A stretch of DNA of 64,000 nt, from contig NZ_QZWH01000044.1 of assembly GCF_003601925.1 (NCBI RefSeq), forward strand, positions 62,001-126,000, read 5' to 3'. The stretch is from Buttiauxella izardii. Lineage in GTDB: Bacteria; Pseudomonadota; Gammaproteobacteria; Enterobacterales; Enterobacteriaceae. How positions within the stretch are numbered: position 1 is the stretch's first letter; every line of letters starts with the position of its first letter. Positions 1 through 64,000 of the stretch are shown piece after piece. A program made the translations under genes and the position numbers. The notes beneath the pieces are model-generated. The model saw only the letters and a program-made list of their open reading frames with translations. It was not told the DNA's origin and made no database searches.

Positions 1-1
1 A

Positions 2-1630
2 CTGCTTGAAAGGCGAGATGTGATTGTGGTGGCGTCGGTGTCGGCGATTTATGGTCTGGGCGACCCGGATTTGTATCTGAAAATGATGCTGCATCTCACC
101 AAAGGGATGATCGTCGATCAGCGCTCGATTATTCGCCGCCTGACTGAACTGCAATATACCCGCAATGACCAGGCGTTCCAGCGCGGCACATTCCGCGTGC
201 GCGGCGAAGTGGTGGATATCTTCCCGGCGGAGTCGGACGATTTAGCCGTGCGCGTAGAACTTTTCGATGAAGAAGTGGAGCGGCTATCGCTGTTTGACCC
301 GCTGACCGGGCAAATCGACCAAACTATCCAGCGTTTCACCGTTTACCCGAAATCGCACTACGTCACACCACGTGAGCGAATCCTGCAAGCGATGGAAGAG
401 ATCAAAGTTGAGCTGGCAGATCGCCGCAAAGTTTTGCTGGCCAATAATAAACTGCTTGAAGAGCAGCGCCTCTCGCAGCGGACTCAATTTGATTTAGAAA
501 TGATGAACGAACTGGGTTATTGCTCAGGTGTCGAAAACTACTCGCGCTTCCTTTCTGGCCGAGGCCCTGGCGAGCCGCCGCCAACACTTTTCGATTACCT
601 GCCTGCCGATGGTTTGCTGGTGGTTGATGAATCGCACGTCACCATTCCGCAAATCGGTGGGATGTACAAAGGTGACCGCTCGCGCAAAGAAACACTGGTC
701 GAATATGGCTTCCGTCTGCCCTCAGCGCTGGATAACCGCCCGTTGAGATTTGAAGAATTTGAAGCGCTGGCGCCGCAAACTATTTATGTTTCAGCAACAC
801 CGAGCAATTACGAGTTAGAAAAATCGGGTGACGATGTGATTGATCAGGTGGTCAGGCCAACCGGTCTGCTTGATCCGATTATCGAGGTGCGCCCTGTTGG
901 CACTCAGGTCGACGATTTGTTGTCTGAAATTCGTAAGCGTGTCGAAATCAACGAACGCGTGCTAGTCACCACGCTGACCAAGCGTATGGCGGAAGATCTA
1001 ACCGAATATCTTGAAGAGCATGGCGAAAAGGTGCGTTACCTGCACTCAGATATCGACACCGTAGAGCGTATGGAAATCATCCGTGATTTGCGCCTTGGCG
1101 AGTTCGACGTGCTGGTGGGCATCAACTTGCTGCGTGAAGGCCTGGACATGCCAGAGGTGTCGCTGGTGGCGATTCTGGACGCCGATAAAGAGGGCTTCCT
1201 GCGTTCCGAGCGTTCATTGATTCAGACCATCGGTCGTGCGGCGCGTAACATCAACGGCAAAGCCATTTTGTATGGCGACAAAATTACCCCATCAATGGCG
1301 AAAGCGATTGGTGAAACGGAACGCCGCCGTGCAAAACAGCAGCAGTACAACGAAGAAAATGGCATTACGCCGCAAGGGCTGAATAAACGAGTGGTCGATG
1401 TTCTGCAACTAGGCGAAGGGATGGCGAAAACCAAAGGCCGCCTTAAGAGCAAAGCGCGCAGCGTGATTGAAGATGATGAAATCATCCTCACACCTAAAGT
1501 GTTGCAGCAGAAAATCCATCAGTTAGAAGGGAAGATGCAGGAACACGCGCAAAATCTGGAATTTGAAGAAGCCGCGCAAATTCGCGACCAACTCCATCAG
1601 TTACGGCAGTTGTTTATTGCTACGTCTTAA
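2..1630 (+). CDS. uvrB: UvrABC system protein B, 5'-truncated by the window edge
   Basis: DNA damage-recognition helicase-like subunit of nucleotide excision repair; it is loaded by UvrA and recruits UvrC for incision. The frame is open from base 2 (LLERRD...), so about 130 N-terminal residues, including the Walker A motif, lie outside the window; E. coli UvrB has 673 residues and 543 are seen here. Visible are the beta-hairpin flank [10 protein letters not shown], the SATP motif near fragment residue 260, helicase motifs V/VI ([15 protein letters not shown] and QTIGRAARN), and the C-terminal UVR motif ([14 protein letters not shown]) that contacts UvrC. It reads as an ordinary intact gene, cut only by the window. 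Confidence 0.97.
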
Positions 1631-1637
1631 TGAATTG

Positions 1638-1706
1638 TCGGATGACGCTACCGCTTATCCGACCTACGCAATACAGCATTTGCAAGGTGGATAAGCGTCA
1701 TCCACC
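1638..1706. repeat. REP/BIME-type palindrome pair after uvrB
   Basis: Two imperfect palindromic units in opposite orientation lie 7 bp after the uvrB stop: GTCGGATGACGCT...CTTATCCGACCTAC (1638-1668) and GGTGGATAAGCGTCATCCACC (1686-1706). This matches the extragenic REP class of enterics, often found between convergent genes as here (uvrB and ybhK). Similar pairs occur at 31819 and 57052. Confidence 0.85.
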
Positions 1707-1732
1707 GTTTTACCTGCCAGTTACAGTAATTA

Positions 1733-2641
1733 TTAGCCGAGTTGTTGAAGCGCTTTTTCCAGCGCCAGGCGAAGTAAATGCCTGTCGTGGCGATAGCGAA
1801 CATCGCTGGCTTCCAGCGGTTCCTGGGTGACTACACGGTCGGTAATTTCAGAAACGTCAGTCTGCGGGCCAACGACTACGGCATCAACTACGCGTTTACC
1901 GATTCGCTGCTCCATAATATCCAGTGTTTGCGCCAGCGACAGATTGGCGGCGGCGGTGCTTAATTCCTTACCCAAATTGCCAATGAAAACCACCGGAGCA
2001 GGGGTGCGGCGCAACGCCTGGTCCATATCTTCCAGCAAAAGTATCGGCATTAAACTGGTGTAGAAACTGCCTGGGCCAATCAAAATCAGGTCAGCTTCGG
2101 CAATCGCCTGCACCGCTTCACGCGTGGCATGAGCTTTTGGGTACAACGACAACTCCTGCGGCGGCGACGAAAGCTGGTCGATATTCACTTCACCATAAAT
2201 AAAATGGCCGTCTGCATCCGTAGCCATCAAATCTACCGGCTGTTCGGACATTGGAATCAAAAACGCATCCACTTTAAGCAGGTTACGAATAAGATTGATC
2301 GCTTCCAAAGGCCTTACGCTTAGGTGATCGAGCGCCTTTAACATCAGGTTTCCGAGGTTATGACCAGAAAGTTCGCCATTACCGCCAAAACGATACTCAA
2401 ACATCGCCGAAGCCACGCTTTGTTCGGTAATTAACTGATTTAAACAGTTGCGCATATCACCCCAGGCAATGCCTCCTTCAGAACGTCGAATACGTCCTGT
2501 AGAACCGCCGTTATCGGTGGTGGTAACAATGCCGGTTAAACGTGAACCTAAAGAGGAGAGGGACGACATGACCCTGCCCAGACCGTGCCCACCGCCAAGG
2601 GCGACCACCCGGTCTAAATCCGCAAACGTACGATTGCGCAT
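1733..2641 (-). CDS. ybhK: YvcK/YbhK-family gluconeogenesis-factor-like protein
   Basis: A 302-residue protein, the same length as E. coli YbhK. The family (CofD/YvcK fold) binds UDP-sugars or nucleotides; in Bacillus YvcK affects carbon metabolism and cell shape, while the enteric role is unclear. Visible motifs are the glycine-rich N-terminus [11 protein letters not shown], the [12 protein letters not shown] loop, and [13 protein letters not shown]. The ATG at 2641 has an AAGGAAT Shine-Dalgarno. It is divergent from moaA and convergent with uvrB, the standard enteric order. Confidence 0.93.
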
Positions 2642-2716
2642 AACTATTCCTTATGACGAACTATCGAAATAAGGTAGCGCAAATGCAGGTAAAATACGAT
2701 TCAGCCTCGGACGTTA

Positions 2717-2730
2717 ATGATGTATATCAA
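2717..2730. promoter_or_regulatory. FNR-like site upstream of moaA
   Basis: ATGATGTATATCAA matches the FNR consensus TTGAT-N4-ATCAA with one mismatch. The E. coli moa promoter is induced anaerobically by FNR, so position and identity agree. Occupancy is inferred. Confidence 0.55.
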
Positions 2731-2779
2731 AGCAAAAGTTCACTTTTCGCGTAGTCTGTAGCGAAATTGAACGATTAGT

Positions 2780-2804
2780 TCGTTATGTATATAAATATAC
2801 AGCG
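2780..2804. promoter_or_regulatory. ModE-like palindrome upstream of moaA
   Basis: The stretch CGTTATGTATATAAATATAC followed by AGCGA resembles the ModE-molybdate operator (CGTTATATA, spacer, TATATAACG-like). ModE activates moaA in E. coli. The site lies about 65 bp downstream of the FNR-like box and just before the riboswitch leader. Confidence 0.5.
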
Positions 2805-2850
2805 AAAGCTGTTATGGCGAATAACGTCATCACGCGCTACTATCGCTCTA

Positions 2851-2955
2851 AACACACTAAGCCTCTGGACCTAAGTCGCAAGATACGGTGCTTTGGCCGT
2901 GACCTCGAGTCACCAGGGTGCAGAAAGAAATGACTGCATCTCCCGTATTTGGAAG
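2851..2955 (+). ncRNA. Molybdenum cofactor riboswitch (Moco RNA motif)
   Basis: The untranslated leader of moaA contains the blocks expected for the Moco element: CACTAAGCCTCTGGACCTAA, GTCGCAAGATACGGTGCTTT, GGCCGTGACC and CTGCATCTCCCGTATTTGG. The element ends over the moaA ribosome-binding site (GGAAGG at 2951), consistent with control of translation initiation by Moco as in E. coli. The longer open frame that begins at 2893 runs through this RNA and is not the start. Confidence 0.85.
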
Positions 2956-2961
2956 GTGTAC

Positions 2962-3951
2962 ATGGCTACCCAACTTACCGATGCTTACGCTCGTAAGTTT
3001 TTTTACCTGCGTTTGTCTATTACCGACGTTTGCAATTTCCGTTGCAACTATTGCCTGCCCGATGGCTACAAGCCTCACGGTGTGGCGAATAAAAGTTTCC
3101 TCAACGTCGATGAAATTCGCCGCGTCACGCGAGCATTTGCCGCGCTCGGCACTGAAAAAGTCCGCCTGACCGGTGGCGAACCCTCTTTACGTAAAGACTT
3201 CACCGACATCATTGCCGCCGTGCGTGAAAACGCCAGTATTCGCCAGATTGCGGTAACCACAAATGGCTATCGCCTTGCGCGAGATATCCAGCAATGGCGC
3301 GATGCCGGGCTGACTGCTGTTAACGTCAGCGTTGATAGCCTTGACGCTCGCCAGTTCCACGCTATTACCGGGCAGGATAAATTCCGCCAGGTGATGGACG
3401 GCATAGACGCCGCTTTTGCCGCCGGTTTTGAGCGCGTAAAAGTGAACACCGTGCTGATGCGTGGCGTAAATCACCACGAACTCGATACCTTCCTGGCGTG
3501 GATCAAACCGCGACCTATTCAACTGCGTTTTATCGAATTGATGGAAACCGGCGACGGCGGCGAGCTGTTCCGTAAACACCACATTTCCGGCAAAACCATT
3601 CGCGACCAGTTACTGGCTCGCGGCTGGGTTCACCAGCTACGCAGCCGCAGCGACGGCCCGGCGCAGGTCTTTTGCCACCCCGATTACGCGGGTGAAATCG
3701 GCCTCATCATGCCGTATGAAAAAGACTTCTGTGCCAGCTGTAACCGCCTGCGCGTTTCATCTGTCGGTAATCTGCACCTCTGCTTGTTCGGCGAGCAGGG
3801 CATTTCCCTGCGTGATTTGCTGGCAAGCGACGAGCAAATCGACGAACTCGAAGCGCGCATAGCCGAAGCCTTAACGCACAAAAAACAGACCCATTTCCTG
3901 CATGACGGTGACACCGGCATCACTCAAAACCTGTCTTATATCGGCGGGTAA
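2962..3951 (+). CDS. moaA: GTP 3',8-cyclase MoaA
   Basis: Radical SAM enzyme that, with MoaC, converts GTP to cyclic pyranopterin monophosphate, the first step of molybdenum cofactor synthesis. The N-terminal cluster motif CNFRCNYC supplies Cys24, Cys28 and Cys31. The C-terminal second cluster is seen in [12 protein letters not shown] and HLCLF, and the protein ends in the conserved Gly-Gly (SYIGG). The ATG at 2962 follows GGAAGG and gives 329 residues, equal to E. coli. First gene of moaABCDE. Confidence 0.97.
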
Positions 3952-3973
3952 AACCAGATAAAAAGGGAGATCT

Positions 3974-4486
3974 ATGAGCCAGGTAAGCAGTGAATTTATC
4001 CCGGTACATATTGCTATTCTGACTGTCTCAAGCCGTCGCGGCGAAGAGGACGACACTTCAGGACATTATCTGCGTGAAGCCGCTACGGAAGCCGGGCATC
4101 AGGTTGTTGCCAAAGCGATCGTTAAAGAGAATCGCTATGCGATACGCGCCCAGGTTTCGCAATGGATTGCTGATGACGAAGTGCAGGTTGTGCTGATCAA
4201 CGGCGGCACCGGTTTTACCGATGGCGACCAGGCCCCGGAAGCGCTTTTACCTCTGTTTGACCGTGAAATCGAAGGTTTTGGTGAAGTGTTCCGCATGCTC
4301 TCTTTTGAAGAAATCGGCACTTCAACGCTGCAATCACGCGCATTAGCAGGTATTGCGAACCGCACGTTGATTTTTGCCATGCCGGGTTCCACCAAAGCGT
4401 GTCATACCGCGTGGGAAAATATCATTCAGCCACAGCTGGATGCTCGCGTGCGCCCTTGCAATTTCCACCCACACCTCAAGAAATAA
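3974..4486 (+). CDS. moaB: Molybdopterin biosynthesis protein MoaB
   Basis: A 170-residue MoaB/MogA-fold protein, the same length as E. coli MoaB. It carries the molybdopterin-binding motif INGGTGFTDGDQAPEAL, followed by the conserved E-I-E-G-F-G-E block. The fold resembles adenylyltransferases acting on molybdopterin, but E. coli MoaB is dispensable and its exact reaction is unsettled. It lies 22 bp after moaA with an AAAGGGAG ribosome-binding site and 3 bp before moaC. Confidence 0.95.
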   Translation: MSQVSSEFIPVHIAILTVSSRRGEEDDTSGHYLREAATEAGHQVVAKAIVKENRYAIRAQVSQWIADDEVQVVLINGGTGFTDGDQAPEALLPLFDREIEGFGEVFRMLSFEEIGTSTLQSRALAGIANRTLIFAMPGSTKACHTAWENIIQPQLDARVRPCNFHPHLKK

Positions 4487-4489
4487 ACT

Positions 4490-4987
4490 ATGTCGCAACT
4501 CACTCATATTAATTCCGCTGGCGAAGCGCACATGGTCGATGTTTCCGCCAAAGCCGAAACCGTGCGTGAAGCGCGCGCCGAAGCGTTTATCACCATGGAT
4601 CCTGCAACGCTCGCCATGATTATCGAAGGCAGCCACCACAAAGGTGATGTGTTTGCCACGGCGCGTATCGCCGGGATTCAGGCGGCAAAACGCACCTGGG
4701 ATTTGATCCCGCTTTGCCACCCGCTGATGCTCAGCAAAGTCGAAGTGAATTTAGCCGCCGAGCCGGAATACAACCGTGTGCGCATCGAATCCGTTTGCCG
4801 CCTGACCGGAAAAACTGGCGTGGAAATGGAAGCGCTAACCGCCGCATCGGTTGCGGCATTAACCATTTACGACATGTGCAAAGCCGTGCAGAAAGATATG
4901 GTGATTGGCCCGGTGCGCCTGCTGGCGAAAAGCGGTGGGAAATCTGGAGATTTTAAAGTAGACAGCAAGGTGGAAAGCCATGATTAA
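4490..4987 (+). CDS. moaC: Cyclic pyranopterin monophosphate synthase MoaC
   Basis: Acts after MoaA to form cyclic pyranopterin monophosphate. The 165-residue protein shows the family core [20 protein letters not shown], the active-site LIPLCHPL, and [20 protein letters not shown]. It is a few residues longer than E. coli MoaC at the C-terminus. Its end overlaps the start of moaD by 8 bp, indicating translational coupling within the operon. Confidence 0.96.
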
Positions 4988-5225
4988 CGTGCTGTTTTTT
5001 GCTCAGGTGCGTGAACTGGTCGATTGCGACCGTCTGCAACTGGATGCCACTTTCAATGACGTCGAGCAGCTTCGCGCCGAACTGGCAACTAAAAGTGACC
5101 GTTGGGCGCTGGCGCTCGAGTCTGGCAAATTATTGGCGGCGGTTAACCAGACGCTGGTGAGTTTTGACCATCCTGTTAGCGACGGCGACGAAGTGGCTTT
5201 CTTCCCGCCAGTCACCGGAGGCTAA
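4980..5225 (+). CDS. moaD: Molybdopterin synthase small (sulfur carrier) subunit MoaD
   Basis: An 81-residue ubiquitin-fold sulfur carrier. The C-terminal Gly-Gly (FFPPVTGG) is the site that MoeB adenylates and that becomes the thiocarboxylate used by molybdopterin synthase. It overlaps moaC and is followed after 1 bp by moaE, its partner subunit. Confidence 0.96.
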
Positions 5226-5226
5226 A

Positions 5227-5679
5227 ATGGAAAACACTCGAATCCGCGTCAGCCACGAAAACTTCAACGTCGGCGATGAATACCAGTGGCTTGCGCAGTG
5301 TGACGAAGACGGTGCGGTAGTGACCTTTACCGGCAAAGTGCGTAACCACAATTTGGGCGATAGCGTCAGCGCCTTAACGCTCGAACACTATCCGGGCATG
5401 ACGGAAAAAGCGCTGGCGGAAATTATCGAAGAAGCGCGCAGCCGTTGGCCGCTGCAACGCGTGAGCGTCATTCATCGCATCGGCGAATTATGGCCAGGTG
5501 ATGAAATTGTTTTTGTTGGCGTGACCGGCGCACACCGTAATTCGGCGTTTGAATCCGCACAATTCATCATGGATTATCTGAAAACGCGTGCACCGTTCTG
5601 GAAGCGCGAGGCTACGGCTGACGGGGATCGCTGGGTAGAAGCGCGGGATACCGATAAGCAAGCCGCCAAACGTTGGTAA
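5227..5679 (+). CDS. moaE: Molybdopterin synthase catalytic subunit MoaE
   Basis: Large subunit of the MoaD2-MoaE2 synthase that inserts two sulfurs into cyclic pyranopterin monophosphate. The ATG at 5227, one base after the moaD stop, gives 150 residues as in E. coli. The open frame extends upstream through moaD in another phase, but that is not a real start. Conserved blocks include GAVVTFTGKVRNHN, LTLEHYPGMTEKAL, HRIGELWPGDEIVFVGV and the C-terminal APFWKRE. Last gene of the moa operon. Confidence 0.96.
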   Translation: MENTRIRVSHENFNVGDEYQWLAQCDEDGAVVTFTGKVRNHNLGDSVSALTLEHYPGMTEKALAEIIEEARSRWPLQRVSVIHRIGELWPGDEIVFVGVTGAHRNSAFESAQFIMDYLKTRAPFWKREATADGDRWVEARDTDKQAAKRW

Positions 5680-5766
5680 CAGGCACCTTCATGCAGTTGT
5701 GTTAATCTTAAGGTACAGGTCTTTCGGCCTGAAATTCGGTCAACGTAATTCACTTAAGGAAGCATC

Positions 5767-6477
5767 ATGGATCGATTCCCACGTTCCAATGACACCATCG
5801 TGCAGCAGGCCCGTACTGGCTTGCAGGCATATATGGCACAAGTTTATGGCTGGATGACATGCGGCCTGTTACTGACGGCATTTGTCGCCTGGTACGCTGC
5901 CAATACCCCAGCGGTGATGGAGTTTGTTTTCTCCAGCAAAATCACCTTCTTCGGGCTGATCATCGTGCAACTGGGGCTGGTTTTTGTGCTCTCAGGCATG
6001 GTGCATAAGCTCAGCGCGGGTATGGCGACCAGCTTGTTTATGCTTTATTCGGCATTAACGGGCCTGACGCTTTCCAGTATTTTTATCGTCTACACCTATT
6101 CATCCATCGCCAGCACCTTCGTGGTGGCAGGCGGCATGTTTGGTGCGATGAGCCTCTACGGTTACACCACCAAGCGTGATTTAAGCGGTTTTGGCAACAT
6201 GCTGTTTATGGCGCTGATTGGTATCGTGCTGGCGTCTTTGGTCAACATCTGGCTTGAGAGCACCGCGCTGATGTGGGCGGTAACGTATATCGGCGTGATC
6301 GTGTTTGTCGGCCTGACTGCCTACGACACGCAGAAGCTGAAAAACATCGGCGAGCAGATTGATACTCGTGATACGCAAACTATGCGCAAGTACTCGATTC
6401 TTGGCGCATTAACGCTGTATCTCGACTTCATCAACCTGTTCCTGATGCTGCTGCGTATTTTCGGCAACCGCCGTTAA
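5767..6477 (+). CDS. ybhL: BAX inhibitor-1/YccA-family membrane protein YbhL
   Basis: A 236-residue inner-membrane protein with about seven hydrophobic segments, of the BI-1 (TMBIM) family. It begins MDRFPRSNDTIVQQ, has the family block TAYDTQKLKN near residue 185, and ends LFLMLLRIFGNRR. Bacterial members such as YccA modulate FtsH and others act as calcium leak channels; the substrate of YbhL is not established. The E. coli neighbour ybhM is absent; a palindromic repeat follows directly. Confidence 0.92.
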   Translation: MDRFPRSNDTIVQQARTGLQAYMAQVYGWMTCGLLLTAFVAWYAANTPAVMEFVFSSKITFFGLIIVQLGLVFVLSGMVHKLSAGMATSLFMLYSALTGLTLSSIFIVYTYSSIASTFVVAGGMFGAMSLYGYTTKRDLSGFGNMLFMALIGIVLASLVNIWLESTALMWAVTYIGVIVFVGLTAYDTQKLKNIGEQIDTRDTQTMRKYSILGALTLYLDFINLFLMLLRIFGNRR

Positions 6478-7523
6478 GTTCTGCCACCCTCATCCCGGCC
6501 TTCTCCCCCAGGAGAAGGGGTAAACTTTTCACCCTCTCCCTCAGGGAGAGGGCTGGGGTGAGGGTTGTTTAGCTTCTTCTCATTCTTCACGCGCATCTTC
6601 TTCGCCCGACTCTCAAGCACTAAATAACACACTATCGCCAGTATCAGCGGCGCGATGTAATAGAGCATTCGGTACGCCAGCAATGCCGCAATAATCTTGC
6701 CGTTAGTGACATGCTCGCCTGCCAGCAAAGCAATAAACACCGCTTCCAGCACACCGATTCCGGCAGGAATATGCACAATCACCCCGGCAATACTGCTGAC
6801 TAATAACACGCCCAACACGAAGAAATAGTTCACCTGCTGGCCGAGCAACAGCCAGATAATCGCCCCCATCACCATCCAGTTACAGCTTGAGATAACCAGC
6901 TGCATCAGCGCGAATTTAAACGATGGCAGCACCAGGCGCTGGCCTTTTATCGTCATATGGCGATGTTTGGCGAAGGCACAAAACCACAGATAAACCGCGA
7001 TGATTGCCAGCAATACGCCACCCAAAATCCGCAAAGTGGTTTCGTCGATGTACCAGTGATCCGGCAATTGCACCACGCCGACGGTAAAAATCACCCCCGC
7101 CAGCAAAATGTAGCCCAGCCAGTTGGTGGAAATACTCAATGAGAAGATGCGCGTAATCGTCGCACTCGGCAGCCCAAGCCGTGAATAAAGTCGGTAACGC
7201 ATGCCGATGCCGCCGACCCAGGTACTTAGCGTGAGGTTGAACGCATAACAGATAAACGACACCAGCATCACCTGCCGTTTCGCCAGTTTATGCCCGCAAT
7301 ACGAGCGCGCCAGCAGGTCGTAACAGCCGTAAATCAGATAGCTCAGAACCACCAGCCCGACCGCGCTAAACAGCGCCAGGCGGTTATAGTCCTTAATGAC
7401 CTCCCAGACTTCTTCCCAGTTCACCTTCGTGGCATACACCACCAACAGCACGATCACGGCAATAAAAAATAGCCAGGTAAGGATTTTCTTTGCTTTGCGC
7501 CATTTCGGATGCGAGTGCGACAT
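6474..7523 (-). CDS. ybhN: YbhN, LPG-synthase-TM-like membrane protein with a repeat-derived tail
   Basis: An inner-membrane protein of the lysylphosphatidylglycerol synthase transmembrane-domain family (UPF0104), with about eight hydrophobic segments and the block GVIVHIPAGIGVLEAVF. In E. coli it is encoded with clsB and may act in lipid handling; function is unproven. The ATG at 7523 overlaps the clsB stop by one base (TGATG); a TTG one codon earlier is not needed. The family core ends near residue 318 (RVKNEKK). Residues about 320-346 of 349 are translated from the palindromic repeat (PHPSPLPEGEGEKFTPSPGG), so the normal stop has been replaced. Confidence 0.9.
   Translation of the reverse strand: MSHSHPKWRKAKKILTWLFFIAVIVLLVVYATKVNWEEVWEVIKDYNRLALFSAVGLVVLSYLIYGCYDLLARSYCGHKLAKRQVMLVSFICYAFNLTLSTWVGGIGMRYRLYSRLGLPSATITRIFSLSISTNWLGYILLAGVIFTVGVVQLPDHWYIDETTLRILGGVLLAIIAVYLWFCAFAKHRHMTIKGQRLVLPSFKFALMQLVISSCNWMVMGAIIWLLLGQQVNYFFVLGVLLVSSIAGVIVHIPAGIGVLEAVFIALLAGEHVTNGKIIAALLAYRMLYYIAPLILAIVCYLVLESRAKKMRVKNEKKLNNPHPSPLPEGEGEKFTPSPGGEGRDEGGRT
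6487..6564. repeat. Inverted pair of CCCTCTCCC/GGGAGAGGG palindromes
   Basis: Two imperfect palindromic units sit back to back: CCCTCATCCCGGCCTTCTCC ending GGAGAAGGGG (6487-6520), and ACCCTCTCCCTCAGGGAGAG ending GGTGAGGG (6531-6564). The same family recurs at 17341 and 22803. This copy lies inside the end of the ybhN reading frame and encodes its last residues. Confidence 0.85.
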
Positions 7524-8779
7524 CAATATTTCACTCCCTGGTTTTCCGTCTCAACCTCTGATTCAACCCTGTCCTGAGTTTCCATATGCGGCTGCGCCGG
7601 AGGCATCACCTGCGCAAGTTTTGGCGTATGGGCGGGCAGCCAGCCGACCATGGCCGGGAAATGGCGTAAGAAGTGGAAGGCCAGCACGCTTTTGCCCAGA
7701 TTCCACCAGGTGCGTTTGGGCAACATTGACTCATCCACTGGCTGGCAATCTTTGGCAATCAGAGCAGTCAGGTTGGCACGCAGCGTGTCATTGAAGGTGC
7801 GGTCATAAATAATCAGGTTCGCTTCAAGATTTAACGACAAACTCAGTGGATCAAGATTACTGGAACCGACCGTCGCCCAGTGGTCGTCCATCAGCGCGAC
7901 TTTGCCGTGTAATGGGCGGCGTTTGTATTCATAAATTTTCACGCCCGCGCGGGTTAAATAGTTGTAAAGCAGGCGAGCGCCGACTTTGACAATCGGCATA
8001 TCCGGCTCGCCTTGCACAATCAATTTGACCGAAACGCCGCGCCGGGAAGCATTACGCATTGCGTGTAGCAGCCTGTAGCCAGGGAAGAAATACGCATTGG
8101 CGATAATCACTTCACGTTTCGCTTTACTGAGCATTTTCAGGTAATAACGCTCGATGTCGTCGCGATGCTGTTCGTTGTCGCGCCAGACGAACAGCGCCTG
8201 CGCTTCACCGGGCGAGAGGTTTTCTTGCGCGGGATTTCGGCGGCGACGCCACCACTGGCGCTTGTGGTCAGAGCCTGGCAAATTGGAGATCACGTACTGG
8301 TAAATATCGTCGACCACCGGCCCTTCGACTTTGACCGAATAATCCTGTTTCGCTTCAGGGCCGTAATCGCTCATCTGTTCTGCGGAATAATTAATGCCAC
8401 CGACAAACGCCACCGCGCCGTCAACCACCACGATTTTGCGGTGCATACGACGGAACAAATTGGTGCGCATGCCAAACAGCGGCGGGCGAGGATCGTAATA
8501 ACGGAACAGTACGCCAGCGGTGGTCAGTTGTTCTACGAATTGATCGCTTAAATCCGGCGAACCGTAGCCATCAAGCAGAACTTCAATGCTAACGCCGCGC
8601 TGTGCGGCACTCAGTAAAACTTCATGCAATTGCTTGCCGACGTCATCTTCAAACCAGATAAATGTCTCGAGCAGCACTTTGCTGCGCGCCTGTTCAATGG
8701 CTTTGAAAACCGCCGGGAAAAACTCGTCACCGTTTTCGAGCAGTGAAATCCGGTTCCCGTCGCGCCAGTTATTTTTCAT
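7523..8779 (-). CDS. clsB: Cardiolipin synthase B
   Basis: A phospholipase D-superfamily enzyme that makes cardiolipin, or phosphatidylglycerol from phosphatidylethanolamine. Two HKD motifs are visible: [20 protein letters not shown] and [20 protein letters not shown]. The ATG at 8779 (MKNNWRDG) aligns with the E. coli start, has GGAGATT upstream, and gives 418 residues; a longer open frame to 8827 runs into ybhP and is rejected. It overlaps ybhP by 4 bp (ATGA) and ybhN by 1 bp, forming a ybhP-clsB-ybhN operon. Confidence 0.95.
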
Positions 8780-9534
8780 AGATGAATCTCCACGGCGAGT
8801 GGCGCATGGTCTGAGAGATGCCGCCATTGATGCAACGGCAGCGCAGTCGGTGCGCTTGCAGAGGCATTTTTCACATAAATTCTGTCGAGGCGAAGCAGCG
8901 GGAAACGGGCAGGGAAGGTGCGCGCCGGGCGGCCCCAGGCGCGGGTAAACACTTCATCCAGGCCCGTCTGTTTGAGCTGTAAATTGGCGCGTTGCTGCCA
9001 GTCATTAAAATCCCCGGCAACCACCACCGGCTCGCCTTCTGGAAGGTTATTCACCAGTTGGCACAACATATTGAGCTGCGCCTGACGGTGCGCGTCCCGC
9101 AGGCCAAGGTGCACGCAAATCACATGCACACGCTTATTGGACTCGGGCACATTCATCTGGCAATGCAGCATGCCGCGTTTTTCGTGGCCTTCCACCGAGA
9201 TATCACGGTTTTCAAAATGCTGAATAGGGAAGCGAGACAGCACCGCATTGCCATGGTGGCCTTCGGGGTAAACCGCGTTACGGCCATAGGCGAAATCGCT
9301 CCACATGGTGTCGGCGAGAAATTCGTAATGGCTGGTATCAGGCCAGTTTTCCACATGCAGTGGGTGGACTTCGTGTGCGCCCATCACCTCCTGCAAACAG
9401 ACGATATCGGCAGAAACCGCGCGCACCGCATCACGCAACTCCGGCAAAATAAAGCGCCTGTTGAGTGCGGTAAAACCTTTGTGTGTATTTATTGTGAGCA
9501 CTTTGAAGGTAAAGTGCTGAGCCTTGTTACCCAT
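8776..9534 (-). CDS. ybhP: Endonuclease/exonuclease/phosphatase-family protein YbhP
   Basis: A 252-residue EEP-fold metal-dependent phosphoesterase. Motifs in order: [45 protein letters not shown], and the catalytic-type C-terminal [10 protein letters not shown]. The start at 9534 follows GGGAGAAG and agrees with E. coli YbhP (253 residues). The upstream open frame to 9690 overlaps the ybhQ leader on the other strand and is not used. First gene of ybhP-clsB-ybhN; the substrate is unknown, but the cluster suggests phospholipid metabolism. Confidence 0.92.
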
Positions 9535-9666
9535 GCTTCTCCCGGCATTGTTAACATCCTGATGAAAATAAAGTGTAGTCTCTGTCACAAATAGGTGCCG
9601 GGTTACGGAATTTTCCGCATACTGCGGTACTCTGAAAGACAGGAAATAGCGGCCAGGAGAGAAATA

Positions 9667-10077
9667 ATGAAATGGCAACAACGTGTACAAGTGACAACAG
9701 GCTTAAGCTGCTGGCAGATAATGCTGCATCTTTTGGTGGTCTGTGCGCTGCTCGTTGGCTGGAAAACTGCCACCTTAATACCGGTCGGCATCGGCCTGTG
9801 TGTGCTCTATGCGGCAACCGTGATTCTGATGCTCGCCCTGCACCGTGTGCGCACCGGGCGGTTACGTGACATAGGCGATTTTCTTGAAGAGCTGACCACC
9901 ACCTGGTATTTCGGTAACGCGATGATTGCGCTGTGGCTGTTGTCACGCGTGGTCGAAAACAAGTTTCTGCTGGTGGCGGCGGGTCTGGCGATGATTGCCG
10001 GGCCAATCATCTATTCGCTGCTCGCCAAAGACAAAACCTCAGGCGATTTTACGCCGAAACATCCAGTACGCCGTTGA
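9667..10077 (+). CDS. ybhQ: Small inner-membrane protein YbhQ
   Basis: A 136-residue protein, the length of E. coli YbhQ, with four hydrophobic segments and a basic C-terminus (HPVRR). The ATG at 9667 follows AGGAGAG. The N-terminus [20 protein letters not shown] is highly conserved in the family. Its 3' end overlaps the convergent ybhR by 39 bp. No function is known. Confidence 0.92.
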
Positions 10078-11145
10078 AATGGTGATGGCCGCGATAACCA
10101 ACAGCGGCCACACGCTTCCCCACACAATATCGAAACTCGCGTTCTTCAAATAAATCTGCTTAGTGATATCGGTGAAATGCCGAATCGGATTCGCCCACGT
10201 CAGGTTTTGCAGCCACACCGGCATGTTCTCCACCGGGGACACATAACCCGAGAGCAAAATCGCCGGCATCATAAAGACAAACACGCCGATAAACGCCTGC
10301 TGCTGCGTTGAACAGAGCGCGGAAATCAGCAGGCCGAATCCCACCAGCGACAGCCCGTAAATCAGCATCGTGAAGTAAAACAGCAACAGCGAGCCGGAAA
10401 ACGGAATGTGATAACCCCAAATCCCCACGCCCAGCACGATGGTGGCCTGTCCGATTGCCACGATTTGAGCGGGCACCGCTTTGCCAACAAAAATCTGCCA
10501 GGTGGCGAGCGGCGAAACTAACAGCTGATCGAGTGTGCCTTGCTCGCGTTCGCGGGCGACGGATAGCGACGTCACAATCATCACGCCAATCGTCGTGATC
10601 ATCGCAATCAATGACGGCACCACGAACCATTTGTAATCCAGATTCGGGTTGTACCAGTTGCGCACCACCAGTTCGCTGTTATTCGGTTTTGGCTGCCCGG
10701 ACACCAGTTCCTGCTGGTAATTCTTCACAATCTGTTGCAGGTAATTTGCGGCGATCTGCGCACTGTTTGAGTTTCGCCCATCAAGAATAATTTGCAGTTT
10801 GGCTTGTTGCTGGCTGGCGATATCCCGCGAGAAATCCGCCGGGAAGCGAATCAGCAGCAGCGCTTTTTGGTTATCAATGGTCGGCTGAATTTCCTGCGGG
10901 CTTTTCAGCAACAGCACATGGCTAAAGCCTTTGGCGCGGGCAAAACGCTGTGTCAGCTCAACCGAGTGGCTGCCGTTGTCTTCGTTATAAATCGCGATGG
11001 TGGCGTTAGTGACTTCAAGCGTTGCGGCAAAGGGAAACAGCACCACCTGCAAAACCACGGGCAGAATCAAAATCGCACGAGTTTGTGGCTCGCGCAGTAG
11101 GGATTGCAGCTCTTTGCGTATTAATGTCCATAACCGATAAATCAT
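10039..11145 (-). CDS. ybhR: ABC-2 transporter permease YbhR
   Basis: A 368-residue permease of the YbhFSR efflux pump, equal in length to E. coli. It has one N-terminal membrane helix, a large periplasmic loop (about residues 45-175), and five C-terminal helices. The ABC2 signature [19 protein letters not shown] is clear. The last gene of the cecR-ybhGFSR operon, 9 bp after ybhS. In E. coli the pump affects sensitivity to cefoperazone and chloramphenicol. Confidence 0.94.
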
Positions 11146-11154
11146 CGCTTTCCC

Positions 11155-12294
11155 CTAATCAAGACGGCGCTTGGTTTTCAGTGCCGTCAGGCCGATAAAC
11201 ATCACCGCCGAGGCAATCAAAAACAGCGTGTTGATGATCAAAACGGTCGAAATATTCCCCGCCAGGAACAGGCTTTGCAGCGTGCTGACAAAATAGCGGG
11301 CGGGGATCACGTAAGTCACGGCGCGGATAATCGCCGGCATACTGTCAATCTGGAAGATAAAGCCGGACAACATAATCGACGGCAAGAACGCAGCGTTAAG
11401 TGCCACTTGCGCAGCGTTAAACTGGTTGCGGGTAATCGTTGAAATCAACAGCCCCATGCCGAGCGTGCTGAGTAAAAACAGGCTGGTCACCAGGAACAGA
11501 ATGAGCAACGAACCGCGATAAGGCACGTCGAGAATAAACACCGACACCAGCATACACAGCAGCATCGCCAGCATTCCTAACACGTAATAGGGCAGCAGTT
11601 TGCACAGTAGCAACTCGGTGCGCGTCACCTGTGTGGAAAGCAGCGCTTCCATGGTGCCGCGCTCCCATTCGCGCGCGACGACAAGCGAAGTTAGAATGGC
11701 ACCGATCACCGTCATAATAATGGTCACCGCGCCGGGAATAATAAAATGCTGGCTGATAGCCGCCGGGTTAAACCAGTAACGAAGCTGTACGTCTATCAGC
11801 GGTTCAAACTTTTCGCCCCGATCTTCCGCTCGCTGTTGCTGCCAAATTTGCCAGATGCCTTCCATATAACCCTGCACAAAGTTGGCGGTGTTGGGTTCGC
11901 TGCCGTCGGTAATCACCTGGACGGGCGCGGTGGCTCCGGGTCGCGCCATGTTTTGCGCAAAATCAGTTGGAATGACCACCAGCCCGCGAATTTTCCCCGC
12001 CTGCATTAACTGAATCAGATGCTGGCGGTTATCGCTGATTGTCGGGTCAATGTAGGGCGAAGCGGTGATGGTGTGGGCGAAATCCAGCGCTTCTTCGCTT
12101 TGCTGCTCCAACAAAACCCCGACGCGCAGGCGGCTGGAATCGAGGTTAATGCCGTAACCAAAAATAAACAGCAGCAACAGCGGGATCACCACGGCAATCA
12201 GCCAACTGCTGGGGTCGCGTACAATCTGGCGCGTTTCTTTCACGCACAACGCGCGCACCCGCCGCCAGGACACCGCCTGGTTATGATCGCTCAT
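11155..12294 (-). CDS. ybhS: ABC-2 transporter permease YbhS
   Basis: A 379-residue permease paralogous to YbhR and its likely heterodimer partner. It shows an N-terminal helix after [15 protein letters not shown], a periplasmic domain, and the ABC2 signature [20 protein letters not shown] followed by five helices. The start at 12294 overlaps the end of ybhF by 14 bp, so translation is probably coupled. Confidence 0.94.
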
Positions 12295-14029
12295 GCTCGT
12301 GCTCCTTATCCCATTGATGAATCAGCGTAATAAACGCCTGTTCCATAGTCGGGTCAGTTTGCTCGTCGTCTGCGGCTTGTGCTTTCAGGTCGTCCGGCGT
12401 GCCGCTGGCAATCAACTTGCCGCGATAAACCAGCCCGATACGGTCGCAATATTCCGCTTCATCCATAAAGTGCGTCGTCACCATCACGGTGACGCCTTTT
12501 TCCACCATGCTATTGATATGCAGCCAAAATTCCCGACGCGTAATCGGGTCAACGCCTGAGGTCGGTTCATCGAGAAACAGAATGTCGGGTTCGTGCATTA
12601 ACGAACACGCCAGCGCCAGGCGCTGCTTAAAACCGAGCGGCAGCGCATCGGTGGAACTGTTCATGATCGGTTGCAGGCTGAAGGCTTCGCTCATGCGCTG
12701 GATTTTTTCTTCCTGCGTTTTGCCGCGCAGGCCGTACACGCCGGAGAAAAACCGCAGGTTTTGCGCCACGGTTAAGTTGCCGTAGAGCGAAAATTTTTGC
12801 GCCATGTAACCGAGATGCTGGCGCGCCTTGCCGGAACTGGTTTTTAAGTCCATATCCAGCACTAACGCTTTGCCTGAAGTCGGCACCAGCAAGCCGCACA
12901 TCATTTTGAAGGTGGTGGATTTCCCGGCTCCATTTGGCCCCAGCAGGCCGAAAATCTCGCCGCGCTGGACGGTGAAATCCACGTTATCCGTTGCTGCGAA
13001 ATCGCCGAATTTTTTGGTCAGCGCTTCGGCTTTGATCACCGTTTCACCTTGAGTCCCTTCCACGGTATGCAGAATTTTCCCGAGGGGAGATTCCTGAGTT
13101 GCCGCACCGCCGAGCAGGTCGATAAACGCATCTTCAAAGCGCGGTTCAGTTTGCGAAATGCTGTCTGCGGGCAGATTGAGCGCCTGAGCGAGTTCTTCAA
13201 CCGTTGCTTCTTTTGCAAGAATTAAACGCACCGAACGCCCCTGGATCACGCCGTCGCTGATCTGCTGTAATTTCAACGCACGCTGCAACAGCTTGCGATT
13301 ATTTTCCTCGCTGTGGCTTACCAGCAGCGAACGCCCGGCCATTTGCTGTGTCAGCTCTTTTGGCGCGCCGTGATACAACAGCTCGCCTTCATTCATCAGC
13401 AACACATCGCGGCACTGCTCGGCTTCGTCGAGATACGACGTGCTCCACAGAATCAACATGCCGTCGCCCGCCAGCTCATGCACCATTTGCCACAGCTCGC
13501 GGCGTGAAATGGGGTCGACGCCGACGCCGGGTTCATCGAGCAGCAACACTTTAGGTTGGCCGACCAGCGTACAGGCGAGGCCGAGTTTTTGTTTCATGCC
13601 ACCGGAAAGCTTCCCGGCAAGGCGCGTGGTAAATGGGCCAAGCGCGGTAAATTCCAGCAGGCGCTTAAACGTGGCCTTTCGTTCCTCGCCCGTCACGCCC
13701 CGCAAATCGGCGTACAAGGTCAGGTTTTCCATTACCGTTAAATCTTCATACAGGCCGAATTTTTGCGGCATGTATCCCAAAACGGCGTGTAAGGCGCGGT
13801 CATCTTCTACCGGATCAAGCCCGATAACGCTGGAGGTGCCTTCGGTCGGTTTTAATAAACCCGCCAGCATGCGCATCAGCGTGGTTTTCCCTGCGCCGTC
13901 TGGACCTACCAGCCCGGTCACTGAGCCGGTATGAATCTCACATTCAAGGCTGGCGACCGCAGGCTTTTCCTGCCCCGGAAACTGTTTCATTAACCCGTGC
14001 AGGGCAATGATGCCGTCCTGGCTATTCAT
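12281..14029 (-). CDS. ybhF: Dual ATP-binding subunit YbhF of an efflux ABC transporter
   Basis: Two fused ABC ATPase domains. Domain 1 has Walker [10 protein letters not shown], signature [12 protein letters not shown] and Walker [14 protein letters not shown]. Domain 2 has GPNGAGKST, the degenerate signature [12 protein letters not shown] and [13 protein letters not shown]. The ATG at 14029 (MNSQDG) gives 582 residues, close to E. coli YbhF (578); an ATG 15 bp upstream (MTRTRM) is possible. It overlaps ybhG by 8 bp. It powers YbhS/YbhR, with YbhG as adaptor. Confidence 0.94.
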
Positions 14030-15023
14030 GCGCGTTCTCGTCATTGAATTTCACGGTGACCGGCATTCCCTGGCGCAGCGCGTCGTCGGCATCCGTCACG
14101 ATAATGCGCAGGCGATACACCAAATCGGTGCGCAAATCCGGCGTTTCGACGGTTTTCGGCGTGAATTCAGCGGTAGGGGAGACAAAACCAATTTTGCCGT
14201 GATACGGCTTATCCGGGCGACCGTCGGTGTATACCAGCAGCTCGGTACCCGGTTTTGCCTGGTTCAGGCTCACTTCGTTGACGTAAGCCCGCACCCATAC
14301 CGGGCGAGTCAGAGACAGCGTTAATACGGTGCTTCCGGCATTCAACATGCTGCCGGGTTCTACGGCGCGGGTCAGTATCGTGCCGTCAGATGGCGCAATC
14401 AGCGTGGTGTCTTGTAAATCCAATTGCGCCTGGGCAAGTTGCGCTTTCGCCTGTTGCAGGCTGGCTTGCGCCTGAGCAATTTCCTGCGGGCGATTGCCTT
14501 TTTTGTACTGGCTTAGCTTATCGCGAGCGGCTTTCAGCGTGGCTTTGGCCTGGTCGCTCGATGAACGGGCGTTTTCCAGCTCATTGGCGGAAACCACGCG
14601 TCGCGCCCATAAACCTTGCTGGCGCTGATAAAAATTCTGCGCGTAATCAGCCGCGGCCTGCGCCTGATTCACCTGCGCTGCGGCCTGGGCGATTTCTTCA
14701 TCGCGATACCCGGCGATGATCAAATCAAACTTGGCCTGTGCGGCAGCGACATTGGCCTGCGCCTGTAACAGGGCATTTTGGTACGGCCCCTGGTCCAGCT
14801 CGCCAAGCGTAGTACCGGCTTTAATCGCATCGCCTTCATCCACCTGCAACGCCGCCAGACGTCCGCCGACGCGGAAACTCATATTAACGGTGCGGATATC
14901 CACGTTGCCGTACAGCGTGAGCGTTTGATCCTGCTGGCTTTTGTACCAGAACCACCCGCCAAGTCCCGCGGCAATCAGCGCGACAACCACCACGGCGATA
15001 ACAATCGGCTTTTTACTTTTCAT
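14022..15023 (-). CDS. ybhG: HlyD-family membrane fusion protein YbhG
   Basis: The periplasmic adaptor linking the YbhFSR pump to an outer-membrane channel. It has an N-terminal membrane anchor (residues 7-24), a lipoyl-type half ([20 protein letters not shown]), a long Gln/Ala-rich coiled coil (about 75-205), and a beta-barrel half ([19 protein letters not shown]). The ATG at 15023 follows GAGGAATT and gives 333 residues, against 332 in E. coli. It overlaps the 3' end of cecR by 11 bp. Confidence 0.94.
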
Positions 15024-15708
15024 TGCTGGCAATTCCTCGTTGGCTCGATAACCCCTGCAAAATAAAATCAATATGGCTGCGTACCACGTCGCTGATTTGC
15101 TTTACGTTTTCGCTATCAAACGTCGTCCATCCGGCACGCAGCAAGATGGTTTCGCGCCCAAGACGAAACGCTAGCACCTGCCCGAGCAGCGCATGAGTGT
15201 GCAAAATGGTGGCGGTGTCATCAGGGCGGCGCCCGGTGTAGCGCCCGACAAGCGTGGTGAGATGCGTGTGCATCGGCGCAATCACCTGTTCGTGAATCAG
15301 TTGATAAGCCGGAGTGGGTGAGAGCTGCTCGCGGGAGATAAACTTGCTCAGATTCAGCGTTTCATCGGCGGTCAGCAGGACAATCATGTGCTCGCAGGCA
15401 GTGTGAATCAGTTCGCGAATCTGCGGTTTATCCGGCGACTGCTGGCTAAGAATCGCCTCGGCACGTTCGACATGCGGCTTGAAATTGTGGGTGATGAAAT
15501 CCGCAATCCACTGCGCGGACGCCATATACAGCTCTTCTTTTGAGCCAAAATAGTAAGTGATGGCGGCAATGTTTTGCCCGGCCAACGCAGCAATATCGCG
15601 GGTAGTGGCGTGTAAACCGTATTCGCCAAACTGCGCGATAGCGGCGGTAATCAGTGTGTTTTTGGCCTGCTCGCCACGTGAAGTGACCGGCGTCGGTGCT
15701 GGGTTCAT
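15013..15708 (-). CDS. cecR: TetR-family regulator CecR
   Basis: A 231-residue TetR repressor (YbiH in E. coli, 223 residues). The N-terminal helix-turn-helix spans about residues 17-60 ([20 protein letters not shown]). The C-terminal part is the CecR dimerisation and ligand domain ([17 protein letters not shown]). It is the first gene of the operon with ybhGFSR and divergent from rhlE; in E. coli it represses both. The palindrome at 15726 is the probable operator. Confidence 0.94.
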
Positions 15709-15725
15709 ACCGACCTCTTAAAAAG

Positions 15726-15745
15726 TTAATCAATCGATTGATTAA
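15726..15745. promoter_or_regulatory. Perfect 20-bp palindrome, probable CecR operator
   Basis: TTAATCAATCGATTGATTAA is a perfect inverted repeat 18 bp upstream of the cecR start, in the cecR-rhlE divergent region. Position and symmetry fit autoregulation by a TetR dimer; use by CecR is inferred. Confidence 0.75.
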
Positions 15746-15960
15746 GAGTAGGCGTCCGATTCCAGCGTGTCCAGTTACAAACATTTATCTTGTGAATGTA
15801 TACAAAAATAGAATTTGTGCGCAAAGTCACAAAAGCTGCTACACTGCGCGGCTTACGGCACCGTGGTTTGTGCCCCTCTCTCGCGCCAGAATGACTGGCG
15901 TCATATGAACCCCTGGAAACTACACCGCACCTCGCGGTCAGGGCGATTCTGGAGTTCCAA

Positions 15961-17328
15961 ATGTCTTTTGATTCTCTCGGCCTGAACGCCGATATTCTGC
16001 GTGCAGTGGAAGAGCAGGGCTATCGTGAGCCTACCCCTATTCAACGCCAGGCGATTCCGGTTGTTTTATCCGGCCGTGACCTGATGGCCAGTGCCCAAAC
16101 CGGCACCGGCAAAACCGCAGGCTTTACCTTGCCGCTGTTGCAGCGCCTGGTCAATAAACAGCCGCATGCTGGCGGTCGTCGCCCGGTTCGCGCGCTGATC
16201 CTGACGCCAACCCGTGAGCTTGCTGCTCAGATTGGCGAAAACGTGCGTGATTACAGCAAATATTTAGATATCCGTTCGCTGGTGGTTTTCGGCGGCGTGA
16301 GCATTAACCCGCAGATGATGAAACTGCGTAGCGGTGTCGATGTGCTGGTGGCAACACCGGGCCGTCTGTTGGATCTGGAACACCAGAACGCCGTGAAACT
16401 CGACCAGGTTGAAATCCTGGTGCTGGACGAAGCCGACCGTATGCTGGACATGGGCTTCATTCACGATATTCGTCGCGTACTGGCAAAACTGCCTGCGCGT
16501 CGCCAGAACCTGCTGTTCTCCGCAACGTTCTCTGACGACATTAAAGGCCTGGCTGAAAAGCTGCTGCATAACCCGGAAGAAGTTTCCGTGGCGCGTCGCA
16601 ACACCGCTTCTGAACAAGTCACTCAGTACGTTCATTTCGTTGATAAGAAACGTAAAAGAGAACTGCTGTCGCAGATGATTGGCGAAGGTAACTGGCAGCA
16701 AGTGCTGGTGTTTACCCGTACCAAACACGGTGCAAACCACCTGGCAGAACAGCTGGGCAAAGACGGGATCACCGCAGCGGCAATTCACGGCAACAAGAGC
16801 CAGGGCGCGCGTACTCGTGCATTGGCTGACTTCAAAAACGGTGGCATTCGTGTGCTGGTGGCGACTGATATCGCCGCGCGTGGTCTTGATATCGAAGAAC
16901 TGCCGCATGTTGTGAACTACGAACTGCCGAACGTTCCTGAAGATTACGTACACCGTATTGGCCGTACAGGCCGTGCGGCGGCAACCGGTCAGGCACTGTC
17001 TTTGGTTTGTGTTGATGAACACAAACTGCTGCGTGATATCGAACGTGTGCTTAAGCGTGAAGTGCCGCGTATGGCGATTCCGGGTTATGAAGTTGACCCA
17101 TCAATTCCTGCTGAGCCGATTGTTAACGGTCGTCAACAGCAGCGTGGCGGCGGTCGTGGTAACGGCGGCGGTCAAGGCCAGGGTCAACGTCGTGGTGGCA
17201 ATGGTGGTGCATCTTCTGAGCGCAGCAACGCACCGCGCCGCCCATCTCGCCCACAGGGTGATGGTGCTGCAAAACCGGCTGGTGCGAACGCTCGTCGTCG
17301 TCCGGCACGTAAGCCTGCTTCAGCATAA
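15961..17328 (+). CDS. rhlE: ATP-dependent RNA helicase RhlE
   Basis: A 455-residue DEAD-box helicase involved in ribosome assembly and RNA turnover. It shows the Q motif ([10 protein letters not shown]), motif I AQTGTGKT, Ia [13 protein letters not shown] in [17 protein letters not shown] in [10 protein letters not shown], and motif [12 protein letters not shown]. After about residue 385 comes a low-complexity tail rich in Arg, Gly and Gln ([18 protein letters not shown]) and then Ala/Pro/Arg, typical of RhlE. In E. coli rhlE is under CecR; the palindrome at 15726 is in its upstream region. Confidence 0.96.
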
Positions 17329-17340
17329 TCAATTTTCATC

Positions 17341-17375
17341 CCCTTCTCCCACCGGGAGAGGGCTGGGGTGAGGGT
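17341..17375. repeat. Single CCCTTCTCCC/GGGAGAGGG palindrome
   Basis: CCCTTCTCCCACCGGGAGAG followed by GGCTGGGGTGAGGG lies 12 bp after rhlE. It is the single-unit version of the family at 6487 and 22803. It sits at the left edge of the relocated dusC-mlrA block. Confidence 0.8.
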
Positions 17376-17390
17376 AGTTTTAGACCCAAT

Positions 17391-17423
17391 AAAGAGGTGC
17401 TAACATAGCGCCTCTTTTTTTTT
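17391..17423 (+). terminator. Rho-independent terminator after rhlE
   Basis: The stem AAAGAGGTGC / GCGCCTCTTT (one mismatch-type pair) has the loop TAACATA and is followed by a run of T. It ends only 16 bp before the dusC start. Confidence 0.85.
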
Positions 17424-17438
17424 ACCGGAAAAACGTTC

Positions 17439-18371
17439 ATGCGCGTGCTACTGGCACCAATGGAAGGCGTTCTCGACTCGCTGGTTCGGGAACTGCTGAC
17501 AGAGGTTAATGACTACGACTTATGTATCACCGAGTTTCTGCGCGTGGTCGATCAGCTTTTGCCGGCAAAATCCTTCTATAAGCTTTGCCCCGAGCTGCAT
17601 CACGCCAGTCGTACCTCTTCCGGGACATTAGTGCGCATTCAATTACTGGGCCAACACCCGCAATGGCTGGCTGAAAACGCGGCGCGTGCGGTGGAGCTAG
17701 GTTCCTGGGGCGTTGATCTCAACTGCGGTTGCCCATCCAAACTGGTGAACGGCAGCGGTGGCGGTGCCACTTTGCTCAAAGATCCCGACTTGATTTACCG
17801 TGGCGCAAAAGCAATGCGTGAAGCGGTGCCTGCGCATTTGCCCGTCACGGTTAAAATCCGCCTCGGTTGGGACAGCGATTCACGCCAGTTTGAAATTGCC
17901 GATGCGGTGCAACAGGCCGGTGCCACCGAGCTTGTGGTTCATGGACGCACTAAAGAAGACGGCTACAAAGCCGAGCGCATTAACTGGGCGGCGATTGGTG
18001 AAATCCGCAAACGTTTGTCGATTCCGGTGATTGCCAACGGTGAAATCTGGGACTGGCAAAGTGCGCAAGACTGCATGGCGGCAACGGGTTGCGATTCTGT
18101 CATGATCGGGCGTGGCGCACTGAATGTGCCGAATTTAAGCCGGGTGATTAAATACAACGAACCGCGCATGCCATGGCTGGACGTGGTGAAACTGCTGCAA
18201 AAATACAGCCAGCTCGAAAAGCAGGGCGACACCGGTATGTACCACGTTGCGCGTATCAAACAGTGGCTAGGATATTTGCGTAAAGAATATAGTGAAGCGA
18301 CGGATGTCTTTGCTGAAATACGTACTCAGAAAACGTCAAAAGATATTGCGCTGGCGATTCAACGCTTATAG
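17439..18371 (+). CDS. dusC: tRNA-dihydrouridine(16) synthase DusC
   Basis: An FMN enzyme reducing U16 of tRNA. It has the N-terminal FMN-binding APMEGVLDS, the catalytic Cys in [16 protein letters not shown] (about residue 98), the KIRLGWD and [10 protein letters not shown] phosphate/FMN motifs, and a C-terminal helical tRNA-binding domain. It has 310 residues, against 315 in E. coli. In E. coli dusC (yohI) lies near 48 min beside mdtQ and yohF, not after rhlE; here it marks the start of a relocated block. Confidence 0.95.
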
Positions 18372-18439
18372 CGATCTCCATCACGCTTTTTTCACCGTCT
18401 GGTTGTGGAGAAAAGCGAAGCTGGTAGATTTGTCGAATT

Positions 18440-18468
18440 GGATTGTTACTGCGTCTGCAGGCAAAACC
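18440..18468 (+). promoter_or_regulatory. RAT antiterminator site upstream of bglG
   Basis: GGATTGTTACTGCGTCTGCA followed by GGCAAAACC matches the ribonucleic antiterminator bound by BglG/LicT proteins. Its 3' end overlaps the left arm of the terminator stem, so the two structures are mutually exclusive. Confidence 0.9.
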
Positions 18469-18506
18469 TGATTTTCTGGCTCCGGTCGGATGTCAGGTTT
18501 TTTTTG
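18463..18506 (+). terminator. Conditional leader terminator before bglG
   Basis: The stem AAAACCTGA / TCAGGTTTT (18463-18471 and 18493-18501) runs into TTTTTG. It overlaps the RAT site, the classical bgl arrangement in which active BglG allows readthrough when substrate is present. Confidence 0.88.
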
Positions 18507-18513
18507 TTTCTGA

Positions 18514-19374
<861 letters not shown>

Positions 19375-19406
19375 CGGCGTGCCGAAAGGCCGACGATAAC
19401 AAAAAC

Positions 19407-19435
19407 GGATTGTTACTGCTGCGGCAGGCAAAACC
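19407..19435 (+). promoter_or_regulatory. Second RAT site between bglG and bglF
   Basis: GGATTGTTACTGCTGCGGCA followed by GGCAAAACC is nearly identical to the first RAT, differing only in the loop region. It lies 33 bp after bglG. Confidence 0.9.
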
Positions 19436-19482
19436 TGAGAACGGGTTTCCCTTTGTGGGAAATCTGTCTCAGGTTTTTTTTT
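19430..19482 (+). terminator. Second conditional terminator, bglG-bglF intercistronic
   Basis: The stem AAAACCTGAGA / TCTCAGGTTTT is followed by a long T run (to 19482), with an inner GGGTTTCCC...GGGAAAT arm. It overlaps the second RAT as in the E. coli bgl operon. Confidence 0.88.
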
Positions 19483-19513
19483 ACTTTACTCAGTCACAAT
19501 TGCCGAAAGGTGA

Positions 19514-22795
<3,282 letters not shown>

Positions 22796-22802
22796 TTTTT
22801 TG

Positions 22803-22895
22803 CCCTCACCCTAACCCTCTCCCACGGGAGAGGGGATCGTCTGGTTTCCTCATTATCCTTCTCCCTCTCCCTCAGGGAGAGGGCCGGGGTGAGGG
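22803..22895. repeat. Inverted pair of CCCTCTCCC/GGGAGAGGG palindromes
   Basis: Unit one is CCCTCACCCTAACCCTCTCC ending CGGGAGAGGGG (22803-22835); unit two is CTCCCTCTCCCTCAGGGAGA ending CCGGGGTGAGGG (22861-22895). It lies between the convergent bglB and a LysR gene and is the third copy of this family. Confidence 0.85.
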
Positions 22896-22899
22896 TGAT

Positions 22900-23814
22900 T
22901 TAACGCAACATCCGCTTAATAAACCCACGCACCCACATCAGCGCCGCATCACTGTTATGGCGCTGATGCCATAACAACGCGACTTCAAGAGGCGCAATAT
23001 CCAGCGGCACCGGACTGCTGCACAGTCCCCAGGTTTTCTGCCAATTCTCACACAACCCCTGTGGCACAGTTGCCAACATCGGCATCATGCTTAATAGTCC
23101 CGGCAGCGCGGAAAAGTGCGGGGTGGTGTAGTTAATCTCACGTTTCAAATTTTGCCGGGCTAACACGGTGTCGATATGGCTGCTGGTGGCTTCGCGGTAG
23201 CTCACCAAAACATGCTGTTGCGCAGCATAAACCTCCGCAGAAAGCGGGGCGGCGAGTTGCAACTGCGTCGGATGCCAGAGCGTTACGAACTCCATCGGCG
23301 TCAGAAGTTCGCGTTCCATCCACCGTGCGGACTGGTTTGCCACGCTGATGGCCATATCCAAATCCCCACCTTCCAGGCGCTGAGCATCCGTAAAAGGATC
23401 ACTGGCGACGATATTCAGGCGCACGCCTGGCGCCTGCGCGCGCAGCGCTGGCAGCAGTTGTGGCATCAGCCACATTTCCACCCAATCGGTCATGCCGATG
23501 GTGATTGTCGCTTTTGCTGATGCGGGGTGAAACTCGGCCTGCTGGAACAGTGCGCTTTGCAATTGTTCCAATAATGGCATCAATTCTGTATGCAGCTCCG
23601 TCGCACGCGCCGTGGGCTGCATACGATGGCCGCTGCGAATAAAAAGCGGGTCATCAAACATTTCACGCAAACGTGCCAGCGAACCGCTTACCGCTGGCTG
23701 GCCGAGATGCAGCTTATCCGCCGCCAGAGACACACTCTGTTCGCGAAATAAAACCGCAAACGCAATCAACAAGTTGAGGTCTATTTTGCGAAAATCACTT
23801 TCTTTGATAGTCAT
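22900..23814 (-). CDS. LysR-family transcriptional regulator
   Basis: A 304-residue LTTR. The winged helix-turn-helix is N-terminal (LIAFAVLFREQSVSLAADKL, then GQPAVSGSLARLREMF). The effector-binding domain begins near residue 95 (ATITIGMTDWVEMWLMP). The ATG at 23814 (MTIKESDF) follows GGAGAAATA. The NodD/LeuO-like N-terminus (KIDLNLL) is generic, and the target is not identified. It is convergent with bglB and is not part of the E. coli yoh block, so it may have come with the bgl insertion or be older. Confidence 0.85.
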   Translation of the reverse strand: MTIKESDFRKIDLNLLIAFAVLFREQSVSLAADKLHLGQPAVSGSLARLREMFDDPLFIRSGHRMQPTARATELHTELMPLLEQLQSALFQQAEFHPASAKATITIGMTDWVEMWLMPQLLPALRAQAPGVRLNIVASDPFTDAQRLEGGDLDMAISVANQSARWMERELLTPMEFVTLWHPTQLQLAAPLSAEVYAAQQHVLVSYREATSSHIDTVLARQNLKREINYTTPHFSALPGLLSMMPMLATVPQGLCENWQKTWGLCSSPVPLDIAPLEVALLWHQRHNSDAALMWVRGFIKRMLR

Positions 23815-23924
23815 TATTTCTCCAATCAATTGAAGTGATAATAAATCTTCGCGGATAGTGTCTGCAAGGTGAACGGGTTATCCGAGGGAAATTAAAGTGT
23901 GTGAACGGTGCGGGAAGGGAAATA

Positions 23925-23956
23925 ACAAAGGGGTGCCACCATTGTGGCACCCGCTG
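23925..23956 (-). terminator. Terminator after yohP
   Basis: Read on the minus strand, GGGTGCCAC-AAT-GGTGGCACCC is followed by CTTTGTTATT. It lies just past the yohP stop and is the likely end of that transcript. Confidence 0.7.
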
Positions 23957-23959
23957 TTT

Positions 23960-24043
23960 TCAGAAAATCATCTTAAACACACCGGTTACGACCAATAAGC
24001 CAATAATAAAGATAATCAAAACTGCCCAAAGAATAATTTTCAT
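23960..24043 (-). CDS. yohP: Small membrane protein YohP
   Basis: A 27-codon gene translating to MKIILWAVLIIFIIGLLVVT then GVFKMIF, essentially identical to the E. coli small membrane protein YohP. One hydrophobic helix spans almost the whole protein. The ATG at 24043 has the strong ribosome-binding site AGGGAG and a terminator follows. E. coli YohP is a model for post-translational, SRP-dependent insertion and is stress-induced; its physiological role is unclear. Confidence 0.92.
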   Translation of the reverse strand: MKIILWAVLIIFIIGLLVVTGVFKMIF

Positions 24044-24149
24044 CACGACTCCCTATCTTATGGCTAATGTTTTAACAGTATAGGCAAGGAAGTGTGGAAC
24101 GGGGGGAGTTGCCTCCCCATTTACGGAAATTGAGATAAATTGAAGTGAG

Positions 24150-24887
24150 TTAGATTAGTGGCTTACGCGCCGCCAGCAGGAAAATCATCGGGCGTTCTTT
24201 TTCTTCATCCAGTGCCGGGTTCTGCGCGATTTGCTCAGCGCTCGGGCCCCATTCATCAAGCTTCTCGATAACAAAACCGCTGGCGATAAGCGCGTTTATC
24301 CAGCTCGAAAGTTTGCGATGCTGTTTCTTCACGCCATCGGCAAACCAGTTGCTGATCCGCACGCCTTCTTGCTGATAATGATTCACCGGCCAGGATTTTT
24401 GCCCGCTCTGATCGGTTACCCAGCCTTGTTGCAACGCTGCGGTATAAATCGGATGTTCTGCCGAAAACACCAGCATACCGCCGGGAATCAGCGCCTGATA
24501 AAGCGTGGCGAAAAGCGCTGGAATATTTTCCAGATAATGCAGTGCCAGCGAGCTGTAAAACAGGTCGACACTTTGGTCGTTCAACTGCAATTTCTCAAGA
24601 TCTTCACGGCGATAAACGATGCCTTCGCCCGTCGTCATTTGCTCGGCCTTTTCCAGCATTTTCAATGAGACATCCAGACCCAGGACATTTTCCGCGCCAT
24701 TGTCGCGGGCGTAACGGCAAAACCAACTGTAACCGCAGCCTAAATCCACCACGGTTTTGCCCTGTAGCGACGGCAATAAGGTTTGCATGGTTGCCCATTC
24801 TGGGGCGCCATCTAACCCTTTTATTGAGCGGTCGAGCGTCGCGTAGCCTTCAAAAAAGGCCGGGTTATCATAGATATTCTGTGTCAT
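24150..24887 (-). CDS. Class I SAM-dependent methyltransferase
   Basis: A 245-residue protein with the SAM-binding motif VVDLGCGYSWFCRYA (about residue 46), the acidic residue of motif II (VLGLDVSLKMLEKA), and YSSLALHYLENI (motif IV region), as in the UbiE/Methyltransf_11 group. The ATG at 24887 (MTQNIYDN) follows CAGGAGTT. The substrate cannot be told. It is not part of the E. coli K-12 yoh cluster and stands alone between yohP and mdtQ. Confidence 0.85.
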   Translation of the reverse strand: MTQNIYDNPAFFEGYATLDRSIKGLDGAPEWATMQTLLPSLQGKTVVDLGCGYSWFCRYARDNGAENVLGLDVSLKMLEKAEQMTTGEGIVYRREDLEKLQLNDQSVDLFYSSLALHYLENIPALFATLYQALIPGGMLVFSAEHPIYTAALQQGWVTDQSGQKSWPVNHYQQEGVRISNWFADGVKKQHRKLSSWINALIASGFVIEKLDEWGPSAEQIAQNPALDEEKERPMIFLLAARKPLI

Positions 24888-25145
24888 TGCAACTCCTGTT
24901 CGCAAAGCCGTAAGTGGCAGAAGAAGTTTAGTGAAGTTATTTAGCAGGGGGAAGATTTATGGCTGATGACATATTGATTGGGGAAATATAATAACGGTAG
25001 TTATTTATCGTCTACATATAATAATTCAGATAAACTAGTTTCAAATTGTTTCCCTTATTAACTTCATGTGTATTGCCACTGATACCTAAACTTTTGCCGG
25101 GTGGAATGCGTAACCTGAGTCCTTTCTTTTACTCTGTGGCTACTT

Positions 25146-26594
25146 ATGACTTCCTCACGTTTCCCTCTCGCGGCGACTGGCGTCGCGTTAATGCTCGTTT
25201 TGTCCGGCTGTGCGCCAATGCACAATGACGATGCTCCTCTCGCACAAAAAACTCCTCCACAAAAGCTGGATACCCCACTTCCTCCTGAACTGGCGCATGG
25301 TTGGCCGGGCAGCGACTGGTGGCGCGATTATCACGACAGCCAGATTAATACGTTGGTCGAACGCTCCCTGAAAGACTCCCCAGATTTGGCCGTGGTGCAG
25401 CAACGCATCAAGCTTGCGCAGGCGCAGACACAAATGCAGGAAGCCAGCGATGGCCCGCAGATGGATTTCTCCGCCAACGTTGAGCGCCAGAAAATGTCTC
25501 AGGAAGGGGTGATGGGGCCGTTCGCCTTGACTGACCCGGCGGCTGGCACCACTGGCCCGTATTACACCAACGGTAACTTTGGGCTGACGGCGAGTTGGGA
25601 TTTAGATTTGTGGGGCAAAAATCGCTCGGAAGTGGAAGCGAAAGTCGGCGTCATGAGAGCGAAACAGGCCGAGCTTGCCCAGGCCAAACAGGTGATTTCG
25701 GCAAATGTCGTGCGTCTGTACTGGGATATGCAAACGCTACTGGCGTTAAAAGATGTCAAACAACAAACCCTCGCGGCACAGAAAAATATCGTTGATGTTG
25801 AGACACACCTTTATGCACAAGGGATCAACTCATCGGTTGACGACGTTGAACCGAATATTGATTTTGTGAAAACCCAGCAGCAGCTCGATGACATAGAAGG
25901 GCGCATTAACATCGCGAAGGCGCAGCTTGCCGCCATTACCGGCGATGCCCATGCGGCCTCAAATATCAAACGCGTTGCGCTGCCAAAAGTGAAATCAAGC
26001 GTGCCGGAAAATATGGGCTATGAATTGCTGGCGCGCCGCCCGGATCTTCAGGAAGCGCACTGGTATATCGAATCTTCGCTGAGCAGCGTTGATGCCGCAA
26101 AAGCCGCGTTTTACCCGGATGTGAATTTAAGCGCCTTCTTGCAAAATGATGCGCTGCACCTGAGCGATTTGTTCCGCGGTTCGGCACAACAAATGGGCAT
26201 TATTGGCGGCTTCACGTTGCCAATCTTCGACAGTGGCCGACTGAACGCCAACCTCGATATTGTGCGTGCCGAGAGCAATTTGTCGATTGCCAGCTACAAC
26301 AAAGCGGTGGTCGGCGCGGTCAATGATGTTGAAAAAGCGGCCAGCCAGTTGAACGCCGTGGCGGCTGAAAACCAGCACCAGACCACCATCTTACAAGGCA
26401 CGCATAAACTCAAAACCCTTGCCCAGGCGCGTTATAAAGCCGGTGTGATTTCAGGGGCGCGTTTAAGCGCAGCCACTTTGCCGGAGCTGTCAGAACAGGC
26501 GAAAGCGATTCAACTCCACGGGCAGTGGCTTAACGCTGACGTGCAGTTAATCTCCGCGTTAGGCGGCGGCTACCACCCGTCTGGAAAGGCATAG
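25146..26594 (+). CDS. mdtQ: RND-type outer-membrane efflux lipoprotein MdtQ
   Basis: A 482-residue TolC/NodT-family outer-membrane channel. The signal peptide ends in the lipobox LSGC (Cys22). Two OEP repeats follow (SWDLDLWGKNRSEVEA; then RRPDLQEAHWYIESSLSSVD and FTLPIFDSGRLNANL), with long coiled coils. Position beside yohF and dusC-region genes identifies it as MdtQ, which is a disrupted gene in E. coli K-12; here it is intact. No inner-membrane pump is encoded beside it. Confidence 0.9.
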   Translation: MTSSRFPLAATGVALMLVLSGCAPMHNDDAPLAQKTPPQKLDTPLPPELAHGWPGSDWWRDYHDSQINTLVERSLKDSPDLAVVQQRIKLAQAQTQMQEASDGPQMDFSANVERQKMSQEGVMGPFALTDPAAGTTGPYYTNGNFGLTASWDLDLWGKNRSEVEAKVGVMRAKQAELAQAKQVISANVVRLYWDMQTLLALKDVKQQTLAAQKNIVDVETHLYAQGINSSVDDVEPNIDFVKTQQQLDDIEGRINIAKAQLAAITGDAHAASNIKRVALPKVKSSVPENMGYELLARRPDLQEAHWYIESSLSSVDAAKAAFYPDVNLSAFLQNDALHLSDLFRGSAQQMGIIGGFTLPIFDSGRLNANLDIVRAESNLSIASYNKAVVGAVNDVEKAASQLNAVAAENQHQTTILQGTHKLKTLAQARYKAGVISGARLSAATLPELSEQAKAIQLHGQWLNADVQLISALGGGYHPSGKA

Positions 26595-26659
26595 CAAACG
26601 CGAATCTTCCACCACCTCCTATAATTAAAAGCTGATTTGAAAATGGCCGGGAGGGGTGG

Positions 26660-27433
26660 ATGAGCACTGCAAATAAAGTTGTTATCGTCACGGCGGCAGA
26701 TTCAGGCATCGGCAAGAAATGTGCGCTGATGCTGGCCGAGCAGGGGTTTGATGTCGGTATCACCTGGCATTCTGACGAGCAAGGCGCGCAAGAAACCGCG
26801 CGTCAGGTCAGAGGTTTTGGCAGGCGAGCCGAAACCGTGCAACTCGATTTAGCCAATCTTCCAGACGGTGCGGCAGGTATTGATGAGCTGATTGCGCGCT
26901 TCGGGCGCGTCGATGCGCTAATCAATAACGCCGGGGCGATGAGTAAAAATGCGTTTCTGGATGTCACTCTCGATGAGTGGCGAAAGCTGTTTACGGTGGA
27001 TGTCGACGGCGCATTTATCTGTTCACAAAAAGTCGCCCGCGCCATGGTGGCGCAAGGTCACGGTGGGCGCATTGTGAATATCACTTCTGTTCATGAACAC
27101 ACGCCGCTGCCCGATGCCTGCGCCTATACCGCCGCGAAACATGCGCTTGGCGGGCTGACGAAATCAATGGCGATGGAGTTGGTGCATCACAAAATTCTGG
27201 TGAATGCGGTTGCGCCAGGCGCTGTCGCCACGCCAATGAATAACATGAGCGAAGGCGACGGAGCCAAAAGCAAAATCCCTGAAATCCCGCTGGGGCGAGC
27301 AGGGGAAACGGAAGAAATTGCGAGCCTGGTCGCATGGTTATGTTCTGACAGCGCGAGTTACACCACCGGGCAATCGTTTATTGTTGATGGCGGCTTTATG
27401 TTCGCCAACCCTCACTTCAAACCCAAAGGCTAA
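26660..27433 (+). CDS. yohF: Short-chain dehydrogenase YohF
   Basis: A 257-residue classical SDR oxidoreductase with a Rossmann fold. The cofactor loop is TAADSGIGKK (variant of TGxxxGIG), and NNAG is at about residue 92. The catalytic Ser is in NITSVHEH, and the Tyr/Lys pair is in AYTAAKHALGG. The C-terminal VDGG motif is present. The physiological substrate is unknown. It follows mdtQ by 65 bp and is convergent with yohD, overlapping by 4 bp. Confidence 0.9.
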   Translation: MSTANKVVIVTAADSGIGKKCALMLAEQGFDVGITWHSDEQGAQETARQVRGFGRRAETVQLDLANLPDGAAGIDELIARFGRVDALINNAGAMSKNAFLDVTLDEWRKLFTVDVDGAFICSQKVARAMVAQGHGGRIVNITSVHEHTPLPDACAYTAAKHALGGLTKSMAMELVHHKILVNAVAPGAVATPMNNMSEGDGAKSKIPEIPLGRAGETEEIASLVAWLCSDSASYTTGQSFIVDGGFMFANPHFKPKG

Positions 27434-27999
27434 TCTTCATCTTTGCTCTCGCGGCGTTTGAACCAGTAACGCGCCAGCCACACCAGGGCAATCACGCCCA
27501 GCAGCCAAATCCAGTGCTTAAGATGTTGGTCCAGGTTATGCAGCCATGGGCCAACCACTTCGCCACCGACATAGCCGAGCGTGGTAAAAAGCGTTGCCCA
27601 AATGATTGCGCCAATAATGTTAAGCGGCAGAAAAATCTTCGGCGGCAGGCGACTGGCGCCAATCAAAATCGGGCCAATCACGCGGAACCCATACATAAAA
27701 CGCGAGCCAATCACGAACCAATACGGGTGGCGATTTATCAACCGCTGTGCTTTATTGATTTTCTTTTGATGCTTCTTAAAACGCTCTTTAATTGAGCCAC
27801 CAAAACGACGGCCAATCAGATACAACAGTTGATCGCCAATCATTCCGCCAAGCGCCACAGAAAGCACCACCAGCGGGAATTTCAACAGCCCCTGATGCGC
27901 CGCAACGCCGCCCAGCAGCGTGATGGTTTCCCCTTCGGCCATACTGCCAATAACGAGCGCGGCATAACCGTAATGCTCAATCAGATTATTAATATCCAC
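27430..27999 (-). CDS. yohD: DedA-family membrane protein YohD
   Basis: A 189-residue inner-membrane protein of the DedA/VTT family, now linked to lipid (undecaprenyl-phosphate or phospholipid) flipping. Diagnostic blocks are GSMAEGETITLLGG, ALGGMIGDQLLYLIGRRFGG, and SRFMYGFRVIGPILIGASR. The start is GTG at 27999, the only in-frame start before an upstream stop, matching the E. coli N-terminus MDxNxLI. AGGAG lies about 13 bp upstream, rather far. Confidence 0.92.
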   Translation of the reverse strand: MDINNLIEHYGYAALVIGSMAEGETITLLGGVAAHQGLLKFPLVVLSVALGGMIGDQLLYLIGRRFGGSIKERFKKHQKKINKAQRLINRHPYWFVIGSRFMYGFRVIGPILIGASRLPPKIFLPLNIIGAIIWATLFTTLGYVGGEVVGPWLHNLDQHLKHWIWLLGVIALVWLARYWFKRRESKDED

Positions 28000-28051
28000 A
28001 GTAAATTATGTAACTCCTTGTTGTTGCTCATTATCAGTATAGACCTTGCCG

Positions 28052-29278
28052 CTACTCCATTCTCAATGTGGTTGATCTTAGTTTTACCCAGCGTCCACTT
28101 AACGACAGCATAACGATCAGCATAAATCCTGCGCCGCTGAACAGATAAAGTGTGTGCGTCACCCCAAAATGCTGGGCGCTATAGCCCGCACCTACAGAAA
28201 CAACCGAGGTGACGATCATCTGCCAGCGGTAGCTTTTGGCCATGGCTGCGGCAACCAGATTTTCATCAAACTTTTGCAAAAGGCTGTAAACCGCCAGCGA
28301 AAAAACGACATTCGAGAAAACATGGGCGGTAAAGATCAGTATTAACGCCAGATAGTGTGATGGCACAAAGGGAACCAGCCCGTAGCAAGCAATAAAGATA
28401 AACAGGCAACCGAGCAGGAGCACGTTGCTATTGCTGTATTTTTCGAACTTCTCAGGATTAAGAATGAGAGGGCCAACTAATTGCCCGAGGCTGCGGGCGA
28501 AAAGTAATGCCAGCGCCATGCGGTGCGCCTCATGGGTAGAAAACGTGGCGGGAACCAGGGTTGGCAACAGAGACATTGCAGGCGCTGCGGCAAAGGCCAG
28601 CAACGGTAAAAGCAAAATTGTCCGCCGCTGCGAAGGGGAGATCGAGCGCCAACTGATTTTTGCCCCAGATGCGCAAATCACCATAAATGTTTGGCGGAAC
28701 CGTGATTTAGCCAGCATCAGTAATATCAACGCAACAGCAAAGCTGCCCAGGTCGATAAACAGCAAAGTAATAACGCTGACCTGCCCCAGAAATATCAGCC
28801 CGAGCCCAACGCCAAATATTACATTGCAGGCAAATACAAAGGTTTCAAGTGCGGTCGCAGCCGGTAGCTCTTTTTCGCTAAGCCCTGTTTTGAATATTTT
28901 ACTGATGGCCGGAAATGTCATGCCGATGGTAAATGCGGATACGGTCTGCGCGATAAAAAATAGCGTGATAGATCCATTCATCACCGCGCTAAAAGGGGCG
29001 GCAAGTCCTAAAAGCCCGAGGCATTCGCCCGCGATCAGAATCCAAAAAGGGCTTCCACTGCGGCAAAATCGTTCACCGATGAGACTGCCGATAAAACCGG
29101 GAGCCGTCGACAAAACATAGGCGATAGCAAGTGAAGTGGCTGGTGCAGACAGACGAATGAGTTCGCTGAAAATAACGATATAGGTAATGCCATTCCCGAT
29201 TGAGGAAACGACAAAAGACAAGCCGAGTAATTGCAGCCACGGCTTTCCCGCCAGGGCCTGGTAAAGTGCTTTTAGCAT
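28052..29278 (-). CDS. MFS transporter
   Basis: A 408-residue major facilitator with about 12 hydrophobic segments and a central loop near residues 190-215. The N-terminal half (GNGITYIVIFSELIRLSAPA) and GERFCRSGS, the loop between helices 2 and 3, resemble the MFS_3/enterobactin-exporter-like group of drug or metabolite exporters. The substrate is unknown. It interrupts the E. coli order yohD-yohC, and the DNA looks more A+T-rich than its flanks, suggesting acquisition. Confidence 0.82.
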   Translation of the reverse strand: MLKALYQALAGKPWLQLLGLSFVVSSIGNGITYIVIFSELIRLSAPATSLAIAYVLSTAPGFIGSLIGERFCRSGSPFWILIAGECLGLLGLAAPFSAVMNGSITLFFIAQTVSAFTIGMTFPAISKIFKTGLSEKELPAATALETFVFACNVIFGVGLGLIFLGQVSVITLLFIDLGSFAVALILLMLAKSRFRQTFMVICASGAKISWRSISPSQRRTILLLPLLAFAAAPAMSLLPTLVPATFSTHEAHRMALALLFARSLGQLVGPLILNPEKFEKYSNSNVLLLGCLFIFIACYGLVPFVPSHYLALILIFTAHVFSNVVFSLAVYSLLQKFDENLVAAAMAKSYRWQMIVTSVVSVGAGYSAQHFGVTHTLYLFSGAGFMLIVMLSLSGRWVKLRSTTLRME

Positions 29279-29560
29279 GATGTTTTCCGTAAAAATCCAA
29301 TAAGTATGCGTTTCTCAACGGGTTGAGAAATAACGAAGTCATCGTGTGACGACAGGCTCATTGGTTACGGAACTACATCGGGAACATTCCTGGAACGAAG
29401 AATAGGTAGGTTATTTAAATATGACGCTTTTACCGTTTCGTCAACGTAGCGGCATTAAAATCGCGCACCCGTTCACCTCACTTATTTTCAACCGATTAAA
29501 AAACAATCTACCGCTGTGCATTATACTTTGACTGTGCTCACTCGTTTGTCAGGAGGCGTT

Positions 29561-30148
29561 ATGAGTCATGTCTGGGGATTATTCTCCCATCCAAATCGTG
29601 AAATGCAGACCATAAAACGCGAGAACGAAACGGTATCGCATCACTACACGCACCATGTGCTTATCATGGCGGCCATTCCGGTTATCTGTGCGTTTATCGG
29701 CACAACCCAAATTGGCTGGAACTTTGGTGACGGTACGTTCGTTCAATTATCGATGTTTACCGGATTCTATTTAGGCGTACTGTTTTATGCACTGATGTTG
29801 GCAGGCGTTGCCGTGATGGGGCGCGTGATCTGGTGGATGGCGCGAAATTATCCGCATCGCCCGTCACTGGCTCGTTGCATGGTGTTTGCGGGTTATGTCG
29901 CCACACCGCTGTTTTTGAGTGGCCTGGTGGCACTTTATCCGCTGGTGTGGCTGTGCGTGCTGGTGGGTGCGGCAGCATTAATCTACACCGGATACCTGTT
30001 GTACGTTGGTGTGCCTGAGTTTTTGGGCATCAATAAAGAAGAGGGAATGAGCTTTTCCAGCTCAACGCTCGCCATTGGTGTGCTGGTACTGGAAGTGTTA
30101 CTGGCCCTGAGTGTAATTCTCTGGGGTTATGGATATCGACTATTCTGA
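29561..30148 (+). CDS. yohC: Yip1-family inner-membrane protein YohC
   Basis: A 195-residue protein, the length of E. coli YohC, with five hydrophobic segments and the Yip1-domain motifs SHVWGLFSHPNREMQ and YLLYVGVPEFLGI. The ATG at 29561 has the excellent site AGGAGGCG; the longer frame from 29516 is not supported. Function is unknown. Confidence 0.92.
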   Translation: MSHVWGLFSHPNREMQTIKRENETVSHHYTHHVLIMAAIPVICAFIGTTQIGWNFGDGTFVQLSMFTGFYLGVLFYALMLAGVAVMGRVIWWMARNYPHRPSLARCMVFAGYVATPLFLSGLVALYPLVWLCVLVGAAALIYTGYLLYVGVPEFLGINKEEGMSFSSSTLAIGVLVLEVLLALSVILWGYGYRLF

Positions 30149-30180
30149 TAATTGTTACGAATCAATTGTGGCAGTTTTCC

Positions 30181-30216
30181 GGGGCGTCAGAGTATTATGC
30201 TGGCGCCCCGTTCTAT
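30181..30216 (+). terminator. Terminator after yohC
   Basis: The perfect 10-bp stem GGGGCGTCAG / CTGGCGCCCC (one G-T pair) has the loop AGTATTATG and a T-rich tail. Confidence 0.75.
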
Positions 30217-30285
30217 TCTATTCATTCATCAAGAGAATAGATTTGCGGGCACATAAAATAATTGAATACTTACAGAAGTGTCACC

Positions 30286-31236
30286 ATGCCGACAAAAATC
30301 CGTCTCTCGTTGCTCAGCCTTGCGCTGATGATTGCCGTACCATTCGCTTCCCAGGCCGCGAATAAAGCTTCAGTTGCCTCGACAACACAACAGTCTGCCG
30401 GGCAGGAAATTGCCTCCGGTAGCGCCATGATTGTCGATTTGCAGACGAACAAAGTTCTCTATTCCAGCCACCCGGATTTAGTCCGTCCGATCGCCTCAAT
30501 CACCAAATTGATGACCGCGATGGTAGTGCTGGATGCCAAATTGCCGATGGATGAAATGCTGAGTATCGACATCAGCCAGACGCCCGAAATGAAAGGCATC
30601 TATTCCCGCGTACGCCTGAACAGCAAAATCAGCCGTAAAGACATGATGCTGCTGGCATTAATGTCATCGGAAAATCGTGCTGCTGCCAGCCTTGCGCACC
30701 ATTATCCGGGCGGCTATAACGCATTTATTCGCGCGATGAATGCGAAAGCGAAATCTCTTGGCATGACCCACACGCGCTATGTCGAGCCGACGGGGTTATC
30801 GATTAAGAACGTTTCCACGGCGCGTGATTTGTCCAAATTGCTGATTGCCTCGAAGCAATATCCGCTGCTTGGCCAGTTGAGCACCACCAAAGAAGATATG
30901 GCGACCTTTGCCAACCCGGCGTATACGCTGCCGTTCCGTAACACCAACCATTTGGTTTATAACAACAAGTGGAATATTCAGCTGACCAAAACCGGCTTTA
31001 CGAACAATGCTGGCCATTGTTTAGTGATGCGCACCATGATTAACAATCGCCCGGTGGCATTGGTGGTTCTGGACGCATTCGGTAAATACACCCACTTCGC
31101 GGATGCAAACCGTCTGCGTAACTATTTGGAAAGCGGCAAAGTAACGCCAGTTCCGGGGTCGGCTCTGGCTTATAAAAAGCAAAAAGCGGCGCAAATGGCG
31201 AGTAACAGTACGCAGGGTAATGCGTTAGACGATTAA
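30286..31236 (+). CDS. pbpG: D-alanyl-D-alanine endopeptidase (PBP7)
   Basis: A periplasmic penicillin-binding protein that cleaves peptidoglycan cross-links. The signal peptide ends near FASQA-A (residue 24). Active-site motifs: SITK (Ser71/Lys74), SEN in MSSENRAA, and KTG in [12 protein letters not shown]. The ATG at 30286 (MPTKIRLS) aligns with E. coli PbpG; an in-frame ATG at 30262 would place MNTYRSVT in front of the signal peptide. It is convergent with the GNAT gene, 5 bp apart. Confidence 0.95.
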
Positions 31237-31241
31237 AAGAT

Positions 31242-31793
31242 TTATGGCAGCGTCCGATCTCCATCGTTAAGCGGACGCTGCATAATCAACGTATCGCGCC
31301 ATGCGCCCAACTTGAACCCCACACTTTGCAACAGCCCGGCCACTTCAAAACCCAACTGCTTATGCAGACGACATGAACCGGTGTTGTTTTCGCCGTCGCC
31401 AATAATCGCCACCATTTGCCGCCACGGGCCTTGCTCACAGCGCTCTATCAACTGGTTCAATAACTCACTTCCCACACCCTGGCCCGTCATGCTGGCGTCG
31501 ATATAAACCGAATCTTCAAGGGTAAAACGGTAAGCAGGACGCGGACGATAAACCGTCGCGTAGCAATAACCCACCACAATGCCGCTATGCAAAGCCACCA
31601 GCCACGGCAGCTCCTGATCGCGAACCGCTTGCAGCCGTTCAGCCATTTGAGCTTGTGTTGGGGGGATTTCTTCAAAAGAACCCCGGCCATGCAGCACATG
31701 CCATTCATAAATAGCCGTAATGGCCGGGATATCATCGGGCGTGGCATCACGAACCTGCAACCGCGCCTGGGGGAATGTTTCGAGCACTGACAT
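31242..31793 (-). CDS. GNAT-family N-acetyltransferase (phosphinothricin-type)
   Basis: A 183-residue acetyltransferase resembling the phosphinothricin/methionine sulfoximine group (MnaT-like). It shows the N-terminal VRDATPDDIPAITAIYEWHV, LEDSVYIDASMTGQGVGSEL (acetyl-CoA pyrophosphate loop Q-G-V-G-S), and the late HKQLGFEVAGLLQSVGFKLG. The ATG at 31793 follows AGGAGCGAG; the open frame upstream is contributed by a REP element. It is absent between dld and pbpG in E. coli K-12. Confidence 0.87.
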   Translation of the reverse strand: MSVLETFPQARLQVRDATPDDIPAITAIYEWHVLHGRGSFEEIPPTQAQMAERLQAVRDQELPWLVALHSGIVVGYCYATVYRPRPAYRFTLEDSVYIDASMTGQGVGSELLNQLIERCEQGPWRQMVAIIGDGENNTGSCRLHKQLGFEVAGLLQSVGFKLGAWRDTLIMQRPLNDGDRTLP

Positions 31794-31818
31794 CTCTCGC
31801 TCCTGTACCAAAATATTT

Positions 31819-31877
31819 GTAGGTCGGATAAGCGCAGCGTCATCCGACAAGACTGGCGCTATCGCTTATCCCCCTAC
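31819..31877. repeat. REP-type palindrome pair upstream of the GNAT gene
   Basis: GTAGGTCGGATAAGCGCAGC ending GTCATCCGAC (31819-31848) and GGCGCTATCGCTTATCCCCC ending TAC (31855-31877) match the REP copies at 1638 and 57052. Confidence 0.82.
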
Positions 31878-31954
31878 AACACCTGTTCAGCGACCTAATC
31901 TAGTACTAAAAATAGTCTAAACATAGCCCCTGTTCTGGTGGTTGACACCCTCAC

Positions 31955-33700
31955 TCAATGGTGGTCGTGGTGATGCGTATGGCTACAAGTTTGCTCTTCC
32001 CAACATTTATGCTTTGTGGTTTTACCAATGCCAGGGTTCATGCTGTTGGTTGGGTCATTGGCCTTATAAAACTGTTTTAAGCTATCCGGCGCTTCGTACA
32101 AATGCCCGACGTTGTGTTCTGCCGGATATTGCGCGCCGCGCGTGCGCAGTAGAGCAAGCATCTGCTCTTTCAGCACGTGGGCATCTACACCTTTTTTAAC
32201 GATGTAATCCTGATGGAAAACGTGGCACATAAAGTGACCGTAATACAGGCTGTGGCTAATCTGGCTGCTGATTTCCGGCGGTAATTGCTCGAACCATTCC
32301 TGATCGTTACGACGCAGGGCGATATCCAGCGCCAGAATATCTTCCACTTCGTCGGCGTGAACCGCGTGATAACGCACGGCAGCCCCGGCGGCGGCAAAAC
32401 GATGCAAGAATGCTTTTGCCCCTTCGGTTGGCGTGCAGACAAAAAAGTCACCTTCAGCCTGTTGGAAGTAGCTTTCCAGCCAGTTGCGCGCCTCAGCAAT
32501 CCCTTCGCCGGACATTTTCAGCAGTAGATGATGCTCGTATTTGCTGCGCCACTCATTCATGCGCGGCGGCAAATGGCTCGGGCACCAGCCGCTCAAGCGT
32601 TGCATCACGCGGTCGGTAAAGTGCGGTTTAACAAACGGGACTTTTTCAAACCACGCGTCGGCGCGGCCTTTCAGGGTGAAGAACAACGGCATTTTGTCGG
32701 TGCCGAGTTTGTCGATCATCATAAAAGTGTCTTTGCCATACACTTCGGCAATATCGTAAATATCGCGGTGCATGTATTCGCCCGCGACTGGCAGGTTTTC
32801 AAAGTTAGCCAGAATATGACGGCGGAGCTCAGTCAGCACTTCCGGTTGATTGGTGCCGATGTAAAACACTTCATTTTGCTTTTCGGCGACAAAAGTATCG
32901 AGGCGTACCGCAAAAACAGCCAGTTTCCCGGCGCACCCGGACGCTTCAAACAGGCGGCTTGGGTCGGCGTTAAAGCGCGATGGCGTGTCGGCGTCTACAT
33001 CACGCACGCGTTCGGCGTAATCTTTATCGGAAGCCTGGCGTTGGTCATGTAGCACGTTTTCAGGCTTCACTCGTTCGTCGTCGAGCTTGCCGAGAATTTG
33101 TTCCGGCGTGACGCCCAAATCAATCCCCAGATGGTTGACCAGGGTTAATTTGCCTTGCTCATCAATGCGCGCATACAGCGCCATTTCGGTATACGCCGGG
33201 CCGCGTTTCACCAGCGAACCGCCGGAGTTATTACAAATGCCGCCGATCACCGACGCGCCAATACACGATGAACCAATCACCGAATGCGGCTCGCGCCCCA
33301 GCGGTTTCAGGGCTTTTTCAAGTTGATACAACGTGCTGCCAGGGAAGGCCAGAACCTGCTTGCCGCCATCGAGCAGTTGCATTTTATCCAGGCGCAGGGT
33401 GCTGATAATCACAATTTCGCGGTCGTAATCATTGCCGTTCGGCGTTGAGCCTTCGGTCAGCCCGGTATTCGCCGCCTGCATCAAAATGATTTTGTCGGTA
33501 CTGACGCACAAACTCAGCACGCGCCATAACTCCAGCAACGTGCCGGGGAAAACCACCGCCAGCGCGTCGCCCTGACCGGAGCGGAAGCCTTTGCGATAGC
33601 GCGCCGTTTTTGCCGCATCGGTTAATACATGTGAGCTGCCAACCAGGCGGTTTAATTCATTAATAAAGGTCTGTTTTTGAGTATCGGTAGGGTTAGGCAT
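31955..33700 (-). CDS. dld: Respiratory D-lactate dehydrogenase (quinone)
   Basis: A peripheral membrane FAD enzyme oxidising D-lactate to pyruvate and feeding electrons to quinone. It has 581 residues, against 571 in E. coli. The FAD-binding PCMH domain has AANTGLTEGSTPNG and PHSVIGSSCIGASVIGGICN; the C-terminal substrate and membrane domain follows (ESYFQQAEGDFFVC, MNPGIGKTT). The protein ends in a His-rich tail (HTHHHDHH), slightly longer than usual. It is divergent from bglX. Confidence 0.95.
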   Translation of the reverse strand: MPNPTDTQKQTFINELNRLVGSSHVLTDAAKTARYRKGFRSGQGDALAVVFPGTLLELWRVLSLCVSTDKIILMQAANTGLTEGSTPNGNDYDREIVIISTLRLDKMQLLDGGKQVLAFPGSTLYQLEKALKPLGREPHSVIGSSCIGASVIGGICNNSGGSLVKRGPAYTEMALYARIDEQGKLTLVNHLGIDLGVTPEQILGKLDDERVKPENVLHDQRQASDKDYAERVRDVDADTPSRFNADPSRLFEASGCAGKLAVFAVRLDTFVAEKQNEVFYIGTNQPEVLTELRRHILANFENLPVAGEYMHRDIYDIAEVYGKDTFMMIDKLGTDKMPLFFTLKGRADAWFEKVPFVKPHFTDRVMQRLSGWCPSHLPPRMNEWRSKYEHHLLLKMSGEGIAEARNWLESYFQQAEGDFFVCTPTEGAKAFLHRFAAAGAAVRYHAVHADEVEDILALDIALRRNDQEWFEQLPPEISSQISHSLYYGHFMCHVFHQDYIVKKGVDAHVLKEQMLALLRTRGAQYPAEHNVGHLYEAPDSLKQFYKANDPTNSMNPGIGKTTKHKCWEEQTCSHTHHHDHH

Positions 33701-33893
33701 TTATCCGCTCCTTGGGAAAATATTGACGACTACAAGCATAGCTCGCAAATCGGTAATGAATCTTCTGAAACGTTCGGAAAATCAGCAGATAACACCGAAG
33801 CGACTCTTCTTACCGCTGTAACCTTGTGGCACACTGCACGTCTTATCACTTCGTGCTGCCCGCTGTGGCGGCCTGAGCAAGAGAGTAATGTCG

Positions 33894-36191
33894 ATGAAAT
33901 GGCTCTGTTCTGTAAGTATCGCAGTTAGCCTTGCGCTGCAACCCGCGCTGGCTAACGAAATGTTTGGCCCACATCCGTTAACGCCGGAAGCCCGTGACGC
34001 CTTCGTCACTGATTTGCTGACCAAAATGACCACCGACGAAAAAATCGGCCAATTACGGTTAATCAGCGTTGGGCCGGATAACCCGAAAGAAGCCATTCGA
34101 GAGATGATCAAAGACGGGCAAGTGGGCGCGATTTTTAATACCGTCACCCGCCACGACATCCGCGCCATGCAAGATCAGGTGATGAGCCTTAACCGCCTGA
34201 AAATCCCATTATTCTTTGCCTACGACGTGGTTCACGGCCAACGTACCGTATTCCCTATCAGCCTCGGTTTAGCCTCATCCTTTAACCTGGAAGCCGTGAA
34301 AACGGTAGGGCGGGTTTCTGCTTATGAAGCCGCAGACGATGGCCTGAACATGACCTGGGCACCGATGGTTGATGTCTCGCGCGATCCGCGCTGGGGCCGT
34401 GTGTCCGAAGGTTTCGGTGAAGACACTTACCTGACGTCAATCATGGGCCGCACCATGGTTGAAGCGATGCAGGGCAAAAGCCCGGCAGACCGTTACTCGG
34501 TGATGACCAGCGTCAAACACTTCGCCGCCTACGGCGCAGTGGAAGGCGGCAAAGAGTACAACACCGTGGATATGAGCCCGCAGCGTCTGTTCAACGACTA
34601 CATGCCGCCGTACAAAGCCGCACTGGATGCGGGCAGCGGCGGTGTGATGGTGGCGCTGAACTCCCTGAACGGCACGCCAGCGTCATCTGATTCCTGGCTG
34701 TTGAAAGACTTGCTGCGCGACGAGTGGAAATTTAAAGGCATCACCATTTCTGACCACGGCGCAATCAAAGAGCTGATCAAACACGGCGTGGCGAGCGACC
34801 CGAAAGATGCGGTGCGCGTTGCGCTGAACTCCGGCATCAACATGAGTATGAGCGACGAGTACTACAGCAAATACTTGCCGGAACTGGTGAAAAGCGGTGC
34901 GGTGCCGATGGCTGAACTGGATGATGCCACGCGCCACGTGCTGAACGTGAAATACGATATGGGTCTGTTTAACGATCCATACAGCCACTTAGGGCCGAAA
35001 GAATCTGACCCGGAAGATACCAACGCCGAAAGCCGTCTGCATCGCAAAGAAGCGCGCGAAGTGGCGCGTGAAAGCATGGTATTGCTGAAAAACCGTCAGC
35101 AAACCTTGCCGCTGAAAAAATCCGGCACTATCGCCGTGGTTGGCCCGCTGGCTGACAGCAAGCGCGACATGATGGGTAGCTGGTCTGCGGCAGGCGTTTC
35201 TGACCAGACGGTCACCGTATTGCAGGGCATTAAAACGGCGGTAGGCGACAACGCGAAAATCGTGGTCGCTAAAGGCGCGAACGTCACCGACGACAAAGGC
35301 ATCGTTGAATTCCTGAACCAGTACGAACCTGCCGTTTCGGTAGATAAGCGTTCTGCTAAAGAGATGATCGACGAAGCGGTGAACACCGCTAAATCTGCCG
35401 ATGTTGTCGTTGCCGTAGTCGGTGAAGCGCAGGGCATGGCGCACGAAGCTTCAAGCCGTACCGATTTGGTTCTGCCGCAAAGCCAGCGTGATTTGATTGC
35501 CGCGCTGAAAGCTACTGGCAAACCGCTGGTGCTGGTGATGATGAATGGTCGCCCGCTGGCGCTGGTCAAAGAAGACCAACAAGCCGACGCCTTGCTCGAA
35601 GCCTGGTATAGCGGCACCGAAGGCGGAAACGCGGTGGCGGACATTCTGTTTGGCGATTACAACCCGTCAGGCAAATTGCCGATGTCCTTCCCACGTTCCG
35701 TGGGGCAAATTCCGACTTACTATAGCCACCTGAACACCGGTCGCCCGTACAACCCGGAAAAACCAAACAAATACACTTCACGCTACTTTGATGAAGCCAA
35801 CGGCCCGCTGTATCCATTCGGTTACGGCCTGAGCTACACCACGTTTACCGTTTCTGATGTGAAAATGTCAGCGCCAACCATGAAAGCCGATGGCAAAGTT
35901 GAAGCCTCTGTTGAAGTGAAAAATACCGGTGACCGCGCAGGTGAAACCGTGGTGCAGATGTATTTGCAGGATGTGACGGCGTCGATGAGTCGCCCGGTGA
36001 AAGAGCTGAAAGGCTTTAAGAAAGTGATGCTCAAACCTGGCGAAACCCAGACCGTGAGCTTCCCGATTGACGTCGAGGGGCTGAAGTTCTGGAATGCACA
36101 AATGAAGCACGTTGCCGAACCTGGCAAGTTTAACGTGTTTATTGGTTTGGATTCTGCCCGTGTTAAGCAGGGTGAGTTTGAACTGAAGTAA
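33894..36191 (+). CDS. bglX: Periplasmic beta-D-glucosidase BglX (GH3)
   Basis: A 765-residue periplasmic GH3 beta-glucosidase. The signal peptide is MKWLCSVSIAVSLALQPALA. The catalytic nucleophile is Asp287 in ITISDHGAI. The second alpha/beta domain has VVGEAQGMAHEASSRT, and the C-terminal fibronectin III-like domain is near residues 660-750. The ATG at 33894 is better spaced from GAGAG than the one at 33888 and equals the E. coli start. It is followed by a terminator. Confidence 0.96.
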   Translation: MKWLCSVSIAVSLALQPALANEMFGPHPLTPEARDAFVTDLLTKMTTDEKIGQLRLISVGPDNPKEAIREMIKDGQVGAIFNTVTRHDIRAMQDQVMSLNRLKIPLFFAYDVVHGQRTVFPISLGLASSFNLEAVKTVGRVSAYEAADDGLNMTWAPMVDVSRDPRWGRVSEGFGEDTYLTSIMGRTMVEAMQGKSPADRYSVMTSVKHFAAYGAVEGGKEYNTVDMSPQRLFNDYMPPYKAALDAGSGGVMVALNSLNGTPASSDSWLLKDLLRDEWKFKGITISDHGAIKELIKHGVASDPKDAVRVALNSGINMSMSDEYYSKYLPELVKSGAVPMAELDDATRHVLNVKYDMGLFNDPYSHLGPKESDPEDTNAESRLHRKEAREVARESMVLLKNRQQTLPLKKSGTIAVVGPLADSKRDMMGSWSAAGVSDQTVTVLQGIKTAVGDNAKIVVAKGANVTDDKGIVEFLNQYEPAVSVDKRSAKEMIDEAVNTAKSADVVVAVVGEAQGMAHEASSRTDLVLPQSQRDLIAALKATGKPLVLVMMNGRPLALVKEDQQADALLEAWYSGTEGGNAVADILFGDYNPSGKLPMSFPRSVGQIPTYYSHLNTGRPYNPEKPNKYTSRYFDEANGPLYPFGYGLSYTTFTVSDVKMSAPTMKADGKVEASVEVKNTGDRAGETVVQMYLQDVTASMSRPVKELKGFKKVMLKPGETQTVSFPIDVEGLKFWNAQMKHVAEPGKFNVFIGLDSARVKQGEFELK

Positions 36192-36221
36192 TCTCCTTCA
36201 TCCTTGAAGATAGTCCCAAAT

Positions 36222-36250
36222 AAAGAGCCGGTTTTCCGGCTCTTTTCTTA
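36222..36250 (+). terminator. Terminator after bglX
   Basis: The 10-bp perfect stem AAAGAGCCGG / CCGGCTCTTT has a TTTT loop and is followed by TCTTA. Confidence 0.85.
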
Positions 36251-36343
36251 TTCTGCCCGTCTCATTCCACCAACCTCCAAAAATTCAACTAAACTTTTGC
36301 GACTCCATGATTTTTAAGCAAAGAAAAACAGCGAGGAAGCACG

Positions 36344-37255
36344 ATGAACTTAGCAGCGCGTTGGAGCATGGCAGGGTTAGCATTATTAGCCGCAGGGGCA
36401 AAGGCCGCAGAGCCCGTCAAAGTCGGCTCAAAGATTGATACCGAAGGGTCGTTGCTCGGTAATATCATTTTGCAGGTACTGGACAGCCACGGTGTTAAAA
36501 CCGTCAATAAAGTGCAATTAGGCACAACTCCTGTAGTGCGTGGGGCGATTACCGCGGGCGAACTGGATATTTACCCGGAATACACCGGTAACGGGGCGTT
36601 TTTTTTCAAAGATGAAAAAGACGCAGCGTGGAAAAATGCCCAGCAGGGCTATGAGAAAGTCAAAAAACTCGATGCCGAAAAAAATCACCTGGTGTGGTTA
36701 ACGCCGGCACCCGCGAATAACACCTGGACCATTGCGGTGCGCAAAGATCTGGCTGAAAAAAACAAACTTACCTCGCTTGACGATCTCAGCGCCTATCTGA
36801 AAAAAGGCGGCGAATTTAAACTGGCGGCTTCAGCTGAATTTATCGAACGCTCTGATGCGCTTCCTGCCTTTGAAAAAGCCTACGGGTTCAAACTCGAGCA
36901 GCCGCAGTTATTGTCGCTGGCGGGTGGTGATACCGCGGTAACGATTAAAGCGGCGGCGCAACAAACTTCTGGCGTTAACGCGGCGATGGCTTACGGAACG
37001 GATGGCCCGGTGGCGGCACTGGGTTTGCAAACCCTGAGCGACCCGAAAGGTGTGCAGCCAATCTACGCCCCAACGCCTGTGGTGCGTGAAGCGGTGCTAA
37101 AAGCCTACCCGGAACTGGACGCCTGGCTAAAACCTGTGTTTGCATCTCTGGATGAAAAAACGCTACAACAGCTTAACGCCAGCATTGCGGTGGAAGGGTT
37201 AGATGCCAAAAAAGTGGCGGCTGACTACCTGAAACAGAAAGGCTTTGTGAAATAG
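36344..37255 (+). CDS. osmF: Osmoprotectant ABC transporter substrate-binding protein
   Basis: The periplasmic binding protein YehZ/OsmF of the YehZYXW importer, glycine-betaine-type with low affinity. The signal peptide ends near [10 protein letters not shown] (residue 22). It has 303 residues, against 305 in E. coli, and conserved OpuAC-type blocks [13 protein letters not shown] and [18 protein letters not shown] precedes the ATG. First gene of the osmF-yehY-yehX-yehW operon, RpoS-dependent in E. coli. Confidence 0.94.
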
Positions 37256-37286
37256 CTTTTGTGAATTAAAAATACAGGACGTTCGT

Positions 37287-38444
37287 TTGCTCAAAATTCA
37301 TAATCGCGTCCTGCTGCTACTGGTGATTTTGCTGGCGGTGGCGGGCGCTGCGTTACCGTTTATCAACTTCGCCCCTAACCGCCTGGTTTCCGGGGAGTCT
37401 ATCGCGCTTAGTCATCTCCCGGCGCAAACCTGGTTGCTGTTTTCACTTCCGGTTCTCGTTCTGGCCATTCTGGTGCTGACACCGTGTCGGCCACTCCCAT
37501 TGTTATTGACCCTTATCGTGGGCGAGTTTTTGTTTCTCATCATTTTGTGGATGCTTGGGCAGACGGCGACACACTTTGCCGAAACGGGCAGCACGCTTGC
37601 GCGAACGTCGCCCGGTAGCGGGTTATGGCTGTCGTTAACGCTTTGTTTGCTGCTGTGTGCCGATGCGATTAACCGCCTGACGCCAAGTGTGCTCTGGCGT
37701 TTGCTACTCAATATGCAAATCTGGATTGTGCCTGTCGCATTACTGCTCAGTGGCTATTTTGCCGATCTCTCTTTGCTAAAAGAGTATGCCAACCGCCAGG
37801 AAGTGTTCGACGATGCGCTGTTCCGCCACCTGGCGTTGCTGTTTGGCACTTTGCTGCCTGCGTTAGTGATTGGCGTGCCGTTGGGCGTGTTTTGTTATAC
37901 CCGTCCAGGCTGGCAATCTTCCGTGTTTTCAGTGCTCAACGTCATCCAAACCGTGCCGTCGGTGGCGCTGTTTGGTTTATTGATTGCGCCGTTGGCGGGG
38001 TTAGTCAAACTCGCGCCGTGGTTAGGTTCAGTGGGCGTGAGCGGAATTGGCGTTGCTCCGGCGTTAATCGCGCTGGTGCTGTACGCGCTGTTGCCGTTGG
38101 TGCGCGGTGTGGTCGCCGGGCTGGCGCAGGTTCCACGTAATATTATTGAAAGTGCTGAAGGTATGGGCATGTCGCGCTGGCAGATTTTCTGGCAGGCCGA
38201 AGTGCCGCTGGCGCTGCCGGTTTTGCTGCGCAGCCTGCGTGTGGTCTGTGTGCAAACCATCGGCATGACGGTGATTGCCGCGCTGATTGGGGCGGGCGGT
38301 TTTGGGGCGATCATCTTCCAGGGCTTGCTTAGCAGCGCGCTGGATTTAGTGTTGCTTGGCGTGATCCCGGTTATTGCATTAGCCATTATTTGTGACGCAC
38401 TTTTTAAACTGTTTATCTCTTTGCTGGAGGAAAAACAGCCATGA
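37287..38444 (+). CDS. yehY: Osmoprotectant ABC permease YehY (TTG start)
   Basis: A 385-residue permease with an N-terminal multi-helix extension and a C-terminal binding-protein-dependent permease domain ([23 protein letters not shown]-like loop [20 protein letters not shown]). The start is TTG at 37287; an in-frame TAA at 37266 and no ATG in between leave no other choice, and AGGAC lies just upstream. It overlaps yehX by 4 bp (ATGA). Confidence 0.92.
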
Positions 38445-39400
38445 TTGAATTTGAAAATGTCAGCAAGTTTTTCCAGGGCGAGGCGGCGGTCAGTGACCTG
38501 TCGCTGAACATTAAAGAAGGGCAGTTTACGGTGCTGATTGGCACCTCCGGCTCGGGCAAGTCTACGACGCTGAAAATGATCAACCGCCTGGTGGAGCACG
38601 ATACCGGGCGCATTCGCTTTGCCGGAGAAGAAATCCGTAATTTTGATGCCAAAACACTACGCCGCCGCATGGGTTATGCGATTCAGTCGATTGGCCTGTT
38701 TCCGCACTGGAATGTGGCGCAGAACATCGCCACCGTGCCGCAATTGCTGAAATGGCCGAAGGCGCGAATCAACGCCCGTATCGACGAATTGCTCGATTTA
38801 CTCGGCCTTGAGGCGGCGCAATTTCGTGACCGTTATCCGCACCAGCTTTCTGGCGGGCAACAGCAGCGCGTCGGCGTGGCGCGGGCGCTCGCGGCTGACC
38901 CGGAAGTATTGCTGATGGACGAACCCTTCGGCGCGCTCGACCCGGTGACGCGTGGGGCGCTGCAACAGGAAATTATCCGCATTCATCAGTTGCTCGGGCG
39001 CACCATTGTGCTGGTTACGCACGATATCGACGAAGCGCTGACGCTGGCCGATCGCATTGTGCTGATGGACAACGGAAAGGTGATTCAACAAGGCACGCCG
39101 CTGGAACTGTTAACGCGCCCGGCGACGGATTTTGTGCGGGATTTCTTTGGCCGCAGTGAACTGGGCGTGCGCTTGCTCTCATTGCGTTATGTGGCTGACC
39201 GGGTGCGGACTCACGAACGTTTAGACGGCGAGCCAATCAATGAATCCTTGACGCTGCGCGAGGCGTTATCGTTATTTGTCCACCGTCAGTGCCAACAGTT
39301 GCCGGTGGTGAATCAGCGCGGCGAGCCAAGCGGCGTGCTGCATTTTAGCGATTTAGTTCAGGGAGAATCGTTGCGAGGTGAAAATGCGCCTGCTTCGTGA
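38441..39400 (+). CDS. yehX: Osmoprotectant ABC transporter ATP-binding protein YehX
   Basis: The ATPase of the YehZYXW importer, 319 residues. Walker [10 protein letters not shown], signature [15 protein letters not shown], Walker [14 protein letters not shown], and the switch His in [10 protein letters not shown] are all present. The C-terminal CBS-like region (from about residue 250) includes the end [20 protein letters not shown]. It overlaps yehY and yehW, so the three membrane-complex genes are translationally coupled. Confidence 0.94.
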
Positions 39401-40115
39401 CCCATTACTGTGGCTGATTGCGGTATTCATCGCACTATTAGCGGTGATGCCGTACAGCAGCACATTATTCAGTTGGCTGTTTCCAGAGCTGGAAAGGCCG
39501 GTTTATCTGCAAGACAGCTTTATGGCGCTGGCGCTGAAACATTTCCTGCTGGTGGGTGTTTCAAGCATGGTGGCGATTGTGGTTGGCGTTGGGCTGGGCG
39601 TTGCGGTGACGCGTCCGGCGGGGCTGGAGTTCCGTTCTTTGGTCGAAACCATTACCGCAGCCGGGCAAACCTTCCCGCCCGTGGCGGTGCTGGCGATTGC
39701 GGTTCCAGTGATGGGGTTTGGTCAACAGCCTGCGATTATCGCGCTGGTGCTTTACGGTTTGCTGCCCATTTTACAAGGGACTTTGGCTGGAATGGGGGCG
39801 GTGCCGGAAGCGACAAAAGAGATTGCGATGGGCGCGGGAATGAGCCGTTGGCAGATGCTGCGAAAAGTAGAGTTACCGCTGGCGGCACCGTTGATTCTGG
39901 CGGGGATCCGCACTTCGGTGATTATTAATATTGGCACGGCGGCGATTGCCTCAACCGTGGGGGCCAGCACGTTAGGTTCACCGATAATCATCGGCCTGAG
40001 CGGTTTTAACACCGCCTATGTGATTCAGGGTGCTTTGCTGGTGGCGCTGGCGGCAATTGTTATCGACCGCCTGTTTGAGCGCGTTTTACGCTACATCACG
40101 CGCCATGCAGAATAA
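39384..40115 (+). CDS. yehW: Osmoprotectant ABC permease YehW
   Basis: The second permease, 243 residues, with about six hydrophobic segments and the permease loop [20 protein letters not shown]. The ATG at 39384, preceded by GCGAGGTG, gives the E. coli length; a GTG two codons earlier is possible. It overlaps the end of yehX by 17 bp, and its end overlaps the convergent yohO by 20 bp. Confidence 0.93.
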
Positions 40116-40203
40116 CGATGTAACCCATCAGCACTACGCCGCCAATCCCGCCGATGGCCATGGTCAACATTCCACCCACAAGGGCAATTTTACTTAGTTT
40201 CAT
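40096..40203 (-). CDS. yohO: Small membrane protein YohO
   Basis: A 35-residue gene beginning [20 protein letters not shown] and ending [11 protein letters not shown]. It resembles E. coli YohO (35 residues), sharing the GGIGGV core and GY-x-x-IL end, and lies at the same site between yehW and mlrA. One hydrophobic helix is predicted. The ATG at 40203 has a strong AAGGAG site. The end overlaps yehW on the opposite strand by 20 bp. Function unknown. Confidence 0.85.
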
Positions 40204-40272
40204 CTTCGCTCCTTATATCGCGGAGGTGATTATAAGATGAAGCCGGGTTGTTAATGAACCTTTAAATTTATC

Positions 40273-41028
40273 TTATGCGCGTTCGGTCGAATGCCCGTTG
40301 CTCATCAGCGGGAAAATCTGCTTGCCCGCACAGCGCCAAAGCTCAAGTTGGTCGAGTTGATGAGTTGTCGGCGTGTCGCCGCACCACACTAATAACGTCT
40401 GTTGGGCGAAGATCTCAGGGCGAAGTTGATGCAGCGGATGCGCCAATACGTCAATCCGCCAGCCTTGTTGGATTGCCATCCACGCCGCCATCCATAAACG
40501 CGTGGTATCGGGTGTGTCCCAACCTACCAGCAAAGCATCTTTACCGCTGCGTTTGCGTGCCGATGCGAGGCACAGCGCGATGTAATTAATCAGCGCCCCG
40601 TCCAGCAGGCTTAGAAGTGTATTGAGGGTAACTTGCTGGCATTGCAGGCGGCGACGTAGCGGGGTGTAAAGTTGTTGGACGAGAGTTTCAGCGGGGTAAT
40701 CACGACCGATATCTGCAATCCATGCCCGGAGGCGAGAAGGGTTGCCGCCTTGCAAATGGTGTAGTAACAGTTCCTGGCGCTCACGCCAGCCGCTTTCCAG
40801 ATCCTGAAGCTCACCGTTTAGCAGGGCTTTCACCTTGCTAACCTGAACACCATTTTCAATCCAGTGTTTGATTTCGCGGATACGCTCGATGTCTGCATCG
40901 TCAAATAGCCGATGGCCGCCATCTGTTCGCTGCGGTTTCAATAACCCGTAACGTCGTTGCCAGGCACGCAACGTTACGGGGTTGATATCACAAAGCACAG
41001 CCACTTCACCAATGGTAAAAAGCGCCAT
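40273..41028 (-). CDS. mlrA: MerR-family regulator MlrA
   Basis: A transcription activator needed for csgD expression, curli and cellulose in E. coli and Salmonella. The N-terminal MerR domain is clear (ALFTIGEVAVLCDINPVTLR, RTDGGHRLFDDADIERI). The C-terminal part resembles a cobalamin-type fold (KDALLVGWDTPDTTRLWMAA). It has 251 residues, against 243 in E. coli. Last gene of the block shared with the E. coli 48-min region. Confidence 0.93.
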   Translation of the reverse strand: MALFTIGEVAVLCDINPVTLRAWQRRYGLLKPQRTDGGHRLFDDADIERIREIKHWIENGVQVSKVKALLNGELQDLESGWRERQELLLHHLQGGNPSRLRAWIADIGRDYPAETLVQQLYTPLRRRLQCQQVTLNTLLSLLDGALINYIALCLASARKRSGKDALLVGWDTPDTTRLWMAAWMAIQQGWRIDVLAHPLHQLRPEIFAQQTLLVWCGDTPTTHQLDQLELWRCAGKQIFPLMSNGHSTERA

Positions 41029-41099
41029 GTTATTCCCACCGTCTTCCCGGGAAGCCCCCGTATAAATGTAGTCAGTGAAGATAACTTTGGTGAACTATA

Positions 41100-42221
41100 T
41101 TAGTCGTCGAAGTACCAGTAGCCCTGATTAACCAGTTCAGTCAATACGTTAACAAACTCTGGATTTTGCAGCGCATCGCCCAATTCTGTTTGGCTCAACG
41201 TCGTGAAACGGCACAGCGCATCAGCTGCCGCAGGAACCGGTGCTGCCATCGGTTCGCTGTTGACGAAGAACACGCCATCGACGTTCAGCACGCGCAATCC
41301 GCTTAAGCGCGTCAGGCTTTCACCGCCCATCAACGCGTCGAGGATTTCGTCTTGCTGATATGGCGGCTCGGCAGGTGCGACGTCGAGTTCATGACGCGGC
41401 GTAGTGACGAAACGGCCAAACCACTGTTTGAAATCTTCAGGCTGGCTGATGACTTCCATCATCATGTCGCGCAGGCGATTCAGCTCGTAGCTTTCCACTT
41501 TGCCTGGATGCTCGCGGACGGTGAGATCAGGATCGCTGTAATGCTCGCCGCCCAGGTCGTTTTCCAGCGCGTAATCGGCAAAGCTGCTGATCAAATCTCG
41601 GCCATTTGGCCCACGGAAACCGACGGAATAGTTGAGCGCCGTTTCATGGGTGAAGCCATCGTGCGGGAAACCTGGTGGAATATACAGAATGTCGCCCGGT
41701 TCTAAATCTTCATCAATAATCGGCTCGAATGGGTCAACGTGCAGCAACGCCGGATGCGGGCAGAACTGACGCATTGGCAGTTTGTCGCCCACACGCCAAC
41801 GGCGGCTGCCCATGCCCTGAATAATAAACACATCGTACTGATCGATGTGTGGGCCTACGCCACCACCCGGCACTGAGAAAGAGATCATCAGATCATCTAA
41901 ACGCCAGTCTGGCAACACGCGGAACGGGCGCACCAGTTCAGCAGAGGGTGCATGCCAGTGGTTTACCGCTTGCGCCAGCAGTGACCAACCGCTATCGCCC
42001 AGATTATCAAAATGCTCGAAAGGCCCGTTGGCGGCCTGCCATTGACCATTGCTATGGCTCACCAGGCGGCTGTCCACTTCTGCTTCCATAGCAAGACCGG
42101 CTAATTCATCCGGGGTAATCGGATCGACAAAATCAGGAAATGCATTTTTTAAAACGACTGGCTTTTTCTGCCAGTATTTCGCCATAAATTCAGGCCAGTC
42201 TAAATTGAGTTGATAATCCAT
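41100..42221 (-). CDS. roxA: 50S ribosomal protein L16 3-hydroxylase RoxA (YcfD)
   Basis: A JmjC-type Fe(II)/2-oxoglutarate oxygenase that hydroxylates an arginine of ribosomal protein L16. It has exactly 373 residues, as in E. coli. The metal triad is visible: His125 and Asp127 in GPHIDQYDVF, and His187 in IPPGFPHDGF. A C-terminal winged-helix-like region follows. In E. coli roxA lies near phoPQ; here it is divergent from dinG, with 139 bp between start codons. Confidence 0.95.
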   Translation of the reverse strand: MDYQLNLDWPEFMAKYWQKKPVVLKNAFPDFVDPITPDELAGLAMEAEVDSRLVSHSNGQWQAANGPFEHFDNLGDSGWSLLAQAVNHWHAPSAELVRPFRVLPDWRLDDLMISFSVPGGGVGPHIDQYDVFIIQGMGSRRWRVGDKLPMRQFCPHPALLHVDPFEPIIDEDLEPGDILYIPPGFPHDGFTHETALNYSVGFRGPNGRDLISSFADYALENDLGGEHYSDPDLTVREHPGKVESYELNRLRDMMMEVISQPEDFKQWFGRFVTTPRHELDVAPAEPPYQQDEILDALMGGESLTRLSGLRVLNVDGVFFVNSEPMAAPVPAAADALCRFTTLSQTELGDALQNPEFVNVLTELVNQGYWYFDD

Positions 42222-42328
42222 TTTTTGATACCAGTGGAGGATAAACGGGCTCGATTATAGAGAGGAACGGCTGCTGGCCACCTTGTCATGCGTCAAGGCT
42301 TGCTGTAAGACTGCAAAAAGTGGGACAA

Positions 42329-42348
42329 TAGTGGTTGTTTATACAGTG
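42329..42348. promoter_or_regulatory. LexA-like SOS box upstream of dinG
   Basis: TAGTGGTTGTTTATACAGTG lies 13 bp before the dinG ATG and corresponds to the E. coli dinG SOS box. The right half (TATACAG) is ideal; the left half reads GTG rather than CTG, so binding may be weaker. Confidence 0.6.
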
Positions 42349-42360
42349 AAAGTGATCTCC

Positions 42361-44517
42361 ATGGCTTTGTCCTCCGCTCAAAAAGAGCAAATCGCCGCCT
42401 GGTATAAGGCGCTACAGCAGCAGATCCCGGACTTTATTCCGCGCCCACCGCAACGGCAAATGATTGCCGAAGTGGCGAAAACGCTCGCGGGTGAAGAGGG
42501 GCGTCATCTGGCGATTGAGGCACCCACCGGCGTGGGGAAAACCCTTTCGTACCTGATTCCCGGCATTGCCATTGCCCGTGGCGAACAAAAAACGCTGGTG
42601 GTCAGCACCGCCAACGTCGCGTTGCAGGATCAGATATTTAGCAAAGATTTACCGTTGCTGCGCAAAATTATCCCCGATTTAAAATTCACCGCCGCCTTTG
42701 GGCGCGGGCGCTACGTTTGCCCGCGCAATCTGGCGGCGCTGGCGACGGATAATCTGGCGCAAGGCGATTTGCTGGCGTTTCTCGAAGACGAAATGGCACC
42801 CACCAGCAAAGACGAACAACAGCGCTGCGGGAAGCTGAAAACCGATCTCGATGCCTATAAATGGGACGGGCTGCGTGACCACGCCGCGCAAAACATTGAA
42901 GATGATTTATGGCGACGCCTGAGCACCGACAAAGCCAGTTGCCTGGGCCGCAATTGCCACTGGTATCGCGAATGTCCGTTCTTTGTGGCGCGGCGTGAAA
43001 TCGACGATGCCGAAGTGGTGGTCGCTAACCACGCGCTGGTAATGGCAGCGATGGAAAGCGATGCGGTGTTACCGGAAGCGAAAAACCTGCTGCTGATCTT
43101 AGACGAAGGCCATCATTTGCCAGACGTCGCCCGCGACGCGCTGGAAATGAGCGCTGAAGTCACGCCCGGTTACAGCCGTTTGCAGCTCGATTTGTTCACC
43201 AAACTGGTGGAAACCTGCATGGCGCAGTTCCGCCCGAAAAGCCCTCCGCCGCTGACTTCCCCTGAACGCCTGACCAATCATTGTGATGAAATTTACGAAC
43301 TGCTGAACTCGTTTAGCAGCATCGTTTCGTTGTGGTTGCCGGGTGAGCAAGAAGCGGAACATCGCTTCGAAATGGGCGTGCTGCCCGAAGAATTGATGGT
43401 GATCTGCAAGCGGCTGGCAAAATTAATGGAAGGGCTGCGCGGCTTGTCAGAAGCGCTGCTTAACGATCTCAGTGAAAAAACCGGCAGCCACGATATCGTG
43501 CGTTTGCATCGTGCGCTTTTGCATATGAACCGCGCCCTGGGTTATTTCGAAACCCAAAGCAAACTGTGGCGGCTGTCGTCGTTGGAGCAGGCATCCGGTG
43601 CGCCAGTTTCAAAATGGGTGACGCGGGATATCCGTGACGGCCAGCCGCATTTGTACTTCCATTGCGTTGGTATTCGCGTCAGCGATCAGCTCGAAAAATT
43701 GGTGTGGCGTAATGTGCCGCATGTGATTGTCACTTCCGCCACGCTACGTTCGCTCAATAAATTCGACCGTCTGAAAGAGATGAGCGGGTTGGATGAACAC
43801 GCGGGCGACCGGTTTATCGCGCTGGACTCGCCGTTTAACCATGTTGAGCAGGGGAAGCTGGTGATTCCGCAGCTCACCGTTGAACCGACGATGGAAAATG
43901 AAGCCCAACATCTGGCTGAAATGGCGGCGTTTTTCCGCGCGGAACTGGCGAAAGGGGAACATAAAGGCATGCTGGTGCTGTTTGCCAGCAACCGGGCGAT
44001 GCAGGTGTTTTTAACACACGTCACCGATCTGCGTTTGACGTTATTAGTGCAGGGCGATCAGCCGCGTTATCGGCTGGTGGAAACCCATCGCAAGCGGGTG
44101 GAGCAGGGCGAAACCAGCGTGTTGATTGGCCTGCAATCTTTTGCTGAAGGTCTGGATTTAAAAGGTGATTTACTCAGCCAGGTGCATATTCACAAAATCG
44201 CCTTCCCGCCTATCGACAGCCCGGTGGTGCTCACCGAAGGCGAATGGCTGAAAACCCTGAAACGCTATCCGTTTGAAGTGCAGAGTTTACCTGCGGCGTC
44301 GTTCAACCTTATTCAGCAGGTCGGGCGTTTGATTCGTAGCCACGGCTGTTATGGCGAAGTGGTGATTTACGACCGCCGACTGCTGACCAAAAACTACGGC
44401 CAGCGTTTGCTGAATGCCTTGCCGGTGTTTCCAATAAGCCAGCCCGAAGCGCCTGCGGCAAAAGCGGCACCTGCCGTGGCTCCAGCAAAAAAACGTGCGC
44501 CGCGTAAACGCCGTTAG
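42361..44517 (+). CDS. dinG: ATP-dependent DNA helicase DinG
   Basis: A 5'-3' iron-sulfur helicase of the XPD family that removes R-loops and other blocks. The Walker A is EAPTGVGKT (residues 53-61). Four cluster cysteines are in GRYVCPRN and SCLGRNCHWYRECPF. The DEAH-like box is LILDEGHH, and motif VI is QQVGRLIRS. The start at 42361, 718 residues, aligns with E. coli DinG (716); the longer frame from 42283 passes through the SOS box. Its Lys/Arg/Ala-rich end overlaps a fimbrial gene by 4 bp. Confidence 0.95.
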   Translation: MALSSAQKEQIAAWYKALQQQIPDFIPRPPQRQMIAEVAKTLAGEEGRHLAIEAPTGVGKTLSYLIPGIAIARGEQKTLVVSTANVALQDQIFSKDLPLLRKIIPDLKFTAAFGRGRYVCPRNLAALATDNLAQGDLLAFLEDEMAPTSKDEQQRCGKLKTDLDAYKWDGLRDHAAQNIEDDLWRRLSTDKASCLGRNCHWYRECPFFVARREIDDAEVVVANHALVMAAMESDAVLPEAKNLLLILDEGHHLPDVARDALEMSAEVTPGYSRLQLDLFTKLVETCMAQFRPKSPPPLTSPERLTNHCDEIYELLNSFSSIVSLWLPGEQEAEHRFEMGVLPEELMVICKRLAKLMEGLRGLSEALLNDLSEKTGSHDIVRLHRALLHMNRALGYFETQSKLWRLSSLEQASGAPVSKWVTRDIRDGQPHLYFHCVGIRVSDQLEKLVWRNVPHVIVTSATLRSLNKFDRLKEMSGLDEHAGDRFIALDSPFNHVEQGKLVIPQLTVEPTMENEAQHLAEMAAFFRAELAKGEHKGMLVLFASNRAMQVFLTHVTDLRLTLLVQGDQPRYRLVETHRKRVEQGETSVLIGLQSFAEGLDLKGDLLSQVHIHKIAFPPIDSPVVLTEGEWLKTLKRYPFEVQSLPAASFNLIQQVGRLIRSHGCYGEVVIYDRRLLTKNYGQRLLNALPVFPISQPEAPAAKAAPAVAPAKKRAPRKRR

Positions 44518-45017
44518 TTATAAACAAAGACAACTTGAACAACACTCGAAAAAGACCCGCCTGTCACGGTGCCGGAAGTGCTATACATTCTGGCTGAGAG
44601 AGGAAATGTGGCCTTGTGATCACTGTCGTTTACCGGAACGGTGAAACGGTCATTTGGCCCATAACTTGTATCGTGGTTGCGGTTTTCGATATCAAGCGCA
44701 AGCCCGGTGCTGGTGCCCAGATTAGCGAATTTTGTGGTTGAGGTAGAATCCGGTTGGCCCATAAAAAGAGCGGCTGCATAAGTGGTAGTGGCCGGGCAAC
44801 CAGAGAGTTTGAGGTCGAAGTCGTGCCATTTCGATCCCGCTCCGGCTTGTTTAAAATCTGTTGCTACTGCCTGACCTAAATCTACCGTTTGGTTAGTGGT
44901 GCCCGCATCCACATTGCAGGGTGAAGCAGCAATTCTGCCGGTTACATTAACGACGACATCGTCGGCATGGGCCATAAACAGACTGCAAGCAAAAAGGGCA
45001 AAAACAATTTTTAACAT
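44514..45017 (-). CDS. Fimbrial minor subunit
   Basis: A 167-residue pilin. The signal peptide ends at about residue 18 (SLFMAHA-DDVVVN). The pilin-type pair Cys33...Cys74 (NVTGRIAASPCNVDAG; KLSGCPATTT) and the C-terminal beta-strand ending VVQVVFVYN, for donor-strand exchange, are present. It is the last gene of the five-gene cluster, 9 bp after the adhesin, and its stop overlaps the end of dinG. Its role as a tip or adaptor subunit is inferred from its place. Confidence 0.85.
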   Translation of the reverse strand: MLKIVFALFACSLFMAHADDVVVNVTGRIAASPCNVDAGTTNQTVDLGQAVATDFKQAGAGSKWHDFDLKLSGCPATTTYAAALFMGQPDSTSTTKFANLGTSTGLALDIENRNHDTSYGPNDRFTVPVNDSDHKATFPLSARMYSTSGTVTGGSFSSVVQVVFVYN

Positions 45018-45026
45018 GATGTCGTC

Positions 45027-46007
45027 CTAGTGATAAGAAATACTCAGCGTGGCAACAGCGTTGGCCGCACCAGGAGTGACCGTCGATGCTGTCTGGTAAT
45101 AACGCACATCAAAGGGAATATTAATGGTTTCATCCGCTACGGTAATATTTCCGGTGGTGATGTAGTTGTTTACGACTAATGGACTGCCATTATATAAAAA
45201 TTGCACGCCAACACCTGTGGCAACGCCCGATTCCTGGGTTAATTTCACTACGCCTATATCGGGTAATTCATAGCCATTACCACTGGAAAGTTCGGTTCCT
45301 ATTTCTACTGGGTCGTTGCAGGTAACCGGAACAATAAATGTTTTGGCGAGTGTCGTACTCCCAACTCCCGGAAAATCACCCGCGAATGGGCTGCCAAGAT
45401 CAACCGACAGTGCTTTGGTTGGGACATTACAGGTCACGGCTTTAAAATTAATATTCCCGGCATAGGAAAGTTGATTCGGATTCCCAATCGCATCGCGCCC
45501 ATACACACCCACACCAAATTTTGTTTGTGCCTGCTGGAGTGAACCAGACGAAATATTGACGGATGTTTTTACCAGGGCAATGGTGGCGGTGAAATTAAAG
45601 GTGTCTTTACCATCGGTTGAAACGTATCCCAAGGGTGTCCCCCGGGTATCACAACTTTGGCCAGTCCCTACAATACGCTGTCCTTGTTCGTTAATTAAGG
45701 TAATACCTATTCCGGCTACACCCGTGTCATAAACACCAGGAAAGCCTGCGACCGCATTACCTGAACCGTAATAACAGCCGATGATCACATTGTTATTATG
45801 TCCCGACGAGCAAGAACCACTGATGGTAAATAAGTGATCGGTTCCGGGAATAATCTGCCCAACGGGTAAAGTCGAAGACACGGAAATAGAATTCATCACT
45901 GCCTGATTAGGGATGTCCGGTGAGGTGCAGGCAGCATGAGCATGCTGCGAGTGCAATATCATGATGATAAGTAATGTTGCACAAAAAAGGTATTTTAAGT
46001 ATTTCAT
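45027..46007 (-). CDS. Fimbrial tip adhesin-like protein
   Basis: A 326-residue two-domain protein in the position of LpfD/FimH-type adhesins. The signal peptide (to about residue 25, HSQHAHA) is followed by an N-terminal receptor-type domain of about 165 residues with several cysteines (ACTSP, GSCSSGHN, IIGCYY, SCDTRG). The C-terminal pilin domain has cysteines in VTCNVP and PVTCNDP and ends TLSISYH. The receptor cannot be predicted. Follows the usher by 22 bp. Confidence 0.83.
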   Translation of the reverse strand: MKYLKYLFCATLLIIMILHSQHAHAACTSPDIPNQAVMNSISVSSTLPVGQIIPGTDHLFTISGSCSSGHNNNVIIGCYYGSGNAVAGFPGVYDTGVAGIGITLINEQGQRIVGTGQSCDTRGTPLGYVSTDGKDTFNFTATIALVKTSVNISSGSLQQAQTKFGVGVYGRDAIGNPNQLSYAGNINFKAVTCNVPTKALSVDLGSPFAGDFPGVGSTTLAKTFIVPVTCNDPVEIGTELSSGNGYELPDIGVVKLTQESGVATGVGVQFLYNGSPLVVNNYITTGNITVADETINIPFDVRYYQTASTVTPGAANAVATLSISYH

Positions 46008-46029
46008 AATCGTTACCTGGGATTAATGT

Positions 46030-48603
46030 TTATTGGCACGTAGCGTTAATTGTCGGAATATCCTGTGCGGCCGTTTTAGGTAATTGGTAATTGACGTGGC
46101 ACTGTTTATCCGCACCTTTCCCCCAACTCACCAACAGCGAACCCTCGTCCTCCAGACCCGTGAGATAAACCTGGCCGTCATCACCCACGATAAATTCTTC
46201 AGTATCTTTGGTATCCGCAATAGTGACCGAAGCCCCAAATGGAACTGGGTGTTGACTGCTGCGCGTGAGCATCATTAACACGCGCTTTCCGATACGCGTG
46301 TCGTAGCTGGCGCGTACTACGGCACCGCGCGTCGGTGTTACCGATTGGGATGCCATTGTTAAATCGGCATCGTCTGCCAGCATTTGCGTATTTAATGACA
46401 GTGCGGTTTTATGGTATGGACTGACATAAGGCACCACGGTATAACCACGGAAATCTGTTTTCACGCCGGTCTGGTTATTAACACCAACCCCTTCAATGCC
46501 GGGAGCTTTAATTAACGCGATTGTTTCACCCAGCGGTTGGCTGAAAGTCACGCCATTAGCATGTGCGACAATACCGCCTTGCACACCGTAGTTAATCTGG
46601 CGTTGATTTTGATCTTGCGAATAACCGGCAGTCAATTCGCCATACGTACCTTTATAATCGGCATTGAGCGTGGTGGAATTATTGTCGCCTTGAGCTGAAA
46701 GACCTTGTTGGATATTCCAACTCAAATTATTACCTTCCAGTGCAGAACCGCTAATTCCTATGTTATGTGTGGTTCCTGATTCTTTGCTATTATTTAAGCT
46801 GTAGTTGACGTAGGTGTTTTTTAACCACCGGTCTAAAGGTATTGAGACGTTAAAAGATAACACTTTATCGTTGTCATAATCATTTTCTTCGTGGTCATTG
46901 TCATCATCATTATTATTGGTGTTTTTATTATAGCTGTAATTAATACCATAGCTGATTCCATTCCAGCTGTTGTTATAACCCAGGCTCAGCGATGCCATAC
47001 TTTTGTCCGAGTTCCAGTATTGTTCTTTTACTACACTGATGGACAGCGAGCCAAGCGTTGGGCTAATTTTTTGGTTGATGGTGACTTCCTGGCGCTGGCT
47101 GCGATGGTCATTGAGGGTGTCATCGCTGTCATCGGTATAGGAATCCATCACATCTTGCAGCGAATAAAAACCCGCCGTCGAGTAGCGATAACCCGCAACA
47201 GCAACCGTAGTGCCAGTGGTCGCAAAATCTTTGCTATAACGTAGACGCCATGAGTTACCCGTCTGTTCTGATTCGTCTTTAAGCGTTGATTTTGCATGAT
47301 CAACATCGAGTGAAAGCGCCCCAAAGGAGCCGAAGTTTTTACCCACCCCCATGCTCAGCGCTGAATAATGCGAGCTGCCTTGCAGGCCACCATACACCGT
47401 CCAACCACCTTTTAAGCCGTACATGGCAGTGCCTTGCAGGAATGGGCTGGGTGTGACGTCATCGTTGTAAGAGCGATATTGTCCTGCGGTAATACTGTAT
47501 TTCAGATGCCCCTCGCGCTGTAACACAGGAAGCGATGCATAAGGCACGACGAAATTTTGCTCGCTGCCATCTGACTCTTTCACGGTGACATTTAAATCGC
47601 CGCTGCTGCCGGTTGGATACATGTCGTTAATTTCAAATGCACCCGGCGACACATAACTTTGGTAAATCACATAGCCATTCTGGCGCACCGTAACCTGTGC
47701 ATTGCTGCGCGCGATGCCGTGAATTAACGGGGCAAAGCCTTTCATGCTGTCCGGGAGCATGTCGTCGTCTGATGCCAGTTGCGCACCGGTAAACGACACG
47801 CTGTCAAAAACATCGGAGGGTGAACTGCTCTGACCCAACGTTAACTGGCTCTTCAGGGCAATAATATCGCGTTGTGCGTAGGTATAGACGCTAGAAAAAT
47901 CATCTTCTTTATTACCGTTTTCGTTGGAGTTTTGGTTCCAGGTTGAATAGTTTCGCAAACGCCATGCACCCAGATTCAGGCCCGGTCTCAGGTTGAGAAA
48001 GTAATTCGTGTTATCTTGCGCCTGTTCGTTAAGTCCGGTGCTTTTGCTTCCCGAAAAGCTGTAATTCAAGAGTGCAGCGTTGATCCCTTCATCATATTGA
48101 TCGGGAGAAACATATCCGCGTGGTACGTGTTTTAACAAGAATTGCGGAATGCTCACCATTAACTTTTGTTCGTTAAATTTAAATTCAGCACTGGCATCGG
48201 GGATCTGAGTGATATAAACACATTTATCCGTGGCTTCATTTTTTGGCAGTGCATCTTCTTTTACGCCAAATTCTTCCAGCATTTCTCGTGAGAAACAGGG
48301 TTGTAAAGTGGAGTTATCTTTTTCTGAGAGACTGAAAACAATATCCCGGGTATCCACAGATTCGTTATTGATGTAAATATTGACATGATACGTCCCGGGT
48401 GCCTGAGCATCGTCTTTTTCAAATACACTGAAATCAGTTTTACCCTGGTCTGGGTTTTCTAAATCCAATAATGCAGGATTAAAATAATCATCTGCTTGTA
48501 CCTTTCCCGGCATGGATCCCATTAAAACAATGCACAATGAGACAGCGAAGGCGATACGCGTCGTGGTGACTATTTTTTGGTTGCGCTGAAAAATACAAGA
48601 CAT
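46030..48603 (-). CDS. Fimbrial outer-membrane usher
   Basis: An 857-residue usher that assembles and secretes pilins. A signal peptide ends near residue 37 (GKVQA-DDYFNP). The N-terminal chaperone-binding domain, the long beta-barrel with SLSLGYNNSWNGISYG-type strands, the plug region (ARSNAQVTVRQNGYVIYQ), and the C-terminal domains ending in a Cys pair (KQCHVNYQLP, INATCQ) are all present. A stretch rich in Asn, Asp and Glu near residues 555-575 (NTNNNDDDNDHEENDYDNDK) is unusual for a loop of this family. Confidence 0.93.
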   Translation of the reverse strand: MSCIFQRNQKIVTTTRIAFAVSLCIVLMGSMPGKVQADDYFNPALLDLENPDQGKTDFSVFEKDDAQAPGTYHVNIYINNESVDTRDIVFSLSEKDNSTLQPCFSREMLEEFGVKEDALPKNEATDKCVYITQIPDASAEFKFNEQKLMVSIPQFLLKHVPRGYVSPDQYDEGINAALLNYSFSGSKSTGLNEQAQDNTNYFLNLRPGLNLGAWRLRNYSTWNQNSNENGNKEDDFSSVYTYAQRDIIALKSQLTLGQSSSPSDVFDSVSFTGAQLASDDDMLPDSMKGFAPLIHGIARSNAQVTVRQNGYVIYQSYVSPGAFEINDMYPTGSSGDLNVTVKESDGSEQNFVVPYASLPVLQREGHLKYSITAGQYRSYNDDVTPSPFLQGTAMYGLKGGWTVYGGLQGSSHYSALSMGVGKNFGSFGALSLDVDHAKSTLKDESEQTGNSWRLRYSKDFATTGTTVAVAGYRYSTAGFYSLQDVMDSYTDDSDDTLNDHRSQRQEVTINQKISPTLGSLSISVVKEQYWNSDKSMASLSLGYNNSWNGISYGINYSYNKNTNNNDDDNDHEENDYDNDKVLSFNVSIPLDRWLKNTYVNYSLNNSKESGTTHNIGISGSALEGNNLSWNIQQGLSAQGDNNSTTLNADYKGTYGELTAGYSQDQNQRQINYGVQGGIVAHANGVTFSQPLGETIALIKAPGIEGVGVNNQTGVKTDFRGYTVVPYVSPYHKTALSLNTQMLADDADLTMASQSVTPTRGAVVRASYDTRIGKRVLMMLTRSSQHPVPFGASVTIADTKDTEEFIVGDDGQVYLTGLEDEGSLLVSWGKGADKQCHVNYQLPKTAAQDIPTINATCQ

Positions 48604-48669
48604 AATTAATTACCATGATTAATACAACAATGCTCGCCAGCCATTTAACAGTGGTTATGATAAAAACTG

Positions 48670-49350
48670 TTAATGTACACTGGTGGTAAAGGTTTTACTG
48701 ATACCGCCATAGTCATTAATGATTTTCCAGCTCATGTTGTTACCCTGGCTTTCGCTGGCGTTAAGTGTGTAGGTCTTGCTACTCATTGGCGGCAGGTAAT
48801 TTACATTCTTAATCTCTTTATTATTCAATTTAACATCCTGCAAATTCATATAGAAAGGGGTTGGGTTGTTAGCCGTTAATGTATTGCCGCTTTTCTTCCA
48901 TGTGATTTTATTGGCGACTTCTTCTGGTGTGCCGGAAATACTCTGGGGGCGGTAGATTAATTTTATTTTCGTTTTCACCGCGATTTGTAACGTATTGGCG
49001 TTATCGCCTTTCTTAGCCGAAGGAACGCTTTTAATGTCCAGCCAGTACAGTGACTCTTTATCTTCCGGGAGTTGCCCGGCAGTTTTTACTACGCGCAGGA
49101 TATTTTCTTCAGAACTTTTTAAGCGAAACAATGGCGGCGTAATAATGAAAGGTGGTTTGCTGCCCCCTTCATTTTCTGGAGAAATCCATGATTGAATGAG
49201 ATAGTTAGTACTGTCTGGATTATTAATACTTATCGAAGATTCCTTTTGATCACCATTATAAACCAGACGGGTACCACCGATAATAACGCCAGCGTGAGCT
49301 GCGACAGAAGTTGTAGCAATGCAAAGTGCTGCAATGATTAATTTACGCAT
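48670..49350 (-). CDS. Periplasmic fimbrial chaperone
   Basis: A 226-residue PapD-like chaperone with two Ig-like domains. The signal peptide ends near VAAHA-GVIIGGTRLVY. Conserved blocks are IGGTRLVYNGDQKESSISIN, PPLFRLKSSEENILRV (G1 and pilin-binding region), LYWLDIKSVPS, and KIKLIYRP. The ATG at 49350 (MRKLIIAA) is preferred over the one at 49401, which would precede the signal peptide. Confidence 0.92.
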   Translation of the reverse strand: MRKLIIAALCIATTSVAAHAGVIIGGTRLVYNGDQKESSISINNPDSTNYLIQSWISPENEGGSKPPFIITPPLFRLKSSEENILRVVKTAGQLPEDKESLYWLDIKSVPSAKKGDNANTLQIAVKTKIKLIYRPQSISGTPEEVANKITWKKSGNTLTANNPTPFYMNLQDVKLNNKEIKNVNYLPPMSSKTYTLNASESQGNNMSWKIINDYGGISKTFTTSVH

Positions 49351-49477
49351 AATAATACCTGTGAAGTTTTGATTAATAAAAAATAATAAAGTCTGACTCA
49401 CCAGCGGAGTTTATTTTAATGACGGTGAAAATAAATAATAATGCTAGTGAGTTAGACTCACAATCTTAGACGGGAGA

Positions 49478-50008
49478 TTAGTTATATACGACGGTGAAGT
49501 TAGTTACGCCATTTGCTACACCCGCAGTGACAGAACTGGCAGTGCTAATATAACGAGCCCCGAAATGCAATTCGTTATCAACCGCTGGAGTTAAAGGATG
49601 ATCAATAGATGCCTGGAATAGCGGCAAAGGTTGTAATGATTCATCGAGCAACTGAATACCAACACCTGTTGCCACACCCGCACCGCTAGAAATAGCGAGG
49701 ACATCTCCATTATTCGTGTCCGGTGTACCAGAGAATGTAATTGAAGCAGTAGAAACAGACGCTGGGCAATTCCTTAAAATGACATTAAAACTCTCTGGTG
49801 AAGTCGTATCACCCTTGGCAGTAAATACATTTTTAGATACTTTCCCCATTTGAACATTAAGTGGTGCGGCAAGTGAATTAACGACTTCACAGGCGGTATC
49901 GAGAATTTCACCGGTGAAATTAACCTGGCCTTCACCGTTAGCGGCAAAAGTAGCGGGTGATGCGATAAACGCACTTGATAAAAGAGACAAAGCAATTACA
50001 CGTTTCAT
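49478..50008 (-). CDS. Fimbrial major subunit (FimA/LpfA type)
   Basis: A 176-residue pilin. The signal peptide ends at TFA-ANGEG (residue 22). The pilin disulfide residues are Cys39 and Cys79 (ILDTACEVVN, LRNCPASVS), and the C-terminus is VTNFTVVYN. The N-terminal motif GQVNFTGEILDTACEV and GKVSKNVFTAKGD resemble LpfA. First gene of the cluster, followed by chaperone, usher, adhesin and minor subunit. The promoter must lie in 50009-50237, divergent from ybiB; no regulator or invertible switch was seen. Confidence 0.9.
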   Translation of the reverse strand: MKRVIALSLLSSAFIASPATFAANGEGQVNFTGEILDTACEVVNSLAAPLNVQMGKVSKNVFTAKGDTTSPESFNVILRNCPASVSTASITFSGTPDTNNGDVLAISSGAGVATGVGIQLLDESLQPLPLFQASIDHPLTPAVDNELHFGARYISTASSVTAGVANGVTNFTVVYN

Positions 50009-50237
50009 TGAATATCCTTAAGAGGTTAGAAAACATTTTACCCTGATGGGTTGAAACAAATATATTCACCGCGTGTATGTATTGCAATGTGTCAATGCTT
50101 AATGAATAATTTAGCGAAAATTAATATGATGCTATATAAGTAGTTAGCTAACAATTTGGCTCATTCACCCATTTGTTGAATATTGGCATATGCTAGTCCG
50201 GGCATCATCACACGACTCAATTTGCAAGGATTAACCG

Positions 50238-51206
50238 ATGGATTACCGTAAGATCATTAAAGAAGTCGGGCGCGGTAAGAACCATGCTCGCGATCTGGAT
50301 TTTGACACCGCTCGTGGCCTGTATGCCCATATGCTCAGAGGCGAAGTGCCGGAACTGGAGCTAGGCGGCGTACTAATTGCGTTGCGCATTAAAGGAGAAG
50401 GCGAGGCAGAAATGCTCGGCTTCTATGACGCGATGAAGCACCATTTAATCTCCCTGACGCCGCCGGTTAACAAGCCGATGCCGATTGTCATCCCGTCTTA
50501 CAACGGTGCGCGCAAACAAGCCAACCTCACGCCATTATTAGCGATGCTGCTAAACCGCCTGGGCTTCCCGGTGGTGGTGCACGGCGTCAGCCACGATCCG
50601 ACTCGTGTGTTAACTGAAACCATTTTTACGCTGATGGGCATTGAACCGACGCTACATGCGGGCCAGGCGCAAGCCAAACTGGATTCGCATCATCCGGTGT
50701 ATATCCCGATCAGCGCGCTTTGCCCGCCGATGGAAGATCAGCTCGCGATGCGCTGGCGCATGGGCGTGCGAAACAGTGCGCACACGCTAGCAAAACTAGC
50801 GACGCCGTTTGAAGAAGATGCAGCGCTGCGTCTTGCCAGCGTTTCCCATCCTGAATATGTGTCAAAAGTGGCGAAGTTCTTCGCTGATATTGGCGGGCGC
50901 GGCCTGTTGATGCATGGCACGGAAGGGGAAGTTTATGCCAATCCGCAACGCTGCCCGCAAATTACGTTGATTGATAGTTTGGGCGAACGAGTGGTAAGCG
51001 AACGCCAGACCGAAACCAGTGAAGGCGAAGTGGTATTGCCGGCTGGCAAAGATCCTGAAGTGACCGCGCGCTGGATTGAACGCTGCGTGGCAGGTGTAGA
51101 ACCCATCCCGCAATCATTGAAAACACAAATGGCGTGCTGCCTGGTGGCGACGGGTGAAGTGGCGACGTTTGAAGATGGTTTGCTTCGCGTTAATCAGACA
51201 TTCTGA
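50238..51206 (+). CDS. ybiB: TrpD2-family DNA-binding protein YbiB
   Basis: A 322-residue homologue of anthranilate phosphoribosyltransferase, against 320 in E. coli YbiB. The TrpD2 subgroup binds nucleic acids and lacks the Trp-pathway activity. Blocks include GEVPELELGGVLIALRIKGE, VIPSYNGARKQANLTPLLA, and GRGLLMHGTEGEVYANPQR. In E. coli it lies directly behind dinG and is SOS-linked; here fimbrial genes separate the two. AAGGATT is its ribosome-binding site. Confidence 0.94.
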   Translation: MDYRKIIKEVGRGKNHARDLDFDTARGLYAHMLRGEVPELELGGVLIALRIKGEGEAEMLGFYDAMKHHLISLTPPVNKPMPIVIPSYNGARKQANLTPLLAMLLNRLGFPVVVHGVSHDPTRVLTETIFTLMGIEPTLHAGQAQAKLDSHHPVYIPISALCPPMEDQLAMRWRMGVRNSAHTLAKLATPFEEDAALRLASVSHPEYVSKVAKFFADIGGRGLLMHGTEGEVYANPQRCPQITLIDSLGERVVSERQTETSEGEVVLPAGKDPEVTARWIERCVAGVEPIPQSLKTQMACCLVATGEVATFEDGLLRVNQTF

Positions 51207-51216
51207 TAAACAGGCA

Positions 51217-51246
51217 AAAAAAAGCCCGCGGTAAAGAGCCGCGGGC
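51217..51246 (-). terminator. Minus-strand terminator between ybiB and ybiJ
   Basis: The stem GCCCGCGG / CCGCGGGC (51224-51231, 51239-51246) has its T run only on the minus strand (AAAAAAA at 51217 on the plus strand). It therefore ends leftward transcripts from ybiJ, although it lies 11 bp after ybiB. Confidence 0.75.
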
Positions 51247-51301
51247 AACAAGGGTATAACAGAGTCAAACAGGGTGGAGCAGAGCTCCAAATATGAGGGT
51301 G

Positions 51302-51423
51302 TACCCGTCATACTTCAAGCTGCCTCTTTGTTGGCTGCGCTTACTCACCCGAATCACTTACTTATGTAAGCTCATCGGGATTCATTCGCTTGCCGCCGCG
51401 ATGCATCTTGAATTATTTGGGTA
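51302..51423. repeat. ERIC element
   Basis: About 122 bp beginning TACCC and ending GGGTA. The core CTTACTCACCCGAATCACTT then ACTTATGTAAGCTCATCGGG and ATTCATTCGCTTGCCGCC corresponds to the ERIC (IRU) palindrome of enterics. It sits between ybiB and ybiJ at the edge of the accessory segment. Confidence 0.88.
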
Positions 51424-51446
51424 AAAATCCGTGCAATACCGCAGGG

Positions 51447-51707
51447 TTATTTATAGATAACCGCAGTACCGCTCATTTTGCCGTTGGTGTTAGCAGAAGT
51501 GATTGAGTACGCTTTTGCGCCCGCTTGTTCTGCTTTAGAAGCCAGTTGCGCTTCCAGACCATCCAGAGTGGTTGCGTTGTCAGCAGAAACCACGCCGATT
51601 TTGTTCATGTTCTGAGCGTCAGCAGCGCTGATAGATTGTGCAGCCATGGCACCGAAAGAAAGAGTGGTCAGGGCGATAGCGGCTACAGCATATTTGATGG
51701 TTTTCAT
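51447..51707 (-). CDS. ybiJ: YhcN/DUF1471-family periplasmic protein YbiJ
   Basis: An 86-residue small secreted protein, the length of E. coli YbiJ. The signal peptide is MKTIKYAVAAIALTTLSFGA up to MAA, then a BhsA/McbA domain (NKIGVVSADNATTLDGLEAQ, ending KMSGTAVIYK). Family members respond to stress and biofilm conditions. A perfect-looking CRP site lies about 57 bp upstream of the ATG. Confidence 0.93.
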   Translation of the reverse strand: MKTIKYAVAAIALTTLSFGAMAAQSISAADAQNMNKIGVVSADNATTLDGLEAQLASKAEQAGAKAYSITSANTNGKMSGTAVIYK

Positions 51708-52066
51708 AGTTAATTTCTCGCAGGTTATTCTGTTTAAGGTGACGTTGTTCCGTCGATGTGATTATGGTCACACTTTTGAGCAGAATATAAAATCGAATAG
51801 AATTGACGGCCTTGTTCAATTTTTTTGAAGTTGAGTTAAATCATTGAAATGAGTGATGATTAGCGAGCGAATCATCATTGTTAATTGTGTGATCCAGATC
51901 CCGCTTCGCTTTCCGCATTTTTTGCTACTTTTTTTCATAAGATAGAACTGGTCTGGCCTGCAATCGCTTGCGCGCTATTTTTACGATAATGTGTGGATTT
52001 GTTCTTTCCGCTGCGACACTTACTTTTATAATGAAGATCTTACTTAACTCATGATGAAGAGGTTCG
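51708..52066. other. 359-bp gene-free region, ybiJ promoter side
   Basis: It lies between the divergent ybiJ and the transposase-like gene. It contains the CRP-like site at 51757 and A+T-rich stretches with direct and inverted GAGTGATGATTAGCGAGCGA-type sequence near 51849. No reading frame with a ribosome-binding site was found. Confidence 0.6.
51757..51772. promoter_or_regulatory. CRP-like site upstream of ybiJ
   Basis: TGTGATTATGGTCACA matches the CRP consensus TGTGA-N6-TCACA at all ten fixed positions. Confidence 0.75.
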
Positions 52067-52888
52067 ATGGAGATCAAGCTGCACTCCAACGCCACCACCA
52101 CGCCACGTACCCGCAAATATATTCAAAGCTCTGACAAAACCGACAGTGAACTGGCGGAAGAGCTGAACATTTCTGTGGATACCGTCAGGCGTTGGCGTAA
52201 GCGAGATGACTGTTATGACAAATCTCATCGGCCTAATACCATTCATCGTGCGCTGAGCCACGAACAAGAAGCGATGCTGGTCTTTCTGCGTGTGCGATTA
52301 TCGCTTTCTCTCGATGAGCTTGTGGAAGCTGCACAGTTACTCGTTCAGCAGGGAATTTCCCGCGCAAGCGTTAGCCGCACGTTGCAAAACTGGCAGCAAT
52401 CCCGTCTGTCGAAACCTGATTTAAAGCAGCCCGTCGGGCATTTACGCCTTGATGTGTTTTCGCTTCCTGAAAGCATTAGCCATAAACATGGCGCGTTGCT
52501 GGCCTTTAGCTGCCCGGTTTCTGGGTTTTTGGCTGTGGCATTGCGTGAACGTGACGAACAGCAATCGCTTGATGCGCTGGTGGGTTTTTTGCAGCAGGGC
52601 TTACTGTTAAAAGTGAAATCGTTGACTGCCTGCTCAACGAAGCTGACGCAGGAGCTGGCGCAAAGGCTCGACGTTCCGCTGGATGAAGCCCAGCCGGAAG
52701 CCTGGCAGGAAAGAGCAGCAAGTGGCGAATGGGCGCAAACGCTGGAACAGTTACTCAACGGCGAGCGCTACGATAGGCGTTTGGGTTTTGGCGCGGTGTT
52801 GCTGGAATTTGAAGATTTGCTGAATAAGCGGATTATCCGCAGCCGACTTAAAAACCTCACGCCGGCTGCGTGGCTAAAAACTCGTTAG
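52067..52888 (+). CDS. Degenerate IS481-type transposase homologue, probable DNA-binding protein
   Basis: A 273-residue protein whose layout follows IS481-family transposases: N-terminal helix-turn-helix (TRKYIQSSDKTDSELAEELN, ISVDTVRRWRKRD), a second HTH (LDELVEAAQLLVQQGISRAS), then an rve-like core (LRLDVFSLPESISHKHGALL) and a C-terminal end (NGERYDRR...LKNLTPAAWL). The first Asp is retained (Asp129), but the second catalytic position reads LTACSTKL near residue 188 instead of a T-D-N type motif, and no catalytic Glu is evident. No terminal inverted repeats flank it. The ATG follows AGAGG. Domesticated regulator or fossil transposase; the homology is my judgement from sequence pattern. Confidence 0.65.
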   Translation: MEIKLHSNATTTPRTRKYIQSSDKTDSELAEELNISVDTVRRWRKRDDCYDKSHRPNTIHRALSHEQEAMLVFLRVRLSLSLDELVEAAQLLVQQGISRASVSRTLQNWQQSRLSKPDLKQPVGHLRLDVFSLPESISHKHGALLAFSCPVSGFLAVALRERDEQQSLDALVGFLQQGLLLKVKSLTACSTKLTQELAQRLDVPLDEAQPEAWQERAASGEWAQTLEQLLNGERYDRRLGFGAVLLEFEDLLNKRIIRSRLKNLTPAAWLKTR

Positions 52889-53190
52889 TTAATCAGGCTC
52901 AATGCGTGGTCAAGAATTTTCTCCCCGTTGACCATGCCGTAATCCATCATATTAATAGTTTCCACTCGCTTATTGAGCGGCGCGGCAATCTGTTTACAGT
53001 CCGCCAGTTTATAAGCGATTTGCGGGCCAAGAAGCGCGCAATCAAAAGCGGTAATCACGTTTTTAAAATCGCTCATGCCCTTCGCCTGAATCTCAACTTC
53101 AAGCCCACGTTTCACCGCCGCTTCCTGCATGCGTTTGACCACCAGACTGGTCGACATGCCTAAATCACATACCAGCAGAATCTTTTTCAT
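52885..53190 (-). CDS. PTS lactose/cellobiose-family EIIB component
   Basis: A 101-residue soluble EIIB. The phosphocysteine is Cys8 in KILLVCDLGMSTSLVV. Length and fold blocks (AFDCALLGPQIAYKL) match ChbB/CelA-type EIIB. The ATG at 53190 has AAGGAAAG and lies inside the end of the aminopeptidase gene (26-bp overlap). Its stop overlaps the convergent transposase-like gene by 4 bp. Last gene of the operon with the EIIC at 55607; no EIIA is encoded here. Confidence 0.93.
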   Translation of the reverse strand: MKKILLVCDLGMSTSLVVKRMQEAAVKRGLEVEIQAKGMSDFKNVITAFDCALLGPQIAYKLADCKQIAAPLNKRVETINMMDYGMVNGEKILDHALSLIN

Positions 53191-54634
53191 TTGTCTTTCC
53201 TTTGCAGATATCGAGTAAAAATTGCGTCAGTAACAGAGCAGGGCGTCCGCTGGCCTGGGTGTATTTACCCCGGCTCAACGCGGTGCCGCTGACATCTAAA
53301 TGCGCCCATGGCGACTTGTGGCAAAACTTACTCAAGAATTGAGCGGCGGACACCGCAATGGCCGCATTATTGGGCGGCGTGTTGGTGAAGTCGGCGATAG
53401 GGCTTTTGACTTGCGAATCAAAGCTTTCATCCAGCGGCAGCGGCCAGACACGATCTTGCGTCAGGTCGGCTGCCTGCTGTAACTGCTGGCTGAGAAGGGA
53501 ATCGTTACTCATCATGCCGGATATGTCATAACCGAGCGCTTTGACGACAGCCCCCGTCAGGGTGGCGACGTCAATTAATGCCGCCGGATTAAAGCGCGTG
53601 GCGGCGTAACTCAGCGCATCTGCCAAAACCAGGCGGCCTTCGGCGTCGGTATTAATAATTTCAACGCTATGACCGGCGTGCGATTTCACCACGTCACCCG
53701 GCAGCATGGCGTCAACGCCCGGCATATTTTCTGCCAGCGCCATCACCGCGACCACGTTGAGCGGCAGTTGCAGCGTTTTAACGGTTTCCATCAACCCGAA
53801 AACCGTAGCGGCACCGCACATGTCGTACTTCATGGTGCGCATCCCTTCGCCTTCTTTCAGCCACATTCCGCCAGTATCGAACGTGATGCCTTTGCCGACG
53901 AATGCGTAGTACGGCGCATTTTCAGCCGCCCCTTGCCAGCGCAGCGTCACCAGGCGCGGCGGGTTGTTGCTGCCTTTTCCTGTGGCATCCAGGCAACCCA
54001 TGCCGAGTTCGCGAATGGCGTTTTCATCAAGGATGTCACAATGGGTTTGCGGGTGCGCGGAAGCCCAGTTTGCAGCCTGCTGTGCCACATCTAGCGGACG
54101 GCAATCGTTGGCTGGCGTATCGGCAAGTTTTCGGGAAAGCAACATGCCCTGAGCAATGGCCTGCGTTTGTGCCGCCAGTTCCGTTGCTTGCGCGCTGTGC
54201 TCCGGGGTTAATAGCCAAAGTTGCCCGTTGCTGGCGGGTTGTTCTGCCTTGTAACCGAGTTGCGGCAGCTGATAGAAACGGTTGATCACCGCCACTAACA
54301 GCGTGCGCAGGCGGGCGAACACCACATTGTTTGCCAGATCAAAAGCGGAAATATCGATAGCTATGGGGTGTGAAGCTGGGGTTGCCAAAACGGTATTCAG
54401 ATACTCCGTTATCTGGCGCAAAACGTCGGGGCGCTCAATGTCAGCAGAAGATAAAAGCGTCAGCTGTTGGCAAAGGCTGCTTAAACCGAAAGCCGTGGTT
54501 TGTGATTCATCACGCAGCGCCATTTCATCCAGCAGCGGGCGCAGCGTCTGCGGCCACGCATTGGCGTGTGTTTTCCACACTAGTAAATGTGCGTCTGCCG
54601 GGCATTTCGACAGTGTCGATAACTGGCATCTCAT
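53165..54634 (-). CDS. M17-family leucyl aminopeptidase
   Basis: A 489-residue cytosolic di-zinc aminopeptidase. The C-terminal catalytic domain shows VGKGITFDTGG (metal-binding Asp and catalytic Lys), MKYDMCGAATVFG, and the family signature NTDAEGRLVLAD; ATLTGAVVKALG follows. The N-terminal half is divergent. It overlaps the glycosylasparaginase gene by 4 bp (ATGA) and EIIB by 26 bp. The E. coli paralogues PepA and PepB lie elsewhere, so this is an extra, operon-dedicated peptidase. A role in trimming glycopeptides is inferred. Confidence 0.92.
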   Translation of the reverse strand: MRCQLSTLSKCPADAHLLVWKTHANAWPQTLRPLLDEMALRDESQTTAFGLSSLCQQLTLLSSADIERPDVLRQITEYLNTVLATPASHPIAIDISAFDLANNVVFARLRTLLVAVINRFYQLPQLGYKAEQPASNGQLWLLTPEHSAQATELAAQTQAIAQGMLLSRKLADTPANDCRPLDVAQQAANWASAHPQTHCDILDENAIRELGMGCLDATGKGSNNPPRLVTLRWQGAAENAPYYAFVGKGITFDTGGMWLKEGEGMRTMKYDMCGAATVFGLMETVKTLQLPLNVVAVMALAENMPGVDAMLPGDVVKSHAGHSVEIINTDAEGRLVLADALSYAATRFNPAALIDVATLTGAVVKALGYDISGMMSNDSLLSQQLQQAADLTQDRVWPLPLDESFDSQVKSPIADFTNTPPNNAAIAVSAAQFLSKFCHKSPWAHLDVSGTALSRGKYTQASGRPALLLTQFLLDICKGKTNEKDSAGM

Positions 54635-55599
54635 ACGATCACCTCGGCGGTAATACGTTCGACATAGGCATCAAGCCAGGCTTGATCGGCTGGGCGAATC
54701 AGCGTGTGTTTGCCTTCGCGGGTGGTTAAAAACACCGTCGGCGTTTGGTCTGGCGTGGCGACGGAGAACGAGAAGTTATCGATAGTCGTGGCGGCACCGT
54801 ATTCACCCCGGTTATTCATGCACACCACCGATAAATCCCCGGCGCGACCGTAGCGGGCGATTAACTGGCTTTCGAGGTCATAAACGGCGGATTCAGCCGC
54901 CTGTTGTGGCGACATACCGCGCCCCATGCGGCTGACGATTTCATAACTGATGCAGCCTTTCATCAAGTCTTCGCCAAGGCCGGTGGCGGTGGCGGCACCA
55001 ATCTGGCTGTCGGCATAAAAACCAGAACCGGAAACCGGCGAGTCGCCCACGCGGCCAGGGCGCTTCATAAACAAGCCGCTGGTGGAGGTGGCGACGCACA
55101 TTTGCTGATTCTGATCGAGGGTGATCACGCCAACTGTATCGTGCCCGGTGTACGGGCTGAGGCAGCGATCCAGCGTTTCGCGTTTGCGTTTCAGGTAATG
55201 CTGGTGCGCACGGTCGGTCAGCATGTTTTTGCGCTCAAAGCCCTGCGCGAAAGCCCAGGTTTGTGCTCCTTCGCCAACCATAAAGCTGTTAAAACGCTCA
55301 CGGCTTAACGCTTGTGCGACCAGAATCGGGTTAGCGATATCACGGATGCTGGCTACTGCGCCGATGGCAAGTGTGGAGCCGTCCATAAATGCGGCGTCCA
55401 GCTCAACCAGACCCTGCTCGTTGGGCAGGCCGCCGTAGCCGACGGATTTATAGAAGGGATAATCCTCCACGCACTTTACCGCTTGAACCGCAGCCGAAGC
55501 GGCGTCGCTTTGTGTTTGTAACAGTTGCGCGGCCTCGCTGATCCCTTCCCAGGCCATACGCCAGGTCGCTATCACGCCCCAGTTTTTCGATAACGTCAT
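54631..55599 (-). CDS. N4-(beta-N-acetylglucosaminyl)-L-asparaginase-like Ntn hydrolase
   Basis: A 322-residue T2-family hydrolase expected to self-cleave before Thr155 in GHDTVGVI, making that Thr the nucleophile. The HDT context and RPGRVGDSPVSGSGFYAD (substrate-binding Arg/Asp) fit glycosylasparaginases better than IaaA-type isoaspartyl peptidases, which read GTVG. No signal peptide, so cytoplasmic. It lies 7 bp after EIIC and overlaps the aminopeptidase. Expected reaction: release of aspartate and the amino sugar from GlcNAc-Asn; a phosphorylated sugar is possible given the PTS. Confidence 0.88.
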   Translation of the reverse strand: MTLSKNWGVIATWRMAWEGISEAAQLLQTQSDAASAAVQAVKCVEDYPFYKSVGYGGLPNEQGLVELDAAFMDGSTLAIGAVASIRDIANPILVAQALSRERFNSFMVGEGAQTWAFAQGFERKNMLTDRAHQHYLKRKRETLDRCLSPYTGHDTVGVITLDQNQQMCVATSTSGLFMKRPGRVGDSPVSGSGFYADSQIGAATATGLGEDLMKGCISYEIVSRMGRGMSPQQAAESAVYDLESQLIARYGRAGDLSVVCMNNRGEYGAATTIDNFSFSVATPDQTPTVFLTTREGKHTLIRPADQAWLDAYVERITAEVIV

Positions 55600-55606
55600 G
55601 TTTTAC

Positions 55607-56914
55607 TTACTCCGTGGCGGGTTTAGTGGTGGCTGAAATTTCCGGGGTTTCATTCGCCCGGTATTGCTTGTCCACGACTTTCAGGAATGGCAGATAGATG
55701 ATGGCGCCAATCAACAGATTGATTAGCTGAATAACAGCACCGCTGAGATGCCCGGTAACGATAAATCCGCTCAGTACCGGAGGCAGCGTCCATGGGATAT
55801 AAACCCCGGTAGTGGTGGCGACCCAACCTATCGACATGGCGATGTATTGCACGGTGACCAGCACCAGCGGCACCAGGTTGAATGGGATAAGCATGATCGG
55901 GTTCATGATCACCGGCAGGCCAAACAGCACCGGCTCGTTAATGTTGAACAGGGAAGAACCCGCCGCGAGGCGCGAAACGTTCTTAATGTGCTGGCTGCGG
56001 GCAAACAGCAGCATAGCAATCACCAGAGACAAAGTGGCACCCGCGCCGCCCATCCAAATCATGTCGTAGAACTGCTCGGTGACAACATGCGGTGGCAACA
56101 AACCTGCCTGCGTGGCGGTCAGGTTTTCCATCTGGTTTTCCATCCAGAAGGGACGCAGGATGCCGTTGACCATCGAACCGGAGTTAATCCCAACCGACCA
56201 CAGGCTGGTGATGCTGAAACAGGTAAACAGCGCGCCAACATAAGAGGTGCCGAAGTGGCGGATTGGCGTTGCCAGCACTTCATAAACGAACTGGTGAATG
56301 GTGTGGTAATCGGTGCGGGCGAACAGCACGCGAATCGCCAGCGCAATTACCAGAATCAGCAGCGAGGGAATCAACGCCGCAAAGGATTTTTGCACCGCAG
56401 GCGGCACGCCGTCTGGCATACGAATCACCCAGTTTCGGCTCAGCATCCAGGCAAACAATTCCGTGCTGGCAATCGCACCCAGCATCGCCACAAACAGGCC
56501 TTTAGAACCCAGCCATTCCATCGGGATCAGGTTGCCGATTTCGGCTGTTTTGGCAAAAGGCGTGAGGATCAAAAAGCAGGAGAGAGACAAAATCCCGGCT
56601 GACATTTTGTCGATGTCGTAGCGCTCCGCCAGACGATAGGCGACGAGGAAACTAATGAACACCGCCATGGTGGAGAAAATGGCATTAAACGGAATTTCGA
56701 TGGTGGCTGACCAACCTTCACCAAAAATCGACGCCATAAACTGTTGATAGGCTGTGCTTGGGAAAGAGGAGATAACCAGCAGGATTGAACCGACAATAAT
56801 AAACGGCATAAACGAGATATACGCATCGCGAATGGCCCCGAGGTGGCGTTGTTGCGCCATTCTTCCGGCAAGGGGCATCAGCTTTGCTTCTATTGCGGCC
56901 ATCAGGTTTTTCAT
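55607..56914 (-). CDS. PTS lactose/cellobiose-family EIIC permease
   Basis: A 435-residue membrane component with about ten hydrophobic segments. Typical blocks are RHLGAIRDAYISFMPFIIVG, FSITSLWSVGINSGSMVNG, and SLFNINEPVLFGLPVIMNP. The ATG at 56914 follows GGAG; an upstream frame to 56947 lacks support. First gene of a four-gene operon (EIIC, glycosylasparaginase, aminopeptidase, EIIB). The family handles beta-linked disaccharides such as chitobiose and cellobiose; the cargo here is not proven. Confidence 0.93.
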   Translation of the reverse strand: MKNLMAAIEAKLMPLAGRMAQQRHLGAIRDAYISFMPFIIVGSILLVISSFPSTAYQQFMASIFGEGWSATIEIPFNAIFSTMAVFISFLVAYRLAERYDIDKMSAGILSLSCFLILTPFAKTAEIGNLIPMEWLGSKGLFVAMLGAIASTELFAWMLSRNWVIRMPDGVPPAVQKSFAALIPSLLILVIALAIRVLFARTDYHTIHQFVYEVLATPIRHFGTSYVGALFTCFSITSLWSVGINSGSMVNGILRPFWMENQMENLTATQAGLLPPHVVTEQFYDMIWMGGAGATLSLVIAMLLFARSQHIKNVSRLAAGSSLFNINEPVLFGLPVIMNPIMLIPFNLVPLVLVTVQYIAMSIGWVATTTGVYIPWTLPPVLSGFIVTGHLSGAVIQLINLLIGAIIYLPFLKVVDKQYRANETPEISATTKPATE

Positions 56915-56989
56915 TGTTACCGCTCCGTAAGGAATCACAAGAGACAATTCTTGTGCTGCATACAGTAGAGATTGTTAGCGGTGAAAAAA

Positions 56990-57005
56990 GTGAGTTAATT
57001 CACAG
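56990..57005. promoter_or_regulatory. CRP-like site upstream of the EIIC operon
   Basis: AGTGAGTTAATTCACA matches TGTGA-N6-TCACA at nine of ten fixed positions. It lies 76 bp upstream of the EIIC ATG, in the right place for CRP activation of a PTS operon. Confidence 0.65.
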
Positions 57006-57051
57006 ATGGTTAATAAAAGTATCAAGTGATTGCTTAGGCTGAGGTTAGCTG

Positions 57052-57113
57052 TCGGATGACGCTGGCGCTTATCCGACCTACGGAAGGAACTGAAGCGCCA
57101 GCGTCATCCACCG
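57052..57113. repeat. REP-type palindrome pair between the PTS and TRAP operons
   Basis: GTCGGATGACGCTGGCGCTT ending ATCCGACCTAC (57052-57082) and GAAGCGCCAGCGTCATCCAC plus C (57093-57113). Close to the copy at 1638. Confidence 0.83.
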
Positions 57114-57124
57114 TGTGGCAGGAT

Positions 57125-58426
57125 TTACATCAGTCCGAGCAATTTAGGAATGAACAAGGAAATTGCAGGAACATAGGTTATCAGCATCAGCGAGACAAAC
57201 AGCGCGGCGTAGAAGGGCAGCAATGGCTTGATAAGATTCTGAATTTTAACGCCTGTAATCGAACAACCGACAAACAATGCGCTACCCACTGGCGGTGTCA
57301 GCAAGCCGACACACAGGTTCGCCACCATCATGATGCCGAAATGAACCGGATCCATCCCCAAATCCTGGGCAATCGGCAGGAAGATTGGCGTGAAGATCAG
57401 CACCGCAGGCGTCATATCCATGAAGATGCCGACAATCAGCAGCACAATGTTGATCAGCAGCAGAATCACCAGCGGGTTATCGGAAATGCCCATCAGCGTG
57501 TCGCTGATCATGTACGGAATATCGGCGTTGGTCATCGCCCATGACATGCCCACCGAGAAGCCAATCAGCAGCAGAACAATGGAAGTTGTGACCACTGAAT
57601 CAAGAATCAGTTTCGGTAAATCACGCCATTTCACTTCACGATAGATAAGCACCGAGAGCACAAAGGTGTACACCACCGCGATGGCTGAGGCTTCTGTCGC
57701 GGTAAAGACGCCGCCCAGAATCCCGCCCATAACGATAATCACCAGCAGCAAACTTGGTAGCGCATCAAGAAACGCTTTGAAGGCTTGCGCGCAAGTTGGA
57801 CGCGCTGATACCGGATAACCGCGACGTTTGGAGATAATCCAGCACACCAACATAACTGACAGGCCCATTAATATGCCCGGCAAATAACCGGCCATAAACA
57901 ATGAGGCTACCGAAACGCCACCCGCTGTTAGCGAGAAAACGATCAGCACGTTAGAAGGCGGGATCAGCAACCCGGTAATACAGGATGAAACGTTAACCGC
58001 CGTGGAAAACGCCGGGTCATAACCTTCTTTGTTTTGAATCGGCGAAAGCGTGCCGCCAACGGCTGCGGCGGCTGCTACTGCTGAACCGGAGATTGAACCA
58101 AACATCATGTTCGCCAGCACGTTAACGTGGCCGAGGGAACCTGGAATACGCCCAACCATAATTTGCGCGAGGTTGATTAAGCGGATGGCTATGCCGCCGC
58201 TGTTCATCAGGGTTCCGGCAAAGATAAAGAACGGGATTGCCAGCAGCGCAAAGTTATCCAGCCCGTTAGCGAGGCGCTGTGAAACGGTGATGATTGCCAC
58301 ATCCCACGGGAACATCAGCAGCATTGAAGAAACGGTGGCAATGCCAATGGCAAATGAAATCGGAACGCCGATAAACACCAGCACGAAGAACGCGCCAAAT
58401 AAAGTGAGGGCGATATAAGTTTCCAT
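57125..58426 (-). CDS. TRAP transporter large permease (DctM type)
   Basis: A 433-residue DctM permease with about 12 hydrophobic segments, including NMMFGSISGSAVAAAAAVGG and LLIPPSNVLIVFSLTAGG, characteristic of the family, and TPPVGSALFVGCSITG near the end. It catalyses sodium-driven uptake with DctQ and DctP. Its start overlaps the DctQ stop by one base. Last gene of dctP-dctQ-dctM. Confidence 0.94.
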   Translation of the reverse strand: METYIALTLFGAFFVLVFIGVPISFAIGIATVSSMLLMFPWDVAIITVSQRLANGLDNFALLAIPFFIFAGTLMNSGGIAIRLINLAQIMVGRIPGSLGHVNVLANMMFGSISGSAVAAAAAVGGTLSPIQNKEGYDPAFSTAVNVSSCITGLLIPPSNVLIVFSLTAGGVSVASLFMAGYLPGILMGLSVMLVCWIISKRRGYPVSARPTCAQAFKAFLDALPSLLLVIIVMGGILGGVFTATEASAIAVVYTFVLSVLIYREVKWRDLPKLILDSVVTTSIVLLLIGFSVGMSWAMTNADIPYMISDTLMGISDNPLVILLLINIVLLIVGIFMDMTPAVLIFTPIFLPIAQDLGMDPVHFGIMMVANLCVGLLTPPVGSALFVGCSITGVKIQNLIKPLLPFYAALFVSLMLITYVPAISLFIPKLLGLM

Positions 58427-58923
58427 TATTTCCCTTCCTTGCTGACCAGAGTGTGAGCGTCGGTCAGGATAAAATAGAGCGAGTAAAACATCATGATTGC
58501 GCCGCTTAATGGCAGCACAATGTAGACATACCCCATCGGAATTTGTAACGCCGCGGAGAGCTGCGAAGTGGCTAAGGTTTTTTCAATCAGCTTCAGGCCG
58601 CCGTTGACGATCACCGCGCCCGAGAACAGCAACACCAGCGTGTTGATGAGAATACCGAGCAACGGCTTTTTATGGTCTGGCAGCATCATGGCAAGAAAAT
58701 CGATGGACAGATGGCGTTGCGCACCAACGGTATAGGATGCGCCCAACAGACCCACCCAAATCATCAGAAAACGCGCCAGTTCATCGGTGAGGGTGCTGGG
58801 CTGGTTGAGGACGTAGCGGCTGAAAACCTGCCACACCACGCAGACGACCAGAGCGACCATCACCAGCACAGAAAATGTGGCAATAGTCCGGTCTACCGCA
58901 AGCTTTATGGGCTTAAGTATCAT
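58426..58923 (-). CDS. TRAP transporter small permease (DctQ type)
   Basis: A 165-residue small permease with four hydrophobic segments and the DctQ block TDELARFLMIWVGLLGASYT. The region before its ATG has only AGG-type pairing (TTCAGGTATG). It lies 72 bp after DctP and overlaps DctM by one base. Confidence 0.92.
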   Translation of the reverse strand: MILKPIKLAVDRTIATFSVLVMVALVVCVVWQVFSRYVLNQPSTLTDELARFLMIWVGLLGASYTVGAQRHLSIDFLAMMLPDHKKPLLGILINTLVLLFSGAVIVNGGLKLIEKTLATSQLSAALQIPMGYVYIVLPLSGAIMMFYSLYFILTDAHTLVSKEGK

Positions 58924-58995
58924 GTTTGCATACCTGAAATTTAACCTGGACGAGCGGGCGATGACTGATCACCCGCTGAAACTTACCGTTCTAAA

Positions 58996-59982
58996 TCACT
59001 CAGCAGCGGATTCAAATTTAGCCAGCAACGCGGCCTGTTTTGGATCTTTGGCGAAGTCGTCATACAGCGGTTTTACAGCGGCACGGAACGGGGCTTTATC
59101 AACGGTGAGAATCGTCGCGCCCATGGCTTTAGCCTGAGCACGGGAATCGGCATCGACTTTCTCCCAAAGCTTTTGTTGATACGCTTCGGAATTTTTTGCC
59201 GCTTTCATCAGGATTTGCTGCTGTTCAGGGGAGAGCTTCGCCCAGGTTTTGGTCGAGATCACGAGGAAGTCTGGAATGGAAGTATGTTCATCTTCCGAGA
59301 ACACTTTAGCGATCTCGATATGGCGAGTCTGAACCCATGACGGCACGTTATTTTCAGCACCATCGACCACGCCTTGCTGCATGGCGGTATACACTTCGCC
59401 GAAGGAAATAGGAGTGGGGGAACCGCCCATTAATTCCACCATTTTCAGCGTCGTTGGGCTGGCTTGTACGCGAATTTTCAGCCCTTTTAAATCTTCTGGT
59501 TTGGTAATTGGTTTTTTTGCATAAAAACTACGGGTGCCCGCAACGTAAGCGGAAATACCAAAGAACCCTTTATCTTTCGTCGATTCCATAATTTCTTTGC
59601 CGACTTCACCAAACACCACGCGATTAAAATGCGCCTGGTCTTTAAATAAATACGGTAAATTATAAATCGCGTAAGTATTGTCAAAAGATTCCAAATCACT
59701 GGCCGAGCCTTTGGTCATATCCAGCGCACCATTTTGCAATAATTCTAGTGTTTCGCGGGCGCTACCCATTTGGCTACTCGGGTAAATACGAATACGCATA
59801 TTACCGTCAGAAAGTTGTTGTACCTCTTTGGCTAATTCTTCAAAGGCCAGATGCACAACGTGGCTGCGTTCCAGATTATGCGCGAGTTTCAGGGTTATTT
59901 TATCTGCGGCATTTGCGCCTGTGGCGCATAAAGTTATTAGCGAGGCACACAGTAGCTGGCGTGGTAGGGTAAAAAGTTTCAT
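58996..59982 (-). CDS. TRAP transporter substrate-binding protein (DctP type)
   Basis: A 328-residue periplasmic binding protein. The signal peptide ends near ATGANA-ADKITLK. The conserved Arg that binds the substrate carboxylate is in LKGLKIRVQASPTTLKMV, followed by FGEVYTAMQQGVVDGAENN. The substrate is a carboxylate (sugar acid, dicarboxylate or sialic acid-like), not determinable here. The ATG at 59982 follows GGGAG; the frame from 60000 is not favoured. Confidence 0.93.
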   Translation of the reverse strand: MKLFTLPRQLLCASLITLCATGANAADKITLKLAHNLERSHVVHLAFEELAKEVQQLSDGNMRIRIYPSSQMGSARETLELLQNGALDMTKGSASDLESFDNTYAIYNLPYLFKDQAHFNRVVFGEVGKEIMESTKDKGFFGISAYVAGTRSFYAKKPITKPEDLKGLKIRVQASPTTLKMVELMGGSPTPISFGEVYTAMQQGVVDGAENNVPSWVQTRHIEIAKVFSEDEHTSIPDFLVISTKTWAKLSPEQQQILMKAAKNSEAYQQKLWEKVDADSRAQAKAMGATILTVDKAPFRAAVKPLYDDFAKDPKQAALLAKFESAAE

Positions 59983-60120
59983 CAATAATGCTCCCTGCAA
60001 AAAAGGTTAAGTGATATTGCGAGATAGCGATTGCTGTATGACAGCTTATTGTATTTGTCCGATAACCATGTTGTGTTGACTTCACATTTTTAGTCTAACA
60101 GGATTGGTTTAGATCTTTTT

Positions 60121-60136
60121 TGTGTCCCTGCTCACC
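60121..60136. promoter_or_regulatory. CRP-like site upstream of the TRAP operon
   Basis: TGTGTCCCTGCTCACC matches TGTGA-N6-TCACA at eight of ten fixed positions with correct spacing, about 140 bp upstream of the DctP start. Confidence 0.35.
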
Positions 60137-60289
60137 TTCCGGGAATTATTAATAAATAAATTTTTTGGTGTGCGGGAATTAATTTTCTGATTAGAACTTT
60201 GAATGCAAGGAAATACCGAGGTATTGGTGCGGAAATACTATGGCTATTTATTTAAGATTATTTGACACCTAATCTTAACAATAAAATAA

Positions 60290-60313
60290 CGGTTTCCTGA
60301 TACGGGAAACCGT
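60290..60313 (-). terminator. Inverted repeat after mcbA, probable terminator
   Basis: The stem CGGTTTCC / GGAAACCG around TGATACGG lies about 35 bp downstream of the mcbA stop. On the minus strand the hairpin is followed by a T-rich sequence (TTATTTTATTG). It could end leftward mcbA transcription before the TRAP promoter. Confidence 0.55.
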
Positions 60314-60346
60314 TACGCGGGATATTTCCGGGAAATAGAATTGAGA

Positions 60347-60607
60347 CTATTTATAAATAGTCGCGGTGCCGAACATGCGTTCATTACCACTAGCCGAGTT
60401 AACAACAAAACCTTTTGCTCCTTCTTCTTTCGCTTTTTCTCCAAGCTTGGTTTGTAGATCGTCAAGACTCGCCGCGCCAGTCACCGAAACGGTTCCTGCC
60501 GGGCGTAGCCCACTGGTGTTGATATCGGACATTTGTTGGGCTGCCATGGTCGCAAACGGTAATGCCGCAAGGGTGACAACCGCAGAAAAATACAGCAATT
60601 TTTTCAT
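60347..60607 (-). CDS. mcbA: YhcN/DUF1471-family periplasmic protein McbA
   Basis: An 86-residue secreted protein, the length of E. coli McbA. The signal peptide is cut near ATMA-AQQMSDI. The BhsA/McbA domain reads LRPAGTVSVTGAASLDDLQT and ends RMFGTATIYK. The ATG at 60607 follows GAGGATG. E. coli McbA affects colanic acid and biofilm formation. It is paralogous to YbiJ at 51447 and sits, as in E. coli, shortly before rlmF. Confidence 0.92.
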   Translation of the reverse strand: MKKLLYFSAVVTLAALPFATMAAQQMSDINTSGLRPAGTVSVTGAASLDDLQTKLGEKAKEEGAKGFVVNSASGNERMFGTATIYK

Positions 60608-60786
60608 AATCACATCCTCATCACTTTCAGGGGGTCGATTAAAAAAACATCAACACTAAAAGTGTAGGTGCAATGCGCCATTTAAAAGACGCAAAAAACT
60701 GATGGACTTATGCTCATTTTTTGAACGACATTACTTGACGAAATACTTACAAATCAGCCAGATACAGGTACATGATTTTGCTGATT

Positions 60787-61413
60787 TTATCGTGCGTCCG
60801 GGCGAATCAAGTCGAAGCGGTGCGCTTCATCAATGGTGTAATAAGCCGATGGGCCACCCGCGCGCAGCACCGGTTTTGCCAGAGCAGTCTGATAAATACC
60901 GTCAATCAGCAATGACTCATCAATGTGAACTGCGACGACTTCGCCCAGCACCAGCCAGGTATCAATGGCCGCACCGTCAGCGCGGGTTAATTGAATGCAC
61001 TGCGACAGGCGGCATTCAAAGTTCACCGGGCTTTCTGCCACCAGACTGGCTTTGACTTTGCGCCCCGGCACAGCGGTTAACCCGGCGCGAGCAAATTCAT
61101 CTTCACCGTGTGGAATGGAGGCGGAAGTCTCATTCATCTGCTCGGCCAATTCCCGCGTGGTGAGGTTCCAGACGAACTCTTTGGTGTCGAGAATATTTTG
61201 CACGCTGTCTTTCCAGCCGCTGCTGGCGAAACCAATAATCGGTGGGCGATAATTAAAGCAGTTAAAGAAGCTATAGGGAGCCAGATTACGGTTTCCGTGG
61301 CTGTCATACGACGCAATCCAGCCGATAGGGCGCGGGCCAATAATGGCGTTCAGCGGATCATGCGGCAAACCGTGGCCATCGGCAGGTTCGTAGTAATAGC
61401 GTTTTGCGGACAT
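60787..61413 (-). CDS. Flavin reductase-like domain protein
   Basis: A 208-residue FMN-binding split-barrel protein of the DIM6/NTAB flavoprotein group. Blocks are PLNAIIGPRPIGWIAS, LAPYSFFNCFNYRPPIIGFA and ETSASIPHGEDEFARAGL, with a C-terminal RAGGPSAYYTIDEA. The ATG at 61413 (MSAKRYYY) follows GAGG; the open frame to 61629 runs into rlmF. Substrate unknown. It is divergent from rlmF and not at this site in E. coli K-12. Confidence 0.88.
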   Translation of the reverse strand: MSAKRYYYEPADGHGLPHDPLNAIIGPRPIGWIASYDSHGNRNLAPYSFFNCFNYRPPIIGFASSGWKDSVQNILDTKEFVWNLTTRELAEQMNETSASIPHGEDEFARAGLTAVPGRKVKASLVAESPVNFECRLSQCIQLTRADGAAIDTWLVLGEVVAVHIDESLLIDGIYQTALAKPVLRAGGPSAYYTIDEAHRFDLIRPDAR

Positions 61414-61505
61414 AAAACCTCTGCATTCGTGATGAAAATGACGTGGCGTGTTTACGCCGCTGGCTTCACAGAGTATCTTACGCGCCCACACAAGGAGAAG
61501 CCGCA

Positions 61506-62447
61506 ATGAAAACCTCTGACACCACCAAACCGGGTCTGCACCCTCGCAACCGTCATCGTAACCGTTATGATTTCCCGGCGCTGACGCAAAGTAGCCCGGC
61601 GCTGAGCGCGTTTTTACGCCCAGGCCCACACGGCGATACGACGGTTGATTTTGCCGATCCGCTGGCGGTGAAAGCGTTGAACCAGGCGCTGCTGGCCCAT
61701 TTCTACGGTGTGAAACATTGGGATATTCCAGAAGGTTTTCTCTGCCCGCCGGTGCCAGGTCGTGCCGACTATATTCACCATCTGGCCGATTTGCTGGCAG
61801 AAGGGAACGGTGGCGTGGTGCCTTCTCAGGCTTCTGTGTTGGATGTGGGTGTCGGGGCGAACTGCATTTATCCGCTTATCGGGCAGCATGAATATGGCTG
61901 GCGTTTTACCGGCACAGACGTTGACCCGGAAGCGATGCGCAGTGCAACGGCGATTATTGATGCCAACCCTGGGCTTTCGCGCCTGATTCGTGTGCGTCGC
62001 CAGAAAACCCCGACCGCGATTTTGCCGGGCGTGATCCACAAGAATGAAATGTTCGACGCCACATTGTGCAACCCTCCGTTCCATGATTCCGCGCAGGCGG
62101 CACGCAGCGGCAGCGAGCGTAAACGCGTCAACCTCGGCCAGGCGAAAGACGGCGCACTGAATTTTGGTGGCCGTGAACAAGAGCTGTGGTGTGAAGGTGG
62201 CGAAGTCGCTTTCGTCAGCCAGATGGCGAAAGAGAGTAAAGAATTTGGCCGTCAGGTGCAGTGGTTCACCTCTCTGGTATCGCGTGGCGAAAACCTGCCG
62301 CTGATTTACCGCGCATTGCAGGAATCGGGCGTGGAAAAAGTGGTGAAGAAAGAGATGGCCCAGGGCCAGAAACAGAGCCGCTTCATCGCCTGGACCTTTA
62401 TGAACGACGCACAGCGCGCTCGTTGGGCTGCTACGCGTTACAAATAG
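61506..62447 (+). CDS. rlmF: 23S rRNA (adenine(1618)-N6)-methyltransferase RlmF
   Basis: A 313-residue rRNA methyltransferase (YbiN), against 308 in E. coli. It shows the N-terminal [19 protein letters not shown] motif [17 protein letters not shown], and the N6-adenine motif NPPF in [13 protein letters not shown]. The conserved C-terminus is [12 protein letters not shown]. The ATG at 61506 follows AAGGAGAAG. It is convergent with ybiO with no gap. Confidence 0.96.
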
Positions 62448-64000
62448 TTATACCGTGGGATTTGCGGGTGGCAGCGTTCCGGCTGCTGCCTGCGCATCCT
62501 GTAGCGCCTGAACGCCATCGGCACCCGGCTGCATGACTTGCACCGTTTGCACCGGTGGGCGTATTCCCGCCGCATCAAAGTGCTTTTTCACCATCCCGTC
62601 TAATGCAAACCGCACCGACCACTGTTTCAAGGGTTGGGTGGTGAACGACACGCGCACGGTAAACGCTTGATTCGTCAGGCCGACAATCCCGGCAAATGAC
62701 GGTTCGCCAATCACCAGCTTGCGAATATCCTCCTGCTCCATCAATTCATTCACCGCCTCTTTCAGAATGCGGTTGGCTTTGTCGACATCTTCCTGGCGGT
62801 CAACATCGTAGTTGGCGACAAACGAGCCAATGCCGCGCACAAAGTTGGCAAAGGTGGTGATCGATGACCATGGAATAATGTGATAAGCCCCGGTGTCCTG
62901 GCGCACGCCGACCGAACGAATCGACATGCGTTCCACGCTGCCGGTAATCGGCCCGATGGTCACTAAATCCCCGGTATTCATGCCATTTTCGAACTGGATA
63001 AACACGCCGGTAATAATATCTTTCACCAGGGTTTGCGCCCCGAAACTGATGGCTAAACCTAATGCCCCGGCACCTGCGAGCAACGGCGCGATATTCACGC
63101 CAATTTCTGACAGCAAAATCATAATCGTGATGGTGCTGATCACCACTGCCAGTGCGTTACGGAATAAAGTGAGCAGCGTGCGGGTACGAGCGCTCGGCAT
63201 TGGGCGGCCATGAATATCGGACGCCAGGCGGTTTTCAATCAGGCTAGCCAGTAGCGTCCAGCCGACGGCGGAGAACAGCAGAATCAGCACAATGCGAATC
63301 AGAATATCGACGGTTTTCTCACCCGTGCCGTTGGTAAGCCACGCCCACATATCGAACAGCCCCCAGGCATTGAGCAGCAACATGACCGCCACGCACACCG
63401 TCAAAATGCGAGCCAGCTTCAGCAAAGCAGAAATCCAGCCATTCAGCCGCTTTTGCAGTTCGGGATAATTGCGCTGAACCTGTGGCGAAAGGGCGATGGT
63501 TTTCGCCAGCCAGCGGGACAACATTCCTGAGATGAATGCCGCAATACCGATAATCGCCAGGCTGTGCAGAGACGCCGCCATCATCCATTTCAGGCTGTTG
63601 CCCGGATCGAACAGCGAGAAGAAGAACAAAACCACAAAATAGGCGCTCGCCAGCCAGTGCCAGACCAGGGCGAAAGCGCGAATAAACAGGCTGAAAAACG
63701 CCATTGAGCGGTCAGCCAGTTGAATCAGGCTTTGTTGAATAGCACGTTTGTTGGTGAAAATTAGATACAGCGCCCAGAGCGTGATGCACAACATAATCAA
63801 CACGTTGGTTATCGCGCCAACTTGTACGTTCACCTGATTGGAAATAATCGGCACCGCCACCAAAATGCCATAGCCAATCAGGCTGCTTAAACCGGCGAGG
63901 CGAATATTCCAGTAGCGCGCACTTTGGTCGCTGACCGGGAAGGGGCGCAAATCCGGGAAGCGCGGGCAGAAGATTAACCGCAGTATCGCTTTGAAAAATT
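62448..64000 (-). CDS. ybiO: Mechanosensitive channel YbiO, N-terminal part outside the window
   Basis: The C-terminal 517 residues of a MscS-superfamily channel of about 740 residues; the frame stays open to base 64000, and the TTG at 63950 is internal. It has a series of hydrophobic segments, then the MscS pore helix (LLAGAGALGLAISFGAQTLV) and the beta domain (FENGMNTGDLVTIGPITGSV, VERMSIRSVGVRQDTG). It ends in an Ala/Gln/Pro-rich tail. YbiO contributes to osmotic-shock protection in E. coli. Confidence 0.94.
   Translation of the reverse strand, partial: FFKAILRLIFCPRFPDLRPFPVSDQSARYWNIRLAGLSSLIGYGILVAVPIISNQVNVQVGAITNVLIMLCITLWALYLIFTNKRAIQQSLIQLADRSMAFFSLFIRAFALVWHWLASAYFVVLFFFSLFDPGNSLKWMMAASLHSLAIIGIAAFISGMLSRWLAKTIALSPQVQRNYPELQKRLNGWISALLKLARILTVCVAVMLLLNAWGLFDMWAWLTNGTGEKTVDILIRIVLILLFSAVGWTLLASLIENRLASDIHGRPMPSARTRTLLTLFRNALAVVISTITIMILLSEIGVNIAPLLAGAGALGLAISFGAQTLVKDIITGVFIQFENGMNTGDLVTIGPITGSVERMSIRSVGVRQDTGAYHIIPWSSITTFANFVRGIGSFVANYDVDRQEDVDKANRILKEAVNELMEQEDIRKLVIGEPSFAGIVGLTNQAFTVRVSFTTQPLKQWSVRFALDGMVKKHFDAAGIRPPVQTVQVMQPGADGVQALQDAQAAAGTLPPANPTV

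Follow-up and report, generated by a model that had tools for sequence, protein, structure and literature searches.

A Buttiauxella gene cluster joining a Lac-family phosphotransferase system to a glycosylasparaginase: probably an enterobacterial relative of the ega locus in Enterococcus

The window, the whole 64,000-nucleotide stretch of Buttiauxella izardii DNA analysed here, carries an operon that is very probably related to the ega locus of Enterococcus and serves, in this enterobacterium, to import and break down GlcNAc-beta-Asn. Very short peptides carrying GlcNAc-Asn are perhaps imported as well, and sugar-asparagine stubs from digested glycoproteins are most likely the nutrient. From gene content, co-occurrence and residue signatures we infer the substrate, its phosphorylation, the order of steps and the regulation. 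The four minus-strand genes for EIIC, glycosylasparaginase (GA), M17 peptidase and EIIB lie in the Buttiauxella host where the original prediction had placed them (Table 1), separated as described by a 7-bp gap between EIIC and GA (55600-55606), a 4-bp overlap of GA and M17 (54631-54634) and a 26-bp overlap of M17 and EIIB (53165-53190). All four products score above their Pfam cut-offs (PTS_EIIC 190.8 bits, Asparaginase_2 211, Peptidase_M17 370, PTS_IIB 69.3), and M17 also passes NF002074 (433.2 bits, cut-off 415). The EIIB has its Cys within VCDLGMSTS and structural relatives in 4mge and 2l2q; EIIC and EIIB domains and the EIIB Cys of a Lac-family PTS are thus all present, and the cluster holds no EIIA. 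A TRAP transporter (57125-60000) lies upstream on the same strand and was not counted as part of the operon, since it was seen in five Buttiauxella loci only.

Table 1. Features of the gene cluster (positions in the window)
Feature	Positions	Strand	Basis or location
Lac/cellobiose-family PTS EIIC (P0004, 435 aa)	55607-56914	-	PF02378
Glycosylasparaginase, GA (P0003, 322 aa), cytoplasmic	54631-55599	-	PF01112
M17 (leucyl-aminopeptidase family) exopeptidase (P0002, 489 aa)	53165-54634	-	PF00883
PTS EIIB, Lac family (P0001, 101 aa)	52885-53190	-	PF02302
HTH + RNase H-like protein (273 aa), probable regulator	52067-52888	+	IS481 model, fold match
CRP-like site TGTGAATTAACTCACT	56989-57004	-	75-90 bp upstream of EIIC start

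The hydrolase combines an Asparaginase_2 domain with the His-Asp-Thr of a glycosylasparaginase (EC 3.5.1.26), and both predicted motifs, His153-Asp154-Thr155 and RVGDSP (183-188), are present. GA retains Trp13, Thr155, Arg183 and Asp186, the last three of which are invariant across 28 aligned sequences. The Elizabethkingia glycosylasparaginase (1p4k, 9gaa) shares the Thr nucleophile and substrate residues; equivalents of its W11, T152, R180, D183 and G204 all occur in the window GA, and the available part of PMC13204146 describes these residues as needed, with 3.1-4.3% activity left once they are changed to Ala. The EIIC matches TIGR00410 with 445.7 bits and 3qnq, which we take to be the chitobiose transporter ChbC, with 384 bits. 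Of the two ChbC substrate residues, Glu334 is kept as Glu327, but Asn244 (codon 56185-56183) aligns with substrate-binding His250. Asn occupies this position in 71/71 EIICs of GA loci and His in 24/24 controls, providing a one-residue marker of the GA-locus transporter. The EIIC tree requires two changes, and a single origin of all 71 EIICs is neither shown nor excluded by it. Replacement of His250 by Asn suggests a different sugar pose, and loss of the substrate-binding His could alter phosphorylation.

Among 295 Enterobacteriaceae genomes, GA and EIIC orthologues occupy the identical 32, where the EIIC is at least 70% identical (next best match 43%); the cluster is therefore not a chance assembly. 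A stop codon interrupts the EIIC frame in three of the 32. No genome among 5,426 of E. coli covers 80% of EIIC plus GA, and the five E. coli hits among the matches listed are all 79-base chbC stretches. Neighbours within 6 kb, annotated by profiled families, were surveyed around 84 GA loci (35 gammaproteobacterial, 49 Firmicutes). EIIC adjoins GA in 35/35 gamma loci and M17 is present in 32/35; neither EIIB nor EIIA is found within 6 kb in 19/35. Five of the 35, including the window, have EIIB alone, one of these EIIBs being split; EIIB is missing from L038 and spread over two frames in L040. An EIIA lies within 6 kb in 11/35 gamma loci against 32/49 in Firmicutes. At least one PTS gene accompanies GA within 6 kb in 41/49 Firmicutes loci, among which those of Clostridioides difficile (L075, L077, L078, L083) are included; an EIIC was not found within that distance in 16, with 13 having none at all, partly because of contig ends. 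EIIC is in view in just 11 of 31 additional GA stretches. Aspartase (9/49) and malic enzyme (7/49) occur within 6 kb of Firmicutes GA genes and fit aspartate as a product.

In the proposed route, EIIC would work with the EIIB of its operon and an EIIA supplied by a different Lac-type PTS to take up the sugar-asparagine, the sugar being phosphorylated during uptake, presumably at O6. The borrowing of EIIA, as originally suggested, is possible, as the rest of the genome contains three genes for Lac-type EIIA, a chb-like cluster and nagA. If the substrate were a peptide, the M17 peptidase would then remove flanking residues. GA would cut the sugar-amide bond, yielding aspartate and 1-amino-GlcNAc-6P, which would lose ammonia to give GlcNAc-6P for use by NagA and later enzymes. 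An M17, M20 or M42 peptidase lies within 6 kb in 32/35 gamma and 43/49 Firmicutes loci. The trimming step is nevertheless uncertain, because all three families are missing within 6 kb in nine of the 84 loci (three Vibrionaceae, six Firmicutes) and because passages of PMC6960285 report that PepV is dispensable in Lactobacillus casei; the same passages report no growth of L. casei on GlcNAc-Asn alone.

Several alternatives to the import and cleavage of GlcNAc-Asn were weighed. GA could be an isoaspartyl peptidase/L-asparaginase that is merely co-transcribed with a PTS carrying an unrelated beta-glucoside. Such enzymes belong to the same superfamily, and the EIIC exceeds the cut-off of the cellobiose model TIGR00359 (445.7 vs 434.45 bits); GA does match the IaaA equivalog NF007589 with 121.9 bits, but the cut-off there is 567. 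Among solved structures GA is closest to glycosylasparaginases, at 181 bits; the top isoaspartyl peptidase/asparaginase reaches 121. Of the 56 solved matches, glycosylasparaginases alone align across the Trp13 segment. Moreover, a separate Asparaginase_2 gene (404 bits) is present in the same genome, and the GA-PTS link extends across phyla and is published for Enterococcus, making this explanation very improbable.

Uptake of chitobiosyl-Asn (GlcNAc2-Asn), followed by removal of the outer sugar by a glycosidase encoded elsewhere, would agree with the relationship of EIIC to 3qnq and with the GH4-like genes that, by eye, adjoin two other Lac-type PTS in the genome. This substrate, also put forward originally, is weak because no glycosidase of the profiled families was found inside the gamma clusters: GH1 occurs within 6 kb in 11/35 gamma and 0/49 Firmicutes loci, and directly adjoins GA solely in Endozoicomonas (L049). 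The sugar pose suggested by Asn at the His250 position likewise speaks against it, and we hold it to be highly unlikely. Another N-linked sugar-asparagine, such as glucosyl-Asn, would suit an EIIC of the cellobiose subfamily, and GlcNAc and glucose are not distinguishable from sequence; there is little chance that it is the substrate, given that characterised relatives of GA act on GlcNAc-Asn according to passages of PMC6960285 and to the title of the ega paper.

Control of the operon would probably involve CRP and the product of an HTH gene that was absent from the original prediction. This gene and EIIB, which lie on opposite strands, share 4 bp at their ends. It occurs in the 32/295 genomes that have GA, with one weak partial match in another genome, lies on the GA contig within ~3 kb in 32/32 (coordinates compared by eye) and is present in 34/35 gamma loci. 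The protein has the HTH and RNase H-like fold of an IS481 transposase, scores 48.8 bits with the IS481 model and has the IstA transposase as its best fold match. The alignment shows no conservation of the Asp in the first core strand, and the other acidic positions were assessed only by eye. The gene resembles an IS481-like transposase that has been exapted, and the operon offers a probable regulator of transposase origin. A CRP-like site with at most one mismatch is found in 24/35 upstream regions of gamma loci, many of which come from closely related organisms, versus 0.8% of mononucleotide shuffles; in the window alone, three sites against 1.54 expected are not beyond chance.

To our knowledge the function of CutC is unsettled, and no paper listed in literature searches on CutC linked it to glycosylasparaginase. 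In Firmicutes, 36/49 GA loci have CutC no more than 6 kb away. It is present in 20/291 Clostridia genomes, 18 of these without GA, but co-occurrence is uninformative since GA is found in too few (3/291). Around 18 CutC loci outside GA clusters (L173-L190), 71 of the 98 listed neighbour proteins were profile-scanned, and the 25 families listed of 87 include ABC proteins (4), amidohydrolases (3), alpha-L-fucosidase (2) and GH130 (1), which is only a hint. Five positions, including Arg14, Lys51 and Arg130, distinguish 91 GAs of PTS-bearing loci from eight GAs without PTS, a low-scoring and also more distant set in which one exception per position is allowed. The Elizabethkingia enzyme is without equivalents of Arg14 or Arg130 and has Arg for Lys51. 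Given the distance of the contrast set, its exceptions and this Arg, the five positions may mark descent and not phosphate binding. A joint reading, in which EIIC phosphorylates GlcNAc-Asn with Asn for His, GA is a phospho-glycosylasparaginase reading the 6-phosphate via Arg14 and Arg130, CutC acts on 1-amino-GlcNAc-6P in Firmicutes and the gamma transposase regulates the operon, is speculative and on balance unlikely. It would nonetheless make the operon a source of a testable phosphate-dependent hydrolase and of a metabolic partner for CutC.

The ega locus already published and the gene content of loci in different phyla back the proposal of a dedicated PTS and cytoplasmic GA for GlcNAc-Asn. 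The novelty claimed for the route is ruled out by literature citing that locus, which, and not fra, is the nearest known system; a PTS route to GlcNAc-Asn is not new. What is gained is an extension of the route described for Enterococcus to enterobacteria, Vibrionaceae, Pasteurellaceae and many Firmicutes. The Salmonella fra pathway also uses a sugar-asparagine as a nutrient, with different chemistry and gene families. A Chb-type PTS (3qnq) has the same EIIC and EIIB families, but the window has Asn for His250 and other operon partners.

As described in PMC11160706, the E. faecalis ega locus likewise encodes a GA (EgaG), EIIB and EIIC of Lac/cellobiose type and, as its peptidase, a dipeptidase, together with GntR and an oxidoreductase-like gene. 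According to the title of the original ega paper (Combret et al., Res Microbiol), utilisation of GlcNAc-Asn is dependent on this locus. The window shares the GA and Lac-type EIIB/EIIC; neither GntR nor a dipeptidase is among its ten proteins scanned by profile, M17 replaces the M20 dipeptidase, the HTH/RNase H-like gene is its neighbour and EIIA is lacking. Enterococcus raffinosus (L033) has the ega gene set, and its GA, used here in place of the E. faecalis protein, is 57% identical to the window GA; the E. raffinosus and E. gilvus loci are the ega set plus EIIA. In the passages of PMC6960285 on Lactobacillus casei BL23, the alf-2 cluster also encodes a cytoplasmic GA (AsnA2) with a catalytic Thr, releasing Asp and 1-amino-GlcNAc, beside a peptidase gene, but has an MFS permease, fucosidase and sugar kinase in place of a PTS; fucosidase, MFS permease and ROK kinase are all missing from the same ten window proteins. 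The asnA2 clusters of Latilactobacillus curvatus (L035: GA, GntR, GrdB-like protein, EIIC, Sapep dipeptidase) and L. sakei (LSA1690 EIIC, LSA1692 GntR and LSA1693 asnA2 in the part of PMC3146418 available), species of the type named in the Figure 7 legend of PMC6960285, which defines PTS, share GA and EIIC with the window and differ from it in peptidase and regulator families.

The four minus-strand genes, which match the Pfam families PTS_EIIC, Asparaginase_2, Peptidase_M17 and PTS_IIB, are arranged in the window as the original prediction had it, with a 7-bp gap and overlaps of 4 and 26 bp, and they form a real, conserved operon. The glycosylasparaginase (GA) has its closest named relatives in Buttiauxella loci (L036-L039; 93-95% identity). 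Among 295 Enterobacteriaceae genomes, 150 hold a GA match at E up to 1e-10; identity is at least 63% in 32 genomes and 45% in one (G264), and the remaining matches among those listed, at 32-40%, presumably represent the isoaspartyl-peptidase paralogue. EIIC at 70% identity or more occurs in exactly the same 32 genomes (next best EIIC, 43%), its frame carrying a stop codon in three (G134, G126 and G228). The protein of the adjoining plus-strand gene, the HTH neighbour, is found in the same 32 and, as a weak partial match, in G158. Comparison of the GA, EIIC and HTH genome lists by script gave a Fisher p of 4.6e-42, with kinship ignored.

Patterns derived from GA, run against 84,980 species genomes, yielded 232 relatives; the best 80 of these, three plasmid loci and the window make up 84 loci. 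By design these lie near the query, and they are non-independent (four are from Clostridioides difficile and four are contigs of one Clostridium). Neighbour profiles were built only from hand-chosen clusters, and the family counts cover those profiled families alone. Within 6 kb of GA, the 35 gammaproteobacterial loci hold EIIC (35), the HTH gene (34), M17 (32), EIIB (16, including the split gene of L040), EIIA (11), GH1 (11) and CutC (1). EIIA and EIIB occur together in 11 loci (Vibrionaceae, Histophilus, Serratia, Hafnia, Providencia and others), EIIB without EIIA in five (four Buttiauxella, including the window, and L040) and neither in 19, which argues that the Buttiauxella operon probably lost its EIIA. 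The EIIB gene also appears to be undergoing loss, since it is split in L040 and missing from one Buttiauxella, L038. Three Lac-type EIIA genes lie elsewhere in the Buttiauxella genome, one of them in a cluster named by eye as chbBCARFG-like (L139), and the genome also holds nagA and, elsewhere, one cutC.

The 49 Firmicutes loci, 38 of which span 6 kb on both sides of GA, hold within that distance M20 (43), CutC (36), EIIC (33), EIIA (32), EIIB (28), a GrdB-like protein (27), PRD (19) and LevR-like (17) regulators, aspartase (9), malic enzyme (7) and M42 (6). Some PTS gene is present in 41/49, and EIIC is absent from the whole locus in 13/49. The GA of Clostridium sp. KNHs214 lies on four contigs with similar neighbours (L068-L071), reflecting either amplification or assembly redundancy. 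In the class of Erysipelothrix, the GA profile matched in 33 of 395 genomes drawn; the 31 stretches fetched, at least four of them already among the earlier loci, have EIIC in view in 11, any PTS gene in 15 and CutC in 19. No PTS gene was in view at the low-scoring GAs (L298-L305), nor at some high-scoring ones, among these 31. With TGA read as Trp, as the genomes of L295 and L297 appear to decode it, GA, EIIA, EIIC, EIIB and an M20 or M17 peptidase are clustered in both.

Coordinates of the operon and of features at related loci
Feature	Location	Remark
EIIC	window 55607-56914	minus strand
GA	window 54631-55599	minus strand
M17 aminopeptidase	window 53165-54634	minus strand
EIIB	window 52885-53190	minus strand
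TRAP transporter genes dctM, dctQ, dctP	window 57125-60000	same strand as operon, upstream
EIIB split over two frames	L040:11422-11665	Cedecea colo
GA-PTS-peptidase cluster	L295:7496-13185	long EIIC frame, 762 aa
GA-PTS-peptidase cluster	L297:7227-12609	long EIIC frame, 653 aa
Half-length GrdB-like protein without selenocysteine	L075:8403-8921	NF041545

The window EIIC resembles structure 3qnq, which we take to be B. cereus ChbC. The substrate histidine, kept in 3qnq, three Buttiauxella paralogues of EIIC and 20 hand-picked paralogues, is replaced by asparagine in 71/71 EIICs of GA loci (all those over 1000 bases, including three at a distance of 7-8 kb from GA). Asparagine also occupies this position in nine long EIICs of GA loci in the second set, at least one a repeat, and in both TGA-recoding loci; a second EIIC of L279, away from GA, has histidine. 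In the EIIC tree, the 35 gammaproteobacterial sequences are one supported group. ChbC E334 and H250 bind chitobiose, and both residues are common to maltose and glucose transporters, according to excerpts of two reports (PMC8193941, PMC11393339).

The start of GA, judged by eye, is without a signal-like sequence, so the enzyme should be cytoplasmic. GA retains Trp13 (gapped in 1/91 aligned rows), Thr155, Arg183, Asp186 and Gly207; changing the equivalents to Ala in the Elizabethkingia enzyme left 3.1-4.3% activity, as given in an extract of that work (PMC13204146). In an alignment of 116 sequences, 91 whose loci show a PTS gene were contrasted with eight low-scoring ones, leaving out 16 others and the Elizabethkingia stretch. 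Each of Arg14 (next to Trp13), Lys51, Arg130, Pro149 and Gly254 is fixed to 95% or more in the 91 and occurs in no more than one of the eight, a pattern that would fit a bound phosphate and is accounted for equally well by shared descent.

The HTH neighbour matches IS481 transposases over residues 22-120 (48.8 bits; 60.3 bits for its L046 counterpart), and its predicted structure (mean pLDDT 86.3) has the IstA transposase as first match, followed by retroviral integrases. Among the homologues aligned, the Asp on the first core strand is unconserved. The HTH neighbour is likely a regulator derived from a transposase. Its gene is convergent with the operon in Buttiauxella and in three Cedecea species (C. 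colo, C. davisae and C. neteri); in Klebsiella, Hafnia and Citrobacter loci it diverges from EIIC. In 24/35 gammaproteobacterial loci, versus 0.8% of shuffles, a CRP-like site with up to one mismatch is placed 90-106 bases upstream of the EIIC match. A perfect CRP-like palindrome, TGTGATTATGGTCACA, is present at window 51757-51772, between genes 51447-51707 and 52067-52888 (the latter encoding the HTH neighbour).

Loci with CutC no farther than 6 kb from GA include L056, L058, L060, L066, L067, L073, L075, L078, L079, L080, L083, L084 and L088. In Firmicutes it frequently comes after M20 (20 pairs, the profile matches lying a median of 16.5 bases apart), and we propose that it would act on 1-amino-GlcNAc-6P. 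The CutC of the GA locus is the sole copy in four whole Firmicutes genomes (those of L113, L075, L067 and L056). Of 291 Clostridia genomes, 20 carry CutC, and 18 of these have no GA match at E up to 1e-20; the role of CutC is therefore not bound to GA alone. The GrdB-like protein often lies between EIIC and GA and is perhaps the same as the putative oxidoreductase (a pseudogene) mentioned in the excerpted account of the enterococcal ega locus (PMC11160706). Among the loci compared, TRAP genes upstream of the operon occur only in the five from Buttiauxella.

A PTS route for glycoasparagine has already been published as the ega locus of Enterococcus faecalis. By the title of Combret et al. (Res Microbiol, PubMed 37977353), use of N-acetylglucosaminyl-L-asparagine (GlcNAc-Asn) reportedly depends on the ega catabolic and transport enzymes. 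L. casei handles fucosyl-GlcNAc-Asn with an MFS permease, a fucosidase and AsnA2; the 1-amino-GlcNAc set free decays non-enzymatically at acid pH, there is no growth on GlcNAc-Asn alone and PepV is dispensable, as far as the excerpted report describes (PMC6960285). The ega locus, in the portion of its description available, comprises genes for the N4-(beta-N-acetylglucosaminyl)-L-asparaginase EgaG and for the EIIB and EIIC components of a lactose/cellobiose PTS, and an oxidoreductase pseudogene, with a GntR regulator and a dipeptidase under a separate promoter (PMC11160706). The enterobacterial operon most likely has the role that ega plays in Enterococcus, in Buttiauxella with a different peptidase, an unusual probable regulator and an EIIA that has probably been lost.
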